Part shown: in pieces, positions 1 through 64,000 of the stretch | Layout: every line of letters begins with the position of its first letter | Position numbering within the stretch: position 1 is the stretch's first letter | Source: Phenylobacterium montanum | Lineage (GTDB): Bacteria; Pseudomonadota; Alphaproteobacteria; Caulobacterales; Caulobacteraceae | Reading direction: 5' to 3' | DNA length: 64,000 nucleotides | Assembly (NCBI RefSeq): GCF_018135625.1 | Contig: NZ_CP073078.1 | Coordinates: 4,372,501 to 4,436,500, forward strand | Made by a program: the position numbers and the translations under genes | The notes under the pieces: generated by a model | Seen by the model: the letters and a program-made list of their open reading frames with translations, nothing else | Told to the model about the DNA's origin: nothing | Databases searched by the model: none

Positions 1-1
1 G

Positions 2-31
2 TCGGCGGACTACCTGCTGGAACACCTCTAG
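2..31 (+). CDS. Possible 3' end of a convergent upstream gene
   Basis: The first bases read in frame 2 as SADYLLEHL followed by TAG, which has the composition of a protein C-terminus and would converge on the acyl-CoA dehydrogenase with only 3 nt between the stops. Only ten codons are visible, so the family cannot be named. This is an inference from codon use alone. Confidence 0.3.
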   Translation, partial: SADYLLEHL

Positions 32-34
32 AGC

Positions 35-1798
35 CTAGCCCAACATCTCCGGCGTCAGGGCGTGCAGCGCCTCGGCGCCGGCGGTGACCGAGGCGACATA
101 GCCGGGGGCCTGGGCCAGCAGGGTCTCGGCATAGTGGCCGGCGAGCAGGCGGCGACGCCTATCCTCTACGCTTCCGGCGTCCTTCGACGCCGCGAGGGCG
201 CCCTTGGCCAGCAGCCAGCCGCCCAGGACGTCCCCCACCAGTTTCAGATAGGGCGTGGCGCCGGCCAGGGCGTCGGGCCCGCCGCGGCGCTCGGCCAGCC
301 AGGATGTCGCCGCCTCGAAGGCCCTGTTGGCGTGGCCCAGGCGATGGCCGATGGCGTCGAACTCCATGTCGCCCGACTCGTTCAGGGCCTCAACCGTGGC
401 GTCGACGTCGCGGATCAGGGCGGCGATTCCGGCTCCGTCCTCCAGGCCCAGCTTGCGGCCGGCCAGGTCGATGGCCTGGATGCCGTTGGTGCCCTCGTAG
501 ATCGGGGCGATGCGGGCGTCGCGATAGTGCTGGGCCGCGCCGGTCTCCTCGATGAAGCCCATGCCGCCATGCAGTTGCAGGCCCATGGAGGCGACCTCCA
601 CGCCGATGTCGCTGGACCAGGCCTTGGCGATGGGGGTCAAGACCTCCTCGCGCAGCTTGGCGGCGGCGCGGATCTCCGGTTCGGCGGCCGAGGCGGCGAG
701 GTCGGCGTTCAAGGCGGTGAGCAGGCAGATGGCCCGCGCCGCCTCGACCCGCACCTTCATGGCGATCAGGGTGCGGCGCACGTCGGGATGGTCGAAGATC
801 GCCGCCGAGGCGTCGTGCGACCAGGGCGAGCGGCCCTGGCGGCGCTCCTGGGTGAAGGCCAGGGCCTGCTGGTAGGCGCGCTCGGCGATGCCGACGCCCT
901 GGGCCCCGATGTTCAGCCGGGCGGCGTTCATCATGGTGAACATGTGCGCCAGGCCCTTGTTGGGCTGGCCGATCAGCTCGGCCTTGGCGCCTTCGAACAG
1001 CATGACGCAGGTGGGCGAGGCGTGGATGCCCAGCTTATGCTCGATGCTTCCGGCCCGCAGGGCGTTGGGCTGGCCCAGCGAGCCGTCCTCGTTCACCAGC
1101 ACCTTGGGGGCGATGAACAGGGAGATGCCGCGGCTGCCCTCGGGCGCGCCGGGCAGGCGGGCCAGCACCAGGTGGACGATGTTCTCGGCCGCGTCGTGGT
1201 CGCCCCAGGTGATGAAGATTTTCTGGCCGTGCAGCAACCAGCCGCCGTTGCCGTCCGGTTCGGCGCGGGTGGTGAGCGTGCCGAGGTCCGAGCCCGACTG
1301 GGGCTCGGTCAGGTTCATGGCCCCGGTCCAGGTTCCCGAGATCATGTTGGGGAGGTAGAGCGCCTTCTGCCGGTCGGAGCCGTGGGCGTGGATCGCCTCG
1401 ACCGCGCCCTGGGTCAGAATCGGGCAGAGGGCGAAGGCCATGTTGGCGGCGTTGACCATCTCGAGCACCGCCAGCTCCAGCACCTTGGGCAGGCCCTGGC
1501 CGCCGAACTCGGGATCGGCCGACAGGCTGGTCCAGCCGCCCTCGGCGAAGGCCTTGTAGGCGTCGGCGAAGCCGGGTGCGGCGGTGACTTTGCCGTTCTG
1601 ATAAAGGGCGCCGGCCTGGTCGCCCTTGCGGTTCAGGGGGGCCAGGATGTCAGTGGTCACCTGGCCGGCCGCCTCCAGCACTGCGGCCAGGGTGTCCTCG
1701 TCCAGCTCGGCGAAGGCGCCGCCCTGGCTCAGCCGGCCGATCTCGACCACGTGCTTCAGGGTGAACAGCAGATCCCGTACAGGGGCTTGGAAGGACAT
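35..1798 (-). CDS. Long-form acyl-CoA dehydrogenase (DmdC-like)
   Basis: FAD-dependent alpha,beta-dehydrogenation of an acyl-CoA thioester. The 587-residue length, the N-terminal MSFQAPVRDLLF segment and the C-terminal extra helical domain place it in the long acyl-CoA dehydrogenase group that includes 3-methylmercaptopropionyl-CoA dehydrogenases, rather than the usual 380-residue enzymes. The FAD-contacting segment NLTEPQSGSDLG and the late YEGTNGIQAIDL motif, which carries the expected catalytic Glu, are both present. The ATG at 1798 was chosen because family homology begins there; the open frame upstream is arginine/proline-rich. The substrate cannot be told from sequence. It is divergent from the yceI-like gene. 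Confidence 0.9.
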   Translation of the reverse strand: MSFQAPVRDLLFTLKHVVEIGRLSQGGAFAELDEDTLAAVLEAAGQVTTDILAPLNRKGDQAGALYQNGKVTAAPGFADAYKAFAEGGWTSLSADPEFGGQGLPKVLELAVLEMVNAANMAFALCPILTQGAVEAIHAHGSDRQKALYLPNMISGTWTGAMNLTEPQSGSDLGTLTTRAEPDGNGGWLLHGQKIFITWGDHDAAENIVHLVLARLPGAPEGSRGISLFIAPKVLVNEDGSLGQPNALRAGSIEHKLGIHASPTCVMLFEGAKAELIGQPNKGLAHMFTMMNAARLNIGAQGVGIAERAYQQALAFTQERRQGRSPWSHDASAAIFDHPDVRRTLIAMKVRVEAARAICLLTALNADLAASAAEPEIRAAAKLREEVLTPIAKAWSSDIGVEVASMGLQLHGGMGFIEETGAAQHYRDARIAPIYEGTNGIQAIDLAGRKLGLEDGAGIAALIRDVDATVEALNESGDMEFDAIGHRLGHANRAFEAATSWLAERRGGPDALAGATPYLKLVGDVLGGWLLAKGALAASKDAGSVEDRRRRLLAGHYAETLLAQAPGYVASVTAGAEALHALTPEMLG

Positions 1799-1981
1799 GG
1801 CCGGCTCCAGCGTTTTGCTGCGTTCTAGGGGGTGTGGGCGCAACGGCCAAGGGTGGAGATTTTCGCCCGATGCGCTCTGATCGCGGCAGATTATCACGGC
1901 TTCGTGATGCGCCGTCTTTCCGCCGCAGGCCTGGCTCAGGGGTATTCACCAGGGTTCAGTTCCCGAAGTTTCGGAGCCTCG

Positions 1982-2581
1982 ATGGTTCGCGCCGCCTGCC
2001 TCGCCCTTCTGGTCGTTCTCTGCGGCGCCCCCGCGGCCTGGGCCGCCCAGCCCAATCCGGACCCCGCCGCAGCCCCGGCGGGCGCCTATGTGCTGGACAA
2101 GCGCCATGCCAGCGTGCTGGCCAAGGTCAGCCACATGGGGCTCTCGGGCTACACCATGCGCTTCGGCAAGGTGGACGGCCGCTTCGACTACGATCCGGCC
2201 CAGCCCGAGGCGGCCAAGCTGAGCGTGACCATCGACGCCAATTCCCTGGACGTTGGCGAGGACAAGCTCGATCGGCAGTTCGCCCGTGAATTCCTCGGCG
2301 CGGACGAAAATCCGGAGATCACCTTCGTCTCGACCGGGATCACGCGGACGGACCCCGCGCACGGAGAGGTCACGGGCGATTTGACCCTGCACGGGGTGAC
2401 GCGGCCTGTCACCCTGGCGGTGACCTTCAACGGCTACGACCAGAGCCTCCTGTTCGGCAAGCGGATGGGCTTTTCGGCCACGGGCGACATCCTGCGTTCG
2501 GATTTCGGTTCAAGGGCGTGGCTGGGCCTGGTGGGCGACAAGGTGCGCCTGATCATCGAGGCCGAGTTCACGCATCCCTGA
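1982..2581 (+). CDS. YceI family periplasmic lipid-binding protein
   Basis: Predicted 199-residue lipocalin-like beta-barrel that binds a polyisoprenoid or similar amphiphile in the periplasm. The ATG at 1982 gives a classical signal peptide (MVRAACLALLVVLC, cleavage after AWA). The mature part begins with the family pattern AYVLDKRHASVLAKVSHMG and continues with GRFDYDP, the FLGADENPEITF block, GDLTLHGVTRPVTL and FSATGDILRSDFG, all typical of YceI. Earlier in-frame starts (1832, 1910) would place the signal peptide internally and are disfavoured. The physiological ligand is unknown. Confidence 0.92.
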   Translation: MVRAACLALLVVLCGAPAAWAAQPNPDPAAAPAGAYVLDKRHASVLAKVSHMGLSGYTMRFGKVDGRFDYDPAQPEAAKLSVTIDANSLDVGEDKLDRQFAREFLGADENPEITFVSTGITRTDPAHGEVTGDLTLHGVTRPVTLAVTFNGYDQSLLFGKRMGFSATGDILRSDFGSRAWLGLVGDKVRLIIEAEFTHP

Positions 2582-2636
2582 GCCTGCGCCGGCCTGAGCT
2601 TTGCGCCGCGGCGCCGGGGGTGCTAGGGGCCGCAGC

Positions 2637-3578
2637 ATGACGGCGACGGATCAGGATCAGGACCAATCGGCGCAACGGGCGGCGAAAACGCTGCGCGCCG
2701 GCGGCCTGGTGATCCTGCCGACGGAGACGGTCTATGGCCTGGCGGCGGACGCGGCCGATCCGAAGGCGGTGGCCCGCATCTATGAAGCCAAGGGCCGGCC
2801 GAGCTTCAACCCCCTGATCGCCCATGTGCCGGACCTGGCGGCGGCGGAGCGCCTCGCCCGTTTCGATGATCGCGCTCGTCGCCTGGCCGAAGCCTTCTGG
2901 CCCGGGCCGCTGACCATCGTCGCCCCGATCGCTGATCCGGCGGCGGTGTGCGACCTGGCGCGGGCGGGGCTCGACACCGTGGCTGTGCGCGCGCCGGCCC
3001 ATCCCTTGTCGCAAGCGGTGCTGCGCGCCTTCGGCGGGCCGGTGGTGGCGCCGTCGGCCAACCGATCGGGCCGGCCCAGCCCCACGACCTATGCCGACGC
3101 TGTGGCCGAGACCGGCTTTGCCGCCGGCGCGGCCCTGGACGGCGGGCCCTGCGCCGTGGGCCTGGAATCGACGGTGGTCGCGGTGCTGGACGGGCCGGTG
3201 CGCCTCCTGCGGCCGGGCGGTGTCACGCGCAGCCAGCTCGATGCGGTGGTCGGCCCCCTGGCCGAGGCAGAGGTCGACGCCAAGCGCTCGCCCGGCCGCC
3301 TGACCCTGCACTACGCCCCGGACGCGCCGGTGCGGCTGGAGGCGGCCGGCCCGGCGCCCGGCGAGGCTTTCCTGGGCTTCGGCCCGTCCTGCCCGGACGA
3401 TGGCCTGAACCTCAGCCCGAAGGGCGACCTCGCCGAGGCCGCCGCCAACCTGTTCACCTATCTGCGCAAGGCCGACCGCTCCTCGCCCAAGGCCATAGCC
3501 ATAGCGCCCATCCCCGCCGAGGGCCTGGGCGAGGCGATCAACGACCGCCTACGCCGGGCGGCGGGGTTCGTGGGGTAG
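2637..3578 (+). CDS. tsaC: L-threonylcarbamoyladenylate synthase (Sua5/YrdC)
   Basis: Makes threonylcarbamoyl-AMP from threonine, bicarbonate and ATP, the first step of t6A37 tRNA modification in the cytosol. The 313-residue protein has an N-terminal YrdC fold with VILPTETVYGLAADA and the KGRPSFNPLI segment bearing the K/R/S/N nucleotide-binding residues. A C-terminal Sua5 domain follows after the RPGGVTRSQLD linker, so this is the long Sua5 form and not the short TsaC form. The ATG at 2637 was preferred because an extension to 2601 adds only low-complexity residues. The next gene starts 38 nt downstream, so co-transcription is likely. Confidence 0.93.
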   Translation: MTATDQDQDQSAQRAAKTLRAGGLVILPTETVYGLAADAADPKAVARIYEAKGRPSFNPLIAHVPDLAAAERLARFDDRARRLAEAFWPGPLTIVAPIADPAAVCDLARAGLDTVAVRAPAHPLSQAVLRAFGGPVVAPSANRSGRPSPTTYADAVAETGFAAGAALDGGPCAVGLESTVVAVLDGPVRLLRPGGVTRSQLDAVVGPLAEAEVDAKRSPGRLTLHYAPDAPVRLEAAGPAPGEAFLGFGPSCPDDGLNLSPKGDLAEAAANLFTYLRKADRSSPKAIAIAPIPAEGLGEAINDRLRRAAGFVG

Positions 3579-3616
3579 TCTGGCCACGCCCTGCGGCGCG
3601 CCCTATCCTGGCGCCT

Positions 3617-5026
3617 ATGATCAAGCCTGTTCCCGACTCGGTGCTGGACCAGCTGAAGGCGGCGCTCGGCGACGGGGGGTGGAGCGCCGATCCCGACCGG
3701 CTGGCGCCCAAGCTGGTGGAGTGGCGGGATCGGTGGCGGGGGACGACGCCGCTCCTGGCCCTGCCGACGACGACCGAGCAGGTGGCAGCGGTGGTGCGGA
3801 TCTGTGCGGCCGCGGGGGTGGCGATCACGCCGCAGGGGGGCAATACCGGCCTCGTCGGCGGGCAGATCCCGCAGGGCGAGATCCTGCTGTCGCTGGAGCG
3901 GATGCGGGCGATCCGCGATCTGGACGTGTTCGACGACGTGATCGAGGTCGAGGCCGGCGCGCCCCTGGCCAGCGTGCAGCAGGCGGCGCACGACGCCGGC
4001 CGGTTCTTTCCGGTCAGCCTGGCCTCGGAGGGGACGGCCAGCATCGGCGGGCTGATCTCGACCAACGCAGGCGGGGTGGGGGTGCTGCGCTATGGAACCA
4101 TGCGCGCCCAGGTCCTGGGGCTGGAGGCGGTGCTGCCCAATGGCGAGGTGTGGAACGGGCTTCGACGCCTCAGGAAGGACAACACCGGCTACGATCTCAA
4201 GCAGCTCTTGATCGCGGCCGAGGGCACCTTGGGCGTGATCACCGCGGCGGCGCTGAAGCTCTATCCGATCATGGCCTCGCGGGCCGTGGCGTTCGTCGGC
4301 CTGCGCACGCCGCAGGCCGCCATCGAGCTTCTGGCGCGGGCCAAGGGCGAGACGGGCGGCGGGCTGGAGGCGTTCGAGCTGATCAGCGCCTTGGGCCTGG
4401 AGCTCGTCTGCCGCAATATCCCGGACCAGCGCCTGCCGATCGGCGGCGAGCACGCCTGGGCGGTGCTGCTGGAAACCGCCAGCAGCGAGGCCGGGGCGGC
4501 CGAGGCGGCGGTCGAGCGGCTCCTGGCCAAGGCGCTCGAGGACGACCTGATCCAGGACGCGGCCGTCGCCCAGAGCGAGGCCCAGGCGCACGCCTTCTGG
4601 GCCCTGCGCGAGAACCAGTCGGCGGCGCAGAAGCCCGAAGGGCCGTGCTGGAAGCACGACATCGCGGTGCCGGTCTCGCGCATTCCGGCCTTTCTGCAGC
4701 GGGCGGGGGCGGCCATGCAGGCGGTCGAGCCGGGGGTCCGCATCGCGGCCTTCGGCCATGTGGGTGACGGCAACGTCCACTACGACGTGCTGGGCGCGCC
4801 GGGGTTGGCGCCCGAGGCCCATGCGGCCCTGCGCGACGAGGCGGCGCGGCGGGTCTATGACATCGTGGCCGAGCTGGACGGCTCGATCTCGGCCGAGCAT
4901 GGCCTGGGGATCATGAAGGCCGATGAGGCCCTGCGGCTGAAGCCGGCGGCGGAGGTCGAGGCGCTGAGGGCTATCCGCGCGGCGCTGGATCCGGGGCGGA
5001 TCATGAACCCGCGTGTGCTGTTCTAG
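3617..5026 (+). CDS. FAD-binding 2-hydroxyacid dehydrogenase (GlcD/D2HGDH type)
   Basis: 469-residue flavoprotein of the PCMH/VAO family that oxidises a D-2-hydroxy acid such as D-2-hydroxyglutarate, D-lactate or glycolate. The FAD pyrophosphate-binding loop QGGNTGLVGG and the segment ASIGGLISTNAGG lie in the N-terminal half. The C-terminal FAD-oxidase domain carries FGHVGDGNVHYD and HGLGIMKADEAL, and the protein ends with the family-typical DPGRIMNPRVLF. Homology begins at the ATG at 3617. The exact substrate cannot be decided from sequence; D-2-hydroxyglutarate dehydrogenase is the best guess because there is no adjacent glcE or glcF. Confidence 0.9.
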   Translation: MIKPVPDSVLDQLKAALGDGGWSADPDRLAPKLVEWRDRWRGTTPLLALPTTTEQVAAVVRICAAAGVAITPQGGNTGLVGGQIPQGEILLSLERMRAIRDLDVFDDVIEVEAGAPLASVQQAAHDAGRFFPVSLASEGTASIGGLISTNAGGVGVLRYGTMRAQVLGLEAVLPNGEVWNGLRRLRKDNTGYDLKQLLIAAEGTLGVITAAALKLYPIMASRAVAFVGLRTPQAAIELLARAKGETGGGLEAFELISALGLELVCRNIPDQRLPIGGEHAWAVLLETASSEAGAAEAAVERLLAKALEDDLIQDAAVAQSEAQAHAFWALRENQSAAQKPEGPCWKHDIAVPVSRIPAFLQRAGAAMQAVEPGVRIAAFGHVGDGNVHYDVLGAPGLAPEAHAALRDEAARRVYDIVAELDGSISAEHGLGIMKADEALRLKPAAEVEALRAIRAALDPGRIMNPRVLF

Positions 5027-5091
5027 CGAGCCAGGGGACAAGCGCAGCTTTTGACTCGCGCGCACCTTCGGCCCGGACTATCTCCAGCCTC

Positions 5092-5868
5092 ATGCTGATC
5101 GTCCTTTCGCCCGCCAAGTCGCTCGATTTCACCCCGGCCGCACCGGACGTTCCCCTGACCACGCCGCAGCTGAAGAACGACATCGCCGAACTGGCCAAGG
5201 TCACGGTCAAGCTGAAGCGCAGCGACCTGAAGCGGCTGATGGACATCTCGGACACCCTGGCCGACCTCAACTACCAGCGCTTCCAGGCCTTCGACCCGGC
5301 CTGCGACGACGGGGTGCAGGCGGCGATCGCCTTCGATGGCGATGTCTATGACGGGCTGGACGCGCGCAGCCTGGACAAGCACGGCCTGGCGTTCGCGCAA
5401 GACCGCGTGCGCATTCTGTCGGGCCTCTATGGCGTGCTGCGCCCGTTGGACGCCATCCAGCCCTATCGGCTGGAGATGGGGGTGCGGCTGAAGACCAAGC
5501 GCGGCAAGAGCCTCTACGACTTCTGGCGGCGCCAGGTGGCGCCGACCCTGAACCAGGCCCTGGCGGAACTGCACGCGCCAACCCTGGTCAACCTGGCCAG
5601 CCAGGAATATTTCGGCGCGGTGGACGCGGCCCAGGTCGCAGCGCCGGTGGTCAGCTGCCATTTCTACGAGGTGAAGCCCGGCGAGGCGCCCAAGGTGATC
5701 AGTTTCTACGCCAAGAAGGCCCGCGGGATGATGGCCCGCTATGCGATCGACCACCGGATCGACCGGGCCGAGGGGCTGAAGGGTTTCGATGTCGCCGGCT
5801 ATGCGTATCAGCCGGGCCAGTCGAGCGAGAGCGACTGGATATTCTGTCGCAAACATCCGTTGAGCTAG
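5092..5868 (+). CDS. yaaA: Peroxide stress protein YaaA (DUF328)
   Basis: 258-residue cytosolic YaaA family protein. In Escherichia coli, YaaA limits intracellular iron and protects DNA and proteins during hydrogen peroxide stress. The protein opens with MLIVLSPAKSLDF, a hallmark of the family, and contains LSGLYGVLRPLDAIQPYRLEMG, NLASQEYF and the late VISFYAKKARGMMARY segment, all at the expected spacing. Length matches the family. It stands between two unrelated genes in the same direction with no overlap, so it may be transcribed alone. Confidence 0.95.
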   Translation: MLIVLSPAKSLDFTPAAPDVPLTTPQLKNDIAELAKVTVKLKRSDLKRLMDISDTLADLNYQRFQAFDPACDDGVQAAIAFDGDVYDGLDARSLDKHGLAFAQDRVRILSGLYGVLRPLDAIQPYRLEMGVRLKTKRGKSLYDFWRRQVAPTLNQALAELHAPTLVNLASQEYFGAVDAAQVAAPVVSCHFYEVKPGEAPKVISFYAKKARGMMARYAIDHRIDRAEGLKGFDVAGYAYQPGQSSESDWIFCRKHPLS

Positions 5869-5910
5869 GTCGGCCGCGCCCCGGCGGCCAGGGTTTCAGG
5901 AGTGCAAGCC

Positions 5911-6702
5911 ATGGACTACGGACTGAAGGGCCAGGTCGCCATCGTCACAGGATCCACCAGCGGCATCGGCCAGGCCCTGGCCAGCGCCCTGGCCATGGCT
6001 GGCGTGAACGTGGTGCTGAACGGGTTTGGCGACCACACCGCGATCGAGCGTGACCGCACGGCCATGGAAGAAGTAGCCGACGTCAGGGTGCTCTATCACG
6101 GCGCCGACATGACCAAGCCGGACGAGATCGCCGACATGGTCGCCTTCGCCAAGCGAGAGCTCGGGCGCCTGGATATCCTGGTCAACAACGCGGGCGTGCA
6201 GCACGTAGCGCCGATCGAGGACTTCCCGATCGAGAAATGGGACCAGATCATCGCCATCAACCTGACCTCGGCCTTTCACGGCGTTCGCGCCGCGGTGCCG
6301 ATCATGAAGGCTCAGGGCCGGGGGCGACTGATCAACATCGCCTCGGCCCACGCCCTGGTGGCCTCGCCGTTCAAGGCGGCCTATGTGGCGGCCAAGCATG
6401 GCATCGCCGGCCTGACCAAGACCGTGGCCCTGGAGGTCGCCCAGGCGGGGATCACCTGCAACGCCATCTGCCCCGGTTATGTTAAGACCCCCCTGGTCGA
6501 GAGCCAGATCGCCGACCAGGCCACAGCCCGCGGCATGACCCCTGAGCAGGTGATGAAGGACGTGATCCTGGCCGCCCAGCCGACCAAGAAGTTCGTCGAG
6601 TTCGACCAGTTGGCCGGGCTGATGCTCTATCTGGCCAGCGACGCCGGCGCTTCGGTCAACGGGGCCATGCTCTCGGTCGACGGCGGCTGGACCGCCCAGT
6701 GA
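5911..6702 (+). CDS. bdhA: 3-hydroxybutyrate dehydrogenase (SDR family)
   Basis: NAD-dependent oxidation of 3-hydroxybutyrate to acetoacetate in polyhydroxybutyrate or ketone-body turnover. This is a classical 263-residue short-chain dehydrogenase: cofactor loop TGSTSGIGQA near residue 12, NNAGVQH, catalytic Ser in NIASAHALVASPF and the YVAAKHG pair (YxxxK). The GITCNAICPGYVKTPLVESQI and GMTPEQVMKDVIL segments are characteristic of the 3-hydroxybutyrate subgroup. The ATG at 5911 has a well-placed CAGGAG ribosome-binding site; a GTG nine bases upstream sits inside that site. It is the first gene of a three-gene operon with 4-nt overlaps (GTGA, ATGA). Confidence 0.9.
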   Translation: MDYGLKGQVAIVTGSTSGIGQALASALAMAGVNVVLNGFGDHTAIERDRTAMEEVADVRVLYHGADMTKPDEIADMVAFAKRELGRLDILVNNAGVQHVAPIEDFPIEKWDQIIAINLTSAFHGVRAAVPIMKAQGRGRLINIASAHALVASPFKAAYVAAKHGIAGLTKTVALEVAQAGITCNAICPGYVKTPLVESQIADQATARGMTPEQVMKDVILAAQPTKKFVEFDQLAGLMLYLASDAGASVNGAMLSVDGGWTAQ

Positions 6703-7763
6703 ATGCAAGGCGAGTGAACGCCAGGAAGCCGCGGAGTAACGGGCGCAAGCCCATCAGCCTCGCCCTGCAGGGTGGCGGCTCGCACGGGGCCTTCACCTGG
6801 GGCGTGGTCGACCGCCTGCTGGAGGATGGCCGGCTGGAGATCAAGGCCATTACCGGCGCCTCGGCCGGGGCGATGAACGCGGTGGTGATCGCCGCGGGCC
6901 TTCTGGATGGCGGACCTGAAGGCGCCCGCGAGCGGCTGGACCGGTTTTGGCGCGAAGTGAACCGGGCCGGCGGCCAGAACGCCTTTGGCGACCTCGGCGG
7001 CTGGGCTTCCAGCATCGGCATGGACTGGCTGAAGCAGACCCCGGGCTGGCAACTGGTCCAGACCTTCGCCGGCAATTTTTCGCCCTATCAGTTCAACCCG
7101 TTCAACCTGAACCCGCTACACGACGTGATCGTCGGCGCGGTCGATTTCGCCGCCCTGCGTGAACGCTCGCCGGTCAGGCTCTACGTCTCGGCGACAGGGG
7201 TGCGCTCGGGCGAGAGCCGGGTGTTCCGCACCGAGGAATTGACCTGCAAGCACGTCATGGCCTCGGCCTGCCTGCCGCACCTGTTCCAGGCGGTTGAGAT
7301 CGACGGCGAGGCCTATTGGGACGGCGGCTATCTCGCCAACCCGGCCCTGTGGCCGCTGTTCTACGACCCGACGCCCAACGACGTCCTGATCGTCAGCCTG
7401 AACCCCCTGACCCGCAAGGATACCCCGCGCACCCCGGGCGAGATCATCGACCGGCTGAACGAGATCACCTTCAACGGCTCGCTGGTGGCGGAACTTCGGG
7501 CCATTCGCTTCGTGCGCAAGCTGATCGAGGACGGCCTTCTGAAAGAGGGCGCCAAGGGCCGCTATCGCAAGATGCTGATGCACGCCATCGAGGCCGACGG
7601 CTGGCTGGACGACCTACGCGAGGATTCCAAGTTCAGCACCGAATGGGGCTTCCTCCAGGAGTTGAAGAGCCGGGGGCGCAAGGCCGGCGAGACCTGGTTG
7701 AAAGCCCATTTCGACGATGTGGGCGTGCGCACCACCTCGGCCTTGATGCCGATGCCGTCATGA
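6699..7763 (+). CDS. Patatin-like phospholipase
   Basis: 354-residue serine acyl hydrolase with a patatin Ser-Asp dyad. The oxyanion-hole loop ALQGGGSHGAFTWG, the nucleophile elbow GASAG and the DGGY box with the catalytic Asp are all present. The start is a GTG at 6699 that overlaps the bdhA stop (GTGA), indicating translational coupling; a second GTG 15 bases later is possible. No signal peptide is seen, so it is probably cytosolic. Its coupling to 3-hydroxybutyrate dehydrogenase makes lipid or PHB-granule turnover an attractive but unproven role; many bacterial patatins of this length sit beside bdhA. Confidence 0.9.
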   Translation: MNARRVNARKPRSNGRKPISLALQGGGSHGAFTWGVVDRLLEDGRLEIKAITGASAGAMNAVVIAAGLLDGGPEGARERLDRFWREVNRAGGQNAFGDLGGWASSIGMDWLKQTPGWQLVQTFAGNFSPYQFNPFNLNPLHDVIVGAVDFAALRERSPVRLYVSATGVRSGESRVFRTEELTCKHVMASACLPHLFQAVEIDGEAYWDGGYLANPALWPLFYDPTPNDVLIVSLNPLTRKDTPRTPGEIIDRLNEITFNGSLVAELRAIRFVRKLIEDGLLKEGAKGRYRKMLMHAIEADGWLDDLREDSKFSTEWGFLQELKSRGRKAGETWLKAHFDDVGVRTTSALMPMPS

Positions 7764-8194
7764 GCGAGCCGCGCCGGCCGATCCCCTGTGTTGGGGTGGT
7801 GTGCTTCCGCGGGCCTGAGGTCCTGCTGATTCAGCGCGGCAAGGCGCCCAGGCTCGGCCAATGGAGCATTCCCGGCGGCCGCATGGAGTTCGGCGAGACG
7901 GCCCAGGAGGGCGCCTTGCGCGAGCTGGCCGAGGAGACGGGGGTGCGGGCCCAGATCCTGGGTCTGATCGACGTGGTCGACAGCATCGATCTCGAGACCG
8001 ACTGGCACGGCGTGCTGGTCGACTACGCCGCGCGCTGGACCGGCGGCGAGGCCGTGGCCGGAGACGACGCCATGGCGGCGGCGTTCGTGCCGCTGGAGGA
8101 GGCCCTGGAGCGGGTGGGCTGGAGCGAGACGCGCCGGGTGATCGAGGAGGCGTGGGCGCGGTTCGGCGAAGCGATCAATGAGAGTTTAGACTAG
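7760..8194 (+). CDS. NUDIX hydrolase
   Basis: 144-residue hydrolase of nucleoside diphosphate-X compounds. The complete Nudix box is seen as GGRMEFGETAQEGALREL followed directly by AEETGV, with the metal-binding REL..EE residues intact. The N-terminal beta strand VGVVCFRGPEVLLIQRGKAP and the phrase GQWSIPGG are typical of ADP-ribose pyrophosphatase or MutT-like members. The ATG at 7760 overlaps the patatin stop by 4 nt, so it is translationally coupled to the bdhA-patatin operon. The substrate cannot be told from sequence. Confidence 0.9.
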   Translation: MSEPRRPIPCVGVVCFRGPEVLLIQRGKAPRLGQWSIPGGRMEFGETAQEGALRELAEETGVRAQILGLIDVVDSIDLETDWHGVLVDYAARWTGGEAVAGDDAMAAAFVPLEEALERVGWSETRRVIEEAWARFGEAINESLD

Positions 8195-8570
8195 CTTGAT
8201 CTGCGCTTTCTCGGCGATCATGCCGAAGAGTTTCGGGGTCCAGATAGCGACGCGCAGTCGGCTCACAGTAAGCTGAAAGCTAAAACCCCAAATTCCAGCC
8301 CTATGGGCGCGGTTTTCAGCGTTCGCCAGGAGGAGTGGAGTTTTGGGTCCTTTCCGCTTCGACCTTTTCTGACTCGGGCCTGCGTCTCGGCGATTTCAGG
8401 AAACGAGCCGCGTGATCCGCTGTTCCAGGTGGGCGAAGTCGTCTGTGGCGAGGCGGCTTCGGCGCGTCACTACACGATTTTTTTCCAGCCGAGGCGACTA
8501 CAACCTGCGCTGCGCGGTCGAGGCGCTGGCGGCTGCTTCTCGCCCATTTCGCGCGCGATCCTTCCATCTT

Positions 8571-8601
8571 TGGTTGATTTAATACGGTGTACAGTCAAGC
8601 T
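8571..8601 (+). promoter_or_regulatory. 31-bp duplicated upstream block, copy 1
   Basis: A 31-bp block beginning TGGTTGATTTAATACGG and ending ACAGTCAAGCT occurs identically at 11879-11909. It begins 204 bp before the start codon here and 203 bp before the start codon there. The bases after it (AGATATAACG, GTTACTATTT) are also largely shared. TATAAC at the downstream edge could be a -10 element, but no good -35 pairing was settled. Conservation against a diverged background argues for a functional promoter or operator. Confidence 0.55.
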
Positions 8602-8687
8602 TGAGATATAACGGTGTTACTATTTCTAATGTTTCCATCTTTCAAAGCGCTTCCTGCGGCGATATTCTATCTCAACTGGCGCACAAC

Positions 8688-8703
8688 TGTGACCCGTGTC
8701 ATA
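8688..8703 (+). promoter_or_regulatory. CRP/FNR-like dyad upstream of first adhesin
   Basis: TGTGACCCGTGTCATA fits the CRP-family consensus TGTGA-N6-TCACA with one mismatch. It lies 71 nt before the start codon at 8775, and the same element occurs 70 nt before the paralogue start. The six spacer bases differ between copies (CCCGTG and CCTATG) while both half-sites are kept. The regulator is not encoded nearby. Confidence 0.45.
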
Positions 8704-8774
8704 GCTAGGAAATTTTACCTAACGCACATCTGGTTCACGCGTCTCACGCAGTTTCATGAATTGGGGGCATCGAG

Positions 8775-11759
8775 ATGACTACTGTCAGCTCCGGTCAGGT
8801 ACAGTACGTTTCGTCCGGCCAGGTCATTGCGAGCACCGTCATTCTAAGCGGTGGCGAACAGTACGTTTATCCTGGAGGCGAGGCCGACTATTCGGTCAAT
8901 TCCGCCGGCGGCTATCTGGTGAACTTCGGCTTAGTCTACTCGATGTTCAACGGCGGCTACGACTATGTCGAAAGCGGCGCCACCACCGAATTAGGGACCG
9001 TCGGCTCGGGGGGGAACGAGTTCGTCTTCTCCGGCGGCCTGTCCTACGAACAGCTCGTCGCCGCCTACGGCTCCCAGACCATCTATTCCGGCGGGCTGGA
9101 CGAATACAGCACCATATCCGGCATCCAGCACGTCTACGGATCGGCCTATGACGACACGGTGGTCGGCGGCCCCTCCTACCAATATGTCGAGAGCGGCGGC
9201 ATCACCACCTATAGCTACGACTATGCCGCGGGCGTGACCGTGGTGTCGTCGGGCGGGCTCACCAGCGTCACCAGGCTCGCCAGCGGTGGTGGGGAGAGCG
9301 TGTACGCGGGTGGTGAGTCGATCAGCAGCATCATCTATTCTGCTGGCAACCAATACGTCTATTCAGGTGGCGCCGACTATTACACAAATGTGAGTTCCGG
9401 CGGTTCGCTCTACAACAATGGCATCGCCTATTACGACACCATAAGCTCGGGCGGCGTCGAGACGATCGCGTCCGGCGGTATCGGCTACCAACAGACCGTC
9501 CAGGGCTACGGGTCGCAGACCATCAACGTCGGCGGGGTGGACGAATACAGCGTCATATCCGGTTACCAATACGACTATGGATCGGCCTATGACGACACGA
9601 TCGTCGGCGGCCCCGCCTGGCAATATGTCGAGAGCGGCGGGTCCACGACCTACAGCTACGCCTACGGCGCTGGCGCGATCGTCGTGTCTTCGGGCGGCGT
9701 CACCAACCTTACGACGCTGGGCAGCGGCGGCGGTGAAACCGTCTCCGCGGGCGGCATCGCCAGCAGCACGACAATCTACTCGGCTGGCGCCCAATATGTC
9801 GCCGCCGGTGGGGGCGACGAATATTCCAACGTGCAGTCCGGCGGCTCGCTCACCGTCTATGGCTACGCCTACTACGACACGATCGGGTCCGGCGGCACCG
9901 AGACCATCGGGTCGGCCGCTCTCACCTACAGCCAAACCGTCGCGGGCTTCGGCTCGCAGACGATTTTTGCGGGCGGCGTGGACGAGTACAGCCTGATCTC
10001 CGGCTACCAGTACGACTACGGCGAGGCCTATGCCGACACGGTGACCGGCGTCGACGCCTACCAGTATATCGAGAGCGGCGGGGTCGCTTACTACGACGCG
10101 ATCAACGGCGGCGGCTACGCCACCGTGTCGAGCGGCGGCCTCGACATCAGCGGCACGGTTGGCAGCGGCGGCTATGAGTACGTCTATTCAGGCGGTGCGG
10201 TTAGTGGCGTGACGGTGGGCAGCGGCGGCGTGCTGATCCTGTATTCGGGCGCGGCCGCAGCTGGCGTCGTCAGCAGCGGCGGCATCGTGGAGATATTCAA
10301 TCGCGACGTCACCGCGGGGGTGACGCTGTCGGCCGGCGTCTACCCGTCTTCGCGGAACGTCGGCAACCTGGCCATCCGGCCCGGCGGCACCGTCGATCTC
10401 TTCTATGCCAACGTGCTCAGCGGCGGGGTGCTGCAGACCCTTTCCGGCGGTTATGACTACTACGCCACGGTCAACAGCGGCGGCATCGCCTATGTTCAGT
10501 CCGGCGGCTACCTTTACGACGCGACGATTAAGGCGGGCGCCCACGACTCCATCCTGGCGGGCGGTTCGGCTGCCTATACGCAGATATCCAGCGGCGGGTT
10601 CGAAACCACCAGCTCGGGCGCCACGACCTATACCCCCTACGCCTATAGCGGCGGCTTCGAGTACGTCTCGTCCGGCGGCGTAGTCAGCAATGCGCAGATC
10701 GGTCCGGGGGCCCATGACACCGTCTATGGCAAGGCCTACGGGACGGTCGTCAGCGGAACTGGGGCGTCCGAGATCGTCAGCGGGTCCGGCGTGGCCAGCG
10801 GGACTAGCCTGTCCGCCGGCGCGGTGCAGTATGTCGGCCCGGGAGCCACGGCCAACGGCACGATCATCCTGGCCGGCGCCCACACCCACATCAGCGGCGG
10901 CGGGGTGGCCAGCGGGACGCAGATCTCCAGCGGCGGGTTCCAGAGCCTCTCCGGCGGGACCGGGATCGCCGAGGTGGTCTCCTCCGGCGGGGTGCTCTAT
11001 GCCATCTCCGGCGGCGTCGCGAGTTCGACCATCGTGCTCAGCGGCGGCCACGACAGCCTGCTCCTCAGCGGCAAGGGGGTGAACACCACCCTCTCCAGCG
11101 GAGCGGCCGAGAACGTCGAGTCGGGCTCGATCGCGGTCAACACCCTGGTCCAGTCCGGCGGGCACCAGTATGTGTTCTCCGGCGGGACAGCCAGCGGCAC
11201 GACGGTCAACAGCGGCGGCATCGTCACGGTCTCGTCCGGCGGCAATATCGCGGCTGGCCTGACCATCAATGGCGGCCTGGTGATCGACAACGGCAATATC
11301 GGCGCGGGCCAGACGGTCGGCTTCCTGGGCAGCGGCGGGAGCCTGAAGCTGTACAACACCGGCGGGTTCGCGGCGAAGATCTCGGGCTTTGTGCTCGGCG
11401 ACCACATCGACCTGACAACCTTCGCCTTTAGCGCCGGCGAGACCTCGGCCTGGGTTCAGAACGGCACCAGCGGCACGCTGACGATCACCGACGGGGCCCT
11501 GGTCGAGCACCTGACGCTGATCGGGACCTACGTCACCAGCAACTTCAAGCTGGTCAATGACGGCTCCGGCGGCACCATGATCAATGACCCGCCGGTTAGC
11601 GCCGCCACCGCCACGACCACCCTGTTCGCCCAGAACGCGGCCGCGATGGGCGGGCACGGCGGCGGCTTCGCGCCGACGACCTCGACGACCTCCAGCTGGG
11701 GCGCCGCGGTCACCAGCGCCCTTGTCCCGAGCGGAGGCGCTTCGAGCGCCACAGTCTGA
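8775..11759 (+). CDS. Giant strand-loop-strand (AIDA-type) repeat surface protein, copy 1
   Basis: 994-residue Gly/Ser/Tyr-rich protein built almost entirely of about 20-residue units ending in SGG, the autotransporter passenger strand-loop-strand repeat that forms a right-handed beta-solenoid. The N-terminal half carries a higher-order repeat of exactly 147 residues, seen as GSQTI at residues 99, 246 and 393, each followed by DEYS and a GSAY or GEAY block. Repeats start at residue 3 with no signal peptide. The C-terminus has ISGFVLGDHIDLTTF, GTLTITDG and NDGSGGTMI, a pattern common at the end of alphaproteobacterial type I secreted proteins. No beta-barrel is present. The role is probably adhesion or surface coating. 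A tandem paralogue follows, with an almost identical C-terminal third. Confidence 0.85.
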   Translation: MTTVSSGQVQYVSSGQVIASTVILSGGEQYVYPGGEADYSVNSAGGYLVNFGLVYSMFNGGYDYVESGATTELGTVGSGGNEFVFSGGLSYEQLVAAYGSQTIYSGGLDEYSTISGIQHVYGSAYDDTVVGGPSYQYVESGGITTYSYDYAAGVTVVSSGGLTSVTRLASGGGESVYAGGESISSIIYSAGNQYVYSGGADYYTNVSSGGSLYNNGIAYYDTISSGGVETIASGGIGYQQTVQGYGSQTINVGGVDEYSVISGYQYDYGSAYDDTIVGGPAWQYVESGGSTTYSYAYGAGAIVVSSGGVTNLTTLGSGGGETVSAGGIASSTTIYSAGAQYVAAGGGDEYSNVQSGGSLTVYGYAYYDTIGSGGTETIGSAALTYSQTVAGFGSQTIFAGGVDEYSLISGYQYDYGEAYADTVTGVDAYQYIESGGVAYYDAINGGGYATVSSGGLDISGTVGSGGYEYVYSGGAVSGVTVGSGGVLILYSGAAAAGVVSSGGIVEIFNRDVTAGVTLSAGVYPSSRNVGNLAIRPGGTVDLFYANVLSGGVLQTLSGGYDYYATVNSGGIAYVQSGGYLYDATIKAGAHDSILAGGSAAYTQISSGGFETTSSGATTYTPYAYSGGFEYVSSGGVVSNAQIGPGAHDTVYGKAYGTVVSGTGASEIVSGSGVASGTSLSAGAVQYVGPGATANGTIILAGAHTHISGGGVASGTQISSGGFQSLSGGTGIAEVVSSGGVLYAISGGVASSTIVLSGGHDSLLLSGKGVNTTLSSGAAENVESGSIAVNTLVQSGGHQYVFSGGTASGTTVNSGGIVTVSSGGNIAAGLTINGGLVIDNGNIGAGQTVGFLGSGGSLKLYNTGGFAAKISGFVLGDHIDLTTFAFSAGETSAWVQNGTSGTLTITDGALVEHLTLIGTYVTSNFKLVNDGSGGTMINDPPVSAATATTTLFAQNAAAMGGHGGGFAPTTSTTSSWGAAVTSALVPSGGASSATV
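10857..11152 (+). repeat. 296-bp perfectly identical segment, copy 1
   Basis: By direct reading, these 296 coding bases match 13999-14294 with no differences, synonymous positions included. Flanking sequence on both sides shows scattered substitutions and the 5' halves of the two genes are strongly diverged. The mixture indicates recent gene conversion or selective homogenisation of this part. Confidence 0.85.
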
Positions 11760-11785
11760 TCCCTGCGCGGTAGAATTGAACGGCC

Positions 11786-11819
11786 AGGCCCTGGGCTGCT
11801 GCGAAGCAGCCCAGGGCTT
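11786..11819 (+). terminator. Hairpin terminator after first adhesin
   Basis: CCCTGGGCTGCT and AGCAGCCCAGGG form a perfect 12-bp stem around a GCGA tetraloop, extended by three more pairs (one of them G-U). It sits 29 nt after the stop codon. The following T-run is only three bases, so it may also serve as a 3' stability hairpin. Confidence 0.7.
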
Positions 11820-11878
11820 TGGCGTATGAGCCTCACCGCAGCTCGCTTTCGCTGATTCACGATGGCAGCCACCATCTG

Positions 11879-11909
11879 TGGTTGATTTAATACGGTGTAC
11901 AGTCAAGCT
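11879..11909 (+). promoter_or_regulatory. 31-bp duplicated upstream block, copy 2
   Basis: Identical to 8571-8601 and placed 203 bp before the second adhesin start codon. The intervening 170 bp is only partly conserved; the islands kept are AGATATAACG, GTTACTATTT, CTTTCAAAGCG, CAACTGTGACC and TGTCATAG. This footprint-like pattern suggests protein-binding sites. Confidence 0.55.
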
Positions 11910-11995
11910 CAAGATATAACGTCGTTACTATTTGAAGCAATTCGCTCTTTCAAAGCGTGACTGATAGAGTTAGCTTAGCTTCATTGGGGCGCAAC

Positions 11996-12011
11996 TGTGA
12001 CCTATGTCATA
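11996..12011 (+). promoter_or_regulatory. CRP/FNR-like dyad upstream of second adhesin
   Basis: TGTGACCTATGTCATA, the counterpart of 8688-8703, is located 70 nt before the ATG at 12082. Half-sites are conserved between the two copies while the central spacer has changed. Confidence 0.45.
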
Positions 12012-12081
12012 GTTTCAGATCTTTATCTGGCCGACGTCTGGCCCTTGCGTCTCGCTCAACTCGAATGTCGGGGGCAAAAGA

Positions 12082-14898
12082 ATGACCATCGTCAGCTCAG
12101 GCCAGGTCCAGTACGTATCCTTCGGCCAGAACATAACCAGCACCACCGTTCTGAGCGGCGGCGAAGAGGTCATCCTCTCGGGAGGAGAGACGCAGTATTC
12201 GACCATATCCGCCGGCGGATACCAATTTGTCGAAACGGGAAGCCTGGACGAATTCAGCAACATCTATGGCAGCCAGTACGTCTACGGATCGACCTACGGC
12301 GACACGGTCTATGGCGGACCATCGTTCCAGTTTGTCGAGGCCGGCGGCGTAGCGGTCGGCGACACGCTCTACGGCGCCGGCCTGTCCGAGGTCTTGTCCG
12401 GGGGCGCCACCAGCTATTCCTATATCGGCAGCGGGGGGAACGAACAGGTCTCTTCGGGCGGCTTTTCCGATCAGACGACGATCGTCTCGGCGGGAGCCCA
12501 GACCGTCTATTCCGGCGGGCTCGACGAGTATTCCTACGTCTATTCCAGCGGCTTTCTCAACGTCGACGGCGCCGCCTATTACGACACGATTGAATCGGGC
12601 GGGATCGAGAGCGTCTATTCCGGCGGCCTGGCCTATGCGCAGACCATCAGCGCCTATGGCGTCGAGACCGTCTATTCCGGCGGCCAAGACGAGTACACCA
12701 CCATATATGGTGTCCAATCCAATTTCGGCGCCACCTACGGCGACGTCGTCTATGGCGGTCCCTCCTTCCAGTTTGTCGAAAGCGGCGGGACCACGATGTC
12801 CAGCTATGCCTATGGCGCAGGCCTGGTTGAGGTCCTGTCCGGCGGGGCCGCCAGCGCGACCATTCTCGGCAGCGGCGGCCTGGAAACCGTTCTTGCGGGA
12901 GGCGCTGCGTTCGGCACCATCATCTCTTCGGCCGGCGGCGAGACGATCTCGTCCGGCGCCTACGAGCAGATTGGTGAAATCCTGAGCGGCGGCGTGCTCA
13001 CCAACTATGGTGTCGCCTACTACGAGGCCATCAGCGCCGGCGGCGTGGAAAACATCGAATCCGGCGGCTTTGGTTACGGGCAAACGCTCGGCGTCGGCGG
13101 TGTCGAGAACGTCTATGCCGGCGGCGTGGATGAATACAGCACGGTTTCCGGCGTCCAGAACATTTATGGCGAGTCCTATGCCAATGCGATCGTCGGCCCC
13201 CAATATATCCAGAATGGCGGGATCGGCAGCGCCGACACGATCAGCGCCGGGGGCGTCACCGTCGTATCCAGCGGCGGTGTCGACTCCAGCCCCACGATCG
13301 GCAGCGGCGGGGTCGAGTATGTCTCGTCGGGCGGGGTGGTCAGCGGCCCCACGGTGGAGAGCGCGGGGTACGAGATTCTGTATTCGGGCGCTTCCATCTT
13401 CGGCGGGACTGTCAGCAGCGGGGGCAGCCTGGAGATCTATAATCGGACCGTCCCCTCCGGCGTGGCGCTGTCCGCAGGCGCCTATGCGACATCGCGGACG
13501 GTCGGCAGCACGGCGGTCCTGGCTGGCGGCATCGTCGACCTCGTCTATGCCAACGTGCTCAGCGGCGGGACACTGCACACCTTCGCCGGCGGCTACAACG
13601 AATTCGCGGTGATCAGCGGCGGCGGCATCGCCTACACGCACTCCGGCGGCCTGCTCTACGAGGCGACCATCCTCGCAGGCGCGCACGACTCCATCCTGGC
13701 GGGCGGCTCCTCCTACTACACGCTGATCTCAAGCGGCGGTTTCGAAACCACCAGTTCGGGCGCCACGGCCTATACGCCTTACGCCTACAGCGGCGGGTTC
13801 GAATATGTCTCCGCCGGTGGGGTGGTCAGCAATGCGCAGATTGGCCCCGGCGCCCACGATACGGTCTATGGTCAGGCCTTCGGTACCTTCGTCAGCGGCC
13901 TCGGCGCGTCAGAAATCGTCAGCGGCAGCGGCGTAACCACTGGGACCACCTTGTCGGCCGGAGCGGTGCAGTATGTCGGCCCGGGGGCCACGGCCAATGG
14001 CACGATCATCCTGGCCGGCGCCCACACCCACATCAGCGGCGGCGGGGTGGCCAGCGGGACGCAGATCTCCAGCGGCGGGTTCCAGAGCCTCTCCGGCGGG
14101 ACCGGGATCGCCGAGGTGGTCTCCTCCGGCGGGGTGCTCTATGCCATCTCCGGCGGCGTCGCGAGTTCGACCATCGTGCTCAGCGGCGGCCACGACAGCC
14201 TGCTCCTCAGCGGCAAGGGGGTGAACACCACCCTCTCCAGCGGAGCGGCCGAGAACGTCGAGTCGGGCTCGATCGCGGTCAACACCCTGGTCCAATCCGG
14301 CGGGCACCAGTATGTGTTCTCCGGTGGGGTCGCCAGCGGCACGACGGTCAACAGCGGCGGCATCGTCACCGTCTCGTCCGGCGGCAATATCGCAGCCGGC
14401 CTGACCATCAACGGCGGCCTGGTGATCGACAACGGCAATATCGGCGCGGGCCAGACGGTCGGCTTCCTGGGCAGCGGCGGGAACCTGAAGCTGTACAACA
14501 CCGGCGGGTTCGCGGCGAAGATCTCGGGCTTTGTGCTCGGCGATCACATCGACCTGACCACCTTCGCCTTCAGCGCTGGCGAGACATCGGCTTGGGTGCA
14601 GAATGGGACCAGCGGCACGCTGACGATCACCGACGGCGCCCTGGTCGAGCACCTGACCCTGATCGGGACCTATGTCACCAGCAACTTCAAGCTGGTCAAC
14701 GACGGCTCTGGCGGCACCATGATCAATGACCCGCCGGTCAGCGCCGCCACCGCCACCACCACATTGTTCGCGCAGAACGCGGCGGCGATGGGCGGCCACG
14801 GCGGCGGCTTCGCGCCGACGACCTCGACGACCTCCAGCTGGGGCGCCGCGGTCACCAGCGCCCTGGTTCCCAGTGGCGGCACGTCGGGAACCGCCTGA
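12082..14898 (+). CDS. Giant strand-loop-strand (AIDA-type) repeat surface protein, copy 2
   Basis: 938-residue paralogue of the preceding gene with the same plan: strand-loop-strand SGG repeats from the first residues, a diverged N-terminal half with repeated DEYS/DEFS plus GGPSFQFVE blocks, and a C-terminal third almost identical to copy 1, ending in the GDHIDL / TLTITDG / DGSGGTMI module and a tail rich in Thr, Ser and Gly. There is no signal peptide and no translocator barrel, so export by a type I or other machinery encoded elsewhere is inferred. The GGGGG ribosome-binding stretch 8-9 nt before the ATG is also shared with copy 1. AIDA-type repeats are known O-heptosylation targets in E. 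coli; no heptosyltransferase lies nearby. Confidence 0.85.
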   Translation: MTIVSSGQVQYVSFGQNITSTTVLSGGEEVILSGGETQYSTISAGGYQFVETGSLDEFSNIYGSQYVYGSTYGDTVYGGPSFQFVEAGGVAVGDTLYGAGLSEVLSGGATSYSYIGSGGNEQVSSGGFSDQTTIVSAGAQTVYSGGLDEYSYVYSSGFLNVDGAAYYDTIESGGIESVYSGGLAYAQTISAYGVETVYSGGQDEYTTIYGVQSNFGATYGDVVYGGPSFQFVESGGTTMSSYAYGAGLVEVLSGGAASATILGSGGLETVLAGGAAFGTIISSAGGETISSGAYEQIGEILSGGVLTNYGVAYYEAISAGGVENIESGGFGYGQTLGVGGVENVYAGGVDEYSTVSGVQNIYGESYANAIVGPQYIQNGGIGSADTISAGGVTVVSSGGVDSSPTIGSGGVEYVSSGGVVSGPTVESAGYEILYSGASIFGGTVSSGGSLEIYNRTVPSGVALSAGAYATSRTVGSTAVLAGGIVDLVYANVLSGGTLHTFAGGYNEFAVISGGGIAYTHSGGLLYEATILAGAHDSILAGGSSYYTLISSGGFETTSSGATAYTPYAYSGGFEYVSAGGVVSNAQIGPGAHDTVYGQAFGTFVSGLGASEIVSGSGVTTGTTLSAGAVQYVGPGATANGTIILAGAHTHISGGGVASGTQISSGGFQSLSGGTGIAEVVSSGGVLYAISGGVASSTIVLSGGHDSLLLSGKGVNTTLSSGAAENVESGSIAVNTLVQSGGHQYVFSGGVASGTTVNSGGIVTVSSGGNIAAGLTINGGLVIDNGNIGAGQTVGFLGSGGNLKLYNTGGFAAKISGFVLGDHIDLTTFAFSAGETSAWVQNGTSGTLTITDGALVEHLTLIGTYVTSNFKLVNDGSGGTMINDPPVSAATATTTLFAQNAAAMGGHGGGFAPTTSTTSSWGAAVTSALVPSGGTSGTA
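13999..14294 (+). repeat. 296-bp perfectly identical segment, copy 2
   Basis: Partner of 10857-11152, offset 3142 bp. The match is broken on the left by a C/T difference and on the right by a G/A difference, both synonymous. Confidence 0.85.
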
Positions 14899-14922
14899 CC
14901 GCTGAGGCGTGCTGAGACGGCC

Positions 14923-14954
14923 GGCCCTGGGCTGCTGCGAGGCGGCCCGGGGCT
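14923..14954 (+). terminator. Hairpin terminator after second adhesin
   Basis: Homologous to the hairpin at 11786-11819. The left arm CCCTGGGCTGCT and the GCGA loop are unchanged. The right arm has become GGCGGCCCGGGG, and each of its three changes converts a Watson-Crick pair to a G-U pair, so the stem still folds. It lies 24 nt after the stop codon. Confidence 0.65.
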
Positions 14955-14985
14955 CTGCCATTGAGGCGTCAGCGCATCGTCCTGG

Positions 14986-15639
14986 CTAGGTTGCTTGTGG
15001 CTTCTGGCTGTCGTTGGACGCGGGCTTGTTCGCCAGCGCCGCGAACGCCGCGTAGAACACCTCGTCGGGCGTCAGCTCCGGCGCGAGGAACCGCTGGAAC
15101 AGCAGGCCCTCGATGAGGGCGTTGATCACCCGAACCATGATCTCGGCCGGCATCGGCAGGTCCTCGGCCGCGAAGACCGCCTGCATCCAGGTCGCGCCTG
15201 AGGAGAGCCCCTTGGCCAGCTCTTCGCTGAAGGCCGCCCGCACGGTTTCATGGCGTAGCGCGTAGGCCCGGAAGGTGAGCGCGCCGACCGCGGCGGGCCG
15301 CCTGTCCGGGATCGAGGCGAGCACCGCCTCGGCCAGGGCCTGCATCAGCTCGGCGAAGCTGGAGCCCCGACGGAAGAGGGGCCGAATGGGCGCCCATTGC
15401 CGCACGGCCAGGGCCATGAATAGCTCGTCCCGGTTCTTGAAGTTGCCGTAGATGGCGCCCGTGGTCATTCCCGCGCGCTCGGCGACATCCTGGAGCGTCG
15501 TCTGCTCGAACCCCTTTTCCCGGGTCAGAGCCAGCGCCGCGTCCAGCAGGGCCGTGCGTGTGCGCTCCCGCTTGTCTCCCTTGGGCTTACGGCGTCGTGA
15601 GCCTGGGTCCGGTCCGGTCGTCGAAGCTGCCGCGCGCAT
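14986..15639 (-). CDS. TetR family transcriptional regulator
   Basis: 217-residue regulator. The N-terminal helix-turn-helix runs through RTALLDAALALTREKGFEQTTLQDV and AERAGMTTGAIYGNFKNRDEL, a standard TetR_N domain; the C-terminal ligand domain is not assignable. A basic 25-residue extension (SRRRKPKGDKRER) precedes the HTH. The ATG at 15639 is preferred over a TTG at 15651, since neither has a clear ribosome-binding site. It is divergent from the serine hydrolase across an AT-rich gap holding 11-bp direct repeats, so it probably represses that gene and itself. Confidence 0.88.
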   Translation of the reverse strand: MRAAASTTGPDPGSRRRKPKGDKRERTRTALLDAALALTREKGFEQTTLQDVAERAGMTTGAIYGNFKNRDELFMALAVRQWAPIRPLFRRGSSFAELMQALAEAVLASIPDRRPAAVGALTFRAYALRHETVRAAFSEELAKGLSSGATWMQAVFAAEDLPMPAEIMVRVINALIEGLLFQRFLAPELTPDEVFYAAFAALANKPASNDSQKPQAT

Positions 15640-15659
15640 CGATTCGCACAATATGCTTG

Positions 15660-15686
15660 ATTATTTTATATTCAAATTATTTTATA
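15660..15686. promoter_or_regulatory. 11-bp direct repeats between TetR and hydrolase genes
   Basis: ATTATTTTATA occurs at 15660-15670 and again at 15676-15686, a 16-bp period in an otherwise GC-rich genome. The pair occupies the short divergent intergenic region. It could hold the overlapping promoters and a TetR operator, although TetR sites are usually inverted repeats; TTGA and TCAA at 15658 and 15671 give only a weak dyad. Confidence 0.4.
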
Positions 15687-15703
15687 AGAGGAGAATTTAG
15701 CGA

Positions 15704-16996
15704 ATGGAGCTCCATATGTCCCGCGATCGAACTGTGGAGGCTATGCTCGATGAACTCGTCGCCGCCGGGGAACTGGCGGGGGCGGTCACCCTGGCCTGGC
15801 GAGCGGGGCGGATCGTTCAATCCGCCGCTGTGGGCTGGCGCGACATCGCGGGCGGCCTGCCCATGGAGCGGGACACGCTGTTCCGCATCGCCTCGCTTTC
15901 CAAGCCGGTCACCTCGGTCGTGGCCCTGACGCTGCTCGAGGAGGGCCGTTTCGCCCTCGACGAACCGATCAGCCGCTGGGCGCCAGAATTCGCCGACATG
16001 CGGGTGCTGAACGACCCGGAGGGACCGCTGGACGCGACCCGGCCCGCCAACCGGCCGATCACGTTCGAGGATCTGCTGACCCACCGCGCGGGCCTGACCT
16101 ACGGCGACTTCCACACCGGGCCGCTGGCCCGGGCCTATGCCGAGGCGCTCGGCGGCGATATCGACAGCCATGCTTCGCCGGGCGACTGGATCGCCGGCCT
16201 GGCCGCCCTTCCCCTGATCGACCAACCGGGAGCGGGCTTCCACTATGGCTGCTCCACCGACCTCTTGGGCCTGCTGCTCGCCCGGATGGACGATGCGCCG
16301 CTGGACGAGGTGATGAGGCGGCGGCTGTTTCGCCCGCTGGGCATGACGGACACGGGCTTCGACGTTCCCCGTGAGCAGCGGCCCCGCCGCGCCAGGATGT
16401 ATGGCTTCGATAGCAGCGGGCGCCTGGCCGAGCGGACGAGCGGCCCGGGCGGCTCCTTCATGGCTGAGCGCCCGGAGAGCATGACCTTCCAGTCCGGCGG
16501 CCAAGGCCTGTGGTCGACGGCGGACGACTATCTGGCCTTTGCGCGCCTGTTCCTTGGCGCGGGCGCCGTGGACGGCGTGCGCATCCTGAAGCCCGAGACG
16601 ATGGCGCTGATGACCGCGAACCGGCTCAGCGAGGCTCAGCGTGCGTCGGCGCGCCTCCTCGGCATGCCGCTCTTCGCCGGCCATGGCTTCGGCCTGGGCG
16701 TCGCCGTAGTGCTCGACCCGGACAACGCGTCGGCCGTCCGGTGCAAGGGTGCGATCGGCACCGTCGGCTGGCCGGGCGCCTTTGGCGGCTGGTGGCAGGC
16801 CGACCCGATCGACCAGTCGGCCATGGTCTTCCTCGCGCACAACGCGCTGGAGTTGGAGCAGCTGGCCGAAGGAATCGGATTGGGCGTCTATGCGGCGATC
16901 ACCGAGTTCCATGCGGCGGTGTCGGCTCCTGCGTCAGCGCTCGATCCCCATTCGCCGGCCGACGCCGAAGGCCTCACCGCGCCCGGGCGCCGATGA
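15704..16996 (+). CDS. Class C beta-lactamase-fold serine hydrolase (esterase)
   Basis: 430-residue penicillin-binding-protein-like hydrolase. The SxxK motif SLSK lies at residues 64-67 (IASLSKPVTSVVALTLLEEG) and a second-motif tyrosine at residue 181 (HYGCS, with Cys-Ser instead of the Asn of true class C enzymes). The family-typical RPLGMTDTGF and SGGQGLWSTADDYLAFARL are present. There is no signal peptide, which fits an EstB-type cytosolic esterase better than a periplasmic beta-lactamase. The ATG at 15704 has AGGAGA 10 nt upstream. Its 3' end overlaps the convergent LuxR-type gene by 23 nt. Regulation by the divergent TetR protein is inferred. Confidence 0.88.
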   Translation: MELHMSRDRTVEAMLDELVAAGELAGAVTLAWRAGRIVQSAAVGWRDIAGGLPMERDTLFRIASLSKPVTSVVALTLLEEGRFALDEPISRWAPEFADMRVLNDPEGPLDATRPANRPITFEDLLTHRAGLTYGDFHTGPLARAYAEALGGDIDSHASPGDWIAGLAALPLIDQPGAGFHYGCSTDLLGLLLARMDDAPLDEVMRRRLFRPLGMTDTGFDVPREQRPRRARMYGFDSSGRLAERTSGPGGSFMAERPESMTFQSGGQGLWSTADDYLAFARLFLGAGAVDGVRILKPETMALMTANRLSEAQRASARLLGMPLFAGHGFGLGVAVVLDPDNASAVRCKGAIGTVGWPGAFGGWWQADPIDQSAMVFLAHNALELEQLAEGIGLGVYAAITEFHAAVSAPASALDPHSPADAEGLTAPGRR

Positions 16997-17720
16997 AGCC
17001 GAGGCCGACGGCGCGGCAGAGGGTCTGGATGCGGCCGGACGTGCCGAACTTGACGGCGACGTTGCGCAGGTGAAAGCGCACGGTCGAGGCCGACATATCG
17101 AGAATGATGCCGATCTCGGCATCGGTCTTGCCCTTCGACGCCCAGCGAAGGCACTGGACTTCCCGCCGGGTGAGACGCGGCGTGTCGGCCGGCGCCAGGA
17201 GCTGGGCTTCGGCGTGCGCCGCGATCAGGCGCAGCGCCGCCATCTGCATGGCGAAGCCGTCCCGGCGTAGCACCTCGGCCACATCGAGGGCGGTCTCGCT
17301 GGCCCAGAACACCGCGCCGACGGCGCCGGCGGGCAGGTGGATCGGCGCCACGATCGCACTGGTCACGCCGGATCCGGCGATGTCCTTGACGCCTTCGACC
17401 CGGGCGAGGGCTCGTGTGGGGCGCCAGAAAACCAGCCGCTCTTCGCAATAGCCGAACGGCTCGGCGATCAGGCGGGCAGCGTTCAGCAGCGGCGACTCCA
17501 GCGCCAGCCGGCGGTTGAGCCAATAGCCGTCGCGCGACTCGATCCAGCGGAACCGCGTCTCGCCATAGGCGCGCCCGTGCTGATCGCGCATCGGCTCAGG
17601 GTCGCCGAGGTCGCTCTGGACCGCGATGAACGGCAGGCCGTTGCGCTCGCCGAGCCCGATGACCTCGTCGCAGGCCGCCTCGATCACCTTCCAGAGGTCG
17701 GGTAGTTCGGCTTCCGTCAC
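16974..17720 (-). CDS. LuxR family transcriptional regulator with N-terminal sensing domain
   Basis: 248-residue regulator. The C-terminal LuxR HTH is clear (PRLTRREVQCLRWASKGKTD, then AEIGIILDMSASTVRFHLRN). The N-terminal 170 residues resemble the autoinducer-binding fold (DGYWLNRRLALESPLL, VIAPIHLPAGAVGAVFW), but the usual Asp-Pro pair of acyl-homoserine-lactone receptors reads Ser-Pro. The ligand may therefore not be a lactone, and no luxI homologue is in the window. The start is GTG at 17720 with a weak ribosome-binding site. It is co-oriented with and 88 nt downstream of the TonB receptor gene, and overlaps the convergent hydrolase. Confidence 0.85.
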   Translation of the reverse strand: MTEAELPDLWKVIEAACDEVIGLGERNGLPFIAVQSDLGDPEPMRDQHGRAYGETRFRWIESRDGYWLNRRLALESPLLNAARLIAEPFGYCEERLVFWRPTRALARVEGVKDIAGSGVTSAIVAPIHLPAGAVGAVFWASETALDVAEVLRRDGFAMQMAALRLIAAHAEAQLLAPADTPRLTRREVQCLRWASKGKTDAEIGIILDMSASTVRFHLRNVAVKFGTSGRIQTLCRAVGLGFIGARAR

Positions 17721-17808
17721 GCCTTGCCTTGCCCCGATCCTCGTTCGGCTGTGGGCCGACCGCTCAAGTTCGCGAGAGAGGGTACCTGAGCGGCGGCCCG
17801 GGAGACGA

Positions 17809-20334
17809 TCAATACTTGAACGACAGCGAAGCGCCGAACGTGGTCGGCTGGCCGGGGAAGCGCACGACGCTGTTGGCGTTGCTGGCCACCGCCGTCCAGT
17901 AGTAGGCGTCGGTGATGTTCCGGTCCCAGATCATGAACTCCCAACGGTCGTTCAGGGCATGTATGCCCACGCTGGCGTTGAGCAGGCCATAGCCCTTGAT
18001 GCCGAACAGCGGATCCTCGCCCAGGTCGGCGTGCGAGCGGGACTGGTAGCGGCCGTTGAGCGCCGCCTGCAGTCCGATCGCATCGTTGATCGGGTGATCG
18101 TAGAGCAGGGTCAGGCTGGTCTGCCAGGTCGGGCTGAGCGGGAACTGCGCGCCGGCGAAGTTCTGCGGCAGGCCGGCGGCGTTGATGCCGACGTACTTCT
18201 GGACTTCGGTCTGCAGATAGGTGACCGAGGCGGTGGCCGTCAGGCTGTGGGTCACCCGCCAGGTCACGTCGCTGTCGATGCCGTAGGCCTGGGATTTCGG
18301 GATGTTCACCAAGCGCGCCAGCGCCGTGTAGATCGGGTCGGCGAAGTAGCCGCTGAGCTGCTTGTCCTTGTAGTCGTTGTAGAAGATCGAGGCGTTGACC
18401 TGCAGCCGCCGGTCGGCCAGCAGGGCCTTCACCCCGACTTCGTAGCCGGTCAGCAGCTCCTGTCGGGCCGGCGCGTCGGACGTGTCGATATTGGCGGCGT
18501 TGATCGGCGTGTCGCCGGCCTTGGCGCCCCGGGCGATGGCGGCATAGGCGAGCACGCCGGGCTTGATGGTCCAATCCAGCGAAACGCGGCCGGCGACGTT
18601 GGTTTCATCCAGCTTGGAGCGCACCAGGCCGAAGCTGTTGGTCGGCGGGTCGAAGCTGACGCAGCCGTTGGGCTGCACCGCGGCGGGGAAGTTCCCGCCG
18701 CCATAAACCAGTCCATAGAGGAAGCGGTTGAACAGGTTCACCGTGGGCAGGAGGTTGCCGTTGTAGGCGAACGAGCATCCGCGGAAGGTCTGGCGGTCGT
18801 CGGTGTAGCGGATGCCGGTGGTGAGCTTCAGAGCGTCGGTCAGGCGCCAGTCCGCATTGGCGAACAGGCTCCAGGTGTCTGTGTCCAGATCGCCGATGTC
18901 GCTGTAGGTGCGGAAGGCCTGGGCGACGTCCTGGGCGGTATAGCCGAAGGTGTTGAAGGGGCTGGCGACCAGGCCCCCGGCCGGGATGGGGCCGCCGCCG
19001 TAGAGGGTGAGCAGCCGGATGGCGGTGACGTTGGCGTTCTCGCCCAGCAGGGTCCGGTCACCGTCGGTGATGGAGTCGTGGCCGTAGTAGCCGCCGACCA
19101 GCCAGTGGCCGAGCCGGGTGTCGCCCTCGAGGTGAACGTCCTCGGAAATGGAGCGGATGGTCCCATCGACCTGCTGCACCAGGAGTTCGTAGGGCGCGCC
19201 GCTCCAGTCGAACGCCGCATGCCGGGTCAGGTCGTTGTAGCCGGTCAGGCTGACCAGTTTCGCATTGTCGCCGAGGCTGTAGTCCAGGCGCAGCTTGACG
19301 GCGTAGAAGTCGTCATTCTCGCGCAAGGGGCCTGCCACGCCCGTGCCGGTCCCGACGTTGGCGCTGCGTTGCGCGGCCGGCTCCCAGTCGGCCTGAGTAT
19401 CGCTGCTCGGCGCATGGCTGGCGATGTAGGCGGCCAGACCCGGCGTATTGAACGGGCTGAAGGCGCCCCCGGCCGCGGGGTCGGTATTGGGCGTGAAGCC
19501 GATCGCCTGGGCGGCGGTGGTGTCGGAGCCGTTGTGCCAGCCGGAAAACGAGGCGTCGATGCGCAGCTTAGAGGTCGGTTCGGCGGCGAGCGAGGCGCGC
19601 CAGCCGTAGCGGCTCACACGCCCCTGCCGGTCGCCCGGGCGGGTGTCGCTGACCTGCCAGCCCTCGTCGCTGTTCTCTGTGCGGAAGGCGAGGCGCCCCT
19701 GGACGCCGGGCATCAGCGGCCCGCTGACGAAGCCCTCGAAGTTATGGGTCTGGTAGTTGCCGATCTCGGCGGTGGCGCCCGCCGCGAAGCTTTCGGACGG
19801 CTTGTTGGTGATGAAATCGATCAGGCCCGCCGTGGCGTTGCGCCCGTACAGCGTGCCCTGGGGGCCTTTCAGCACCTCGACGCGCTGAAGGTCGAAGATC
19901 GGCCCCGTGTTCATGAACGGATAGGGATAGGCGACTTCGTCGGTATAGGTCCCGACGGTCGAGGTGGCCGACAGGTTGATGGTGTTGAAGCCGATCCCGC
20001 GCAGCGTATAGATCGGCACGCCTTCATAGCCCTGGGACACGGTGAAGCTCGGCGCCACCGCGCTGAGGTCCTTGGTGCTGGTCACGTGCAGCTGGGTCAG
20101 CTCCGCGCCCCGGAAGGCCTGGATGGCCATGCCGATCTTGTTCGCGGTCTCTTCGCGGCGCTGGGCGGTGACGACGATCGATTCGATGGTCTCCGGCTGG
20201 GCCGACGCGGCCTTGGCCGGCGGCGCGGACTGCGCATGGGCGAACGTGGCCGCCATGAGCGCCGGCAGCGAAGCGCCGAGCGCCAACGCGGCGCGGCGCG
20301 CCGTTGCTACTAAGGTTTGCATGCGCGTCTTCAT
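17809..20334 (-). CDS. TonB-dependent outer-membrane receptor
   Basis: 841-residue receptor that imports an unknown substrate using the TonB-ExbBD proton-motive system. The signal peptide ends at AHA near residue 33. A TonB box-like ESIVVTAQRREET is followed by the plug domain (VSQGYEGVPIYTLRGIGFNT, DLQRVEVLKGPQGTLYGRNATAGLIDFITNKP) and a 22-strand barrel ending in the expected terminal aromatic (LSFKY). The sequence style is that of the large sphingomonad/caulobacter carbohydrate and xenobiotic receptors. Its position upstream of an LuxR regulator and downstream of an acyl-CoA dehydrogenase suggests uptake of a lipophilic carbon source. Confidence 0.93.
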   Translation of the reverse strand: MKTRMQTLVATARRAALALGASLPALMAATFAHAQSAPPAKAASAQPETIESIVVTAQRREETANKIGMAIQAFRGAELTQLHVTSTKDLSAVAPSFTVSQGYEGVPIYTLRGIGFNTINLSATSTVGTYTDEVAYPYPFMNTGPIFDLQRVEVLKGPQGTLYGRNATAGLIDFITNKPSESFAAGATAEIGNYQTHNFEGFVSGPLMPGVQGRLAFRTENSDEGWQVSDTRPGDRQGRVSRYGWRASLAAEPTSKLRIDASFSGWHNGSDTTAAQAIGFTPNTDPAAGGAFSPFNTPGLAAYIASHAPSSDTQADWEPAAQRSANVGTGTGVAGPLRENDDFYAVKLRLDYSLGDNAKLVSLTGYNDLTRHAAFDWSGAPYELLVQQVDGTIRSISEDVHLEGDTRLGHWLVGGYYGHDSITDGDRTLLGENANVTAIRLLTLYGGGPIPAGGLVASPFNTFGYTAQDVAQAFRTYSDIGDLDTDTWSLFANADWRLTDALKLTTGIRYTDDRQTFRGCSFAYNGNLLPTVNLFNRFLYGLVYGGGNFPAAVQPNGCVSFDPPTNSFGLVRSKLDETNVAGRVSLDWTIKPGVLAYAAIARGAKAGDTPINAANIDTSDAPARQELLTGYEVGVKALLADRRLQVNASIFYNDYKDKQLSGYFADPIYTALARLVNIPKSQAYGIDSDVTWRVTHSLTATASVTYLQTEVQKYVGINAAGLPQNFAGAQFPLSPTWQTSLTLLYDHPINDAIGLQAALNGRYQSRSHADLGEDPLFGIKGYGLLNASVGIHALNDRWEFMIWDRNITDAYYWTAVASNANSVVRFPGQPTTFGASLSFKY

Positions 20335-20433
20335 CCCTCTGGGGCGCCGTTCGGCGGCTTGCTCTGTGTGGGCGCCAAGCTTTCCGACGATCCCGCCCCG
20401 CGCAACCTGTCGAAGCTGACAGGGTCGGCCGCG

Positions 20434-21636
20434 TCAGAGTCCCAGAGTGCGGTGGGCCAGGATGTCGCGTTGGATCTCGTTCGAGCCGCCGTAGATCGAG
20501 GCGGCCCGGTTGTTGAGATAGCGGGCCTGGGCCATCAGGCTGTGCTCGGGCCCGATCGGCGCGACCGTCGATCCGGCCCGGCGGGCCTCGGGCTGATAGG
20601 GGGACCCGTAGTGCGCGGCGCCGAGCAGGAACAGCTCATCGAATTGCTGCATCAACTCGGTGGACTGGATCTTGAGCATGGACGAGGCCGGCCCGGGCGG
20701 CACGCCCGCGGACAGGGCCGCCATCACTCGCCGCTCGGTCATGTCGATGGCGTCCAGGCTGATGGTCGCCTGTCCCAGCCGGCGACGGAACGCCGGCTCA
20801 TCGACCAGGCGCCCGCCGTCGTCGGCCTGTTCCTGGCTCGCGAGGCGCACCAGGCGTTCGAGGGTCACGCGCAGCCCCGCCGCCGCCCCGCCGCCGCGCT
20901 CGAATTCGAGGAGATACTTGGCGACGGTCCAGCCCTGGTTCTCTTCGCCGACCCGGCCGCTGAGGGGGACGCGGACATTGTCGAAGAAGACCTGGTTGAC
21001 CTCGTGCTCGCCGGCCAGGGTGATGATCGGGCGCACCGTGACGCCGGGACTCGCCATCTCCAGCAGCAGGAAGGTGATCCCGGCCTGCGGTTTGCCTTCC
21101 CGGCGGGTGCGGACCAGGCAGAACATCCGGTTCGCCCAGTGGGCGTGGGTGGTCCAGATCTTGGTCCCGTTCAGGACATAGTGGTCGCCATCCTGGACGG
21201 CCTGCAGCTGCAGGGCGCCCAGGTCCGACCCTGCGCCGGGTTCCGAATAACCCTGGCACCAGTAGTCTTCGCCCGACAGGATGCGGGGCAGGTAGTGGGC
21301 CTTCTGTTCCGGCGTTCCGAAGCCCATGATCACGGGCCCGACCATCTTCAGGCCCATCGGGGCCAGGCTCGGCGCGCCGGCCCGCGCGCATTCGGCGGCG
21401 AAGATATAGCGCTGCATCTCGGTCCAGCCGGGCCCGCCATACTCGACCGGCCAGGAGGGCGCGACCCAGCCCCTCTCATGCAGGATGCGCTGCCAGGCGA
21501 GGCTGTAGGTCTTGTCCATGAAGACGCTGGAAGCGCGCCGGCCGGCTTCCTGCAGATCCGGCGGCAGGGCCGCGTCGAGAAAATCCCTCACCTGGTCGCG
21601 AAAGGCCACGTCGTCTTCGGTGAGGTCCAGGTTCAA
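20434..21636 (-). CDS. Acyl-CoA dehydrogenase
   Basis: 400-residue FAD enzyme of the acyl-CoA dehydrogenase superfamily. The FAD/substrate segments QGYSEPGAGSDLGALQ and WTTHAHWANRMFCLVRT, and the terminal IYGGSNEIQRDILAHRTLGL, are clear. Its style is that of the subfamily used for branched, cyclic or steroid side-chain CoA esters. It appears to start at a TTG (21636), seven bases after a strong AAGGAG; no ATG precedes the first conserved residues. It lies between the mpaB-like gene and the TonB receptor on the same strand. Confidence 0.92.
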   Translation of the reverse strand: MNLDLTEDDVAFRDQVRDFLDAALPPDLQEAGRRASSVFMDKTYSLAWQRILHERGWVAPSWPVEYGGPGWTEMQRYIFAAECARAGAPSLAPMGLKMVGPVIMGFGTPEQKAHYLPRILSGEDYWCQGYSEPGAGSDLGALQLQAVQDGDHYVLNGTKIWTTHAHWANRMFCLVRTRREGKPQAGITFLLLEMASPGVTVRPIITLAGEHEVNQVFFDNVRVPLSGRVGEENQGWTVAKYLLEFERGGGAAAGLRVTLERLVRLASQEQADDGGRLVDEPAFRRRLGQATISLDAIDMTERRVMAALSAGVPPGPASSMLKIQSTELMQQFDELFLLGAAHYGSPYQPEARRAGSTVAPIGPEHSLMAQARYLNNRAASIYGGSNEIQRDILAHRTLGL

Positions 21637-21769
21637 ATCTGATCTCCTTGGGGCGCGGTCGACCCGTCATCCATCGATGGACGCGGAGAAGGCCGCACAC
21701 AAGCTGTCGGGATTGATAGCGTTTCGAGCCGGCGTCGGTATCGGCGATCGCAAGATGGTCAGGCGCGCC

Positions 21770-22705
21770 TCATCCTCTGCGCGCCAGGATCTCCGATTGC
21801 CGCCCGGGGGGAAGCCAGGCGAATTCGCCGGGCAGCCCCATGCGCACGGCGGCTTGCCAGGCCGGGGACTTGCGATCCCGGATGGTGTCCGCCAGTCGGC
21901 CGAAAACGCGCAGGACGGCGCGATCGGCCGCCGTCAGGTTCCACTCCGCGCCGAGTTCGAGCCTGTTGCGAACCAGGTCGGGCAGGATCGAGACAGCGCC
22001 TTTGGCCAGGGCGCGATGCAGGAACTTGGGCGCGCTGGGCGCCGCCTTGCCCGAGGCGATGATGCCGAGGAATTCGAGATTGATCGAGTGGGGTTCGAAG
22101 TCGGGCGCCAGGGCGGCCATCATCTCCAGGAACTCGGCCTCCGACCTGACCGGGCGCCGCACGCCATAGAGCTGGCTGACGGAGACGCCTTCTGAGAAAA
22201 ATCTGGCTTGATCTTCGTCCGTCAGGGGGCGGACGAAGCTGTGATAGGCCTTCATGAAGCCGAAGGCGGCGGTGGCGTGGACCCAGTCCAGGAGTTCAGG
22301 CTCCAGGGCCTTGTAGGCCCGGCCGTCGGGCGTGACGCCCGAAACCTTGCTGTGCAGGCGATTGACGCCGGCGATCACCCGCCGGGCCGCGGAGGCCGGG
22401 CCATAGACGCCGACCATGGCGGCGGCGCCGGTCCGTCTCGAGCGTCCGATAGGATCGATCCGATAGACCGAATGGTCCCACACGCCGCTGCGGATCCGCG
22501 CATCGGCGAATTCGAGCAGCACGGCGGCGACTCCGCCGACGCCCAGGGCGACCGGGTTGCGGAACACGCGCCATTGCACTGAATCCGGCGGCACGAGCGA
22601 GGGCTCGCCGAGGGGATTGAGAAAGTCGATCGGGGCTTCTCGCGCCGCCGCCGCCTTGGCGGTTTCGTGAAGCTCGAAATCCGCTGCTGGGCTATGAGCG
22701 GTCAT
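21770..22705 (-). CDS. MpaB-like oxygenase (DUF2236)
   Basis: 311-residue protein of the DUF2236 family, which includes latex-cleaving rubber oxygenase Lcp and fungal MpaB prenyl-chain oxygenase; these b-type haem enzymes cleave isoprenoid double bonds. The helical core shows WRVFRNPVALGVGGVAAVLL, GPASAARRVIAGVNRLHSKV, WVHATAAFGFMKAYHSF (containing a candidate haem-ligand His) and GEFAWLPPGRQ. There is no signal peptide. The ATG at 22705 has GGAGA upstream. Together with the adjacent acyl-CoA dehydrogenase and TonB receptor it suggests degradation of a terpenoid-like compound; this is inference. Confidence 0.8.
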   Translation of the reverse strand: MTAHSPAADFELHETAKAAAAREAPIDFLNPLGEPSLVPPDSVQWRVFRNPVALGVGGVAAVLLEFADARIRSGVWDHSVYRIDPIGRSRRTGAAAMVGVYGPASAARRVIAGVNRLHSKVSGVTPDGRAYKALEPELLDWVHATAAFGFMKAYHSFVRPLTDEDQARFFSEGVSVSQLYGVRRPVRSEAEFLEMMAALAPDFEPHSINLEFLGIIASGKAAPSAPKFLHRALAKGAVSILPDLVRNRLELGAEWNLTAADRAVLRVFGRLADTIRDRKSPAWQAAVRMGLPGEFAWLPPGRQSEILARRG

Positions 22706-23029
22706 GTGTTCTCTCCCCGGTCAGCGCGCCGCCAAACCTCGACTTGCTGGTGTCGGAGCGAAGGGCGCGCGCGTCAACCTGATGGTTTTGGGAGGGGGCT
22801 GAGCCGCCAGCCGACCTGAGACGCCTTCGTGGCGGTCTCAGGAAAGGAACCGCTTGCCTCCGACCCCTGCGATCTCGCCGATTTGGCCGGGACGCTTGCT
22901 GACCGATATGCGTACGGCGTAGGGCCAGACCGGCCAGGGGCGGTCGCGCGGTGAGCAAGCCCGGGACGGAAGACGGCTCCGGGGGCAGGATACCGACCCC
23001 AGGAATGCTCCCCGTCTGCGCCTGTCCCG
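22706..23029. other. 324-bp intergenic region between mpaB-like gene and vapC
   Basis: No convincing coding sequence was found; the open frames here are short and arginine/proline-rich. It contains one strong hairpin at 22815-22842 (CCTGAGACGCC, TTCGT loop, GGCGGTCTCAGG, one bulged base). No T-run follows on either strand, so it is not a standard terminator. Confidence 0.5.
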
Positions 23030-23485
23030 TCAGCCGAGCAGCGGAAACTTGCCCGGATCATCCTCCCAGGGATTGAACACCGCCGCCCCGCAGTGACGCA
23101 CATCCTTGGTGTTTCGGGTCACGAAGTACAGGCCGGCCTCGACGGCCGTCGCCGCCAACAGTGTGTCGACGACCGAGGGAGGCTGGCCGGTGCCGCGCCT
23201 GATGCGGCCGGCGAGGGCGCCCCAGCGAAGGACCACAGCATTGGTGAGCGGGAGGACCCGCGCGCCGAAGCGCACCGCAATGGCGTCCCGGGCTGCGGCG
23301 TATCGGGCGCGGGAAGGATTGGTTTCGGCGAGTTGGTGGACCCCCTTATCGTACTCGGCCAGGGTCAGGATGCTGATGAACATCCGCCTCTCGTCCTGGC
23401 CTGCGGCCCAGGCCATGACTGACGGCGCGCCATTGGCGGCGGACAGCGAGGCGATGACGTTAGTGTCCAGCAGCCAGCCGTTCAA
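23030..23485 (-). CDS. vapC: VapC-type PIN-domain toxin
   Basis: 151-residue endoribonuclease toxin that would cleave tRNA or rRNA when free of its antitoxin. The acidic PIN-domain residues are visible at Asp7 (LLDTNV), Glu44 (LAEYDKG), Asp107 (SVVDTLL) and Asp128 (NTKDV), so the active site looks intact. The start is TTG at 23485, overlapping the antitoxin stop by 4 nt (TTGA), which would keep toxin synthesis low and coupled. The pairing with a Phd/YefM-type antitoxin is a known combination (FitB/VapC type). Confidence 0.92.
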   Translation of the reverse strand: MNGWLLDTNVIASLSAANGAPSVMAWAAGQDERRMFISILTLAEYDKGVHQLAETNPSRARYAAARDAIAVRFGARVLPLTNAVVLRWGALAGRIRRGTGQPPSVVDTLLAATAVEAGLYFVTRNTKDVRHCGAAVFNPWEDDPGKFPLLG

Positions 23486-23754
23486 AGCTCGGTCTCGCGG
23501 CCGAAATCCTGCTCGCGCTCTATTTCGAGTCCCTCGAGGTGCAGACCTTGAAGGAATTCGACCAGGGACTGGGTTGGCTTCGGCCCAGCGAGACGTTCGT
23601 ATTCTCCGGCGTCGAGAACCACAACGGCAGGCCGGCCGCGCACGGTGACCGCTTGAGGCCCCTCGTCGTGCGCCCGGCGCACCAGTTCGCTGAAACGCGC
23701 CTTGGCGTCCTCCAGCTTCCAGGCTGGCGGCGCTGTGGCGGCGGATTTAGGCAT
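23482..23754 (-). CDS. Phd/YefM-type antitoxin
   Basis: 90-residue antitoxin. The N-terminal DNA-binding fold reads WKLEDAKARFSELVRRAHDEGPQ and then AVTVRGRPAVVVLDAGEYERL, a canonical Phd/YefM domain. The C-terminal part (SLVEFLQGLHLEGLEIEREQDF) is the acidic toxin-binding tail. An ATG start at 23754 follows an AGGAG. A perfect 16-bp palindrome covers the ribosome-binding site region and is the likely autoregulatory operator bound by the antitoxin and the antitoxin-toxin complex. Confidence 0.92.
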   Translation of the reverse strand: MPKSAATAPPAWKLEDAKARFSELVRRAHDEGPQAVTVRGRPAVVVLDAGEYERLAGPKPTQSLVEFLQGLHLEGLEIEREQDFGRETEL

Positions 23755-23764
23755 GACTGCGCTC

Positions 23765-23780
23765 CTGACTAGCTAGTCAG
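23765..23780. promoter_or_regulatory. Palindromic operator of phd-vapC operon
   Basis: CTGACTAGCTAGTCAG is a perfect 16-bp palindrome ending 11 nt before the antitoxin ATG and touching its Shine-Dalgarno sequence. Phd-family antitoxins autorepress by binding short palindromes just upstream of their gene. Confidence 0.75.
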
Positions 23781-23826
23781 ATGTAGCAGTCACGAGCGTG
23801 TCTCGCCAGTCGGAGGTAACTTCGCC

Positions 23827-26592
<2,766 letters not shown>

Positions 26593-26711
26593 GCGAAGGG
26601 GGTCCGATAGAGCTTGCGGCGTAACGGCCGCTTGGGGACTGTCTTAGCCCTAGCCCGCTCGAAAAACCGCTGAAAATGGCGCGCGAGACTTAAGCAGCGG
26701 CCTCGCCGGTG

Positions 26712-27815
26712 TCAACGTAAGCCGGGGGCTATGGGTGACAGGCTGACGCTGCGCTCCTTTCCGTCACGCGGCTTCGCGAGCTGCGCCACGGCCCAGGCCG
26801 CGGCATCGCGCACGACGTCGGAGGCGTCGTCCCGCAGTGCCTGCGCCGTCTCGGCCAGCGCAGGGTCGGCGGAATTGCCGATGGCGTAGAGCACGTTGCG
26901 TACGAAGCGGTCGCGGCCGATGCGCTTGACCGGGCTCTTGGCGAACAGGGCGCGAAAGGCCGCATCGTCCAGCCGGGCGAGGTCGGCCAGGGCCGGCGCC
27001 TTCAGGGCCTCGCGGGCCTGCAGCGCCATTTCGCGCGAGGCCCGGGCGAACTTGTTCCAAGGGCAGACGGCCAGACAGTCGTCGCAGCCGTAGATTCGGT
27101 TGCCCATCGCGGCCCGGAATTCGGGCGGCACGGGGCCGGCATGCTCGATGGTCAGGTAGGAGATGCAGCGGCGGGCGTCGAGCTGGTAGGGCGCCGGGAA
27201 GGCCGCGGTCGGGCAGATGTCCAGACAGGCGCGGCAGGCGCCGCAGTGGTCGGTCTCCGCTGCGTCAGGGGCGAGGACGCTGTCGGTCAGGATCGAGCCC
27301 AGGAATAGCCAGGAGCCGAAGGCGCGCGAGACCAGGTTGGTGTGTTTGCCCTGCCAGCCAAGGCCCGCGCTCTGGGCCAGAGGCTTTTCCATCAGGGGGG
27401 CGGTATCGACGAACACCTTCAGTTCGCAGCCGGTCTCGGCGACCAGCCAGCGGGCCAGGGCCTTCAGCCGCTTCTTGATCAGCTCGTGATAGTCGTCGCC
27501 CTGGGCGTAGACCGAGATGGCGCCGCGCGAGCGGTGTTCCAGAATCGCCAGCGGATCGGCCTCGGGACCGTAGTTGACGCCGAGCACGATGGCCGAGCGA
27601 GCGCCGGGCCACATGGCTTTCGGGTGCGCGCGGCGCGCCCGGGTGGTCTCCATCCAGGCCATTTCGCCATGCCGGCCGGCCTCGACGAATTCCGCCAGCC
27701 GCGCCGCCGCCGGCCAGGCCTGCTCGATTGAGGCGAAGCCGCAGACGTCGAAGCCCAGGGTCTCGGCCTCGGCGCGGATCCGGCGTTCGATGGGCTCAGA
27801 AATCGAGGTCGTCAT
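26712..27815 (-). CDS. queG: Epoxyqueuosine reductase QueG
   Basis: 367-residue cobalamin-dependent iron-sulfur enzyme that reduces epoxyqueuosine to queuosine in tRNA. Two [4Fe-4S] clusters are marked by [16 protein letters not shown] and [11 protein letters not shown]. The N-terminal FGFDVCGF-like start, [21 protein letters not shown] and a short C-terminal HEAT-like tail complete the family. The GST gene lies immediately upstream on the same strand and its stop overlaps the queG start by 20 nt, so the two are co-transcribed. Confidence 0.96.
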
Positions 27816-28482
27816 AGTGGGCGACCGGGGCCAGGCCCGGCCAACGGTCGGTCAGCAGCGGCCTGAAGCAGGGCCGCGACTTGATCTTGGTGTACCAGGT
27901 GCGCGCGGCCGGGAAATCGGTCCAGGGCACGTCGCCGAAATAGTCGATCACCGAGAAATTGGCGGCGGCGGCGAAGTCGGCCAGGCTGAGCCGGCGCCCG
28001 TTCAGCCAGTCGCGCTCGGTCAGCAGCTTTTCCACATAGCCGAGATGGGCCCGCAAGGCTTCACGGCCGGCGCGCATATTGGCCGGGTCCGGGGCGCCGA
28101 GGCCCAGCAGGCGCTTTTCCATCTTCTCGTGCAGCAAGAGGCCGTTGACCTCGTAGTCGAACTTGCGGTCGAACCATTGCAGCAGGCGCCGGGTCTCGGC
28201 CCGCTCGGCCAGGTCGCGCCCCATCAGCTCAGGCTCGGGCGTGACCTCTTCCAGGTGCTCCAGGATCGCGCGGCTCTCGCAGACCACCAGGGTCTTGCCG
28301 CCGTCGGTTTCCACCAGCACGGGGGTCATGCCGGAGGGGTTCAGCCGGGTCAGCTCGGGCCGGCGCTCCCAATAACGTTCGGCAACCTCGTGGAACGCCA
28401 CCCGCTTTTCGCCCAGCGCCAGGCGCACCTGGCGCGAGGCCGGGTCCAGCGGAAAATGATGCAGGGTGCGCTCGACGGTCAT
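27796..28482 (-). CDS. Glutathione S-transferase family protein
   Basis: 228-residue protein with an N-terminal thioredoxin fold ([43 protein letters not shown] with the conserved Glu-Ser glutathione contact) and a C-terminal all-alpha domain ([20 protein letters not shown]). A Ser-type active-site residue is likely. The substrate is unknown. It overlaps queG by 20 nt, and a terminator hairpin separates it from the CDF gene upstream. Confidence 0.92.
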
Positions 28483-28488
28483 GATCTG

Positions 28489-28539
28489 AAAAACTCGGCC
28501 CGCATTCTTCGGTCGCTATCGTTCAATAGCGCCGGGCCG
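28489..28539 (-). terminator. Rho-independent terminator of CDF transporter gene
   Basis: On the minus strand, CGGCCCG and CGGGCCG form an outer stem with an inner GCTAT/ATAGC stem, followed by a five-base T-run (28489-28493). It is 26 nt beyond the CDF stop codon and ends before the GST start. Confidence 0.65.
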
Positions 28540-28564
28540 TCTTAAGGGATCGTTTACCGCGTCT

Positions 28565-29530
28565 TCAATGGATCGACACGGTCGTCTCGCCATCGTGATG
28601 TTCGTGGAAGCCGGGTCCACCGTGCGGCTCGGCGAAGCCGCGCGGGTCGGGATGGATCAGAATGTCGGCGGTGGGAAAGGCCGCCAAGACCCGGTTCTCG
28701 GCCGCGACCATGATCTTGTGCGCGTCGATCAGCGACAGGCCTGGCTCAAGGTCGCAGTGCATCTGGATGTGGATGTAGGGGCCGGCCGCGCGGGTCCTCA
28801 GCTGATGCACGCCGCGCACGCGGGGGTCTTCCCGCATCAGCTCGATGATCCGACCGCGGGAGGCCCGATCCAGCTCCTGGTCCATCAGCTCGGTGCTGGC
28901 GCCGCGGAACACGCTGACCGCGCCCCAGACCAGCCAGGCGGCGACGATGAGGCCGGCCAGGGCGTCCGGCGCCGGACTGGCGATCGCCATGCTGGCCCCG
29001 ATCCCGGCGAAGGCCACGAGGTTGGCGGCGATGTCGACGAGGTAGTGGGTGCGATCCGAGGTCACCGCGACCGACTGCGCCTGGCGCAGCACTCGCGACT
29101 GGGCCGTGACCAGCAGCAGGGTCAGCCCTGTAGAGGCGCCCATCACCCAAAGGTCCAGGACCTGGTTGCTCACCGCCTCGGGGTGCATCAGCCGGTCGAC
29201 GGCCTCGCGCCCCACCAGGGCGGCGGAGGCGAATACAAGGCCTGCCTGGATCAGGCTGCCGAAGGCCTCGGCCTTGCCGTGGCCGTAGCGGTGCTCGCGA
29301 TCAGGCGGTTCGGCGGCGTAGCGGACCGCGAAGAAGGTGGTGGCGGCGGCCAGCATGTCCAGCGCAGAGTCGGCCAGCGAGGCCAGCATGGCCACCGAGC
29401 CCGAATTGATCCAGGCGGCGATCTTGGCCAGGCTCAACACCGTCGCCACCGCCAGCGACAGGCGGGTGATGCGGCGGGTCAGGGCCGCGCTCTCTTCGAC
29501 GGTCAGGCCGGCGGGCTCGGGGGCGCTCAT
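28565..29530 (-). CDS. Cation diffusion facilitator family efflux transporter
   Basis: 321-residue inner-membrane metal/H+ antiporter (Zn, Fe or similar) of the FieF type. Six transmembrane segments are expected. Metal-site motifs are SLADSALDMLA in TM2 and HYLVDIAANLVAF in TM5 (HxxxD), with HRYGHGKAEAFG between TM2 and TM3. The cytoplasmic C-terminal domain contains HQLRTRAAGPYIHIQMHCDL and ends in a His-rich tail (HGGPGFHEHHDGETTVSIH). The ATG at 29530 was taken because the preceding ten codons are unlike the family. Confidence 0.94.
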   Translation of the reverse strand: MSAPEPAGLTVEESAALTRRITRLSLAVATVLSLAKIAAWINSGSVAMLASLADSALDMLAAATTFFAVRYAAEPPDREHRYGHGKAEAFGSLIQAGLVFASAALVGREAVDRLMHPEAVSNQVLDLWVMGASTGLTLLLVTAQSRVLRQAQSVAVTSDRTHYLVDIAANLVAFAGIGASMAIASPAPDALAGLIVAAWLVWGAVSVFRGASTELMDQELDRASRGRIIELMREDPRVRGVHQLRTRAAGPYIHIQMHCDLEPGLSLIDAHKIMVAAENRVLAAFPTADILIHPDPRGFAEPHGGPGFHEHHDGETTVSIH

Positions 29531-29609
29531 GACGGGGGAATTTAGCGGGGCGGAACGCAAAACCTAGCGCGAACGATTCTCGTCTTCGTCCAACGCGCGG
29601 CTTGGCGCT

Positions 29610-30557
29610 TCAGTTCTGCACGCCGAAGATATCGATCAAGGGCTTCCACTGCCCGGCGACCAGGGCGGCGAACAGGATCAGGCCAGCGTCGCGGTTGGAC
29701 TTGAACAGGGCCAGCGCTCCGGCCGGATCGTCCAGCTTCAGCTTCAGGGTCTGGCGCAGCAGGTGGGCGGCGTACAGCGGGACGATCAGGTAGAAGGGCG
29801 TGCCCAGCCGGGCGGCGAGGCCGACGCTGGCCGCGAGGGTCAGGCTGACGGCGTAGAACAGCAGGACGCCTCGCCCGGCCTGTTCGCCCAGGCGGCGGGC
29901 CGAGGACTTGACCCCGGCCAGGGCGTCGTCCTCCAGGTCCTGCACGGCGTAGATGGTGTCATAGCCCAGGGTCCAGAAGACGCCCGAGGCGTAGAGCAGG
30001 GCCGCGGGCAGGCCGAGCCGGCCAGTCGCCGCCGCATAGCCGAGGAGCGCGCCCCAGTTGAAGGTGAGCCCCAGCCAGGCCTGGGGCCACCAGGTGATCC
30101 GCTTCATGAACGGATAGGCCGCGACCAAGAGCAGCGAGCCGGCGCCCAGGCCGATGGCCAGCGGCCCCATGGTGACCAGGATCGCCAGGCTGGCGGCGCA
30201 GCAGAGGGTGATGAAGACGAAGGCCTGCCTGACGCTGATCTGGCCGGACGCGACCGGACGAGCAGCGGTGCGGGCGACCTTGGCGTCGATGTCGCGGTCG
30301 ACGATGTCGTTGAAGGCGCAGCCGGCGGCCCGCATCAGGGCCGCGCCGACGGCGAAGGCGGCGATCAGCCAAAGGCTTGGCCAGCGCCCCTGCATGGTCC
30401 CGGCCAGGGCGATCGCCTGCCAGCCCGGCAGCATCAGAAGCCAGATCCCCACTGGCCGGTCGAAGCGGCCGAGCTTGAGCCAGGGGCGCAAGGGCGGCGG
30501 CGCCAGGCGGTCCACCCAGTTGGTCGGCGCGGCGTCGGGCAGGTGGGCGGTGGTCAT
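29610..30557 (-). CDS. ubiA: 4-hydroxybenzoate octaprenyltransferase UbiA
   Basis: 315-residue integral membrane prenyltransferase that joins the polyprenyl chain to 4-hydroxybenzoate in ubiquinone synthesis. The two Asp-rich Mg-diphosphate motifs are present: NDIVDRDIDAKVARTAARP near residue 85 and DLEDDALAGVKSSARRLG near residue 205. About nine hydrophobic helices are visible. Start ATG at 30557. Confidence 0.96.
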   Translation of the reverse strand: MTTAHLPDAAPTNWVDRLAPPPLRPWLKLGRFDRPVGIWLLMLPGWQAIALAGTMQGRWPSLWLIAAFAVGAALMRAAGCAFNDIVDRDIDAKVARTAARPVASGQISVRQAFVFITLCCAASLAILVTMGPLAIGLGAGSLLLVAAYPFMKRITWWPQAWLGLTFNWGALLGYAAATGRLGLPAALLYASGVFWTLGYDTIYAVQDLEDDALAGVKSSARRLGEQAGRGVLLFYAVSLTLAASVGLAARLGTPFYLIVPLYAAHLLRQTLKLKLDDPAGALALFKSNRDAGLILFAALVAGQWKPLIDIFGVQN

Positions 30558-30862
30558 GGCGCGAGCTTAGCGTCGCGGCGCGCGTCTGTCCCCTCCCGGC
30601 CCTTTCCCCTGCGTGACTTTGGAGCGACACTCATCCGCAGCGATCACTTCGTCGCGCCGGCCCGCCTTGACCGTTCCGAGAGGCGGGAGGAGGATGACCG
30701 CATGGCCCGCCGACCGACCCCCTTTGCGCATTGCGCCGCCAAAGCGGCTCATCACGCGCGTGCGGGCGTGGCCATCCTCGCCGTCCCGTACACCCGACAA
30801 TGAATTCATAAGGCTCGCTACGACTCCGACCGGTCCGTGCGCGGGCCGGGAAAGACGAAGTC
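30558..30862. other. 305-bp divergent intergenic region, ubiA / ABC exporter
   Basis: Holds the two divergent promoters in principle, but no convincing -35/-10 pair, operator or hairpin stands out. The frames that remain open here are short and have no recognisable family. A weak AAAGACGAAG stretch precedes the ABC gene ATG at 30863. Confidence 0.5.
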
Positions 30863-32659
30863 ATGAGCGAGATTTTCGACGCCGATACGGGCGACATCCG
30901 CCGAAGAACCCTGACCAACGGCCAGGTGCTGGGCTTCATCGCCGGCTTCTGGATGCGGCGGCGCGGGCTTTTGGCTGCGGCGATCGGATTGATGCTGGCC
31001 TCGGTGGCCTTCGACCTGGCCATGCCCTGGGCCGCGCGCGGCTTGGTGGACGCGGTCGCCGCACCGCGCCATGCCGGCGGGATGGGCCTCGTCTGGAGCG
31101 CCTGGGCCCTGTTCGTGGCCATGAACCTGGGCTTTGCGGTCTGCCGCAACTCTTCCTTCCGCTTCTGGAACCCCCTGGCGGCGCGCAACATGGAGGAGAT
31201 GGTCAACGAGGCCTTCGCCAGGGTGCAGTCCTTCTCGTCCGACTGGCACGCCAACAACTTCGCCGGCTCGACGGTGCGCAAGGTCAGCCGGGCCATGTGG
31301 GGCTATGACCAGGCCTCGGACGCGGTGATCTGCTGGATCGGGCCGGCCATCCTGGTGCTGGTGGGCCTGTCGGTGAGCATGCTGGTGCGCTGGCCGATCG
31401 TCGGCGCCTTCTCGCTGAGCGTGGTGGCGCTCTACATCGGCTCCAACGTGGCCCTGGTGCAGTTCTATGTGCGCAAGGCCAATCTGCAGTCGATCGCGCT
31501 CGACAGCCGCATCGGCGGGGCCCTGGCCGACGCCATCAGCGCCAATCCGACGGTCAAGGGCTTCGGCGCCGAGGGCCGAGAACAGGCCAGGCTGGCTGCG
31601 GTCAGCAACGCCTGGCAGCGAGCGGCGCTGAACACCTGGACCCGGTTCCTCAACGTCTGGGCGCTGCAGAACGTGCTCCTGATCGTGCTGCTGTCGGGCC
31701 TCTCGGGCCTTTTGGTCTGGCTGTGGTCGAAGGGAGAGGCCAGCGCGGGCGACGTGGCCTTCGCCATCACCTCGTTCCTGATCATGAGCGGCTATCTGCG
31801 TACGGTCGGCGAGAACGTGCGCATGATGCAGCGCGGCCTGGACGACGCCGAGGACGTGGCCAGCTTCATGCGCCAGGCGCCTCAGGTCTTAGACCAGGCG
31901 GCGGCGAACGATTTCATCCCCGGCGACGGCGAGATCGTGTTCGACCGGGTCACCTTCCGCTACCAGGGCCAGGCCGAGGCGCTGTACCAGGGCTTCTCCC
32001 TGGCCATCGTTCCGGGCGAGCGGGTGGCGCTGGTGGGGGCGACGGGCTCGGGCAAGTCGACCTTCGTCAAGCTGATCCAGCGGCTCTACGACATCGAGGC
32101 CGGCCAGATCCGCATCGACGGCCAGGACATCGCCCAGGTGACCCAGGGCTCGCTGCGCCGGGCGATCGCGGTGGTGCCGCAGGACCCGGCCCTGTTCCAC
32201 CGCAGCGTGGCCGAGAACATCGGCTATGCCCGCCCCGGCGCCACGCGCGAGGAGATCGTGCTGGCGGCTCGGCGGGCCAGGGCCCACGACTTCATCCAGC
32301 GCCTGCCCCAGGGCTACGACACCCTGGTCGGCGAGCGGGGGGTGAAGCTATCGGGCGGGGAGCGGCAGAGGGTGGCGATCGCCCGGGCCTTCCTGGCCGA
32401 TGCGCCGATCCTGGTGCTGGACGAGGCGACCTCGTCGCTGGACGTGGAGACCGAGCGCGAGGTGCAGACGGCGACGGAAGGCCTGATGCGCGGCCGCACC
32501 ACCATCGTCATCGCCCACCGCCTGTCGACCATCCGCCACGCCGACCGCATCCTGGTGTTCCAGGCCGGCCGCGTGGTCGAGGAAGGCAGCCACGGCGAGC
32601 TCGTGGCGATGGGCGGCGCCTATGCGCGGCTGAACGCGGTGGCGGAGGGGACGGTGTAG
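30863..32659 (+). CDS. ABC exporter, fused permease/ATPase (half transporter)
   Basis: 598-residue homodimeric type IV ABC exporter. The N-terminal six-helix membrane domain spans about residues 40-320. The nucleotide-binding domain has Walker A GATGSGKSTFV, Q-loop VVPQDPALFHRS, signature KLSGGERQRVAIARAFL, Walker B ILVLDEATSSLD and the H-loop IAHRLSTIRH. It belongs to the large MsbA/multidrug-like group; the cargo cannot be inferred. Its 3' end overlaps the convergent glycosylase gene by 40 nt. Confidence 0.95.
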   Translation: MSEIFDADTGDIRRRTLTNGQVLGFIAGFWMRRRGLLAAAIGLMLASVAFDLAMPWAARGLVDAVAAPRHAGGMGLVWSAWALFVAMNLGFAVCRNSSFRFWNPLAARNMEEMVNEAFARVQSFSSDWHANNFAGSTVRKVSRAMWGYDQASDAVICWIGPAILVLVGLSVSMLVRWPIVGAFSLSVVALYIGSNVALVQFYVRKANLQSIALDSRIGGALADAISANPTVKGFGAEGREQARLAAVSNAWQRAALNTWTRFLNVWALQNVLLIVLLSGLSGLLVWLWSKGEASAGDVAFAITSFLIMSGYLRTVGENVRMMQRGLDDAEDVASFMRQAPQVLDQAAANDFIPGDGEIVFDRVTFRYQGQAEALYQGFSLAIVPGERVALVGATGSGKSTFVKLIQRLYDIEAGQIRIDGQDIAQVTQGSLRRAIAVVPQDPALFHRSVAENIGYARPGATREEIVLAARRARAHDFIQRLPQGYDTLVGERGVKLSGGERQRVAIARAFLADAPILVLDEATSSLDVETEREVQTATEGLMRGRTTIVIAHRLSTIRHADRILVFQAGRVVEEGSHGELVAMGGAYARLNAVAEGTV

Positions 32660-33846
32660 TCGGCGAGCGGGGCGGCGAGGTCGCCTCGCCCGTTCACCGA
32701 AACCTCGTCCAGGCCCAGCCAGGCGGCCATGGCGGCCAGTTCGCCGGCCAGGGCGGGGACCACGGCGCCGGCCTTCTCGCCCGCCTCCAGATGGGCGGCC
32801 TGGACCAGCAGGCGCCCGCCCGCGCGGTCGGCCTTCAGGTCGACGCGGGCGGTGATCCTTTGGCCCTGCAGCAGGGGCAGGACGTAGTAGCCGTGCTCGC
32901 GCTTGTGCGCGGGGGTGTAGATCTCCAGCCGCACCCGGACCCCGAACAGGCGCTCGGTGCGCTCGCGGGCCCAGATCAGGTTGTCGAAGGGCGAGAGCAG
33001 GGCGGTGGCGGCGATCCGGCGGGGGATCTTGGCGTTTGGGTGCAGATAGGCTGGTTGCCGCCAGCCCTCCACCGTGACCGGGGTCAGTTCGCCCGCCTCG
33101 ACCAGCTCCGCCAGCCGCGCGCGGGTCTCGGCCACGGGCATGCGGAAATAGTCGCGCAGGTCTGCCTCCGTGGCCACGCCCAGCGCCGCGGCGGCGATGC
33201 GCAGGAGCTGGCGGTGGGCGTCCGCCTCGGACGGGGTCGGCAGGGATGAGATGCGCGCCGGCAGCACCCGCTCGGTCAGGTCATAGACCCGCTCGAAGCC
33301 GCGCCGGGTCTTGGTGGTGATGAAGCCGGACCAGAACAGCCACTCCAGGGCCCGCTTGCCCTCGCTCCAGCTCCACCAGCCGGGCGCGCCCCGCGGCCCC
33401 TCGGCGAAATCGCCGCCGGTGACCGGGCCGCGCCGCTCGATCTCGGTCAGGATATTGTCGATGTAGTCGCGCCGCTCGCGGCCGAAGCGGGCGAGGCCGG
33501 TCCAGGTCTCCCCGCCCTCGGCCCGCGCCATACGCCAGCGGAACAGGGGCTGCAGCTCCAGCGGCATCAGCGAGCATTCGTGGCCCCAGTATTCGAACAG
33601 GCTGGGCTTCTTGCCCCAGGCCTCGGCCTCCAGGTGGGCGCGGTCGTAGCCGCCCAGGCGCGAGAAGGCCGGCAGGTAGTGGGTTCGGGCCAGCACGTTG
33701 ACCGAATCGATCTGCACCACCCCCAGCCGGTCGAACAGCTTGCGCACATGCGGCCGCCGCGGCTCGCCGCGTGGACGAAGATCAGTCAGCCCCTGGGCGG
33801 CGATGGCGATCCGCCGGGCCTCGGCGGCGGAGAGGTCGGTCTTCAT
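32620..33846 (-). CDS. Winged-helix DNA glycosylase, YcaQ/AlkX family (DUF1006)
   Basis: 408-residue HTH_42 family protein. E. coli YcaQ/AlkX and Streptomyces AlkZ members unhook interstrand crosslinks and excise alkylated bases. The N-terminal segment VRKLFDRLGVVQIDSVNVLARTHY contains the QxD-type catalytic motif of the YcaQ branch, followed by FEYWGHECSLMP and three winged-helix repeats. The C-terminal beta-barrel region reads LLSPFDNLIWARERTERLFG and YTPAHKREHGYYVLPLL, which are hallmark stretches. It is convergent with the ABC exporter, with overlapping 3' ends. Confidence 0.9.
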   Translation of the reverse strand: MKTDLSAAEARRIAIAAQGLTDLRPRGEPRRPHVRKLFDRLGVVQIDSVNVLARTHYLPAFSRLGGYDRAHLEAEAWGKKPSLFEYWGHECSLMPLELQPLFRWRMARAEGGETWTGLARFGRERRDYIDNILTEIERRGPVTGGDFAEGPRGAPGWWSWSEGKRALEWLFWSGFITTKTRRGFERVYDLTERVLPARISSLPTPSEADAHRQLLRIAAAALGVATEADLRDYFRMPVAETRARLAELVEAGELTPVTVEGWRQPAYLHPNAKIPRRIAATALLSPFDNLIWARERTERLFGVRVRLEIYTPAHKREHGYYVLPLLQGQRITARVDLKADRAGGRLLVQAAHLEAGEKAGAVVPALAGELAAMAAWLGLDEVSVNGRGDLAAPLADYTVPSATAFSRA

Positions 33847-33908
33847 GCGGCTTTGGCTAAAGCAGGGTGACTTGAGCTGAAATCAGAGCCGCTAAACCAG
33901 CCGCTCTT

Positions 33909-34019
33909 CCCGGCGAATGCCGGGATCCAGATCGTATGGCGCATCGGCCTGAAGCGTATTCACCAACAGCCAACTTCCACGGTCTGAGTTCTTTGATCTG
34001 GGGCCCGGCATTCGCCGGG
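33909..34019. repeat. REP-like inverted repeat pair
   Basis: A 25-bp unit starting CCCGGCGAATGCCGGG at 33909-33933 recurs in inverted orientation at 33995-34019 with two mismatches, 61 bp apart. Each unit is itself a small hairpin (CCCGGC/GCCGGG). It lies between the 5' end of the glycosylase gene and the 3' end of ppk2. The arrangement resembles the paired palindromic intergenic elements (REP/BIME-like) of proteobacterial genomes. Confidence 0.7.
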
Positions 34020-34074
34020 ATGAGCGGAGTTTTGGTGGATGGGCCTCGTCTCATCTTGCAAAGCTTTCACTGCT

Positions 34075-34836
34075 TCAAGGTTCCAGTCGCCCATCATTGA
34101 TGGCGTCGGCCTCGAAGGTGAACAGCACCTTCGGGTCGGGCGGGTCGACCTTCTCGTAGATGTCGGCGGGGGCCAGGGCGTGCAAGAGGTGGCGGATCAC
34201 CGCCAGGCGGGCCTTCTTCTTCTTGTCGGTGTGCACGCAGGTCCAGGGGGCGTGGGCCGAGTGGGTGCGGATCAGCATCTCGTTGCGGGCCTGGGAGTAG
34301 GCCTTCCACTTCTTCTGCGCCACGCCGTCGAGCGCGCTCACCTTCAGCGCCTTCAGGGGATCGTTGCGCCGCGCCTCCAGCCGCCGCTCCTGCTCGTCCT
34401 TGGAGATGTCGAGCCAGAACTTGACGATGCGGATATTGGCCTCGCACAGCATGCGCTCGAAGGTGGGCGCATCGTGAAGGAAATCCTCCTGCTGGCGGGC
34501 GGTGGCGAAGTCCATCACCCGGTCGACCCCGGCCCGGTTGTACCAGGAGCGGTTGAAGATCACGATCTCGCCGGCCGCGGGCAGGTGGCGCACATAGCGC
34601 TGGAAGAACCACTCGGTGCTCTGGCGGTCCGAGGGCTTGGGCAAGGCGGCGACCCGCGTGTTCCGCGGCGCCAGGTGCTCGGTGATGCGCTTGATGGTCC
34701 CGTCCTTGCCGGCGCCGTCGCGCCCCTCGAACACGACCACCACCTTCTCGCCCTCGGCCATGGCCCATTGCTGGTAGCGGACAAGCTCGACCTGCAGTTC
34801 GGCCAAGGCCTGCTTGTAGTGCTGGCGATCCTTCAT
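34075..34836 (-). CDS. ppk2: Polyphosphate kinase 2 family protein
   Basis: 253-residue class I PPK2, which uses polyphosphate to phosphorylate nucleoside diphosphates (or the reverse). The P-loop FEGRDGAGKDGTIKRI, the FFQRYVRHLP and FNRSWYNRAGVDRVMDF segments and the lid region SKDEQERRLEARRNDPLK are all canonical. The ATG at 34836 has GGAG six bases upstream, and the protein then begins MKDRQHYKQAL, as in relatives; an extension to 34902 is unlike the family. GDP or ADP preference cannot be judged by eye. Confidence 0.93.
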   Translation of the reverse strand: MKDRQHYKQALAELQVELVRYQQWAMAEGEKVVVVFEGRDGAGKDGTIKRITEHLAPRNTRVAALPKPSDRQSTEWFFQRYVRHLPAAGEIVIFNRSWYNRAGVDRVMDFATARQQEDFLHDAPTFERMLCEANIRIVKFWLDISKDEQERRLEARRNDPLKALKVSALDGVAQKKWKAYSQARNEMLIRTHSAHAPWTCVHTDKKKKARLAVIRHLLHALAPADIYEKVDPPDPKVLFTFEADAINDGRLEP

Positions 34837-34924
34837 TCCGGACTCCGAACAGGCGATTTGGAACCATTCGACAGGCGCAGCGCCCGGCGGACCGACCGTC
34901 AACGAGCCTGCCGCAGGATAGGTT

Positions 34925-35785
34925 TCAGGCCGTCCCGGTGAGCCAGCGCGTCAGGGTCCTGCGCACGATGCGCTTGACCTTGTAGACTCGCTGGTTGGCG
35001 TAGGCCCAGACCAGAATCTCGCCCGCCCAGCGGCGCGGCCCAGGCGGGTTGCGGCGACGATTGATGTCGCGCACCAGGGCCAGGAACCGCGCCCGCACCC
35101 CGAGCATGACGTCGAAATCCGCCTCCTTACGCGGCGGCCTGGGGGCGCCTGGCGCGCGGGGCGCGCCGCGCACCCCGAACTCGATGCTGACCTGATCACT
35201 CGCCGCCACGCTCTCGTCGAGGAAGAAGGGCAATAGGGCCACGAAGTCCCAGCCCCACGGGACCGATCCATAGCGGTCGCCCATCAGCGTCATCACCTCA
35301 GCGATCGCCGGCGTGCGGAACAGGCCGTAGATGGCGGTGGCGTGGGCGCCGAACATCAAGCCCAGCCGATCGAGCCGGGGCGCGACATCGCGCGCTTTGA
35401 CCACCTGGCCCTGGAAGGTTTCGGTTACGCGGCCGACCGCGAGCTGTTTGTCCGGATGGGCCTGCAGCAGGGCGTGCAGGACCTCGATATAGTTGGCGTC
35501 GGAGCGGTCGTCGGCGGCGCGCCAGAGGAAATAGGGGCTGGTCGCCGCCCGCGCCAAGTCGCTGAAATTGAGCAGCGCGCCCTTGTTATGCGGTTGACGA
35601 TGATAGCGCACCCGCGGGTCGCGCGCGGCGTAGTCGGCGGCGATCTGCGGCGTCTCGTCGGTCGAGGCGTTGTCAAAGACCAGGATCTTCAGGTCCTTGA
35701 AGGTCTGGCCCAACAGGCAGTCCAGGCATTCGGCCAGGTGGGCGGCGCCGTTATAGACCGGAACGCCGACGGTGATCGCCGCCAA
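34925..35785 (-). CDS. Family 2 glycosyltransferase
   Basis: Predicted 286-residue GT-A enzyme that transfers a nucleotide-sugar residue. It begins ITVGVPVYNGAAHLAECLDCLL, has the nucleotide-binding VFDNASTDET and a DDR motif in WRAADDRSDANY as the likely metal-binding site. The C-terminal third is basic. No ATG fits: the first conserved residue is preceded by TTG at 35785 with GGAGG nine bases upstream, so a TTG start is proposed. An ATG further out at 35914 would add an Arg-rich leader and overlap the divergent rsmE gene. The acceptor is unknown. Confidence 0.8.
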   Translation of the reverse strand: MAAITVGVPVYNGAAHLAECLDCLLGQTFKDLKILVFDNASTDETPQIAADYAARDPRVRYHRQPHNKGALLNFSDLARAATSPYFLWRAADDRSDANYIEVLHALLQAHPDKQLAVGRVTETFQGQVVKARDVAPRLDRLGLMFGAHATAIYGLFRTPAIAEVMTLMGDRYGSVPWGWDFVALLPFFLDESVAASDQVSIEFGVRGAPRAPGAPRPPRKEADFDVMLGVRARFLALVRDINRRRNPPGPRRWAGEILVWAYANQRVYKVKRIVRRTLTRWLTGTA

Positions 35786-35891
35786 GATGCTCGCCCTCCA
35801 GCGTCCACGCCGAGGCCTCCGCTCTAGGCCGCGCCGCCGGGGCCGGTCAATGGCGCCTCCCGCCAGGGCGCGCGCTCGGCTATCACAGGCC

Positions 35892-36656
35892 ATGATCCGA
35901 CTTTTCGTCCCCAACGACCTGAAAGCCGGCGCCGAGATCGCGCTGGGCTCCGACCAGGCGCGCTACATGACCCTGGTGATGCGCCAGGCGGTAGGCGATG
36001 CGGCCCTGCTGTTCAACGGCCACGACGGGGAATGGCGCGGGATCGTGGTCGAGGCGTCGAAGAAGGCTTGCCGCCTGAGGCTGGAGCAGCGCACCCGCGA
36101 GCAGGCCGCGCCGCCGGACCTCGACCTGGTCGTCGCCCTGGTCAAGCGAGCGCGGCTGGAGACCATCGTCGAGAAGGCGGCCGAGCTGGGCGCCCGGCGC
36201 GTGCGCCTGGTGATCACCCGCCGCACCCAGGCCGACCACACCAATGTCGCGCGCCTTGCCGCCATCGCCACCGAGGCGGCGGAGCAGACCGGGCGGCTCG
36301 ATGTCCCCGAAATCGTGGCGCCGGAAAAGCTGGATCGGATGCTGGCGTCTTGGGACCCTGCGCGGCGGCTGATGTTCTGCGACGAGGCCGGGGACGATCC
36401 CGAAGCCGAGTGGGGCGGAGAGGCCGGCCGCGCGCGTCCGGCGCTGGAGGTATTGGCCGAAGGGGAGGGCTCTTCGTGGGCTATTCTCATCGGCCCCGAG
36501 GGCGGGTTCGCGCCGGAGGAGCGCGCCGCCCTGCGCGCTGCGCCCTTTGTCGCCCCGGTCACCCTCGGCCCGCGGATCCTTCGCGCCGACACGGCGGCTA
36601 TCTCGGCCCTGACCCTCTGGCAGGCCGCCAGGGGCGATTGGCGGGAGGCCCCTTGA
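35892..36656 (+). CDS. rsmE: 16S rRNA (uracil-1498-N3)-methyltransferase RsmE
   Basis: 254-residue SPOUT-fold methyltransferase that modifies U1498 of 16S rRNA. It begins with the PUA-like N-terminus MIRLFVPNDLKAG, followed by ALVKRARLETIVEKAAELGARRV, and the C-terminal knot has AILIGPEGGFAPEERAAL and TLGPRILRADTAAISALTLWQ. The ATG at 35892 is preferred because homology begins there. The rsmE-gshA order is a recurrent alphaproteobacterial arrangement. Confidence 0.95.
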   Translation: MIRLFVPNDLKAGAEIALGSDQARYMTLVMRQAVGDAALLFNGHDGEWRGIVVEASKKACRLRLEQRTREQAAPPDLDLVVALVKRARLETIVEKAAELGARRVRLVITRRTQADHTNVARLAAIATEAAEQTGRLDVPEIVAPEKLDRMLASWDPARRLMFCDEAGDDPEAEWGGEAGRARPALEVLAEGEGSSWAILIGPEGGFAPEERAALRAAPFVAPVTLGPRILRADTAAISALTLWQAARGDWREAP

Positions 36657-36743
36657 GTAAGGGCGCCTTGGCGCCCAAATCGAGAACGCCTAGAAACTCG
36701 CGCCAGACCGGGGATGCTCCCCCGCGGTGTCATCGGGGGGTAT

Positions 36744-38129
36744 ATGGTCGAAGTCGCGCAGAAGAACGGGCCGCCGCTCACCTTGCAGGCCATGGCCGAG
36801 CACCTGGCCAGCGGCAGCAAGCCCGAGAGCCGGCACCGCGTCGGCTCCGAACACGAGAAATTCGTCTTCCGCACCGATGGGCGCCGGCCCGTCCCTTACG
36901 ATCTCGACGACCAGGGGCGCGGCGGCATCCATGCGCTCATGACCGGGCTCGAACGATTCGGTTGGACCGGGGTCTATGAGGACAATCAGTTCGGCCACAC
37001 CCTGATCGGGCTCGAGCGCGGCGGCGGCAATATCAGCCTGGAGCCCGGCGGACAGTTCGAGCTTTCCGGCGCGCCGCTGGAGAGCGTGCACGAGATCTGC
37101 GAGGAGATCGGCCAGCACATCGAAGAGGCCAAGACCGTCGGCCGCGAGCTGGGGCTCGACTTCCTGTCCCTGGGCCACACCCCCGACTGGTCGCGGGCCG
37201 ATGTTCCGGTGATGCCCAAGGGCCGCTACGCCATCATGCGCGCCTACATGCCCAAGGTCGGCGGCATGGGCCTGGACATGATGTTCCGCACCTGCACCGT
37301 GCAGGCCAACCTCGACTTCTCGTCCGAAGCCGACATGGTGGCCAAGTTCCGCCTGAGCCTGGCGCTGCAGCCGATCGTCACCGCCCTCTACGCCAATTCG
37401 CCCTTCGTCGAGGGCAAGCCCACGGGCTTTTTGTCCAGCCGCGCGCGGGTCTGGACCGACACCGATCCCGACCGCACCGGCATGCTGGATTTCGTGTTCA
37501 AGGACGGCTTCGGCTTCGAGACCTATGCGGCCTACGCGCTCGACGTGCCGATGTATTTCGTCAAGCGCAACGGCCGCTACATCGACGCCTCGGGCCAGTC
37601 GTTCCGCGATTTCATGGCCGGCAAGCTTCCGGCCCTGCCTGGCGAGACCCCGACGATCAAGGACTGGTCCGACCATCTGACGACCCTGTTCCCGGAGGTT
37701 CGCTTGAAGACCTATCTGGAGATGCGCGGCGCCGACAGCGCCCCGCCCGGACGGCTCTGCGGCCTGGCGGCCCTGTGGATCGGCCTGCTCTACGACAAGG
37801 CCGCCCTGGCCGCGGCCTGGGACCTCTGCAAGCACTGGGAAATCGAGGACCACGAGCGCCTGCGCCTCGACGCCGCCCGCCTGGGCCTAAAGGCCACCGT
37901 GGCCGGCCGCACCGTGCGCGACATCGCCAAGGACATGCTGGCCATCGCCCATGAAGGGCTGAAGCGCCGCAACAAGCTCAGCGCCGCCTTCACCGACGAG
38001 ACCGGCTACCTGGCCGAGCTGGAAGACATAGCCGACAGTGGCCTGACCCCCGCCGACCGCTGGCTGGAGCTCTACAATGGCCCGTGGCAGGGGCGGATCG
38101 AGCCGATCTACGAGGCGGCGGCTTACTGA
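36744..38129 (+). CDS. gshA: Glutamate-cysteine ligase, plant/alphaproteobacterial type
   Basis: 461-residue ATP-dependent ligase for the first step of glutathione synthesis (GCS2/EgtA-like class, unlike the E. coli GshA fold). Typical segments are HRVGSEHEKFVF, VYEDNQFGHTLIGLERGGGNISLEPGGQFELSG, MPKGRYAIMRAYMPKVGGMGLDMMFRTCTVQAN, and FPEVRLKTYLEMRGADSAPP. The start is chosen at ATG 36744; ATG 36714 would add ten residues and is possible. It is 87 nt downstream of rsmE. Confidence 0.95.
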   Translation: MVEVAQKNGPPLTLQAMAEHLASGSKPESRHRVGSEHEKFVFRTDGRRPVPYDLDDQGRGGIHALMTGLERFGWTGVYEDNQFGHTLIGLERGGGNISLEPGGQFELSGAPLESVHEICEEIGQHIEEAKTVGRELGLDFLSLGHTPDWSRADVPVMPKGRYAIMRAYMPKVGGMGLDMMFRTCTVQANLDFSSEADMVAKFRLSLALQPIVTALYANSPFVEGKPTGFLSSRARVWTDTDPDRTGMLDFVFKDGFGFETYAAYALDVPMYFVKRNGRYIDASGQSFRDFMAGKLPALPGETPTIKDWSDHLTTLFPEVRLKTYLEMRGADSAPPGRLCGLAALWIGLLYDKAALAAAWDLCKHWEIEDHERLRLDAARLGLKATVAGRTVRDIAKDMLAIAHEGLKRRNKLSAAFTDETGYLAELEDIADSGLTPADRWLELYNGPWQGRIEPIYEAAAY

Positions 38130-38133
38130 GACC

Positions 38134-38601
38134 TCAGTTCAGCGGCGCGGTCACATTGGCCGGCCAGTGCTCCTGCTGGCTGCGGCCTGAGCCGGAATCG
38201 GTGTGCAGGATGATGTCGGCGATGTCGTGGCGGGTGTCGTCCTCGTCGACCCTGTGGATCTCGACCTGGTTGGGGTAGAAGGCCACCAGGCCCCGGATGC
38301 CCTCCATGGCCGGAAGCGGGTCCTCGTACGTCCAGACCGCGTTCTCGGCGATGTCGCCGTCGCGGGCCAGGGTGAAATAGGAGGCTTCGCCCTTGTACGG
38401 GCAGCGGGTCTTGTGCGCCGAGGCGCGCAGGTACTCCATCGCCACGTCCTCGCGCGGGAAATAGCAGACCGCCTTGTAGCCGGCCTCCTTCAGGATCACC
38501 GCCGAGGTGGTGTCGGCGATCACGTGGCCGTGGAACAGGACCTGGATGCGGCACGGATTGCGCGCCAGGTTGATGGTGTGCTCGCTCGCGGGGGTGTTCA
38601 T
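38134..38601 (-). CDS. DUF427 domain-containing protein
   Basis: 155-residue protein of the DUF427 family, a small beta-tent fold of unknown biochemical function. It carries HGHVIADTTSAVILKEAG, CYFPREDVAMEYL, HKTRCPYKGEASYF and AVWTYEDPLPAMEGIRGLVAFYPNQVEI, the full family signature. The ATG at 38601 has AAGGAGG eight bases upstream. It is convergent with gshA, with 4 nt between the stops, and divergent from the 2OG oxygenase gene. Confidence 0.93.
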   Translation of the reverse strand: MNTPASEHTINLARNPCRIQVLFHGHVIADTTSAVILKEAGYKAVCYFPREDVAMEYLRASAHKTRCPYKGEASYFTLARDGDIAENAVWTYEDPLPAMEGIRGLVAFYPNQVEIHRVDEDDTRHDIADIILHTDSGSGRSQQEHWPANVTAPLN

Positions 38602-38728
38602 CGGCGCGCCTCCTTGGGCCTTGCAGCGGCTGCCCTTCCCTACGGGCAGTATGCGCCGATGGTTCCGGCGATCAATCCAGAGCAGGGCTTGTGCGCGCGC
38701 GGCCTTCAGGTCAGACCTCGGATGCGCT

Positions 38729-39694
38729 ATGCAGCGCGCCTTTCGCCAGCCCGTCAGGTCCGCCTTGTCCATCATTCCCGTTTCGCTGACCCGCTATGGC
38801 GCCGATTTCGCCGGCTTTTCCGCCGAGCTGGGCGCCTCGTTCGAACGCTACGGCTTCGCTGTGGTCGCCGATTGCGACATCCCGGCCGAGACCGTCGAAA
38901 AGGCCAACGCCAGCGCCAAGGCGCTGTTCGCCCTGCCGGACGCGAAGAAGCGCGCCTATGTGGTCCCCGGCGGCCATGGCCAGCGCGGCTACACCCCCTT
39001 CGGCATAGAGACCGCCAAGGGCGCCGACCACTATGACCTGAAGGAGTTCTGGCACGTCGGGCGCGAGCTGCCGGCCGGCCATCCCTATCGGGCCATCTTC
39101 GGCGAGAACCTGTGGCCGGCCGAGATCCCCGACTTCCGCGCCGACCTGACCGCCCTCTATGATTCGCTCGAGGCCCTGGGCCTGCGCCTGCTCAAGGCCA
39201 TCGCTCGCCACCTGGGCCTCCCCGACGACTTCTTCGCCGCTACGGTCAAGGACGGCGACAGCATCCTGCGCCTGTTGCACTACCCGCCGATCCCGGTGGA
39301 CGCCGGCGGCGTGCGGGCCGGGGCGCACGAGGACATCAATACCATCACCCTGCTCCTGGGCGCAGAAGAGGCGGGGCTGGAGGTGCTGGACCGCGACGGC
39401 CGCTGGCTGCCGATCAACCCGCCGCCGGGCTCGCTGGTGGTCAATATCGGCGACATGCTGCAGCGCCTGACCAACGGCGTCCTGCCCTCGACCTCGCACC
39501 GGGTGGTCAATCCGGCGCCGGAGCGGCGCGGCTTCTCGCGCTATTCGACGCCGTTCTTCCTGCATTTCGCGCCGGACTATCTGATCAAGACCCTGCCGTC
39601 GTGCGTGACGCCGGAGCGGCCGAACCGCTTCCCCGAGCCGATCACCGCCCGGGACTACCTCCTGGAGCGGCTGCGCGAGATCAAGCTGGGGTGA
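38729..39694 (+). CDS. Isopenicillin N synthase-family 2OG-Fe(II) oxygenase
   Basis: 321-residue double-stranded beta-helix dioxygenase. The iron triad is seen as HED in GAHEDINTITLLLGAEEAG and the distal His in STSHRVVNP; the 2-oxoglutarate-binding R-x-S is RYS in GFSRYSTPFFLHFAPD. It is of the soluble IPNS/ethylene-forming-like group; the substrate is unknown. The start is uncertain: ATG at 38729 is used, but TTG at 38765 would begin right before the conserved IIPVSL. Confidence 0.9.
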   Translation: MQRAFRQPVRSALSIIPVSLTRYGADFAGFSAELGASFERYGFAVVADCDIPAETVEKANASAKALFALPDAKKRAYVVPGGHGQRGYTPFGIETAKGADHYDLKEFWHVGRELPAGHPYRAIFGENLWPAEIPDFRADLTALYDSLEALGLRLLKAIARHLGLPDDFFAATVKDGDSILRLLHYPPIPVDAGGVRAGAHEDINTITLLLGAEEAGLEVLDRDGRWLPINPPPGSLVVNIGDMLQRLTNGVLPSTSHRVVNPAPERRGFSRYSTPFFLHFAPDYLIKTLPSCVTPERPNRFPEPITARDYLLERLREIKLG

Positions 39695-39701
39695 GATGTC
39701 G

Positions 39702-39818
39702 TGCGTGGTTCGAGACGCGACCCTGACGGTTCGCTCCTCACCATGACGAGGTCTGTTAGAGCTTCACTATCCTAGTCAGGGTGAGGAGCCCGCCTGGGCG
39801 GGCGTCTCGAACCACGCA
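39702..39818. repeat. Long-range inverted repeat in intergenic region
   Basis: TGCGTGGTTCGAGACGC at 39702-39718 is the exact inverse complement of 39802-39818 (17 bp arms, 83 bp between). The interior contains a second partial inverted pair (CTCCTCACC and GGTGAGGAG). It fills most of the gap between the oxygenase and mtnP genes and looks like a small intergenic palindromic repeat element. Confidence 0.7.
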
Positions 39819-39883
39819 AGGGCCTTTGCCTCGGCGTTCATCGCCGCTAGGAAGGCCCGTTTGACGGAGCGAAGGAGTCTTTC

Positions 39884-40753
<870 letters not shown>

Positions 40754-40783
40754 CGCATCGAGTTTGAAGGAAGACCTGCGCCG

Positions 40784-41311
40784 ATGAACCTGGCGGACGC
40801 CATTCGAACCATTCCGGACTATCCCAAGCCCGGGATCCTGTTCCGCGACATCACCACGCTTTTGGGTAACGCGCGCGCCTTCCGCCGCACGGTGGACGAG
40901 CTGGTGCAGCCGTTCGCCGGCCGGAAGATCGACAAGGTGGCGGGGATCGAGGCCCGCGGCTTCATCCTGGGCGGCGCCGTGGCGCACCAGCTTTCGGCCG
41001 GCTTCGTGCCGATCCGCAAGAAGGGCAAGCTGCCGCACACCACCGTCGGCGTGGAATACGCCCTGGAATACGGCGTCGACACCATCGAGATGCATGTCGA
41101 CGGGGTCGCGGCCGGCGAGACCGTGCTGCTGGTCGACGACCTGATCGCCACCGGCGGCACCGCGGTCGCCGCCGTCCAGCTCCTGCGCCAGGCCGGCGCG
41201 GATGTCGTCGGCGCCGCCTTCGTCATCGACCTGCCGGACCTGGGCGGGGCGGACAGGCTGCGGGCGGTGGGCGTGCCGCTGCAAACGCTGGTGGGGTTCC
41301 CGGGGCACTGA
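40784..41311 (+). CDS. apt: Adenine phosphoribosyltransferase
   Basis: 175-residue purine salvage enzyme that converts adenine and PRPP to AMP. The PRPP-binding loop [21 protein letters not shown], the [17 protein letters not shown] segment and the N-terminal [21 protein letters not shown] are all present. It sits directly after mtnP and uses the adenine released by that enzyme. Confidence 0.97.
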
Positions 41312-41341
41312 GGGGAGGGGCGGCCCTGACCAGTCAGCGCG

Positions 41342-41563
41342 TCACTCCTCTCCACCGCACCCTCTTCCGCCGCTCTGCACCGGCGGGCAGGGGATATCGC
41401 CATAGGAGCAGAACACGCAGCAATCCCCCGGCTTGGGCTTGAGCACGGCGGCGCAGGCCGGGCAGTCGTAGAAGTACTGGCAGGCGTCGGTCGGCATGGT
41501 CTCGGTGGTCCGCGCGCCGCAGGCGGGGCAGGTCAGGGTGGATCTGAGCTCGACGGTTTCCAT
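41342..41563 (-). CDS. GDCCVxC domain zinc-ribbon-like small protein
   Basis: 73-residue cysteine-rich protein. CPAC at residues 12-15 and CPAC at 34-37 form a likely zinc ribbon. This is followed by GDCCVFCSYGDIPCPP at residues 46-61, the signature of the GDCCVxC family, in which some members have selenocysteine in place of a Cys. Here all positions are Cys. The function is unknown. It is convergent with apt and downstream, on the same strand, of the TPR gene. Confidence 0.9.
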   Translation of the reverse strand: METVELRSTLTCPACGARTTETMPTDACQYFYDCPACAAVLKPKPGDCCVFCSYGDIPCPPVQSGGRGCGGEE

Positions 41564-41600
41564 GAGCGGGGACTATACCTGTCCGCTTCGCCGAAATGGG

Positions 41601-41622
41601 AGGCGGGTCACAGCCCGCCTCA
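41601..41622 (-). terminator. Short hairpin at the TPR gene stop
   Basis: AGGCGGG and CCCGCCT (41601-41607 and 41614-41620) form a 7-bp stem touching the stop codon of the minus-strand TPR gene. Only CCCATTT follows on that strand, so termination is uncertain. Confidence 0.3.
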
Positions 41623-43704
41623 CCCCTTGCCTGCCGCCCTCAGCCGCTTGGCCGCAGCCTCGTCGGCGGTCGCGCCGGCTTCGTCGCCCAGCCTGCGTTT
41701 GGCTGCGGCGCGCTGGTCGAGCGCGTTGACGTAGTCCGGCTTGATGGCCAGGGCGAGGTCGATGTCGCGCACCGCCCGCTGGTAGTCGTCAAGGTCGGCA
41801 TAGACCTCGCCGCGCTCCTCGACCAGCTCCGGGTCGCTGGGGTCGGCCTTGATCGCCTGGTCCAGATCGCGCACCGCGCGGTCGTAGCGGCCCTGGCTGT
41901 CATAGATCAGAGCGCGGTCGTAGAGCGCGGCCGTGTTGCCGGGGTCCTGCTTCAGGGCCGCGGTGTAGCTGGCGAGGGCCGCGTCATTGTCCTTCTGGCG
42001 CCAGTAGACCAGACCGCGGTCGATCAGCAGGTCCACATCGGTCGGCTTCAGCTTCAGCCCGGCGTCAAAGCGTTCGGCGGCGCGGGCCAGGTCGCCGCTC
42101 TGGCGGTAGGCCTCGCCGCTCTGGCGCAGGATGTAGGTGTTGGTCGGGGCGACGGCCAAGGCCCGGCCATAGTCGGCCTGGGCGTCGGCGAATTCGCCAT
42201 CGGCCAGCTCCAGGTCGCCGCGGTCGGTGAGGGCGTCGCTGGCCTTGGGATCCAACCGGATGGCCCGGTCGTATTCCTCGCGCGCCTTCCTGTGGTCCCC
42301 GACGCCGTCCCAGACTTCGCCGCGGTCGTCGTGCAACTCGGCGTCCTTGGGATGGAGAACCAGGGCCGCGTCGTAGATCTTGGCCGCGTTCGCCCAGTCC
42401 TTGCGCGCGACATAGATGCCGGCCTTGTTCTCCATCGAGTCGAGGTCGTCCGGCTTTCGCGCCAGGGCCATGTCGTAATAGCGCAGGGCGTCGTCGGGGC
42501 GGCCGGCCTGGCTGGACTCGTAGCCGGCCTTGAACGGCGCGTCGGCGTCCTTGGGGTCGAGCGCTGCGGAGGCGACGAAGTCCTTGATGGCTTCCTCGTG
42601 CTTGCCCAGCTGGGCGTAGGCCAGGCCGCGGTCATAGAGGGCGGCGCTGCTCTTGGGTTCCAGCCGCACGGCCTCGGCATAGTCCTTCAGTGCGGCTTCG
42701 GCCTTGTCCAGGTCCAGCTCGACCCCGCCGCGGAAGATCCGGGTGTCGGCATTGTCGGGCTCCAGGCGCAGGGCCGTGTCGAAGTCACCGAGCGCCCTGT
42801 CCTTTTCGCCGAGATCGCGAAGCGCCCGGCCTCGCACGGAGTAAGCGTAGGCCAGGTCGGGATTGGTCTTGATCGCCTCGTCGCAATCCTCGACCGCGCC
42901 CTTCTTGTCGCCCTTCTGCAGGCGCAGCAGTGCGCGATAGCTGCGGGTCAGGGCGGAGTCGGGGTGGGCGTCGATGATGCGGCTGTAGATCCGGATCGCC
43001 TCGTCCGGCTTGTCCATGGATTCATAGACCAGGCCGCGCTGTTGCTCGACATTCACCAGGTCGGCGCCCTTGCCGGCGGCGGCCGCGTCGAGATCCTTCA
43101 GCGCCGCCGGATACTCGCCCTGATCCTGCTCCAGCCGCGCGCGCTGGAAATAGCCGGTGCTGTCGTCGGGCGCGGCGCGGATGCCGGCGTCGTAGTCGGC
43201 CCGGGCCTTGGCGGTGTCGTGCTTGTAGTAGTACCAGGTCCCGCCGCGCTCGATCAGCGCCTCGCCGCTGGCGGGGTTGAGCTTGAGCGCCGCGTCATAG
43301 TCGGCGAGCGCTTCGTCGTGATGGCCCTGGGCGTCGCGGGCGTCGCCGCGGACGATCAGCGCCTCGATATCGGCCGGGTCGGCGGCGAGCGCCGCATCGG
43401 CGTCCTTGAAGGCCTCGTCGTTCTTGCTTTCCTGGGCCTCGGCCCTGGCGCGCGCCACATAGGCCCGGGCCAGGGCCTTCGCGTCCGACGGGTGGCTGTC
43501 GATGACATGAGTGCAGGCCGTCATGGCCTTTTCGGAATCGTCGGGAATCGCGCGCTCGTCCGGGCAGGCGCCCGGCGCGCCGGTCGACTCGACCCGGCCG
43601 GCGGGGGCCAGGGCCAGGACCGGCGGGGCGCCGAGCGTCAGGGCGGCGAACAGGGCCAGGTGAGACGGGCGAACGCGCAGAGGCAAGGGAAGGCTCCGGA
43701 ACAT
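41620..43704 (-). CDS. Periplasmic tetratricopeptide-repeat protein
   Basis: 694-residue protein with a signal peptide (MFRSLPLPLRV to the LAL near residue 32) and an almost unbroken array of about 17 TPR units of 34 residues (for example AYVARARAEAQESKNDEAFK, ALIERGGTWYYYKHDTAKA, ALYDRALIYDSQGRYDRAV), ending in a charged Ala/Lys tail. The arrays suggest a protein-interaction scaffold. The start at ATG 43704 lies 5 nt after the stop of the M16 peptidase gene, so the two are one operon and may act together in the envelope. No enzymatic domain is seen. Confidence 0.88.
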   Translation of the reverse strand: MFRSLPLPLRVRPSHLALFAALTLGAPPVLALAPAGRVESTGAPGACPDERAIPDDSEKAMTACTHVIDSHPSDAKALARAYVARARAEAQESKNDEAFKDADAALAADPADIEALIVRGDARDAQGHHDEALADYDAALKLNPASGEALIERGGTWYYYKHDTAKARADYDAGIRAAPDDSTGYFQRARLEQDQGEYPAALKDLDAAAAGKGADLVNVEQQRGLVYESMDKPDEAIRIYSRIIDAHPDSALTRSYRALLRLQKGDKKGAVEDCDEAIKTNPDLAYAYSVRGRALRDLGEKDRALGDFDTALRLEPDNADTRIFRGGVELDLDKAEAALKDYAEAVRLEPKSSAALYDRGLAYAQLGKHEEAIKDFVASAALDPKDADAPFKAGYESSQAGRPDDALRYYDMALARKPDDLDSMENKAGIYVARKDWANAAKIYDAALVLHPKDAELHDDRGEVWDGVGDHRKAREEYDRAIRLDPKASDALTDRGDLELADGEFADAQADYGRALAVAPTNTYILRQSGEAYRQSGDLARAAERFDAGLKLKPTDVDLLIDRGLVYWRQKDNDAALASYTAALKQDPGNTAALYDRALIYDSQGRYDRAVRDLDQAIKADPSDPELVEERGEVYADLDDYQRAVRDIDLALAIKPDYVNALDQRAAAKRRLGDEAGATADEAAAKRLRAAGKG

Positions 43705-43709
43705 GGGGG

Positions 43710-46574
43710 TCACCGCGCGGCCGTGGCCGCGCTCGCCGGCCTGGCGGCGGCCTCGGGCAGGACCACGACGGCGATGGGCGGCTTGCCGAGCCACCGGGCC
43801 GCGGCTTCGCGCACCTCGGCCAAGGTGACCGAGGCCAGCAGGCCCGGCTCGACCCGCATCTCGTCCAGGCCTTCCGGCGTGCGTGCGGATCCGTCGAGCA
43901 CGCCGACCCACCAGGCGTTGCGCGTCATCCGGGCGGCGTATTCGGCCTGCAACGGCTTGCGCGCAGCTTCCAGCTCCTCCTCGGTGATCTGCCCCTTGGC
44001 CAGGCGCTCCGCGATCGCCGCCGTTTCCGCGCGCATGGCCTCGATGCTCTGGGGCGAGGCTTCCACGGCGGCCATCAGCAGGCCCTGGTCGGCGTGGTCG
44101 GGCAGGCTGGTCCCAACGTGAGGGCTGTAGGTCTGGGCCAGTTCCTGGCGCACCCGGTGGCGCAGGTCGTCGTCGAACACCTTGGCCAGCAGGCCCAGGG
44201 TGATCTCTTCGCGCCGTCGCTCCGGCGTCGCCACATAGAGCGGCCAGACCAGGCCGACCATGGCCTTGTCGGCCGGGCCCTCATGGGTGGCGCGGATCAG
44301 GGCCGGCGGCTGGTCGGGGAAGCGCATGAACCAGGTCGAGGCCTGGGTGCGCGGCGTGTCCTTGCGCGGCGGCAGGGCGCCTAGGGTCTCGCCGACGAAC
44401 TCGCTTGCGGTCCCTTCGCCGATGTCGCCGACGATGGTCACCTCGATCGGGGCCTCGGTCAGGGCCGGCTTCAGCAGCCGCTGGAAATCGGCCATGCGCA
44501 GGGCGGCGGTCCTGGCCTGGGGCGGCAGGGTCGCCGGGGAGCCGGGCGCCAGGGCGTCCATCAGGGCGAAATTCAGGGCCATGGCCGGCTGGGCGCGGTA
44601 CTGGCGATAGACGGTCTCGACGGCGGTCGGGATGCGCGCGTCCACCTCAGGGCGAAAGCCCGGGTCGCTGAGGAAGGCGGCCAGCACCTGCAGTTCGGAG
44701 CGCAGCGACCAGTCGTTGGTCTGGCCGTGCAGCACGAAGGCGTCCGTGCCGACCGCAAGCTTGGCCTCCCAGCCGGTGTTGGCGAACAGCCGCTGCAGGT
44801 CGCCGAAGTCGTGGCGCCCGAGGCCGCCGGCGGCCAGCAGGCCGGCGCCGAAGTTCGCGGCGAAGAAGTCCGCATCGGGGATTTCCTGGCGCCCGGCGCC
44901 GACGCGCACGCGGACCTGGACGTCGTCCTTGGCAAAATCGGTCTTCTTGAAATTCAGCACCACGCCATTGGCGTAGCGGATGCGTACGAAGTCCGGCCCG
45001 GTCTGCGCCGCACGCGAGACGATGCGGCCCGCCTTGCCGAAATCCTCATAGGCCCAGGCCTTGCGGGTCTCGGCCGGCGCGGCGGGGGGCGGCGCGGCCT
45101 TGGCCCCGGCGTCCCAGGCGGCCGTGAGTTCGGTCGCGGGGGGCGGCTGGGGCGCTTCGACGATTAGGAACGGCCCGGCGCCGGACCAGTCGCGGGCGAA
45201 GGCCTTGCGGACGTCGTCGGGGGTGATGGTTTCGACCGCGGCGTCGAAGGCCCAGAAATCCTCGTTCGGTGTGGTGACCACATCGTGCTTCAGGGCCCGG
45301 GCGGTCATCCTGCCGGCCAGGTCGGACGTGTCGCGGGTCGCCCCCTGATCTCGGGCCCCCCTGAGCTTGGCCCGCATGTTGTCGATCGCCTCGTCGAGGT
45401 CGTCCTGCGAGGGGCCGTGCGCCCGGAAGCGGGACAGCTCGCCCTGGGCCGCTTCCAGGGCCGGGCGCCAGCGTTCGTCGAGCAGCATGACGTTCAGGCA
45501 GGTGACCTCGGCCTCGCGCAGGTCGGTTTCGCGCCCGACCGCGGCCTTGAGGTAGGGCGGATGGCCATTGCGGGTCAGTTCGCCGAGCCGCTTGTCGACC
45601 AGGCGAATCCAGAGGTCGGACAGCAGCCGCTCGCGCAGCCTGGCGACGTCGTCGGCCCCCGGCGCGGCGCCCGGGCGCAGGCTGCAGGCGCCGATCTGGC
45701 TCGCCATGTGGATGTCGGCGCGCGACAGGGCCTGCTCGCCGCGGGTCAGGTCCAGTTTTCCAGGCGCCGGGCGCACCGGCGGCGGTCCGGCCGCCGTCCA
45801 GCCCCCGAAAGTCTTCTGGACCAGGGCGAGCAGCTGTTCGGGGTCGGCGTCGCCGACCGCCACAACCACGGCGTTGTCGGGGCGATACCAGGTCCGGTAG
45901 AAGGCCTGCAGTTTGCCGGGGTCCAGGGCGGCCAGGCTGGCGGGCGTGCCAATGACCGGGCGGGTGACGCGCAGGCCGGGGCCCATGAAGGCCTGGCGCT
46001 CTTGTTGGGCGATGGAGGCGGGGCTGAGCTCGGCCTCGCGCTCGGCCAGGACGATGCCCCGCTCGCGGTCCACCGCCGCGGGCGTAAAGCGGGTTCCATC
46101 CGCCACGGTCCGCAGCCAGCCGAAAGCCTGGGCCAGGACGGCGGGGTCGGCCTTGGTCAGGTCCAGGCGATAGACGGTGGAGAACAGGCCGGTCTCGGCG
46201 TTCAGATCCCGCCCGAACGACACGCCGGCCTGGGCGAAGGCGCGCTCGGGCCCCTCGAGATGGCCGTTGTCGCCGCCGCTGAAGGCCAGGTGCTCGACGA
46301 AATGGGCGGCGCCGAGCTGGTCGTCGGTCTCGTCATAGGCGCCCGCGTCGATCGCCAGGCGCAGGGAGACCGCGCCGGGCGGGGTGGCGTTGCGCAGGAT
46401 CAGATAGCGCAGGCCGTTGGCCAGCACGCCCTGGCGCACGGCCGGGTCGGGGTGGATGGTGTTCAGGTCCTCGGCCGCCGGCCGGGGCGCCGCCGCCAAG
46501 GCTGAGCCCACACTCCCGCACACCGCCAGCGCCACGGCTGCGGCCACGCCCAAACACCGACGGCTATTGATCAC
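43710..46574 (-). CDS. M16 family (pitrilysin-like) zinc metallopeptidase
   Basis: 954-residue secreted peptidase with a signal peptide ending near ALA (residue 27). The inverted zinc motif HFVEH is in QLGAAHFVEHLAFSGG, with the downstream Glu in the FSTVYRLD/ERGIVLAE region, so the first M16 domain looks active. Further M16-like domains (ALAPGSPATLPP, VTIVGDIGEG, RHRVRQELAQTYSPHVG) complete the two-half architecture. The start is GTG at 46574. It is upstream of and nearly abutting the TPR gene, suggesting a periplasmic proteolysis module. Confidence 0.93.
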   Translation of the reverse strand: MINSRRCLGVAAAVALAVCGSVGSALAAAPRPAAEDLNTIHPDPAVRQGVLANGLRYLILRNATPPGAVSLRLAIDAGAYDETDDQLGAAHFVEHLAFSGGDNGHLEGPERAFAQAGVSFGRDLNAETGLFSTVYRLDLTKADPAVLAQAFGWLRTVADGTRFTPAAVDRERGIVLAEREAELSPASIAQQERQAFMGPGLRVTRPVIGTPASLAALDPGKLQAFYRTWYRPDNAVVVAVGDADPEQLLALVQKTFGGWTAAGPPPVRPAPGKLDLTRGEQALSRADIHMASQIGACSLRPGAAPGADDVARLRERLLSDLWIRLVDKRLGELTRNGHPPYLKAAVGRETDLREAEVTCLNVMLLDERWRPALEAAQGELSRFRAHGPSQDDLDEAIDNMRAKLRGARDQGATRDTSDLAGRMTARALKHDVVTTPNEDFWAFDAAVETITPDDVRKAFARDWSGAGPFLIVEAPQPPPATELTAAWDAGAKAAPPPAAPAETRKAWAYEDFGKAGRIVSRAAQTGPDFVRIRYANGVVLNFKKTDFAKDDVQVRVRVGAGRQEIPDADFFAANFGAGLLAAGGLGRHDFGDLQRLFANTGWEAKLAVGTDAFVLHGQTNDWSLRSELQVLAAFLSDPGFRPEVDARIPTAVETVYRQYRAQPAMALNFALMDALAPGSPATLPPQARTAALRMADFQRLLKPALTEAPIEVTIVGDIGEGTASEFVGETLGALPPRKDTPRTQASTWFMRFPDQPPALIRATHEGPADKAMVGLVWPLYVATPERRREEITLGLLAKVFDDDLRHRVRQELAQTYSPHVGTSLPDHADQGLLMAAVEASPQSIEAMRAETAAIAERLAKGQITEEELEAARKPLQAEYAARMTRNAWWVGVLDGSARTPEGLDEMRVEPGLLASVTLAEVREAAARWLGKPPIAVVVLPEAAARPASAATAAR

Positions 46575-46644
46575 TTAAAGTCCCCAACCACGCCCGGGGG
46601 ACAATCTATCCTGGCGTCCGCGTGTTTTGCTAGAGCCGCAAAGC

Positions 46645-47913
46645 TTACGGTTCGCGCCGGGCGATCCAGGCCTTGTAGCGGCGGGTGAGGCGGGCGGTGG
46701 CGAGCTGGCTGCCGATGAGGGCGAACAGCGGCGAGACCCGCTGTTTTGGCCGCCGGCCTTCGCTGATCCGATTCAGCTGCACCTTGACCACGGCCATTGA
46801 GGCCAGGCTGGCGAAGGCCTTCTTTTTCCAGGTGACCGGCGGAATGGCGACCTCGAGCTTCTGCCCGTCGCGCCACTTGATCGGCAGGTCCGGGTCGAAG
46901 GCGAGAGCCGCGGCGACGCCGACCACCGCCACGCCTGGCCGGCCGTCCTTGGGCTGCAGCGCCTGTTCGGCGATGTCGCGGCGGCGCACCCCGCCGGTGA
47001 CCATGATCGACATGGTCGCGACCTCGGCGATCTCGCGGGCGAAATCGATGAAATAGGCTTCGCGTGGATTGATCGCGCCATCCTGGGGCGCGCCGGTCAT
47101 GGCCGGGCTCTCGTAGCTGCCGCCGGACAGCTCGACCAGGTCGACCGGCAGGTCGTTCAGCCAGCGCACCACCTGGGCGGCGTCTTCCAGGGCGAAGCCG
47201 CCCTTCTGGAAATCGGCCGAGTTCAGCTTGACCCCGACGCAGAAGCCGGGGGAGACGCGGGCCCGCACCGCCTTGACCACCTCGAGCAGCAGCCGAGCGC
47301 GGTTCTCCAGCGAGCCGCCCCAGTCGTCGGTCCGCCGGTTGCTGAGCGGGGAGAGGAACTGGCTGATCAGATAGCCGTGGGCGGCGTGGATTTCGACGCC
47401 GGTGAAGCCGGCCTGTTCGGCCAGGCCGGCGGCCGTGGCGAAGCGTTCGATGATCGCCGCGATCTCGGCCGGCTCCAGCGCGCGCGGCGTCGGGAAGAGG
47501 TGCGAGGCGCCCTCGATCTGGACGCCGATCGCCGAGGGCGCCACCGCCCCCTGGCCCATGGCCTTCATCACCTGGCGGCCGGGATGGCTGAGCTGCAGCC
47601 ACGCATGGCCGCCGCCGCTGCGCGCCGCGCTGGCCCAGGCCTTGAACGGCGCCAGGGGTTGCGAGGCGTCCAGCACCACCCCGCCCGGCCCGGTCAGGGC
47701 GGTGGGATCGATCATCACGTTGCCGGAAATGATCAGCCCGACCCCGCCCTTGGACCAGGCTGCATAGAGCCGCCGTAGCGCCTCGCCCGGCAGCTGCTGG
47801 CCGTCGGCCATGTTCTCCTCCATGGCCGCCTTGGCCAGGCGGTTGGGCAGCACTGCGCCGTTCGGCAGGGTCAGGGGCTCGAAGATCGGCGAGGCGGTCT
47901 GGGCGTCGAACAT
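46645..47913 (-). CDS. NADH:flavin oxidoreductase, Old Yellow Enzyme family
   Basis: 422-residue FMN-binding TIM barrel that reduces electrophilic alkenes or related substrates. It begins IFEPLTLPNGAVLPNRLAKA, has QLSHPGRQ, GVEIHAAHGYLISQFLSP (His-Ala-Ala-His substrate pair) and a long C-terminal part including IMVTGGVRRRDIAEQAL. There is no iron-sulfur domain, so it is of the short class. It is divergent from a MerR gene, whose operator sits in this gene's promoter; induction by the enzyme's electrophilic substrate via MerR is the likely control. Confidence 0.93.
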   Translation of the reverse strand: MFDAQTASPIFEPLTLPNGAVLPNRLAKAAMEENMADGQQLPGEALRRLYAAWSKGGVGLIISGNVMIDPTALTGPGGVVLDASQPLAPFKAWASAARSGGGHAWLQLSHPGRQVMKAMGQGAVAPSAIGVQIEGASHLFPTPRALEPAEIAAIIERFATAAGLAEQAGFTGVEIHAAHGYLISQFLSPLSNRRTDDWGGSLENRARLLLEVVKAVRARVSPGFCVGVKLNSADFQKGGFALEDAAQVVRWLNDLPVDLVELSGGSYESPAMTGAPQDGAINPREAYFIDFAREIAEVATMSIMVTGGVRRRDIAEQALQPKDGRPGVAVVGVAAALAFDPDLPIKWRDGQKLEVAIPPVTWKKKAFASLASMAVVKVQLNRISEGRRPKQRVSPLFALIGSQLATARLTRRYKAWIARREP

Positions 47914-47950
47914 GGTCAGGCTTGCGGTCCAGGTTGTGAGGTTCTGGACA

Positions 47951-47982
47951 GGCCTACACCTTCAACTTAGATTTAAGGTCAA
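47951..47982 (-). promoter_or_regulatory. MerR-type promoter/operator of the OYE gene
   Basis: On the minus strand TTGACC (47982-47977) and TAGGCC (47956-47951) are separated by an over-long 20-bp spacer, as in MerR-family promoters, which use 19-20 bp. An imperfect 22-bp dyad at 47958-47979 begins ACCTT and ends AAGGT and lies between the elements. This geometry predicts activation by DNA twisting when the adjacent MerR protein binds its effector. Confidence 0.7.
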
Positions 47983-48000
47983 GCCTTAAGGAGAACCAGC

Positions 48001-48411
48001 ATGAAGATCGGCGATCTGGCCCGCCGCGTCGGCGTCGCCCCGTCGAAGATCCGCTTCCTGGAGGCGCGCGGCGTGCTGCAGTCCGACCGCCTGGCCAACG
48101 GCTATCGCGAGTATGGCGAGGACGCGGTGACGGCCCTGCAGATCATCCTGCAGGCCCAGTCGGTCGGCTTCACCCTGGAGGAGATCCAGCGGACCCTGGG
48201 CGAGACTCGCTCCAGCCAGCTCAGTTGCGCCGACATGGTGGGCCAGTTGCGGCTCAAGCTCGCCGAACTGGACCGCCACATCGCCCAATCGATCGCCGTA
48301 CGCGACCGACTGGGGCAGATGATCGTGCTGCTCGAGGAGCGGGGAGCGCACAATGAGCACGTGCCTGTCGATTTCAGGATCCACGGGCCGCTGGAGCTGC
48401 CGCCGCTGTAG
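48001..48411 (+). CDS. MerR family transcriptional regulator
   Basis: 136-residue regulator. The N-terminal winged helix KIGDLARRVGVAPSKIRFLE and the coiled-coil (MVGQLRLKLAELDRHIAQSI) are canonical. The C-terminus is short and contains no obvious metal-binding Cys pair (a single Cys at residue 78 in LSCADM), so it is more like the aldehyde/electrophile or oxidative sensors than CueR. An AAGGAG ribosome-binding site precedes the ATG at 48001. It is divergent from the OYE reductase. Confidence 0.92.
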   Translation: MKIGDLARRVGVAPSKIRFLEARGVLQSDRLANGYREYGEDAVTALQIILQAQSVGFTLEEIQRTLGETRSSQLSCADMVGQLRLKLAELDRHIAQSIAVRDRLGQMIVLLEERGAHNEHVPVDFRIHGPLELPPL

Positions 48412-48445
48412 GGGCTTGCCCCAGGCAGTCCGGCGCGGGCGGATT

Positions 48446-49180
48446 TCAGTCTTCCGCGAGCAGGGTCTCGAGCATGGTCTGGCGATGGTTCAGGAAACTG
48501 CGGGCCACCTGGAAATGGTCGGTGTCCTCGTAGTCGATGCGCGTCAGTCCGTCCGCCGAGGCTTGATAGATCCAGGCATCGGGGTAGCCGAGGATGATCG
48601 GCGAGTGAGTCGCTATGATGAACTGCGAGCGCTGGCCGATCAGTTCGTGCATCCGCACCAGAAAACTCAGCTGGCGGTTCGGCGACAGGGCGGCCTCGGG
48701 TTCATCCAGGATGTAGAGGCCGTCGCCCCGGAAGCGGTGATCCATCAGCGCCAGGAAGGACTCGCCGTGCGACTGCTCATGCAGCGAGCGGGGGCCGTAG
48801 CCGCTCACGCCCAGGCTTTCCACTTGGGTGGCGACGTTGAACAGGCTTTCTGCGCGCAGGAAAAAGCCGTCCTTCGCTCGCCTGGCCGAGCGCACCGGAC
48901 GCACGAAGCGATGCAACTCCGAATGGGAGGCGCGGGTGGCGAAGCCGAAGTTCTGGCTGCCGCCCTCGGCGTTGAAGCCCCACGCCACAGCAAGGGCTTC
49001 GATCAGGGTGGATTTGCCGGCGCCGTTTTCGCCGACCAGGAAAGTGACCTTGGGGTGGAACACCAACTCCTCAAGATAGCGCACGGCCGGCAGGTTGAAG
49101 GGATAGACTTCGGCATCCCAGCCCTCGCGCCGCTCGAAGCGGGCCGAGATCCAGTAGTGTCTGGCGTCGACGGCGCGCAT
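48446..49180 (-). CDS. Orphan AAA family (ABC-type) ATPase
   Basis: 244-residue ATPase of the AAA_21/SMC-like class. Walker A is TFLVGENGAGKSTLIEAL near residue 48, Walker B LYILDEPEAALSP, and the switch His is in FIIATHSPIILGYP. The protein is short, with only a small insert (SHSELHRFVRPVRSARRAKDG) and no nuclease, methylase or membrane domain. Orphans of this class occur in housekeeping contexts and in defence systems; no partner gene is evident, so no function is assigned. Confidence 0.9.
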   Translation of the reverse strand: MRAVDARHYWISARFERREGWDAEVYPFNLPAVRYLEELVFHPKVTFLVGENGAGKSTLIEALAVAWGFNAEGGSQNFGFATRASHSELHRFVRPVRSARRAKDGFFLRAESLFNVATQVESLGVSGYGPRSLHEQSHGESFLALMDHRFRGDGLYILDEPEAALSPNRQLSFLVRMHELIGQRSQFIIATHSPIILGYPDAWIYQASADGLTRIDYEDTDHFQVARSFLNHRQTMLETLLAED

Positions 49181-49301
49181 GTTTCACAGCTCCGCTTGTT
49201 GACCCATGCTGGCGCCAGACGGCCAATTGCCGGGGGCTCGGGCATGATCCGGCCTTGCCGAATAGCGGACGCGTGGCGCTACCGCCAAGGGTGGGGAGCG
49301 G

Positions 49302-49592
49302 TCAGGAACTAGATGAGCGGTCATGCTGGTGGTGGCTCGATGCCCGCCGACTCTCAAGAGCTCGCTTCAGTCTGAGACCGATCCAACGAACGCCCATGAT
49401 CAGGCCTATCACTGCACCGACGACCAGCACGCTCAGCGTAGAGTAGGTTCCGAGCGGCAAGCCCTTGTAGTTCTCGCCATAGAATGGCCGTCCGGCAAGC
49501 AGGGCGAAAATCACTTGCGCGCACATGCCTGCCAAGATCAGTCCAATGAAAAATAGTCCCGTGACCTTGATGAATGTCCGCAAGTGACTCAC
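49302..49592 (-). CDS. Small two-helix membrane protein, unknown
   Basis: 96 residues with two clear hydrophobic segments (VTGLFFIGLILAGMCAQVIFA, and VLVVGAVIGLIMGVRWIGL) and a basic, His/Ser-rich C-terminal tail. The start would be GTG at 49592 with a modest GGGG upstream. Base composition is lower in GC than the neighbours, with less constrained third positions, so it may be horizontally acquired or fast evolving. No family was recognised, and a non-coding alternative cannot be excluded. Confidence 0.6.
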   Translation of the reverse strand: MSHLRTFIKVTGLFFIGLILAGMCAQVIFALLAGRPFYGENYKGLPLGTYSTLSVLVVGAVIGLIMGVRWIGLRLKRALESRRASSHHQHDRSSSS

Positions 49593-49760
49593 CCCAAAAA
49601 TGCTTTGTAAGCTTAACCAGGATGGTGATGCGACGTCTACCGCGACGGCTCGCGGGCAATGACCGAGTTGGGTCGTTGTCAGCCGCCAACCCCGGCGCGG
49701 TAAACCGCCGTTCAGGCCCCGCCCGGTTCCGCTCTGGCGAGCGCCGTACGGAACCCGCCC

Positions 49761-50786
49761 TCACCACAGCCTGAAATGCTTCGACAGCTTCAGCCCCTGG
49801 CGCTGGTAGTGCGAGCCGCCTTCGCCGTAGAGCCTGGAGGGGCGTTCGGTCAGGGGTTCGTAGACCAGGCGGGCGACGGTCTGGCCGTCTTCCAGCAGGA
49901 ACGGGGTCTCGTGGCTGCGGACTTCCAGCACCCCTTTCGAGCCCAGGCCGCCGGCCTCGGCGGTGCCGAAGCCGGGGTCGAAGAAGCCGGCATAGTGGAC
50001 GCGGAACTCGCCCACCGCCGGGTCGATCGGGGTCATCTCGGCGGCTTCCAGCACGGGGATCTCCACCGCCTCCTTCGAGGCCAGGATGTAGAACTCGCCG
50101 GGGTCGAGCAGCAGTTCGCCGTGGCGGGGCTCGAGCGGCTCCCAGAAGTCGTGCGGGTCGTGGCCGTCCTCGTGATCCAGGTCGACGACGCCGGCGTGGC
50201 GGCGGGCGCGGAAGCCGGCCAGGGCGCCGGTCAGGTCGACGCCGACGCTGCGCACCGAAAGCCGGGGCGGATCGCCGGCCTTGAGCCGCATCTGGTTCAG
50301 CCGGGTGCCGGCGCGGACCAGGATCGAGAAGGTCTGGGGCGCGATCTCGACATAGAGCGGGCCGTCATAGCCCGAGGCCACGTCGTCGAAGGCGGCGCCG
50401 TGGTCGGTCAGGAGGCGCACGAACACGTCGACCCGCCCGGTGGAGCTCTTGGGGTTGGCCCGGGCCGAGATTCCGGCCGGCAGACGCATGCGCTCCTGCA
50501 GCTCGGCGATGTAGACGCAGCCTTTCTCCAGCACCACGCCGCCCGTCAGGTCCAGCTGGTGCATGGCCACCGCGGCCAGGCGCTCTTTCACCGTGCGGCC
50601 CGTCCCTGGCAGGAAGGAGGCGCGCACGCGCCAGACGCGGGCGCCCAAGCGCAGGTCCAGGCTGGCCGGCTGCACCTGGTCGGGCAGGAAGGGGCTGTCG
50701 GCGCTGATGTCGCCGGCGGCGATCAGGGCCTCGATCGATTGGCAGGGCAGGATGCCGGGGGCGGGGAACGCGGGCTGGCGAGTCAT
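49761..50786 (-). CDS. dcd: 2'-deoxycytidine 5'-triphosphate deaminase (long form)
   Basis: 341-residue enzyme that deaminates dCTP to dUTP for thymidylate synthesis. Segments QPASLDLRLGARVWRVRASF, ISARANPKSSTGRVDVFVRL and the second-domain GSKGVLEVRSHETPFLLEDGQ show a tandem arrangement of two dUTPase-like folds, as in alphaproteobacterial long Dcd proteins (the E. coli enzyme is about 190 residues). The start is ATG at 50786. It is divergent from metZ. Confidence 0.9.
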   Translation of the reverse strand: MTRQPAFPAPGILPCQSIEALIAAGDISADSPFLPDQVQPASLDLRLGARVWRVRASFLPGTGRTVKERLAAVAMHQLDLTGGVVLEKGCVYIAELQERMRLPAGISARANPKSSTGRVDVFVRLLTDHGAAFDDVASGYDGPLYVEIAPQTFSILVRAGTRLNQMRLKAGDPPRLSVRSVGVDLTGALAGFRARRHAGVVDLDHEDGHDPHDFWEPLEPRHGELLLDPGEFYILASKEAVEIPVLEAAEMTPIDPAVGEFRVHYAGFFDPGFGTAEAGGLGSKGVLEVRSHETPFLLEDGQTVARLVYEPLTERPSRLYGEGGSHYQRQGLKLSKHFRLW

Positions 50787-50853
50787 CGCAGCGATGCTTC
50801 GCCAATGCGCACTGAAGAGTCCAGCCAGCTGCGCATTTTGCGGGTATCGCGCC

Positions 50854-50882
50854 TTGACCTGACAGGGGTCGGCGCCTTTGAT
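50854..50882 (+). promoter_or_regulatory. Candidate sigma-70 promoter of metZ-apaG with internal dyad
   Basis: TTGACC (50854-50859), a 17-bp spacer and TTTGAT (50877-50882) match 5/6 and 4/6 of the consensus and end 29 nt before the start codon. The dyad GCGCC..GACC / GGTC..GGCGC (50849-50875) lies across the -35 and spacer, and could be an operator or a leader hairpin. No SAM-II riboswitch consensus was seen. Confidence 0.45.
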
Positions 50883-50911
50883 GCCGGCCCGCTCTGGAAG
50901 GGATGTTTGGT

Positions 50912-52105
50912 ATGTCCGACGAACGCGAAAACCCCGCAGCCTGGGAGGCCGCGACCAAGCTGATCCGCGGCGGGCTGGCGCGCACGCCATACGGCGAGAC
51001 CGCCGAGGGCCTCTTCCTGACCCAGAGCTTCGTCTATGACAGCGCCGAGGCCGCCGACCGCCGGTTTTCCGGCGAGGAGCCGGGCTTCGTCTATTCCCGC
51101 TACGCCAACCCGACCGTGAAGATGTTCGAGGAGCGGCTGGCCCTGCTGGAAGGCGCCGAGGGTTGCCGCGCCACCGCCTCGGGCATGGCGGCGGTGCACC
51201 TGGCCCTGACCGGCCTTTTGCGCGCCGGCGACCATGTGGTGGGCGGCCAGGCCATGTTCGGCTCGTGCCGCTGGATCATGAACCAGTGGGCGCCGCGGTT
51301 CGGCATCGAGGCGACCTTGGTGCCCGGCGCCGACTTCGCCGCCTGGCGCACGGCCGTGCGGCCCAACACCAAGCTGTTCTTCATCGAGAGCCCGGCCAAT
51401 CCGCTCTTGGAAATCACCGACATCGCCGCGGTGTGTCAGCTGGCCAAGGAGATCGGGGCCAAGGTGGTGGTGGACAACGTCTTCGCCACGCCGCTGTACC
51501 AGCAGCCGCTGAAGCTGGGCGCCGACATCGTGGTCTATTCGGCCACCAAGCACATCGACGGCCAGGGCCGGGTGCTGGGCGGGGCGGTGCTGGGCGATGT
51601 CGCCCTGTTGGACGAGGCCTATCGCGACTTCATCCGCCACACCGGCCCGGCGCTGTCGCCGTTCAACGCCTGGGTGCTGCTCAAGGGGCTGGAGACCCTG
51701 GACCTGCGGGTGCGGCGCCAGACCGAGACCGCGGCGGTGCTGGCCGACCGCATGGCCGCTCACCCCAAGGTCAAGGCCCTGCGCTATCCCGGCCGCCCCG
51801 ACCATCCGCAATACGAGATCGCCAGGCGCCAGATGAGCGCCGGCAGCACCCTGATCGCCCTGGACCTGGAGACGCGGGAACGGGCGTTCAACTTCCTCAA
51901 CGCGCTGCAGATCGTGGACATCTCCAATAATCTGGGCGACTCCAAGTCCATGGCCACCCACCCGACCACCACCACCCACCGCTCCATGACCGAGGAGCAG
52001 CGACTGGAAATCGGCCTGACCCCGGGCTGGGTGCGGCTGTCGGTGGGACTGGAAGGCGCCGCCGACCTCGGCCGCGACATCGAACGCGCGCTGGACGCCG
52101 CATGA
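50912..52105 (+). CDS. metZ: O-succinylhomoserine sulfhydrylase
   Basis: 397-residue PLP enzyme that forms homocysteine from O-succinylhomoserine and sulfide in methionine synthesis. It is a Cys/Met metabolism PLP-dependent family member: YSRYANPTVKMFEERLALLEG, SATKHIDGQGRVLGGAVLG with the PLP lysine, and GLTPGWVRLSVGLEGAADL near the end. The start at ATG 50912 is set by GGAAGGG nine bases upstream; the ATG at 50903 abuts that sequence. It overlaps apaG by 4 nt. Confidence 0.93.
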   Translation: MSDERENPAAWEAATKLIRGGLARTPYGETAEGLFLTQSFVYDSAEAADRRFSGEEPGFVYSRYANPTVKMFEERLALLEGAEGCRATASGMAAVHLALTGLLRAGDHVVGGQAMFGSCRWIMNQWAPRFGIEATLVPGADFAAWRTAVRPNTKLFFIESPANPLLEITDIAAVCQLAKEIGAKVVVDNVFATPLYQQPLKLGADIVVYSATKHIDGQGRVLGGAVLGDVALLDEAYRDFIRHTGPALSPFNAWVLLKGLETLDLRVRRQTETAAVLADRMAAHPKVKALRYPGRPDHPQYEIARRQMSAGSTLIALDLETRERAFNFLNALQIVDISNNLGDSKSMATHPTTTTHRSMTEEQRLEIGLTPGWVRLSVGLEGAADLGRDIERALDAA

Positions 52106-52533
52106 GGCGGATCCCGCGCCGCACCTCCAAGGACCAGCCGGTCTATGAGGCGGTGACGCGGGGCATCGTCGTGCGCGTGGTCAGCGAGTACCAGAGCAAC
52201 CATTCCGACCCGCTGGAGGGCCGCTGGTTCTGGGCCTACACCATCGAGATCGAGAACCGCGGGTCCGAAACCGTGCAGCTGATCTCCCGCCGCTGGCTGA
52301 TCACCGACGCACTCAACCGGACGGAGGAGGTGGCCGGGCCGGGGGTGATCGGCGAGCAGCCGCGGCTGAAACCCCAGGAGGCGTTTCGCTATACCTCCGG
52401 CTGTCCGCTCACCACCGCTTCCGGCGAAATGCGAGGCGCCTACCAGATGTTGACTGACGACGGGGAGGTGTTTGACGTCGAAATACCCGCCTTCTCGTTG
52501 CATCTGCCCGAGGCTCGCAGGGTGGTCAACTAA
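52102..52533 (+). CDS. apaG: ApaG (DUF525) protein
   Basis: 143-residue immunoglobulin-like beta-sandwich protein; family members are linked to divalent cation (Co/Mg) homeostasis, with an unclear molecular role. Signature stretches are FWAYTIEIENRGSETVQLI, RRWLITDALNRTEEVAGPGV, and YTSGCPLTTASGEMRGAYQM. The ATG overlaps the metZ stop (ATGA), so it is translationally coupled to metZ; this pairing is common in alphaproteobacteria. Confidence 0.96.
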   Translation: MRRIPRRTSKDQPVYEAVTRGIVVRVVSEYQSNHSDPLEGRWFWAYTIEIENRGSETVQLISRRWLITDALNRTEEVAGPGVIGEQPRLKPQEAFRYTSGCPLTTASGEMRGAYQMLTDDGEVFDVEIPAFSLHLPEARRVVN

Positions 52534-52664
52534 TCGTCGTAATGTTGACGTATGTGTCAGCCAAGCGACTGATCTATAACAGCTTCTTGTATCGTTCCAT
52601 ATTTGTTCTTGATCTGCTCCGCTTGCCATGCTTGTCTTGTGGATAAGTCGGGCGGGGAGTTTGC

Positions 52665-54200
52665 ATGGTCGCGCGCGTCGCAACGGTGGCGTTCGAGGGC
52701 GTCGAGGCGCGCCGGGTCGATGTCGAGGTGCAGCTGACCGGCGGCCAGGTCTGCTTCGTGGTGGTGGGGCTGGGCGACAAGGCGGTGGCCGAGAGCCGCG
52801 AGCGGGTCCGCGCCGCCTTCGCCGGCATGGGCCTGGCCCTGCCGTCGCGGCGCATCGTGGTCAATCTGGCGCCGGCCGACCTGCCCAAGGAGGGAAGCCA
52901 CTACGACCTGCCGATCGCGCTGGTCATCATGGCCGCCATGGGGGTGATTCCGCCCGACAGCCTGACCGAGTGGGCGGCGGTGGGCGAGCTGGGCCTGGAC
53001 GGCCAGATCGCGCCGGTGGCCGGGGCCCTGCCGGCGGCGGTGGCGGCGTCCAGCCAGGGCCTGGGCCTGATCTGCCCCGAGGCCTGCGGGCCGGAGGCGG
53101 CCTGGGTCGGCGACTGCCGGGTGCTGGCGCCGCGCTCGCTGATCTCGCTGGTCAATCATTTCCGCGGAACCCAGGTGATGAGCCCGCCCCAGCCCGGGCC
53201 GGTGCTGGAGGGCGAGCGTGTCCCCGACCTGCGCGACGTCAAGGGCCAAGAGGGCGCCAAGCGGGCGCTGGAGATCGCCGCCGCCGGGGGCCATAACCTG
53301 TTGTTCGTCGGCCCGCCGGGCTCGGGCAAGTCGATGATGGCCCAGCGCCTGCCGGGGCTTTTGCCGCCCCTGTCGCCGGCCGAGCTCTTGGAAACCTCCA
53401 TGGTGCATTCGGTGGCCGGGCTGATCGCCCGGGGCGCCCTGACCCGCGCCCGGCCGTTCCGCAGCCCCCACCACTCGGCCTCCATGGCCGCCCTGACCGG
53501 CGGCGGCCTGCGCGCCAAGCCGGGGGAAGTCTCGCTCGCGCACCATGGAGTCCTGTTTTTAGATGAGTTGCCCGAATTCAGCGCCCAAGCCTTGGACAGT
53601 CTGAGAGCGCCCCTCGAGACGGGCGAGGTGATGGTCGCCCGGGCCAACGCCCATGTGCGCTATCCGGCGCGGGTGCAGCTGGTGGCGGCGATGAACCCCT
53701 GCCGCTGCGGCCACGGCGGGCTGGGCCGCGGGGCCTGCGGGCGGGCGCCGCGCTGCATCCAGTCCTATCAGAGCCGGGTCTCGGGGCCGCTGATGGACCG
53801 TATCGACCTGCAGATCGAGGTGCCGCCGGTCACCGCCACAGACCTCGCCCTGCCGCCGCCGGCGGAAGGCACCGCCGAGGCCGCCGCGCGGGTCGCCAAG
53901 GCCAGGGCCGCCCAGGCGGCGCGGGCGGAGGCGGACGGACCCAATGCACCGCGCCTCAACGCCCAGGCCGAAGGCGGCTATCTGGAGCGCATCGCCAGCC
54001 CCGACGAGGCCGGCCGCGCCCTCCTGGCCAAGGCCGCCGACGCCACCGGCCTGACCGCGCGGGGCTGGACCCGGACCCTGCGCCTGGCCCGCACCATCGC
54101 CGACCTGGACGGCTCGCCGGCGGTGAAGCGCGCCCATATCGCCGAGGCCCTGATCTACCGGCGGGTGAACAGCGAGGCGGCGGCGATGGCTGTCGGCTAG
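52665..54200 (+). CDS. comM: YifB/ComM family Mg-chelatase-like AAA+ ATPase
   Basis: 511-residue hexameric helicase/branch-migration ATPase involved in integrating transformed DNA. The N-terminal domain resembles Lon substrate domains (VDVEVQLTGGQVCFVVVGLG). The AAA+ core has Walker A GPPGSGKSMMAQRLPGLLPP, then RPFRSPHHSASMAALTGGG, Walker B VLFLDELPEFS and the cysteine block MNPCRCGHGGLGRGACGRAP. The C-terminal Mg_chelatase_C domain ends RRVNSEAAAM. It is usually found with other competence genes, but none lie nearby. Confidence 0.95.
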   Translation: MVARVATVAFEGVEARRVDVEVQLTGGQVCFVVVGLGDKAVAESRERVRAAFAGMGLALPSRRIVVNLAPADLPKEGSHYDLPIALVIMAAMGVIPPDSLTEWAAVGELGLDGQIAPVAGALPAAVAASSQGLGLICPEACGPEAAWVGDCRVLAPRSLISLVNHFRGTQVMSPPQPGPVLEGERVPDLRDVKGQEGAKRALEIAAAGGHNLLFVGPPGSGKSMMAQRLPGLLPPLSPAELLETSMVHSVAGLIARGALTRARPFRSPHHSASMAALTGGGLRAKPGEVSLAHHGVLFLDELPEFSAQALDSLRAPLETGEVMVARANAHVRYPARVQLVAAMNPCRCGHGGLGRGACGRAPRCIQSYQSRVSGPLMDRIDLQIEVPPVTATDLALPPPAEGTAEAAARVAKARAAQAARAEADGPNAPRLNAQAEGGYLERIASPDEAGRALLAKAADATGLTARGWTRTLRLARTIADLDGSPAVKRAHIAEALIYRRVNSEAAAMAVG

Positions 54201-54276
54201 CCTGGGCTTGCGGGGCAGGCGGCGCGGCGATATCGGCGGGGCGTCTTCAGATGCCCCGGCCCGCCAAGGACTGTCC

Positions 54277-54675
54277 ATGCGCCTATCCCTGATCGCCCTC
54301 TCCGCCCTGGCCGCCGCCGCCGGTAGCGCCCAGGCCGCCTCGGCCCAGGCGGTGGCGACGCCAGTCTCCGCCACCACCGAGACCGCACCAGCCAGGGCCG
54401 TGGGGGCCAGCCTGATGAGCTGCCGCAGCTGGACCGCCAACCGGCCGGGAATCGACCAGATCGAGCCCTTGCAACGCATCGCGCCGATGGACTGGCTCTA
54501 TGGTTATCTCTCGGGCCAGGCTGCGGCCCTTCGCGTGGACCTGCTGGCCGGGTTGCACCCCTCGGACATCGGCGCCTGGCTTGACGTCTACTGCCAGGCC
54601 CATCCCACCGACGACATCCAGACCGCCTCCGCCGTGCTGGCCGGCGACCTGGTCGGAGCGGCGAAGAAGAAGTAG
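54277..54675 (+). CDS. Small secreted protein, HdeA/HdeB-like
   Basis: 132-residue precursor with a signal peptide ending near AQA (residue 24). The mature part has one Cys in LMSCRSW and one in DVYCQAH, flanking a helical core with MDWLYGYLSGQAAAL and DIGAWLDVYC. This Cys-x2-Trp / GYLSG / C pattern resembles HdeA/HdeB-type periplasmic acid chaperones and the small Caulobacterales proteins annotated that way, but assignment by eye is tentative. A clear ATG lies at 54277 after a pyrimidine-rich leader. Confidence 0.7.
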   Translation: MRLSLIALSALAAAAGSAQAASAQAVATPVSATTETAPARAVGASLMSCRSWTANRPGIDQIEPLQRIAPMDWLYGYLSGQAAALRVDLLAGLHPSDIGAWLDVYCQAHPTDDIQTASAVLAGDLVGAAKKK

Positions 54676-54954
54676 GCGGATCGGTCCCTAGGACGGCTGC
54701 GATCGCCGAAAACTGATTCCCTGTGGACGGCTTCGCGGCGACGCCCGGCGCGGCCCGCGGCGTTCAGGTTTTGCGAGGCGCAACACTCCGACCTGTTCGG
54801 CGGCGGGTTTCGATGTGGCGAGCGTGGCCGCCCGCGCACAGCACATGAGCCTCGCCGGTATTCGCCGACGGCGGCCCCAGTTGAATTCCAGCGCAGATAC
54901 GGGCTTCAGGCCCTGGCGAACCCTTCGCTCGCTCCAGTCTATAAATATTAACGC

Positions 54955-55181
54955 GACTCTCGGTCTGCGGTTAACCAAACAAAAACTGCAAATACGACGG
55001 GACCTTCTTGATTCAACCAAAGTATGTACGGGGTGTTTGGTCGCACAGCGACTCAATGTCGCACCGTCTAGAGTCTGCGAATAGCCTGCCGTTCACCAAG
55101 TCCTAAGGCCGATTAACAGCTCGTTAACCATATTCTCTGAGCATCAACGGTGAATTTGGACTCAGGGGCCCGAGCCGATTC
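54955..55181. promoter_or_regulatory. Cluster of six GANTC (CcrM) methylation sites
   Basis: GANTC occurs at 54955, 55010, 55050, 55071, 55159 and 55177, six sites in 227 bp; random expectation in this length is below one. In Caulobacter, CcrM methylates GANTC and GcrA reads methylated sites in promoters. This supports GcrA/CcrM control of the gene at 55250. Confidence 0.65.
55113..55127 (+). promoter_or_regulatory. CtrA-type box
   Basis: TTAACAGCTCGTTAA is an exact match to the full CtrA recognition site TTAA-N7-TTAA, located 122 bp before the proposed ATG at 55250 and inside the GANTC cluster. Confidence 0.7.
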
Positions 55182-55249
55182 TGTTGACTTCTTGGGACAG
55201 CCAGCGCCAAGCTTTGGTGGTGCGGTCCGGGCCATCCGAAGGGAGCGCC

Positions 55250-56515
55250 ATGGTGCAGAACGCTTATTTCGGGATGGAGCGCGGCGCATCCGCGGCCGAC
55301 GATAGGCTGTCGTCCGCCGCCAGCGCCGGTTCCGGCTCTGACCGCGCGGCCGCAGACGACGCCGTCTCCGCGGTGGACGCCTGGCATGGCGTCGTCGCCC
55401 TGGCCCCTCAGGTCGATCCCGGACTTCGCCGCGCCTGGGCGGCTACCAATTTCGAAGCCGCCGCCCGCCGCCGTGTCGCCCCGCCCGCCGCCAGCCCGAT
55501 CGCCATCGAGCGGGCCATCGAGGGCGCCTTCGTCGCCGGCGACCTTCTGGCCGCGGCCGAGGACGCCATCGACGAAGCCAAGGCCGGCGCTGAGCGCGGC
55601 TCGTGGGACGAGCGCGCCTTCGAGGTCGCCGCTCTCCTGGGCGAGGTGATCGGGGTGGTGCGCCCGCGCGCGCAACTGATCGGGGTCGAGCTGAAACTGG
55701 ACCCGACCGGCCTCGACCTGCCCCAGGTCGTGGGCGATCCCAATCGCCTGCGCCGCGTGCTGCTGAAGCTGATCAACGGCGCCATCAAGTCCCGCCGCAC
55801 CGGCGAGGTCAGCCTGTCCCTGCGCGGGGTCGAGCGCGACCATGAGCTGGCGGTGGATGTGATCGTGGCCGCCGGCCCGCGCGAACTGCGCCGCCGCGAA
55901 CCCGCCCGCACGGCCCCGCGCGGCCGCTGGCGCGAGCGCTGGATCGATCCCGAACTCAGCTTCGGCATCACCGAGGACCTGGCCCAGGTGATGGACGGGG
56001 TGGTGGACGGCGTGGCCGAGAGCGGCTTCGACCTAGCGGTCGCCATGCGCCTGTCCCTGCCGACCGCCCGGGTGGAGCCCGACTTCACCGTGACCAAGGG
56101 CGCCCGCCCGGCCGAGCCCGACGCCCTGGCCGGCCTGCGCATCCTGGTGGCCGAGGACAGCGACCTGAACCGGGAGCTGATCCAGATGCTCTTGGCGCCG
56201 TTCGGCTGCGAGATCGACGAGGCGACCAACGGTCAGGCGGCGCTGCAGGCGCTCGACGCGCGGGCCTACGACGCCATCCTGATGGACATGAACATGCCGG
56301 TGATGGATGGCTTCGAAGCCACCCGCCGCATCCGCAGCCGCGCTGACGAGCGTTCGCAGACGCCGGTGCTGGCCGTGACCGGCCGGGCTCTCTCGGCGGA
56401 CATCGCCAAGATCCGCGCCCTGGGCGCCAGCGGGCACCTGTCCAAGCCCTTCTCCACCCAGGAGCTGGTGGCCGCGATCCTGGCCTGCACCCGCCCGGCG
56501 GGTCCGCTGTCCTGA
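55250..56515 (+). CDS. Degenerate histidine kinase-like protein with C-terminal receiver
   Basis: 421-residue protein. Residues ~161-180 (VGDPNRLRRVLLKLINGAIK) are the N-box of a HATPase, but the H-box dimerisation helix with a phosphorylatable His is absent, and the G1/G2 loops are replaced by unrelated sequence (RRREPARTAPRGRWRERW). The receiver domain is intact, with the acidic pair in LVAEDSDLNRE, Asp346 in LMDMNMPVMDG, Thr in AVTGR and Lys in SKPF. It probably acts as a receiver output protein with a pseudokinase module. The ATG at 55250 has GGGAG six bases upstream. CtrA and GANTC signals lie upstream. Confidence 0.82.
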   Translation: MVQNAYFGMERGASAADDRLSSAASAGSGSDRAAADDAVSAVDAWHGVVALAPQVDPGLRRAWAATNFEAAARRRVAPPAASPIAIERAIEGAFVAGDLLAAAEDAIDEAKAGAERGSWDERAFEVAALLGEVIGVVRPRAQLIGVELKLDPTGLDLPQVVGDPNRLRRVLLKLINGAIKSRRTGEVSLSLRGVERDHELAVDVIVAAGPRELRRREPARTAPRGRWRERWIDPELSFGITEDLAQVMDGVVDGVAESGFDLAVAMRLSLPTARVEPDFTVTKGARPAEPDALAGLRILVAEDSDLNRELIQMLLAPFGCEIDEATNGQAALQALDARAYDAILMDMNMPVMDGFEATRRIRSRADERSQTPVLAVTGRALSADIAKIRALGASGHLSKPFSTQELVAAILACTRPAGPLS

Positions 56516-56557
56516 TCTGATCTCTGCTTCGAAGGCCGGCGCGCGCCCTCCACCGCG

Positions 56558-56573
56558 TGTGACCGCGGCCACA
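56558..56573 (+). promoter_or_regulatory. CRP-like dyad upstream of catalase/COX fusion
   Basis: TGTGACCGCGGCCACA fits TGTGA-N6-TCACA with one mismatch. It is inside an offset inverted repeat CGTGTG/CACACG (56556-56561 and 56572-56577). It lies 107 nt before the proposed start at 56681. The palindromic form is suggestive only, since GC-rich sequence yields dyads by chance. Confidence 0.35.
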
Positions 56574-56680
56574 CACGATCGCGTGCGTCATCCTGCGGTC
56601 GGTTGACTTTGCCGTGGCTTCCACTCCTAGTTTCACTCGCGTTCGTCGGGTGAAGCTTGGTTCTCGAAGGGGGGGCCGAG

Positions 56681-59323
56681 ATGAGTGGACCGGTCAGCGA
56701 ATTTCCCGAACTGATCCCGGAAGGGCTCTCGTCGTTTGAGGCGGTCCCGCCCGGCGAGGCCGAGGCGATAGCCATCATCGCCCAGCTGGCCGAGCAGCGT
56801 GTGCGCGCGGCGGCGGCCAGCAATCCGCCGGCCCGGCGCGACGCCCACGCCAAGATGCACGGCTGCGTGGAGGCCGAGCTGAAGGTGCTGGAGGGCCTGC
56901 CGCCGACCCTGGCCAAGGGACTGTTCGCCAAGTCGGCGACCTATTCGGCCTGGGTGCGCTTCTCCAACGGTTCGGCCACGCCGGGCGCGGACAAGGCCGG
57001 CGACGGGCGGGGCATGGCGATCAAGGTCCTGGGGGTGAGCGAAAGCCGCTCCGGCGTCCAGGATTTCGTGATGATCAACCATCCGGCGTTCTTCATCCGC
57101 AACGCCGCCGAGTACGTCGATTTTTCGCGGGCGCCCGATCCCTTCAAGTTCTTCGTCCCGGACCTCAATCCCCTGCACATCCACCTGCACGACATGCTGG
57201 GGGCGCTGGCGATCGCCGCCCAGAAGGTCTCCAACCCGCTGAACAGCCAGTACTGGAGCATGACGCCGTACCTCTATGGCGACGGCCCCTGCAAGTTCTC
57301 GGCGCGGCCGGTGGGGCCGGCCTCGCTGTTCGAGGACCGCACCGGCGACGACTTCCTGCGCGAAAACCTGGTCAGGGCGCTGGACGCCGGCGATGCGGCA
57401 TTCGACTTCTGTATCCAGCTGCGCACCCGCCCCGACCACATGCCGGTCGAGGACCCGACCATCGAGTGGCCCGAGGCCGACCAGCTGTTCGTCCCGGTCG
57501 CCCGCCTGACCATTCCGCGCCAGGGCTTCGACACGCCCGAGCGGCGAGCGTTCGGCGAGAACCTGTCCTTCACCCCCTGGCACGGCCTGGACGCACACCG
57601 ACCGCTGGGCGGCATCAACCGGGTGCGGCGCACCGTCTACGAGACCATTTCGCGCGTGCGGCACGAGCTGAACGGGACCCAGCGCGCCGAACCCACGGCC
57701 CTGACGCCGCTGCTTGCGCCGGACGCGCCGCCACCCCCCGCGACGGAGCCAACAATGGCCAACAGCTTCTTCGACGACCTGGCCGTCCTGGTGGGCGATG
57801 CGATCGACGACGACAACTGGGCCGAGGCCGAGGCCTCCAAGGCGGTGATCAACGGTCTGGTCAATTGCACCACGAACCGGCCGCATCCGTGGAGCACGGC
57901 TTCTGACTACACCTCGTGGAAGGCCCTCAGCGACCGCACCTGGCAGGGCCGCCAGCTGCCGGTCTCGACCCGCGATCCGGCCAGCCTGCCGCCGCTGGAG
58001 ACCGTGGCCAAGATCTTCGTGCGCCAGGGCGGGGCGCAACTGCTGTCGCCGAAATCGACCTGCCTCTTTCCCGCCTTCGCCCAGTATCTGACCGACGGCT
58101 TCATCCGCACCGGCGTTCCCGGACAGCCCGACACCCCGGAGACCCGCCGGCGCACCTCGTCCAACCACGAGATCGACCTCTGCACTCTCTACGGCCGCAC
58201 CGAGGCCCAGACCGATATCCTGCGGCTGAAGGACGAGACCGCCGGCCGCCGCGGTCGACTGAAAAGCCAGGTGCTGAAGGGCGAGGAACTGCCGCCCTTC
58301 CTCTACATCGATGGCGGAACGCAGGTTGACCCGCAGTTCGAGGGCCTGGATCCGCCGCTCTGGGGGCCGACCCACCAGCCGCCGCCGCCCGAGCGCCTGG
58401 CCTCGCTGTTCGCCTGCGGCGGCGACCGGGTCAACGTCACCCCGTTCGCAGCGATGATGAACACCCTGTTCCTGCGCGAGCACAACCGCGTCGCCGGACA
58501 GCTCGACCAGCAGCATCCCGACTGGGACGACGAGCGGGTGTTCCAGACCGCCCGCAACATCATGATCCCGCTGTTCATCAAGATCGTGGTCGAGCACTAC
58601 ATCAACCACATCACCCCGATGCCTTTCAATCTGGTCGCCGACCCCTCGGTGGCCTGGGACGCCAAGTGGAACCGGCCGAACTGGATCACCGCCGAGTTCA
58701 GCCTGCTCTATCGCTGGCATTCGCTGATGCCGGACGAGATCCAGTGGCACGGCCAGGCGATCCCGCTCTTGAACTTCACCCTCGACAACCGGCCGCTACT
58801 GGCTTCGGGCCTTGCGGCCGCCTTCACCTCGGCCTCGGCCCAGCCGGCGGGCGAACTCGGCGCCCTGAACACCAGCGACTCCCTCCTGATCGTCGAGGAG
58901 CTGGCCGTGCAGCAGGCCCGCACCAACCGCCTGGCCAGCTACAACGACTATCGCCAGCAGTACGGCATGCCGCGGGCGACCACCTTCGAGGAGATCAGCA
59001 GCCATCCGGACATCGTCCGCGCCCTGATCGCCGCCTACGAGACGCCGGACGACGTGGAGTTCTACCCCGGACTGTTCGCCGAAGACCGGGTCGCCAAGTC
59101 GCCCCTGCCGGGCTTGCTGTTGAAAATGGTCGGGGTGGACGCCTTCTCGCAGGCCCTGACCAATCCGCTGCTATCGGAGCACGTGTTCAACGCCGCGACC
59201 TTCACCGAGTGGGGTTTCGACCTGATCAAGAACACCCACACCCTGGGCCAGGTGCTGGAGCGGAACGCCCCCGGCGTGGTGGCGGAGGACATCGTCATGA
59301 CGCAGAAGACCTGGCGGTACTGA
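56681..59323 (+). CDS. Catalase-related / cyclooxygenase-like haem peroxidase fusion
   Basis: 880-residue two-domain haemoprotein. Residues ~40-335 are a catalase-related domain as in coral allene oxide synthase: distal His56 (DAHAKMHG), Asn133 (FVMINHPAFF) and proximal Tyr320 with Arg316 (RVRRTVYE). From ~365 to the end it aligns with animal prostaglandin H synthase: LREHNRV, FQTAR, IKIVVEHYI, EFSLLYRWHSLMPDE, YGMPRATTFEE, FYPGL, GFDLIKNT. Tyr677 and His680 correspond to catalytic Tyr385 and proximal His388. Distal Gln203 is kept (Gln468), but the His207 position is Asp472. There is no signal peptide, no EGF module and no obvious membrane-binding helices. It is predicted to oxygenate a fatty acid and convert the hydroperoxide; the substrate is unknown. 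ATG 56681 follows GGGGGG. Confidence 0.88.
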   Translation: MSGPVSEFPELIPEGLSSFEAVPPGEAEAIAIIAQLAEQRVRAAAASNPPARRDAHAKMHGCVEAELKVLEGLPPTLAKGLFAKSATYSAWVRFSNGSATPGADKAGDGRGMAIKVLGVSESRSGVQDFVMINHPAFFIRNAAEYVDFSRAPDPFKFFVPDLNPLHIHLHDMLGALAIAAQKVSNPLNSQYWSMTPYLYGDGPCKFSARPVGPASLFEDRTGDDFLRENLVRALDAGDAAFDFCIQLRTRPDHMPVEDPTIEWPEADQLFVPVARLTIPRQGFDTPERRAFGENLSFTPWHGLDAHRPLGGINRVRRTVYETISRVRHELNGTQRAEPTALTPLLAPDAPPPPATEPTMANSFFDDLAVLVGDAIDDDNWAEAEASKAVINGLVNCTTNRPHPWSTASDYTSWKALSDRTWQGRQLPVSTRDPASLPPLETVAKIFVRQGGAQLLSPKSTCLFPAFAQYLTDGFIRTGVPGQPDTPETRRRTSSNHEIDLCTLYGRTEAQTDILRLKDETAGRRGRLKSQVLKGEELPPFLYIDGGTQVDPQFEGLDPPLWGPTHQPPPPERLASLFACGGDRVNVTPFAAMMNTLFLREHNRVAGQLDQQHPDWDDERVFQTARNIMIPLFIKIVVEHYINHITPMPFNLVADPSVAWDAKWNRPNWITAEFSLLYRWHSLMPDEIQWHGQAIPLLNFTLDNRPLLASGLAAAFTSASAQPAGELGALNTSDSLLIVEELAVQQARTNRLASYNDYRQQYGMPRATTFEEISSHPDIVRALIAAYETPDDVEFYPGLFAEDRVAKSPLPGLLLKMVGVDAFSQALTNPLLSEHVFNAATFTEWGFDLIKNTHTLGQVLERNAPGVVAEDIVMTQKTWRY

Positions 59324-59337
59324 AGGCGAGGGGAGGC

Positions 59338-60837
59338 TCAATCCTCCGCCGCGGCCAGCCTCATGGACCCCGGTTGCGGCTGAGGAACCTCGCGCCGCCC
59401 GCTGACCTCTGCGCCCGCATCGCTCGGAAGGGTCAGGAAGAAAAACAGGCCCAACAGGGTGGCCGCGCCCACGATCAGGAAGGTCGGGGAAACGTCGGCG
59501 GCCTGCAGGCGGGCCGAGTGGTGCGCCTGCCGGATGCCGGCCAGCAGCAGGGCGGCCAGGCCGATGCCGAGGCTCTGCGACAGCTGCTGGGCCATGGACG
59601 AGAAGCTGGAGGCGCGGCTCATGCGCGGCTGGTCGATGTCGGCGAAGGCCAGTGTGTTCAGGGCGGTGAACTGCAGCGAGCGGAAGAAACCGCCGAACAG
59701 GAGGACCCCGACCATCAGGAAGTATGGCGTCGAGGCGCGGAACAGGGCGTAGCTCATGAAGGTGACGGCCACGATCAGGGTGTTGGCGACAAGCACAGTG
59801 CGAAAGCCGAACCAACGGATGATCGGCCGCGCCGTGGTCTTCATCACCAGGGCCGCGGCGGCGCTGGTGAAGGTGATCAGGCCGGCCTGGAAGGCGCTGT
59901 AGCCGAAGCCCAGTTGCAGCAGGAGGGCCAGCAGGAAGGGCGAGGCGCCCATGGCCATGCGCAGGAAGGCGCCGCCCACCAGCGAGGTCATGAAGGTCCT
60001 GACCTTCAGCAGGGATGGGTCCAGGATCGGATGGTCGATGCGGCGGGCGTGCAGGGCGAAGAGGACGATGCAGAGCGCGCCGCCGCCGATCAGCCCGGCC
60101 ACCGCGCCGGCGGGCAGGCCGCCCCGGCCCAGGTTGTCGAAACCATAGACCAGGCCGGCGAAGCCGAAACCGGTCAGGACGAAGCCCAGCCAGTCGAGCG
60201 GTGGCGGATCCTCTTCCTTGATGGCGGGAATGAACAGGCTGACCAGCACAAGGCCGAGGACGCCCATGGGCAGGTTGATGAAGAAGATCCAGCGCCAGGA
60301 CCAGTGGGTGACGATGAAGCCGCCGATCGGCGGGCCGATCACCGGGCCCAGCATGGCCGGCATGGTCAGGTAGCTCATCGCCCTGACGAGCTCGGACTTG
60401 GGGGTCGAGCGCAGCAGGACCAGACGGCCGACCGGCGTCATCATCGCTCCGGCCGCGCCCTGCAGCATCCGGGCGGCCACCAGCTCGGGCAGGGTCTGGG
60501 CCAGGCCGCAGAGCAGGGAGGAGAGGGCGAAGCCGGCGATGGCGATGCGAAAGATCAGCTTGGCCCCGAAGCGGTCGGCGACCCAGCTGGAGATCGGCAG
60601 GAACACAGCCGAGGCCAAAAGGTAGGCGGTGATGGCCAGGTTCAGGGTCAGGGGATCTTCGTGCAGCGACCGGGCCATGGTCGGCAGGGCGTTGGTGATG
60701 ACGGTGGAGTCCAGCGTCTGCATGAACAGGGCGCTGCCGATGATCATCGGCGCCAGGCGCCCGACCGGCGCAACGGGCGCCTCGGTCTCCAGGGCGACCT
60801 GGTCGAGCGCCTTGGGCTCGGCGGTCATCCGGTTCAT
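59338..60837 (-). CDS. MFS drug:H+ antiporter, DHA2 (EmrB/QacA) family
   Basis: 499-residue 14-helix inner-membrane exporter. Motif A SWVADRFGAKLIFRIAIAGF and motif C-like AMLGPVIGPPIGGFIVTHWSWRWIFFINLP are clear; the latter is typical of EmrB-type proteins. The start ATG at 60837 overlaps the MarR stop by 4 nt, so both are translated from one transcript. No EmrA-type adaptor gene is adjacent. It is convergent with the catalase/COX gene, 14 nt apart. Confidence 0.93.
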   Translation of the reverse strand: MNRMTAEPKALDQVALETEAPVAPVGRLAPMIIGSALFMQTLDSTVITNALPTMARSLHEDPLTLNLAITAYLLASAVFLPISSWVADRFGAKLIFRIAIAGFALSSLLCGLAQTLPELVAARMLQGAAGAMMTPVGRLVLLRSTPKSELVRAMSYLTMPAMLGPVIGPPIGGFIVTHWSWRWIFFINLPMGVLGLVLVSLFIPAIKEEDPPPLDWLGFVLTGFGFAGLVYGFDNLGRGGLPAGAVAGLIGGGALCIVLFALHARRIDHPILDPSLLKVRTFMTSLVGGAFLRMAMGASPFLLALLLQLGFGYSAFQAGLITFTSAAAALVMKTTARPIIRWFGFRTVLVANTLIVAVTFMSYALFRASTPYFLMVGVLLFGGFFRSLQFTALNTLAFADIDQPRMSRASSFSSMAQQLSQSLGIGLAALLLAGIRQAHHSARLQAADVSPTFLIVGAATLLGLFFFLTLPSDAGAEVSGRREVPQPQPGSMRLAAAED

Positions 60838-61292
60838 GGGCGCTCTCCGGCCAGGAGGGCCAGGGGGGCGATGGCGGCCGCAAGCGCCTCGCGCGCCTCG
60901 GGCGGCAGTTTGGCCAATTCCTGGGCCAGCCAGTCGTTGCGCCGGCGGCGGACGGCGTCCAGGGCCTTGGCCCCCTTGGCCGTCAGGTTGAGGCCGACGC
61001 GCCGGCGATCTTCCGCGTCGGGCTCCAGGCGGGCGACATAGCCGGCCGCCTCCAGGCGCTTGACGTGGGCGCTCATGGTCGGCCGGCTCATCTGTTCGCG
61101 GTCGGCGAGTTCGGAGACGCCGATCCCTTCCACCTTGCGGATGGCGCCCAGGATCATGGCGTCGAGCGGCGACAGGCCGAGGGACTGGGATTGCTGGCGC
61201 AGCCGGCGGCTCAGCCGCAGCAGGGCCGGCCGCAGGGCCTCGGCCAGGGCCGCGACCTCCGCCGGGGAGGGAGACTGGGCGGATGCGTTCAT
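60834..61292 (-). CDS. MarR family transcriptional regulator
   Basis: 152-residue repressor. The winged helix is visible as LSPLDAMILGAIRKVEGIGV, then SELADREQMSRPTMSAHVKR and YVARLEPDAEDRRRVGLNLT (the wing with Asp-x-Arg-Arg). The ATG at 61292 is preferred; an ATG 36 nt upstream would put the operator inside the coding region. It is cotranscribed with the downstream MFS gene and probably represses it in the absence of a ligand. Confidence 0.93.
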   Translation of the reverse strand: MNASAQSPSPAEVAALAEALRPALLRLSRRLRQQSQSLGLSPLDAMILGAIRKVEGIGVSELADREQMSRPTMSAHVKRLEAAGYVARLEPDAEDRRRVGLNLTAKGAKALDAVRRRRNDWLAQELAKLPPEAREALAAAIAPLALLAGERP

Positions 61293-61298
61293 GCGCGG

Positions 61299-61319
61299 AT
61301 AGTTAGGTCGCCTAACTAT
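61299..61319. promoter_or_regulatory. Perfect 21-bp palindromic MarR operator
   Basis: ATAGTTAGG and CCTAACTAT are exact inverted 9-bp arms around TCG. The palindrome ends seven bases before the marR ATG. TTGAAC on the minus strand (61328-61323) could be the -35 with the -10 inside the palindrome, the classical place for autorepression. Confidence 0.78.
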
Positions 61320-61373
61320 CTTGTTCAAGGGGCGTGGTGTCGCATCCAGCGCGCAGGGCGACGGGAGGAAAGT

Positions 61374-64000
61374 CTACAGCCGGTCGTCGGGAGCCGGGAC
61401 GGGCGGGGCTTCGCGGGGGGTGACGAAGCGGGCCAGGCGGGGCGTCAGCCAGTGCTCGAAATCGTCGATCATCTCGTAGACCACCGGCACCATGACCAGG
61501 GACAGCACGGTCGAGGTCATCAGGCCGCCGATCACCGCCACGGCCATGGGCTGGCGGAATTCCGAGCCCTTGCCGATGGCGAGCGCGGTCGGCGCCATGC
61601 CTGCGGCCATGGCCATGGTGGTCATGATGATCGGGCGGGCGCGCTCGCGGCACGCCTCCATGATCGCCTCGCGCTGGGGCATGCCCTCACGCTCGCGCTC
61701 GATGGCGTATTCGACCAGCAGGATCGAGTTCTTGGCCGCCAGGCCCAGGAGCATCAAGAGGCCGATCAGCGAGGGAATGCTGACCGATTCATGCATGACC
61801 AGGAGGCCCATGAAGGCGCCGCCGATCGCCAGGGGCAGGGCCGACAGGATGGTGATCGGCTTGAAGAAGCTGCGGAAGAGCAGGACCAGCACCGCATAGA
61901 TCATGGAAATGCCGGTCAGGAAGGCCAGGCCCAGCTGGCCGAACAGCTCCATGAACTGCTGGGTCTGGCCGAGGGTTTCCCGCTGCACGCCCGCAGGCAG
62001 GTGCTTCATGATTGGCAGCTTGCCCACCTCCTTCACCCCCTGGCCCAGCTGGGCGCCGCCGGCCAGGTCGGCGTCGATGGCGATGAAGCGTTCGCGGTCG
62101 TAGCGGTAGATCTTGGCCGGGCCGGACTGAAAATCCACGTCGGCCACACTGGATAACGGCGTGGTCCCGCCGCTGGCGGTGGGCAGCTGCAGGTCGCGGA
62201 TCAGCTGGATGTTGGCCCGGTCGGCCTTGGGCAGGCGGATGCGGATCGGGATGCGCCGTTCGCCGTCGGTCAGCTTGGAGACATTGGCGTCGATGTCACC
62301 CACCGTGGCGATGCGCGCGGCGGCGGCGATCGCCTGCGAGGTCACGCCGACGCGTGCGGCTTCGTCCAGCCGTGGCCGGATGGCGATCTCGGGGCCGGTG
62401 GGTGGGTGGGCCGGCCGGGGATCGGCCAGGGTGTGCAGGGTGCGCATCTGACGCTCCAACTCGTCCCCGGCGCGGGCCAGGGCTTCGCCGTTCTGGCTGG
62501 CCAGGATCACCTGCACGTCGGCCGAGCCGAAGCCGCCGCCCTGGAAATTGACCCGGGCGTCGGGGATCGACTTCAGGCTGTCGCGCACCCGGTCCTGGAT
62601 CTGGGTCACCGAAAGGCTGCGCTTGTCCTTCAAGACCCAGGTGGTGGTGCCGCTGGTGACGTCGCCCGAGGCGCCGCCGCCGAAACCCTCGCCGGCGGTC
62701 GAGCCGATCTGGGTGAACACCATCGAGGTTTCGGGCTGCTTCTTCAAAAGCGCCGTCACCTCGCGCGAGACCCGCTCCATGTCGGCGGTGGTCGAGCCCG
62801 GCGGCCCTTGCAGACTGACGAAGATGAAGTTGGGGTTGCCCGGCGGCTGCACCCCGGTGGGCAGCAGCACATTGAGGCCCAGGGATAGGATAAAGATCAC
62901 CCCGCCGGTCAAAGCGGTGACGATCCGGTGCGACAAGGCCCAGTCGAGGGCGCGCTGGTAGACCGGGTTCATCGGCGGCCGCGGGTGCGGATCGGCCGTG
63001 GGCTTGAGGAAATAGGCGGCCAGGAGCGGCGTCAGAAGGCGCGCCACCAGCAGCGAGAACAGCACCGCGACGGCCACGGTGATGCCGAACTCGCGGAAGA
63101 ATTGGCCCGGGATGCTGCCCATGAACGATACCGGCGCGAACACCACCACCACCGTCGCAGTGGTGGCGACGACGGCGAGGCCGATCTGGTCGGCGCCCTC
63201 CATGGCCGCACGATAGGGCCGGGCGCCGGTGAGGACGCGCTTCTGGATATTCTCGATCTCGACGATGGCGTCGTCGACCAGGATGCCGATGACCAGGGTC
63301 AGGGCCAGCAGGGTGACCACGTTCAGGCTGAAGTGCAGCAGGGCCATGACCAAGAAGGTCGGCACCAGCGAGACGGGCATGGCGATGGCGGTGATCAGGG
63401 TCGAGCGCCAGTCGCGCAGGAACAGGAACACCACGATCGAGGCCAGAAGCATGCCCTCCAGCAGGGTGTCCATGGTGGCGTGGAAGCTGGCGCGGGTGTC
63501 GTCGACGCTGGAGATCAGCTTGGTGAACTTCACCTCGGGATGCTCTTTGCCGAGCTTGTCCAGGGCCTTGATCACCCCGTCCTCGACCCGCACGTCGCTG
63601 GCTTCATTGGTCTTGAGGACCTGGAAGCCGATCACCGGCTTGTCGTCCAGCCGGGCGAATCCGCGGATCTCACCCTCGCCGTCGCCGACGTCGGCCACGT
63701 CCGACAGCTTGACGAACTGGCCGCCGACCGTGGGGATGGTCAGCTCGCGCAGGGCCGCGACGGTGGTCGCTGCGCCCAGCACGCGGATGGTCTGCTCGCG
63801 TCCGCCGATATTGGCCCGGCCGCCGGAGGAATCGACGTCGAAACTGGCGAGGGCGGTGTTGAGGGCGGCTGCGGTCAGGCCTCTCGCCGCCATGCGGTCG
63901 GGATCGATGATGACGTTGATCTCGCGGTCGACGCCGCCGACGCGGGAGATCTGGGCCACGCCCTGCTGCTGCTGCAAGGCGCGCGAGACTGTATCGTCGA
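61374..64000 (-). CDS. RND efflux pump inner-membrane subunit (HAE1/AcrB type), partial
   Basis: The C-terminal 875 codons of a proton-driven tripartite multidrug pump; the frame stays open across the right edge (DTVSRALQQQQGVAQ at the boundary), so the N-terminus lies outside. It contains the periplasmic pore-domain pieces INVIIDPDRMAARGLTAAAL, the TM4 double-Asp GILVDDAIVEIENIQKRVLTG, PVSFMGSIPGQFFREFGITV and the second-half TM10 region. The missing start is a window effect, not truncation. Any adaptor gene would lie further right, outside the window. Confidence 0.95.
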   Translation of the reverse strand, partial: DDTVSRALQQQQGVAQISRVGGVDREINVIIDPDRMAARGLTAAALNTALASFDVDSSGGRANIGGREQTIRVLGAATTVAALRELTIPTVGGQFVKLSDVADVGDGEGEIRGFARLDDKPVIGFQVLKTNEASDVRVEDGVIKALDKLGKEHPEVKFTKLISSVDDTRASFHATMDTLLEGMLLASIVVFLFLRDWRSTLITAIAMPVSLVPTFLVMALLHFSLNVVTLLALTLVIGILVDDAIVEIENIQKRVLTGARPYRAAMEGADQIGLAVVATTATVVVVFAPVSFMGSIPGQFFREFGITVAVAVLFSLLVARLLTPLLAAYFLKPTADPHPRPPMNPVYQRALDWALSHRIVTALTGGVIFILSLGLNVLLPTGVQPPGNPNFIFVSLQGPPGSTTADMERVSREVTALLKKQPETSMVFTQIGSTAGEGFGGGASGDVTSGTTTWVLKDKRSLSVTQIQDRVRDSLKSIPDARVNFQGGGFGSADVQVILASQNGEALARAGDELERQMRTLHTLADPRPAHPPTGPEIAIRPRLDEAARVGVTSQAIAAAARIATVGDIDANVSKLTDGERRIPIRIRLPKADRANIQLIRDLQLPTASGGTTPLSSVADVDFQSGPAKIYRYDRERFIAIDADLAGGAQLGQGVKEVGKLPIMKHLPAGVQRETLGQTQQFMELFGQLGLAFLTGISMIYAVLVLLFRSFFKPITILSALPLAIGGAFMGLLVMHESVSIPSLIGLLMLLGLAAKNSILLVEYAIEREREGMPQREAIMEACRERARPIIMTTMAMAAGMAPTALAIGKGSEFRQPMAVAVIGGLMTSTVLSLVMVPVVYEMIDDFEHWLTPRLARFVTPREAPPVPAPDDRL

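Follow-up and report, generated by a model that had tools for sequence, protein, structure and literature searches.

The window, a stretch of 64,000 nucleotides from the genome of Phenylobacterium montanum (5.65 Mb on 2 contigs, surveyed as a whole), carries two tandem paralogous genes, termed A and B, whose products are 73% identical to each other and which, at 994 and 938 residues, were overstated as "giant" proteins in the earlier note. The pair is flanked by a NUDIX gene on one side and a TetR gene on the other, and comprises the following elements:

8564..8625, + strand: 62-bp element upstream of A, sharing 92% identity with its counterpart at B; a possible promoter or regulator site
8775..11759, + strand: gene A, 994 aa; TIGR04415 196 bits, PF16168 58.5 bits
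11787..11817, + strand: inverted repeat downstream of A, without a T run, read from the sequence; a possible terminator hairpin
11872..11933, + strand: upstream element of B, counterpart of the 62-bp element of A
12082..14898, + strand: gene B, tandem paralog of A, 938 aa; TIGR04415 179 bits, PF16168 65.4 bits
14923..14953, + strand: diverged counterpart of the hairpin of A, downstream of B

As each gene possesses its own upstream element and downstream inverted repeat, A and B look like a duplicated transcription unit. The 23-nt core of the upstream element is absent elsewhere in the genome, and a consensus scan did not call a terminator at 11787..11817. Orthologs of A and B were not found in genus-level relatives.

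Both proteins score above the cut-offs of TIGR04415, the strand-loop-strand O-heptosylation target repeat, and of PF16168, the AIDA stalk, and their closest relatives among solved sequences are TibA (4q1q, E 3e-38) and Ag43. The AlphaFold model of A (mean pLDDT 79.5; confidence is low for the final 110 residues of the full-length prediction) consists of a β-solenoid extending from residue 1 to about residue 880, interrupted by one weak joint at residues 510-524, and superimposes onto the hyper-glycosylated, heptosylated TibA fragment 4q1q with a Z-score of 31.9 and 1.4 Å over 263 residues. Judged by these comparisons, A and B are strand-loop-strand β-solenoids of the TibA/AIDA-I/Ag43 type. Heptosylated β-solenoids are known as autotransporters. 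Hydropathy indicates no signal peptide in A and B (N-terminal maximum 0.95), and the repeat starts at residue 1.

C-terminal module, heptosyltransferase and type I secretion genes

Both A and B end in a C-terminal module, delimited on the basis of the alignment, the model and the type I secretion system (T1SS) genes located after homologous modules. Related copies and the genes accompanying one of them lie elsewhere in the genome:

11307..11756, + strand: C-terminal module of A, from about residue 845 to the end
14449..14895, + strand: C-terminal module of B
C1:3.15 Mb: paralog C, full-length
C1:5.51 Mb: paralog D, full-length
C1:4624232-4625639 (L013 2233-3640): paralog E, broken, with an in-frame TAG; C-terminal module kept
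C1:5507669-5512722: T1SS genes beside D (ABC/HlyD/TolC), with the ABC gene at C1:5507669-5509813
C1:5515656-5517020: predicted O-heptosyltransferase gene next to D; TIGR04414 618 bits against a curated cut-off of 200

Two of these copies show features of their own. In D (L012 4752-7253), the heptosylation-type solenoid is preceded, within one fusion protein, by an NF038122-type metalloprotease domain, and beside the broken copy E, on the other strand, lies a 561-aa tandem-repeat gene with the look of a T1SS adhesin.

In the model of A, the module is composed of a β-rich cap and an unstructured tail of about 55 residues, which would be compatible with an uncleaved C-terminal secretion signal. 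None of the Pfam and NCBIfam models describes the module, and its Foldseek matches, weak and mixed (best the fungal Awp1/Awp3b adhesin domains, E 5e-4), were left unused. Relatives were found with an alignment of the C-terminal module, the whole protein A having no match in the named genome collection; the viral contigs searched contained none. The genomic surroundings of these relatives are informative. D is positioned between the heptosyltransferase gene and a complete T1SS (HlyB TIGR01846 889 bits, HlyD TIGR01843 390, TolC TIGR01844 258), whose HlyB-type ABC protein has a C39-like extension at its N-terminus. Two Reyranella MAGs likewise encode a heptosyltransferase, an ABC-C39 protein and HlyD together with a strand-loop-strand protein that ends in the same C-terminal module and measures 1393 aa in one of the MAGs, so that the linkage of solenoid, heptosyltransferase and T1SS is seen in two lineages. 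In Mesorhizobium (two loci) and Bradyrhizobium (one), ABC and HlyD genes come immediately after the module. Altogether, ABC plus HlyD genes are present at five, and ABC alone at one, of the 11 named loci with at least 5 kb beyond the module, compared with a rough chance rate of 1.4% per locus for four T1SS HlyD genes per genome, the loci being partly non-independent. The secretion function guessed for the C-terminus in the earlier note is thereby strengthened, since homologous modules directly precede T1SS genes, and we infer from these sequence relationships that the module serves secretion by a T1SS. RTX nonapeptides (GGxGxD), common in T1SS substrates although not universal, were not found in A-D.

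The gene next to D is the only one in the genome matched by TIGR04414. Its product aligns with TibC (4rb4) over 380 residues and keeps an Asp at the D110 position as well as the four iron-finger Cys, corresponding to the catalytic Asp110 and iron-finger residues named for TibC (PMC4358343). By homology it is a heptosyltransferase of the TibC (BAHT) family, for which transfer onto solenoid serines is predicted. The supply of ADP-heptose is partly shown at the level of gene content: HldE of the pathway is present, and the model TIGR00441 found no gmhA in the genome, a negative that carries no information because the model also misses the control Caulobacter vibrioides. No barrel (PF03797) was found by Pfam scan in A, B, D and the Reyranella protein, nor was one visible in the structure models; the same scan detects the autotransporter barrel in the neighbour of the Paraburkholderia heptosyltransferase. 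In Gluconobacter, Acetobacter and other members of the class, the heptosyltransferase neighbours carry a Hint_2 domain. This domain takes the place of the barrel at four loci (L063, L064, L103 and L104), including Gluconobacter/Acetobacter plasmids, and some of the proteins possess strand-loop-strand repeats.

A and B reside 1.13 Mb from the heptosyltransferase and its T1SS. Because of this distance, and since the genome contains four HlyD genes of the T1SS type, none of them linked to A and B, the exporter of A and B is assigned solely by homology to D. The same facts would also suit export of A and B through one of the three remaining T1SS loci, with D alone using the heptosyltransferase-linked system. 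Against this stands the 55-65% identity between the C-terminal modules of A and D, and we regard a separate exporter as unlikely, although it is the most serious competitor of our assignment.

Divergent solenoid and identical tract

Divergence between A and B is distributed unevenly, as manifested in the N-terminal super-repeats on the one hand and an identical tract on the other:

8997..9437, + strand: super-repeat A1, 147 aa; TRF period 441, 2.3 copies
9438..9878, + strand: super-repeat A2, 147-aa unit of A
9879..10319, + strand: super-repeat A3, diverged or partial
12145..12585, + strand: super-repeat B1
12586..13026, + strand: super-repeat B2
10857..11152, + strand: proposed conversion tract in A, coding for residues 695-793; a 296-bp perfect match to B
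13999..14294, + strand: proposed conversion tract in B; 296 bp identical to A, offset 3142

The N-terminal parts are strongly diverged, as previously proposed, with an A-B dS of 0.77 and an averaged dN/dS of 0.48-0.65. Super-repeats A1 and A2 share 66% identity, as against only 51-53% with the units of B (A1-B1 51%); this closer relationship within A suggests that A grew by an internal 147-aa duplication after the A/B split. Positive selection is not indicated in the N-terminal part, where the average dN/dS lies below 1 for the few sequences compared, and the earlier note's picture of an exposed solenoid diversifying as in variable surface antigens is accordingly not supported.

According to the model, the tract (residues 695-793) lies within the final portion of the solenoid and not in the export module. 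The module itself (ca. residues 845-994) is kept by purifying selection on the protein, its A-B dS being 0.24-0.45 at a dN near 0. With the tract placed in the solenoid and the module under selection at the protein level, a conversion process that keeps the secretion module common, as originally suggested, is not what the data show. This bears directly on the possibility that A and B are varying or switching antigens, in which immune or phage selection would diversify the solenoid and conversion would maintain the anchor. The tandem arrangement, the divergent N-terminal and common C-terminal parts and the separate conserved upstream elements of A and B would suit such a system, and a comparable layout with swapped loci is found in the adhesins HMW1/HMW2 of Haemophilus influenzae, a cytosolically glycosylated paralogous pair whose binding parts diverge and whose loci recombine with each other (PMC4849778). 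HMW1/HMW2 differ, however, from A/B in their two-partner secretion, their N-linked glycosylation by HMW1C and their non-tandem loci. Moreover, the dN/dS of the N-terminal part and the position of the tract outside the anchor speak against switching antigens, the surroundings of A and B, in the one genome of the species covered, show neither a recombinase nor a silent cassette or simple-sequence repeats, and nothing seen here marks the alphaproteobacterium as a host-adapted pathogen. We therefore consider antigen switching improbable, somewhat more so than a separate exporter, and prefer to view A and B as ordinarily diverging adhesins with a recent exchange.

The 296-bp perfect identity described in the earlier note was reproduced exactly (10857-11152 versus 13999-14294). 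Synonymous divergence is not uniform along the genes: beside the 0.77 of the N-terminal part, the A-B dS amounts to 1.02 (dN 0.09) in the block 10512-10815 just upstream of the tract, to 0 within the tract limits, the single difference counted being position 11153, and to 0.24 (dN 0.008) in the rest of the C-terminal part beyond the tract. Further exact runs (A coordinates) are found at 11190-11227, 11271-11340, 11342-11401 and 11655-11722. The claimed near-identity of the C-terminal third thus holds for the protein but not for the silent sites, 27 of 132 of which differ outside the tract. Inside the tract, A equals B at all 21 of the 21 silent sites variable among A, B and C. The run of 23 silent variable sites at which A and B agree and differ from C was never reached in 20,000 whole-gene site shuffles (p ~5e-5), and shuffling within the C-terminal third alone yields p ~1.5e-4; the longest gap between third-position differences of A and B in the C-terminal block measures 297 nt (p ~1e-5 versus uniform placement).

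Such an identity might in principle also be produced by selection on silent sites, i.e. codon usage, RNA structure or an overlapping gene. Both A and B have a higher GC3 in their C-terminal third (0.91-0.97 versus 0.80-0.83), dS is lower in this third for the pairs A-C, B-C and A-D as well, and there is a long overlapping antisense open reading frame. The fall of dS common to these pairs, together with the higher GC3, indicates at least partly a codon constraint. For the tract, however, comparison with C shows about 21.5 differences in 81 silent sites for A and for B alike (dS 0.33), and comparison with D a dS of ca. 0.7-0.9, which means that the silent sites there are free to change, and the probability of zero changes in the tract at the rate of the remaining C-terminal third is ~1e-8. 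Antisense frames of this kind are expected in GC-rich DNA. Silent-site selection is, consequently, a very improbable cause of the 296-bp identity. Since the upstream block is conserved in protein and has nonetheless reached a dS of about 1, the best reading is that gene conversion has recently acted between A and B, as already favoured in the earlier note, and the protein-conserved neighbour block makes this case useful as one that contains its own control. Gene conversion between paralogous adhesins is an ordinary process. Exchange with C left no significant run, neither for A-C (p 0.41) nor for B-C (p 0.017 before multiple-test correction). An older three-way conversion behind the low A-C and B-C dS was considered and set aside as indistinguishable from codon constraint, A-D showing the same effect.

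Proposed mechanism and relation to known systems

Taking the data together, we consider it likely that A and B represent tandem-duplicated surface adhesins of the TibA/AIDA-I/Ag43 type which are heptosylated, exported by a T1SS and recently gene-converted. The sequences show the conversion signature, the class of fold, the conserved residues of the enzyme and the linkage of the genes; heptosylation of A and B themselves, export by the T1SS beside D and a function as adhesins are the inferred components of the following scenario. The A and B chains would be made without a signal peptide, and serines of the solenoid loops would be O-heptosylated in the cytosol by the single TibC-type enzyme of the genome at the expense of ADP-heptose. 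Subsequently, the HlyB/HlyD/TolC exporter, whose genes neighbour those of D and the heptosyltransferase, might recognize the uncleaved C-terminal module, and the exported chains would fold outside the cell as needle-like adhesive stalks. On the evolutionary side, the N-terminal ends of the paralogs presumably diverged by ordinary divergence and duplication of the 147-aa super-repeat, and recombination between the tandem copies may recently have replaced some 300 bp coding for the final turns of the solenoid. Two-partner secretion, with A and B as passengers and the outer-membrane barrel supplied by a separate protein, would agree with a passenger fold equal to that of autotransporters, but it is the least probable of the alternatives, given the hydropathy result, the lack of a TpsB-type barrel gene adjacent to A and B and a C-terminal module common to proteins encoded directly before T1SS genes.

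With TibA, AIDA-I and Ag43 of E. coli, A and B share the strand-loop-strand β-solenoid with TIGR04415/PF16168 repeats, and their genome likewise encodes a member of the same heptosyltransferase family; unlike these autotransporters, they are devoid of a detected signal peptide or C-terminal barrel and their module is tied to T1SS genes. The enzyme, in turn, resembles the BAHT members TibC and Aah (PMC4358343) in full-length core homology, the Asp110 equivalent and the four iron-finger Cys. The described members are reported beside autotransporters, in contrast to the gene found here beside a T1SS and a barrel-less substrate. The non-RTX T1SS adhesins of Mesorhizobium and Bradyrhizobium possess the same C-terminal module followed by ABC and HlyD; their passengers, however, show little or no strand-loop-strand match, and no heptosyltransferase was found beside them.

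A review on type 5 secretion counts these heptosyltransferases within that pathway and raises the question of how a passenger that has received its sugars inside the ring of heptosyltransferases, and seems to be folded in part, comes to be released, unfolded and exported (PMC8151025). A natural pairing of this enzyme and this solenoid with T1SS export would uncouple glycosylation from autotransport and make the question directly testable. In the literature searched, which left subscription journals mostly outside, no relevant report combined BAHT or O-heptosyltransferases with type I secretion, and a TibC-type heptosyltransferase coupled to T1SS substrates is apparently unreported there. It appears moderately probable, with less assurance than the reading of A and B, that an alphaproteobacterial branch of TibC-type O-heptosyltransferases serves T1SS solenoids by one-step ABC export, the Acetobacteraceae partner having Hint and no barrel; the family name "autotransporter heptosyltransferase" is suggested to be too narrow.

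The module motif also occurs more than once in a 1650-aa protein (C1:1640352-1645304; L108 3853-8805), which has no clear strand-loop-strand repeats and, from its sequence, is probably another T1SS adhesin.

Follow-up and report, generated by a model that had tools for sequence, protein, structure and literature searches.

Whether a single bacterial polypeptide carries both a fatty-acid dioxygenase and another haem enzyme acting on the hydroperoxide formed, and which products it would then make, is the question raised by one open reading frame of Phenylobacterium montanum (assembly GCF_018135625.1, contig NZ_CP073078.1). It lies in the 64,000-nucleotide stretch analysed here (positions 4,372,501 to 4,436,500 of the forward strand; "the window"). 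A first-pass annotation, made from the sequence alone, had described it as a fusion of a catalase-related protein with a cyclooxygenase (COX) and proposed a two-step oxylipin synthase giving prostaglandin-like or allene-oxide products. The fusion in one ORF was confirmed by the reading frame itself, Pfam, PDB matches and AlphaFold2, and the gene and its parts are listed in Table 1.

Table 1. Features of the fused gene (positions within the window).
Feature	Position	Strand	Basis
Fused catalase-related/COX-like dioxygenase gene, 880 aa counted from the ATG at 56681	56681..59323	+	ORF, Pfam, AlphaFold2
Purine-rich, ribosome-site-like stretch (AAGGGGGG) ahead of the ATG at 56681	56667..56683	+	sequence
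N-terminal catalase-related domain, residues 1-335 (about 20-335)	56681..57685	+	sequence match, structure model
Pro-rich linker, residues 336-371	57686..57793	+	pLDDT, selection analysis
GGAG, 6 nt, ATG (Met359, 57755): putative relic ribosome site or working internal start	57745..57757	+	sequence
C-terminal COX-fold domain, predicted fatty-acid dioxygenase, residues about 364/372-880	57794..59320	+	PDB match, profile, structure model

The covalent fusion is a real feature of P. montanum. A sequencing error or missed stop was ruled out, because the same fusion occurs in two further genomes (74-76% and about 67% identity) and the source genome is assembled in 2 contigs. The whole-protein AlphaFold2 model had a mean pLDDT of 89.4, with values below 50 in the linker (342-360), and a pTM of 0.63; how the two domains are placed towards each other cannot be read from it. 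The input alignment consisted of 54 rows, plasmid-record rows being left out, and the single catalase-related rows had their C-terminal ends misplaced in it (the N-terminal domain was therefore refolded separately). Structure prediction recovered a COX fold for the C-terminal domain and a catalase-related fold for the N-terminal one.

The match of the C-terminal domain to prostaglandin H synthases, as first annotated, was borne out. Pfam places an animal haem peroxidase domain at residues 492-865 (E 4.9e-46), and phmmer against the PDB returned prostaglandin G/H synthases 1 and 2 over residues 400-864 (best E 2.8e-52), the best solved-structure matches to this domain (28-30% identity); its model superimposes on COX-1/2 with Z of 42-44 (1.8-2.3 A, about 478 residues). 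The family profile reached COX-2 with an E of 2.6e-97, and the far weaker values for alpha-dioxygenases (about 1e-28) and myelo-/lactoperoxidases (about 1e-19) ruled these out as nearest kin. With COX at 1e-97 against about 1e-19 for myelo-/lactoperoxidases, the domain does not group with the peroxidasins, a grouping that had been named as counting against an oxylipin role. The catalytic Tyr, proximal His and central Tyr of COX (385, 388 and 348) are all kept, as Tyr677, His680 (the annotated Tyr385/His388 block) and Tyr640, together with Trp387 (Trp679). Several other COX positions are changed: the distal His207 is Asp472 and Ser530 is Ala821 (both points absent from the first-pass annotation), Val291 is Arg583, Gly526 is Val817, and the Arg120 position is Leu in the profile alignment. 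All 100 family rows agree with the window protein at Tyr677, His680, Tyr640, Asp472 and Ala821; the Val291 site is Arg in 94 of them, and the Tyr504 site is Tyr, like Tyr795 of the window protein, in 63. COX-1/2 thus share with the window protein the fold, the catalytic Tyr and the proximal His, but their distal His, Ser530, Arg120 and EGF domain are missing here.

The replaced residues point to another member of the fold. In the linoleate 10S-dioxygenase (10S-DOX) of Nostoc punctiforme, a 2026 review of linoleate dioxygenases (PMC13049297) describes a YIxxITP central motif, an F-t-d-s-F helix in which the site of the distal His is altered, Val291 replaced by a conserved Arg, a terminal GxDAFxQA and Ala for Ser530. 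In the window protein, YINHITP (640-646) fits YIxxITP (Ile306, Thr310), TDGF with Asp472 fits the TDxF helix, and VGVDAFSQA with Ala821 fits GxDAFxQA (Ala487), with Val instead of Ile483. The Phe of 10S-DOX at the Tyr504 site is absent, Tyr795 standing there instead; this site is variable across the family and was not treated as defining. Most of the published 10S-DOX motifs are therefore found, and it is by these motifs that the domain is placed beside 10S-DOX. Judged from its residues, it is predicted not to be a prostaglandin synthase: because His207 and Ser530 are replaced, the Arg120 site is Leu and the substrate site is lined like that of a 10S-dioxygenase, the prostaglandin-like products first proposed find no support.

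The N-terminal domain had been likened to coral allene oxide synthase (AOS), with distal His, Asn and an RxxxY proximal tyrosine, and all of these were recovered. Its Pfam Catalase match (residues 53-151, E 1.6e-8, over the gathering score) covers only positions 45-140 of the 383 of PF00199, and a monofunctional catalase was rejected on this partial match and on size (about 335 aa). Among PDB sequences the mycobacterial MAP-2744c (3e4w) came first, followed by true catalases and coral AOS (1u5u); MAP-2744c resembles the domain in size and fold, but it is a stand-alone protein and only 21% identical. Folded alone, the domain gave a pLDDT of 92.1 and a pTM of 0.91, and coral AOS 1u5u was the top structural match (Z 28.2, 3.0 A, 285 residues; catalases about 26). 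The catalase core fold typical of the coral AOS and hydroperoxide lyase (cAOS/cHPL), about 300-370 aa in length, is thus present. Catalases carry Val immediately before the distal His. The haem residues described for coral AOS, R64, R102, R360, H67, N137 and Y353 (PMC5617202), are all kept as Arg53, Arg93, Arg327, His56, Asn133 and Tyr320, the last of which closes the RxxxY motif (Arg316-Tyr320) and is the predicted haem ligand. Thr66 of coral AOS, beside the distal His, is Ala55 in the window protein and its dioxygenase-linked clade; bacterial members are not known to need a Thr there. These residues do not distinguish between lyase, synthase and catalase chemistry, because residue 55 is neither the Thr of coral AOS nor the Val of catalases. 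Catalase-related domains were also found fused to LodA_N/LodA_C (amino-acid oxidase) at L010 (minus strand), L137, L138, L139, L143 and L028 (three of these loci checked by Pfam), with Phe in place of the distal His, and the fold is for this reason not always tied to lipid chemistry.

The closest characterised precedent is in N. punctiforme, in which, according to three sources (PMC13049297, PMC9410191, PMC9579011; citing Brash et al. 2014), a COX-like linoleate/oleate 10S-dioxygenase (B2J5P4) is accompanied by a catalase-related protein from a separate gene, a lyase that converts the 10S-hydroperoxide to 1-octen-3-ol. This pair shares with the window protein both families, Asp at His207, Arg at Val291, Ala at Ser530 and YIxxITP; it differs in being encoded by two genes, whereas a single alphaproteobacterial polypeptide is found here, and in its Phe at the Tyr504 position (Tyr in the window). 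Two reviews disagree on the cyanobacterial system: it is termed a "fusion protein" in one of 2024 (PMC11719350), while that of 2026 (PMC13049297) speaks of a "separate gene". In the open-licence literature, no earlier description of a true fusion was found, apart from this loose labelling of the Nostoc pair; the pairing itself is already known, and what is new is its covalent fusion in alphaproteobacteria. The coral AOS-LOX and HPL-LOX and the cyanobacterial catalase-LOX fusions (1u5u, 3dy5) have the same order, an N-terminal catalase-fold hydroperoxide enzyme and a C-terminal dioxygenase, but their dioxygenase is a non-haem lipoxygenase (LOX) instead of a haem COX-fold enzyme. The fungal DOX-CYP proteins (linoleate diol synthases, Ppo) likewise join a COX-fold dioxygenase to another haem enzyme by which the hydroperoxide is converted, although this partner is a C-terminal P450 and not an N-terminal catalase fold.

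We consider it somewhat probable (roughly 55%), from residues and by analogy, that the polypeptide is a covalent fusion of the N. punctiforme type of 10S-dioxygenase and 10S-hydroperoxide lyase. The core of the earlier proposal, a dioxygenase and a catalase-fold hydroperoxide enzyme on one chain, is well supported by fold, active-site residues, gene pairing and characterised precedent, and its prostaglandin part is not; the activity of each domain, and with it substrate, regiochemistry and cleavage, we infer from the same comparisons. In the first step, a haem-generated Tyr677 radical of the C-terminal domain would attack oleate or linoleate (C18 unsaturated fatty acids) at an allylic or bis-allylic hydrogen and remove it, and O2 would be added most likely at C10 to give a 10S-hydroperoxide. 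Linoleate would have to be available in the cell, whose genome has two genes of the fatty-acid desaturase family. In the second step, the Tyr320-ligated haem of the N-terminal domain, with distal His56 and Asn133, would transform this hydroperoxide, most likely by lyase cleavage, so that linoleate would yield 10-oxo-8-decenoate and C8 alcohols such as 1-octen-3-ol. Co-products of the lyase reaction are 10-oxo-8-decenoate and 2-octen-1-ol. Some of these product details belong to the account of the mushroom pathway in the 2024 review (PMC11719350). The lyase is preferred because just one catalase-related partner of a COX-like dioxygenase has been characterised and this one is a hydroperoxide lyase, and the products are probably molecules of the mushroom-alcohol type rather than prostaglandins. 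More tentatively, COX-type O2 insertion might be channelled to the catalase-fold domain to give a product other than that of Nostoc, with free dioxygenase made in addition from an internal start.

The readings that compete for the N-terminal domain differ in the fate of the peroxide. It may be an allene oxide synthase or another isomerase (giving epoxyalcohol, bicyclobutane or ketol) acting on a different hydroperoxide regioisomer, which is possible though on balance unlikely: coral AOS tops the structural matches of the isolated domain, a few substitutions turn the coral lyase into an AOS (PMC5617202), and cyanobacterial catalase-LOX fusions give varied products (PMC11719350), but the Z margin of coral AOS over catalases is small and the sole catalase-related partner characterised for a COX-like dioxygenase cleaves the hydroperoxide. 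The allene-oxide products first suggested are conceivable. It is rather doubtful that the domain merely scavenges peroxide, or adjusts the peroxide tone by which Tyr677 is primed, with no specific oxylipin formed. Relatives fused to LodA-type, H2O2-producing oxidases would suit this role, as would an Ala before the distal His, unlike the Thr of coral AOS, and a source genome with no other PF00199 catalase; yet the LodA-fused copies have lost the distal His while the window copy keeps all distal residues, KatG is available for H2O2, the domain is far below true catalase length, and its linkage to the dioxygenase is specific and phylogenetically coupled.

Two further readings concern the C-terminal domain. 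A peroxidase of non-lipid substrates, or some other non-oxylipin role, agrees with Pfam names and neighbouring efflux genes that specify no lipid function, but is improbable given that none of the 100 relatives retains the distal His on which efficient peroxidase chemistry depends and that similarity to lacto- and myeloperoxidases is far weaker than to COX. A true cyclooxygenase producing prostaglandin-like endoperoxides has in its favour the closeness to COX-1/2 in identity and structure, and is nevertheless highly improbable, as it is opposed by the replacements at His207 (Asp), Ser530 (Ala), Gly526 (Val) and Arg120 (Leu in the profile alignment), and by the lack of an EGF domain; to our knowledge, arachidonate is not to be expected in such bacteria. 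The fusion of a 10S-dioxygenase with a hydroperoxide lyase thus remains the preferred reading.

When 84,980 species genomes were scanned with the profile of the dioxygenase, 446 relatives came up; the 79 best loci among them were read, and further fusions may be present in the others. Among these 79, fusions like that in the window were found in a Caulobacteraceae MAG (L041) and in Methylorubrum rhodesianum DSM 5687 (L045), whereas in two Phenylobacterium MAGs (L042, L043), a Rhizobium MAG (L047) and Ensifer (L116) a separate catalase-related gene lies directly upstream of the dioxygenase; one more locus (L044) is cut by the contig end, with two frames offset. Two-gene adjacency holds for at least six relatives, and a catalase-related gene lies within about 4 kb in seven further loci; most of the best 79 of 446 have none. 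In plasmid records, the two genes follow each other with a 4-nt overlap in Paracoccus yeei (catalase-related gene first), and linked pairs are also present in Methylobacterium currus (in reverse order) and Ruegeria. The linkage is far above chance, because, of 385 genomes sampled from the class, just 20 have a catalase-related gene: about 14 of the best 79 of 446 loci show it within a few kb, against a rough expectation of about 0.01 (some of the loci are not independent of each other). In Ensifer sp. LC11 (L116:1607-3712), the catalase-related domain continues in frame for ~350 aa of what looks like a second, divergent catalase-type domain, and the dioxygenase gene comes after the two.

The fused gene is a patchy accessory gene. 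In a family survey of 390 genomes, two were fused and two more had a single TGA; the gene is absent from four other genomes of the genus, although the neighbouring MFS/MarR genes are kept in three of these. The genes around it (response regulator, MFS pump, MarR, RND pump) give no specific hint of its function, and no promoter match was found in the operon context of the gene. The cluster of MFS pump, MarR regulator and RND permease (59338-63998, minus strand) is conserved in the genus both beside the fused gene and in genomes without it, which fits a mobile accessory gene.

The relatives also suggest an origin for the fusion. Both genes of L042 and L043 share one reading frame, interrupted by a single TGA, and the ATG of the dioxygenase lies seven codons downstream of it; Met359 of the window protein occupies the position of the dioxygenase start codon of the two-gene relatives, and a ribosome-site-like stretch with a start codon is kept there in L041 (AAGGAGG...GTG) and L045 (GGGAGG...ATG) as well. 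The fused state thus differs from the split one by the loss of one stop, and a stop codon lost between two adjacent genes would have produced it. With the old start codon and ribosome site retained, translation from Met359 may also yield free dioxygenase. In the dioxygenase tree, the window protein and L041 (99) fall within a six-row clade (SH-aLRT 96) of fused or adjacent pairs only, and L045 groups with L044, L042 and L043 (94); the fusion therefore arose twice or was reversed once. The catalase-related tree contains a matching seven-row clade (97), every row of which is linked to a dioxygenase. Between the window protein and L041, both domains are under purifying selection (dN/dS 0.18/0.66 and 0.18/0.69), which is weaker in the linker (dN/dS about 0.68).

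Dioxygenases and hydroperoxide enzymes have been joined at least twice before, as LOX with a catalase fold and as COX-like enzyme with P450. COX-type with a catalase fold is the remaining combination and, if the assignment is true, a third fusion architecture, seen here together with relatives whose two genes are still divided by one stop codon. It would extend COX-type oxylipin pathways from cyanobacteria to plant- and soil-associated alphaproteobacteria, and a single recombinant protein could serve for testing substrate channelling and possibly for making 1-octen-3-ol.

Other arrangements of the family were observed as well. On plasmids of Sinorhizobium medicae and Rhizobium etli (IE4771), a P450 adjoins or overlaps the COX-like dioxygenase (L036:3592-6509, L186:1601-4503), a two-gene counterpart of the fungal DOX-P450 fusions. 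As P450 is the other known class of hydroperoxide-processing partner, this neighbour supports, by analogy, a family whose hydroperoxide would be handed to a second haem enzyme. In IMG/VR contigs (L122:3932-5620; also L120, L121 and L123-L127), a COX-like dioxygenase about 35% identical to the window domain, with Asp at the His207 site, is located among phage tail genes (tail terminator, minor tail and tape-measure families); it had no match among 50,697 sequenced phages, and a phage-borne fatty-acid dioxygenase would be unusual. RoxA-like dihaem proteins adjoin catalase-related genes at L034:3028-5858 and L040:3899-8885, in NGR234 with a patatin-like lipase beside the pair, and may belong, broadly, to one type with the dihaem 10S-DOX of P. 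aeruginosa (PMC4496055).
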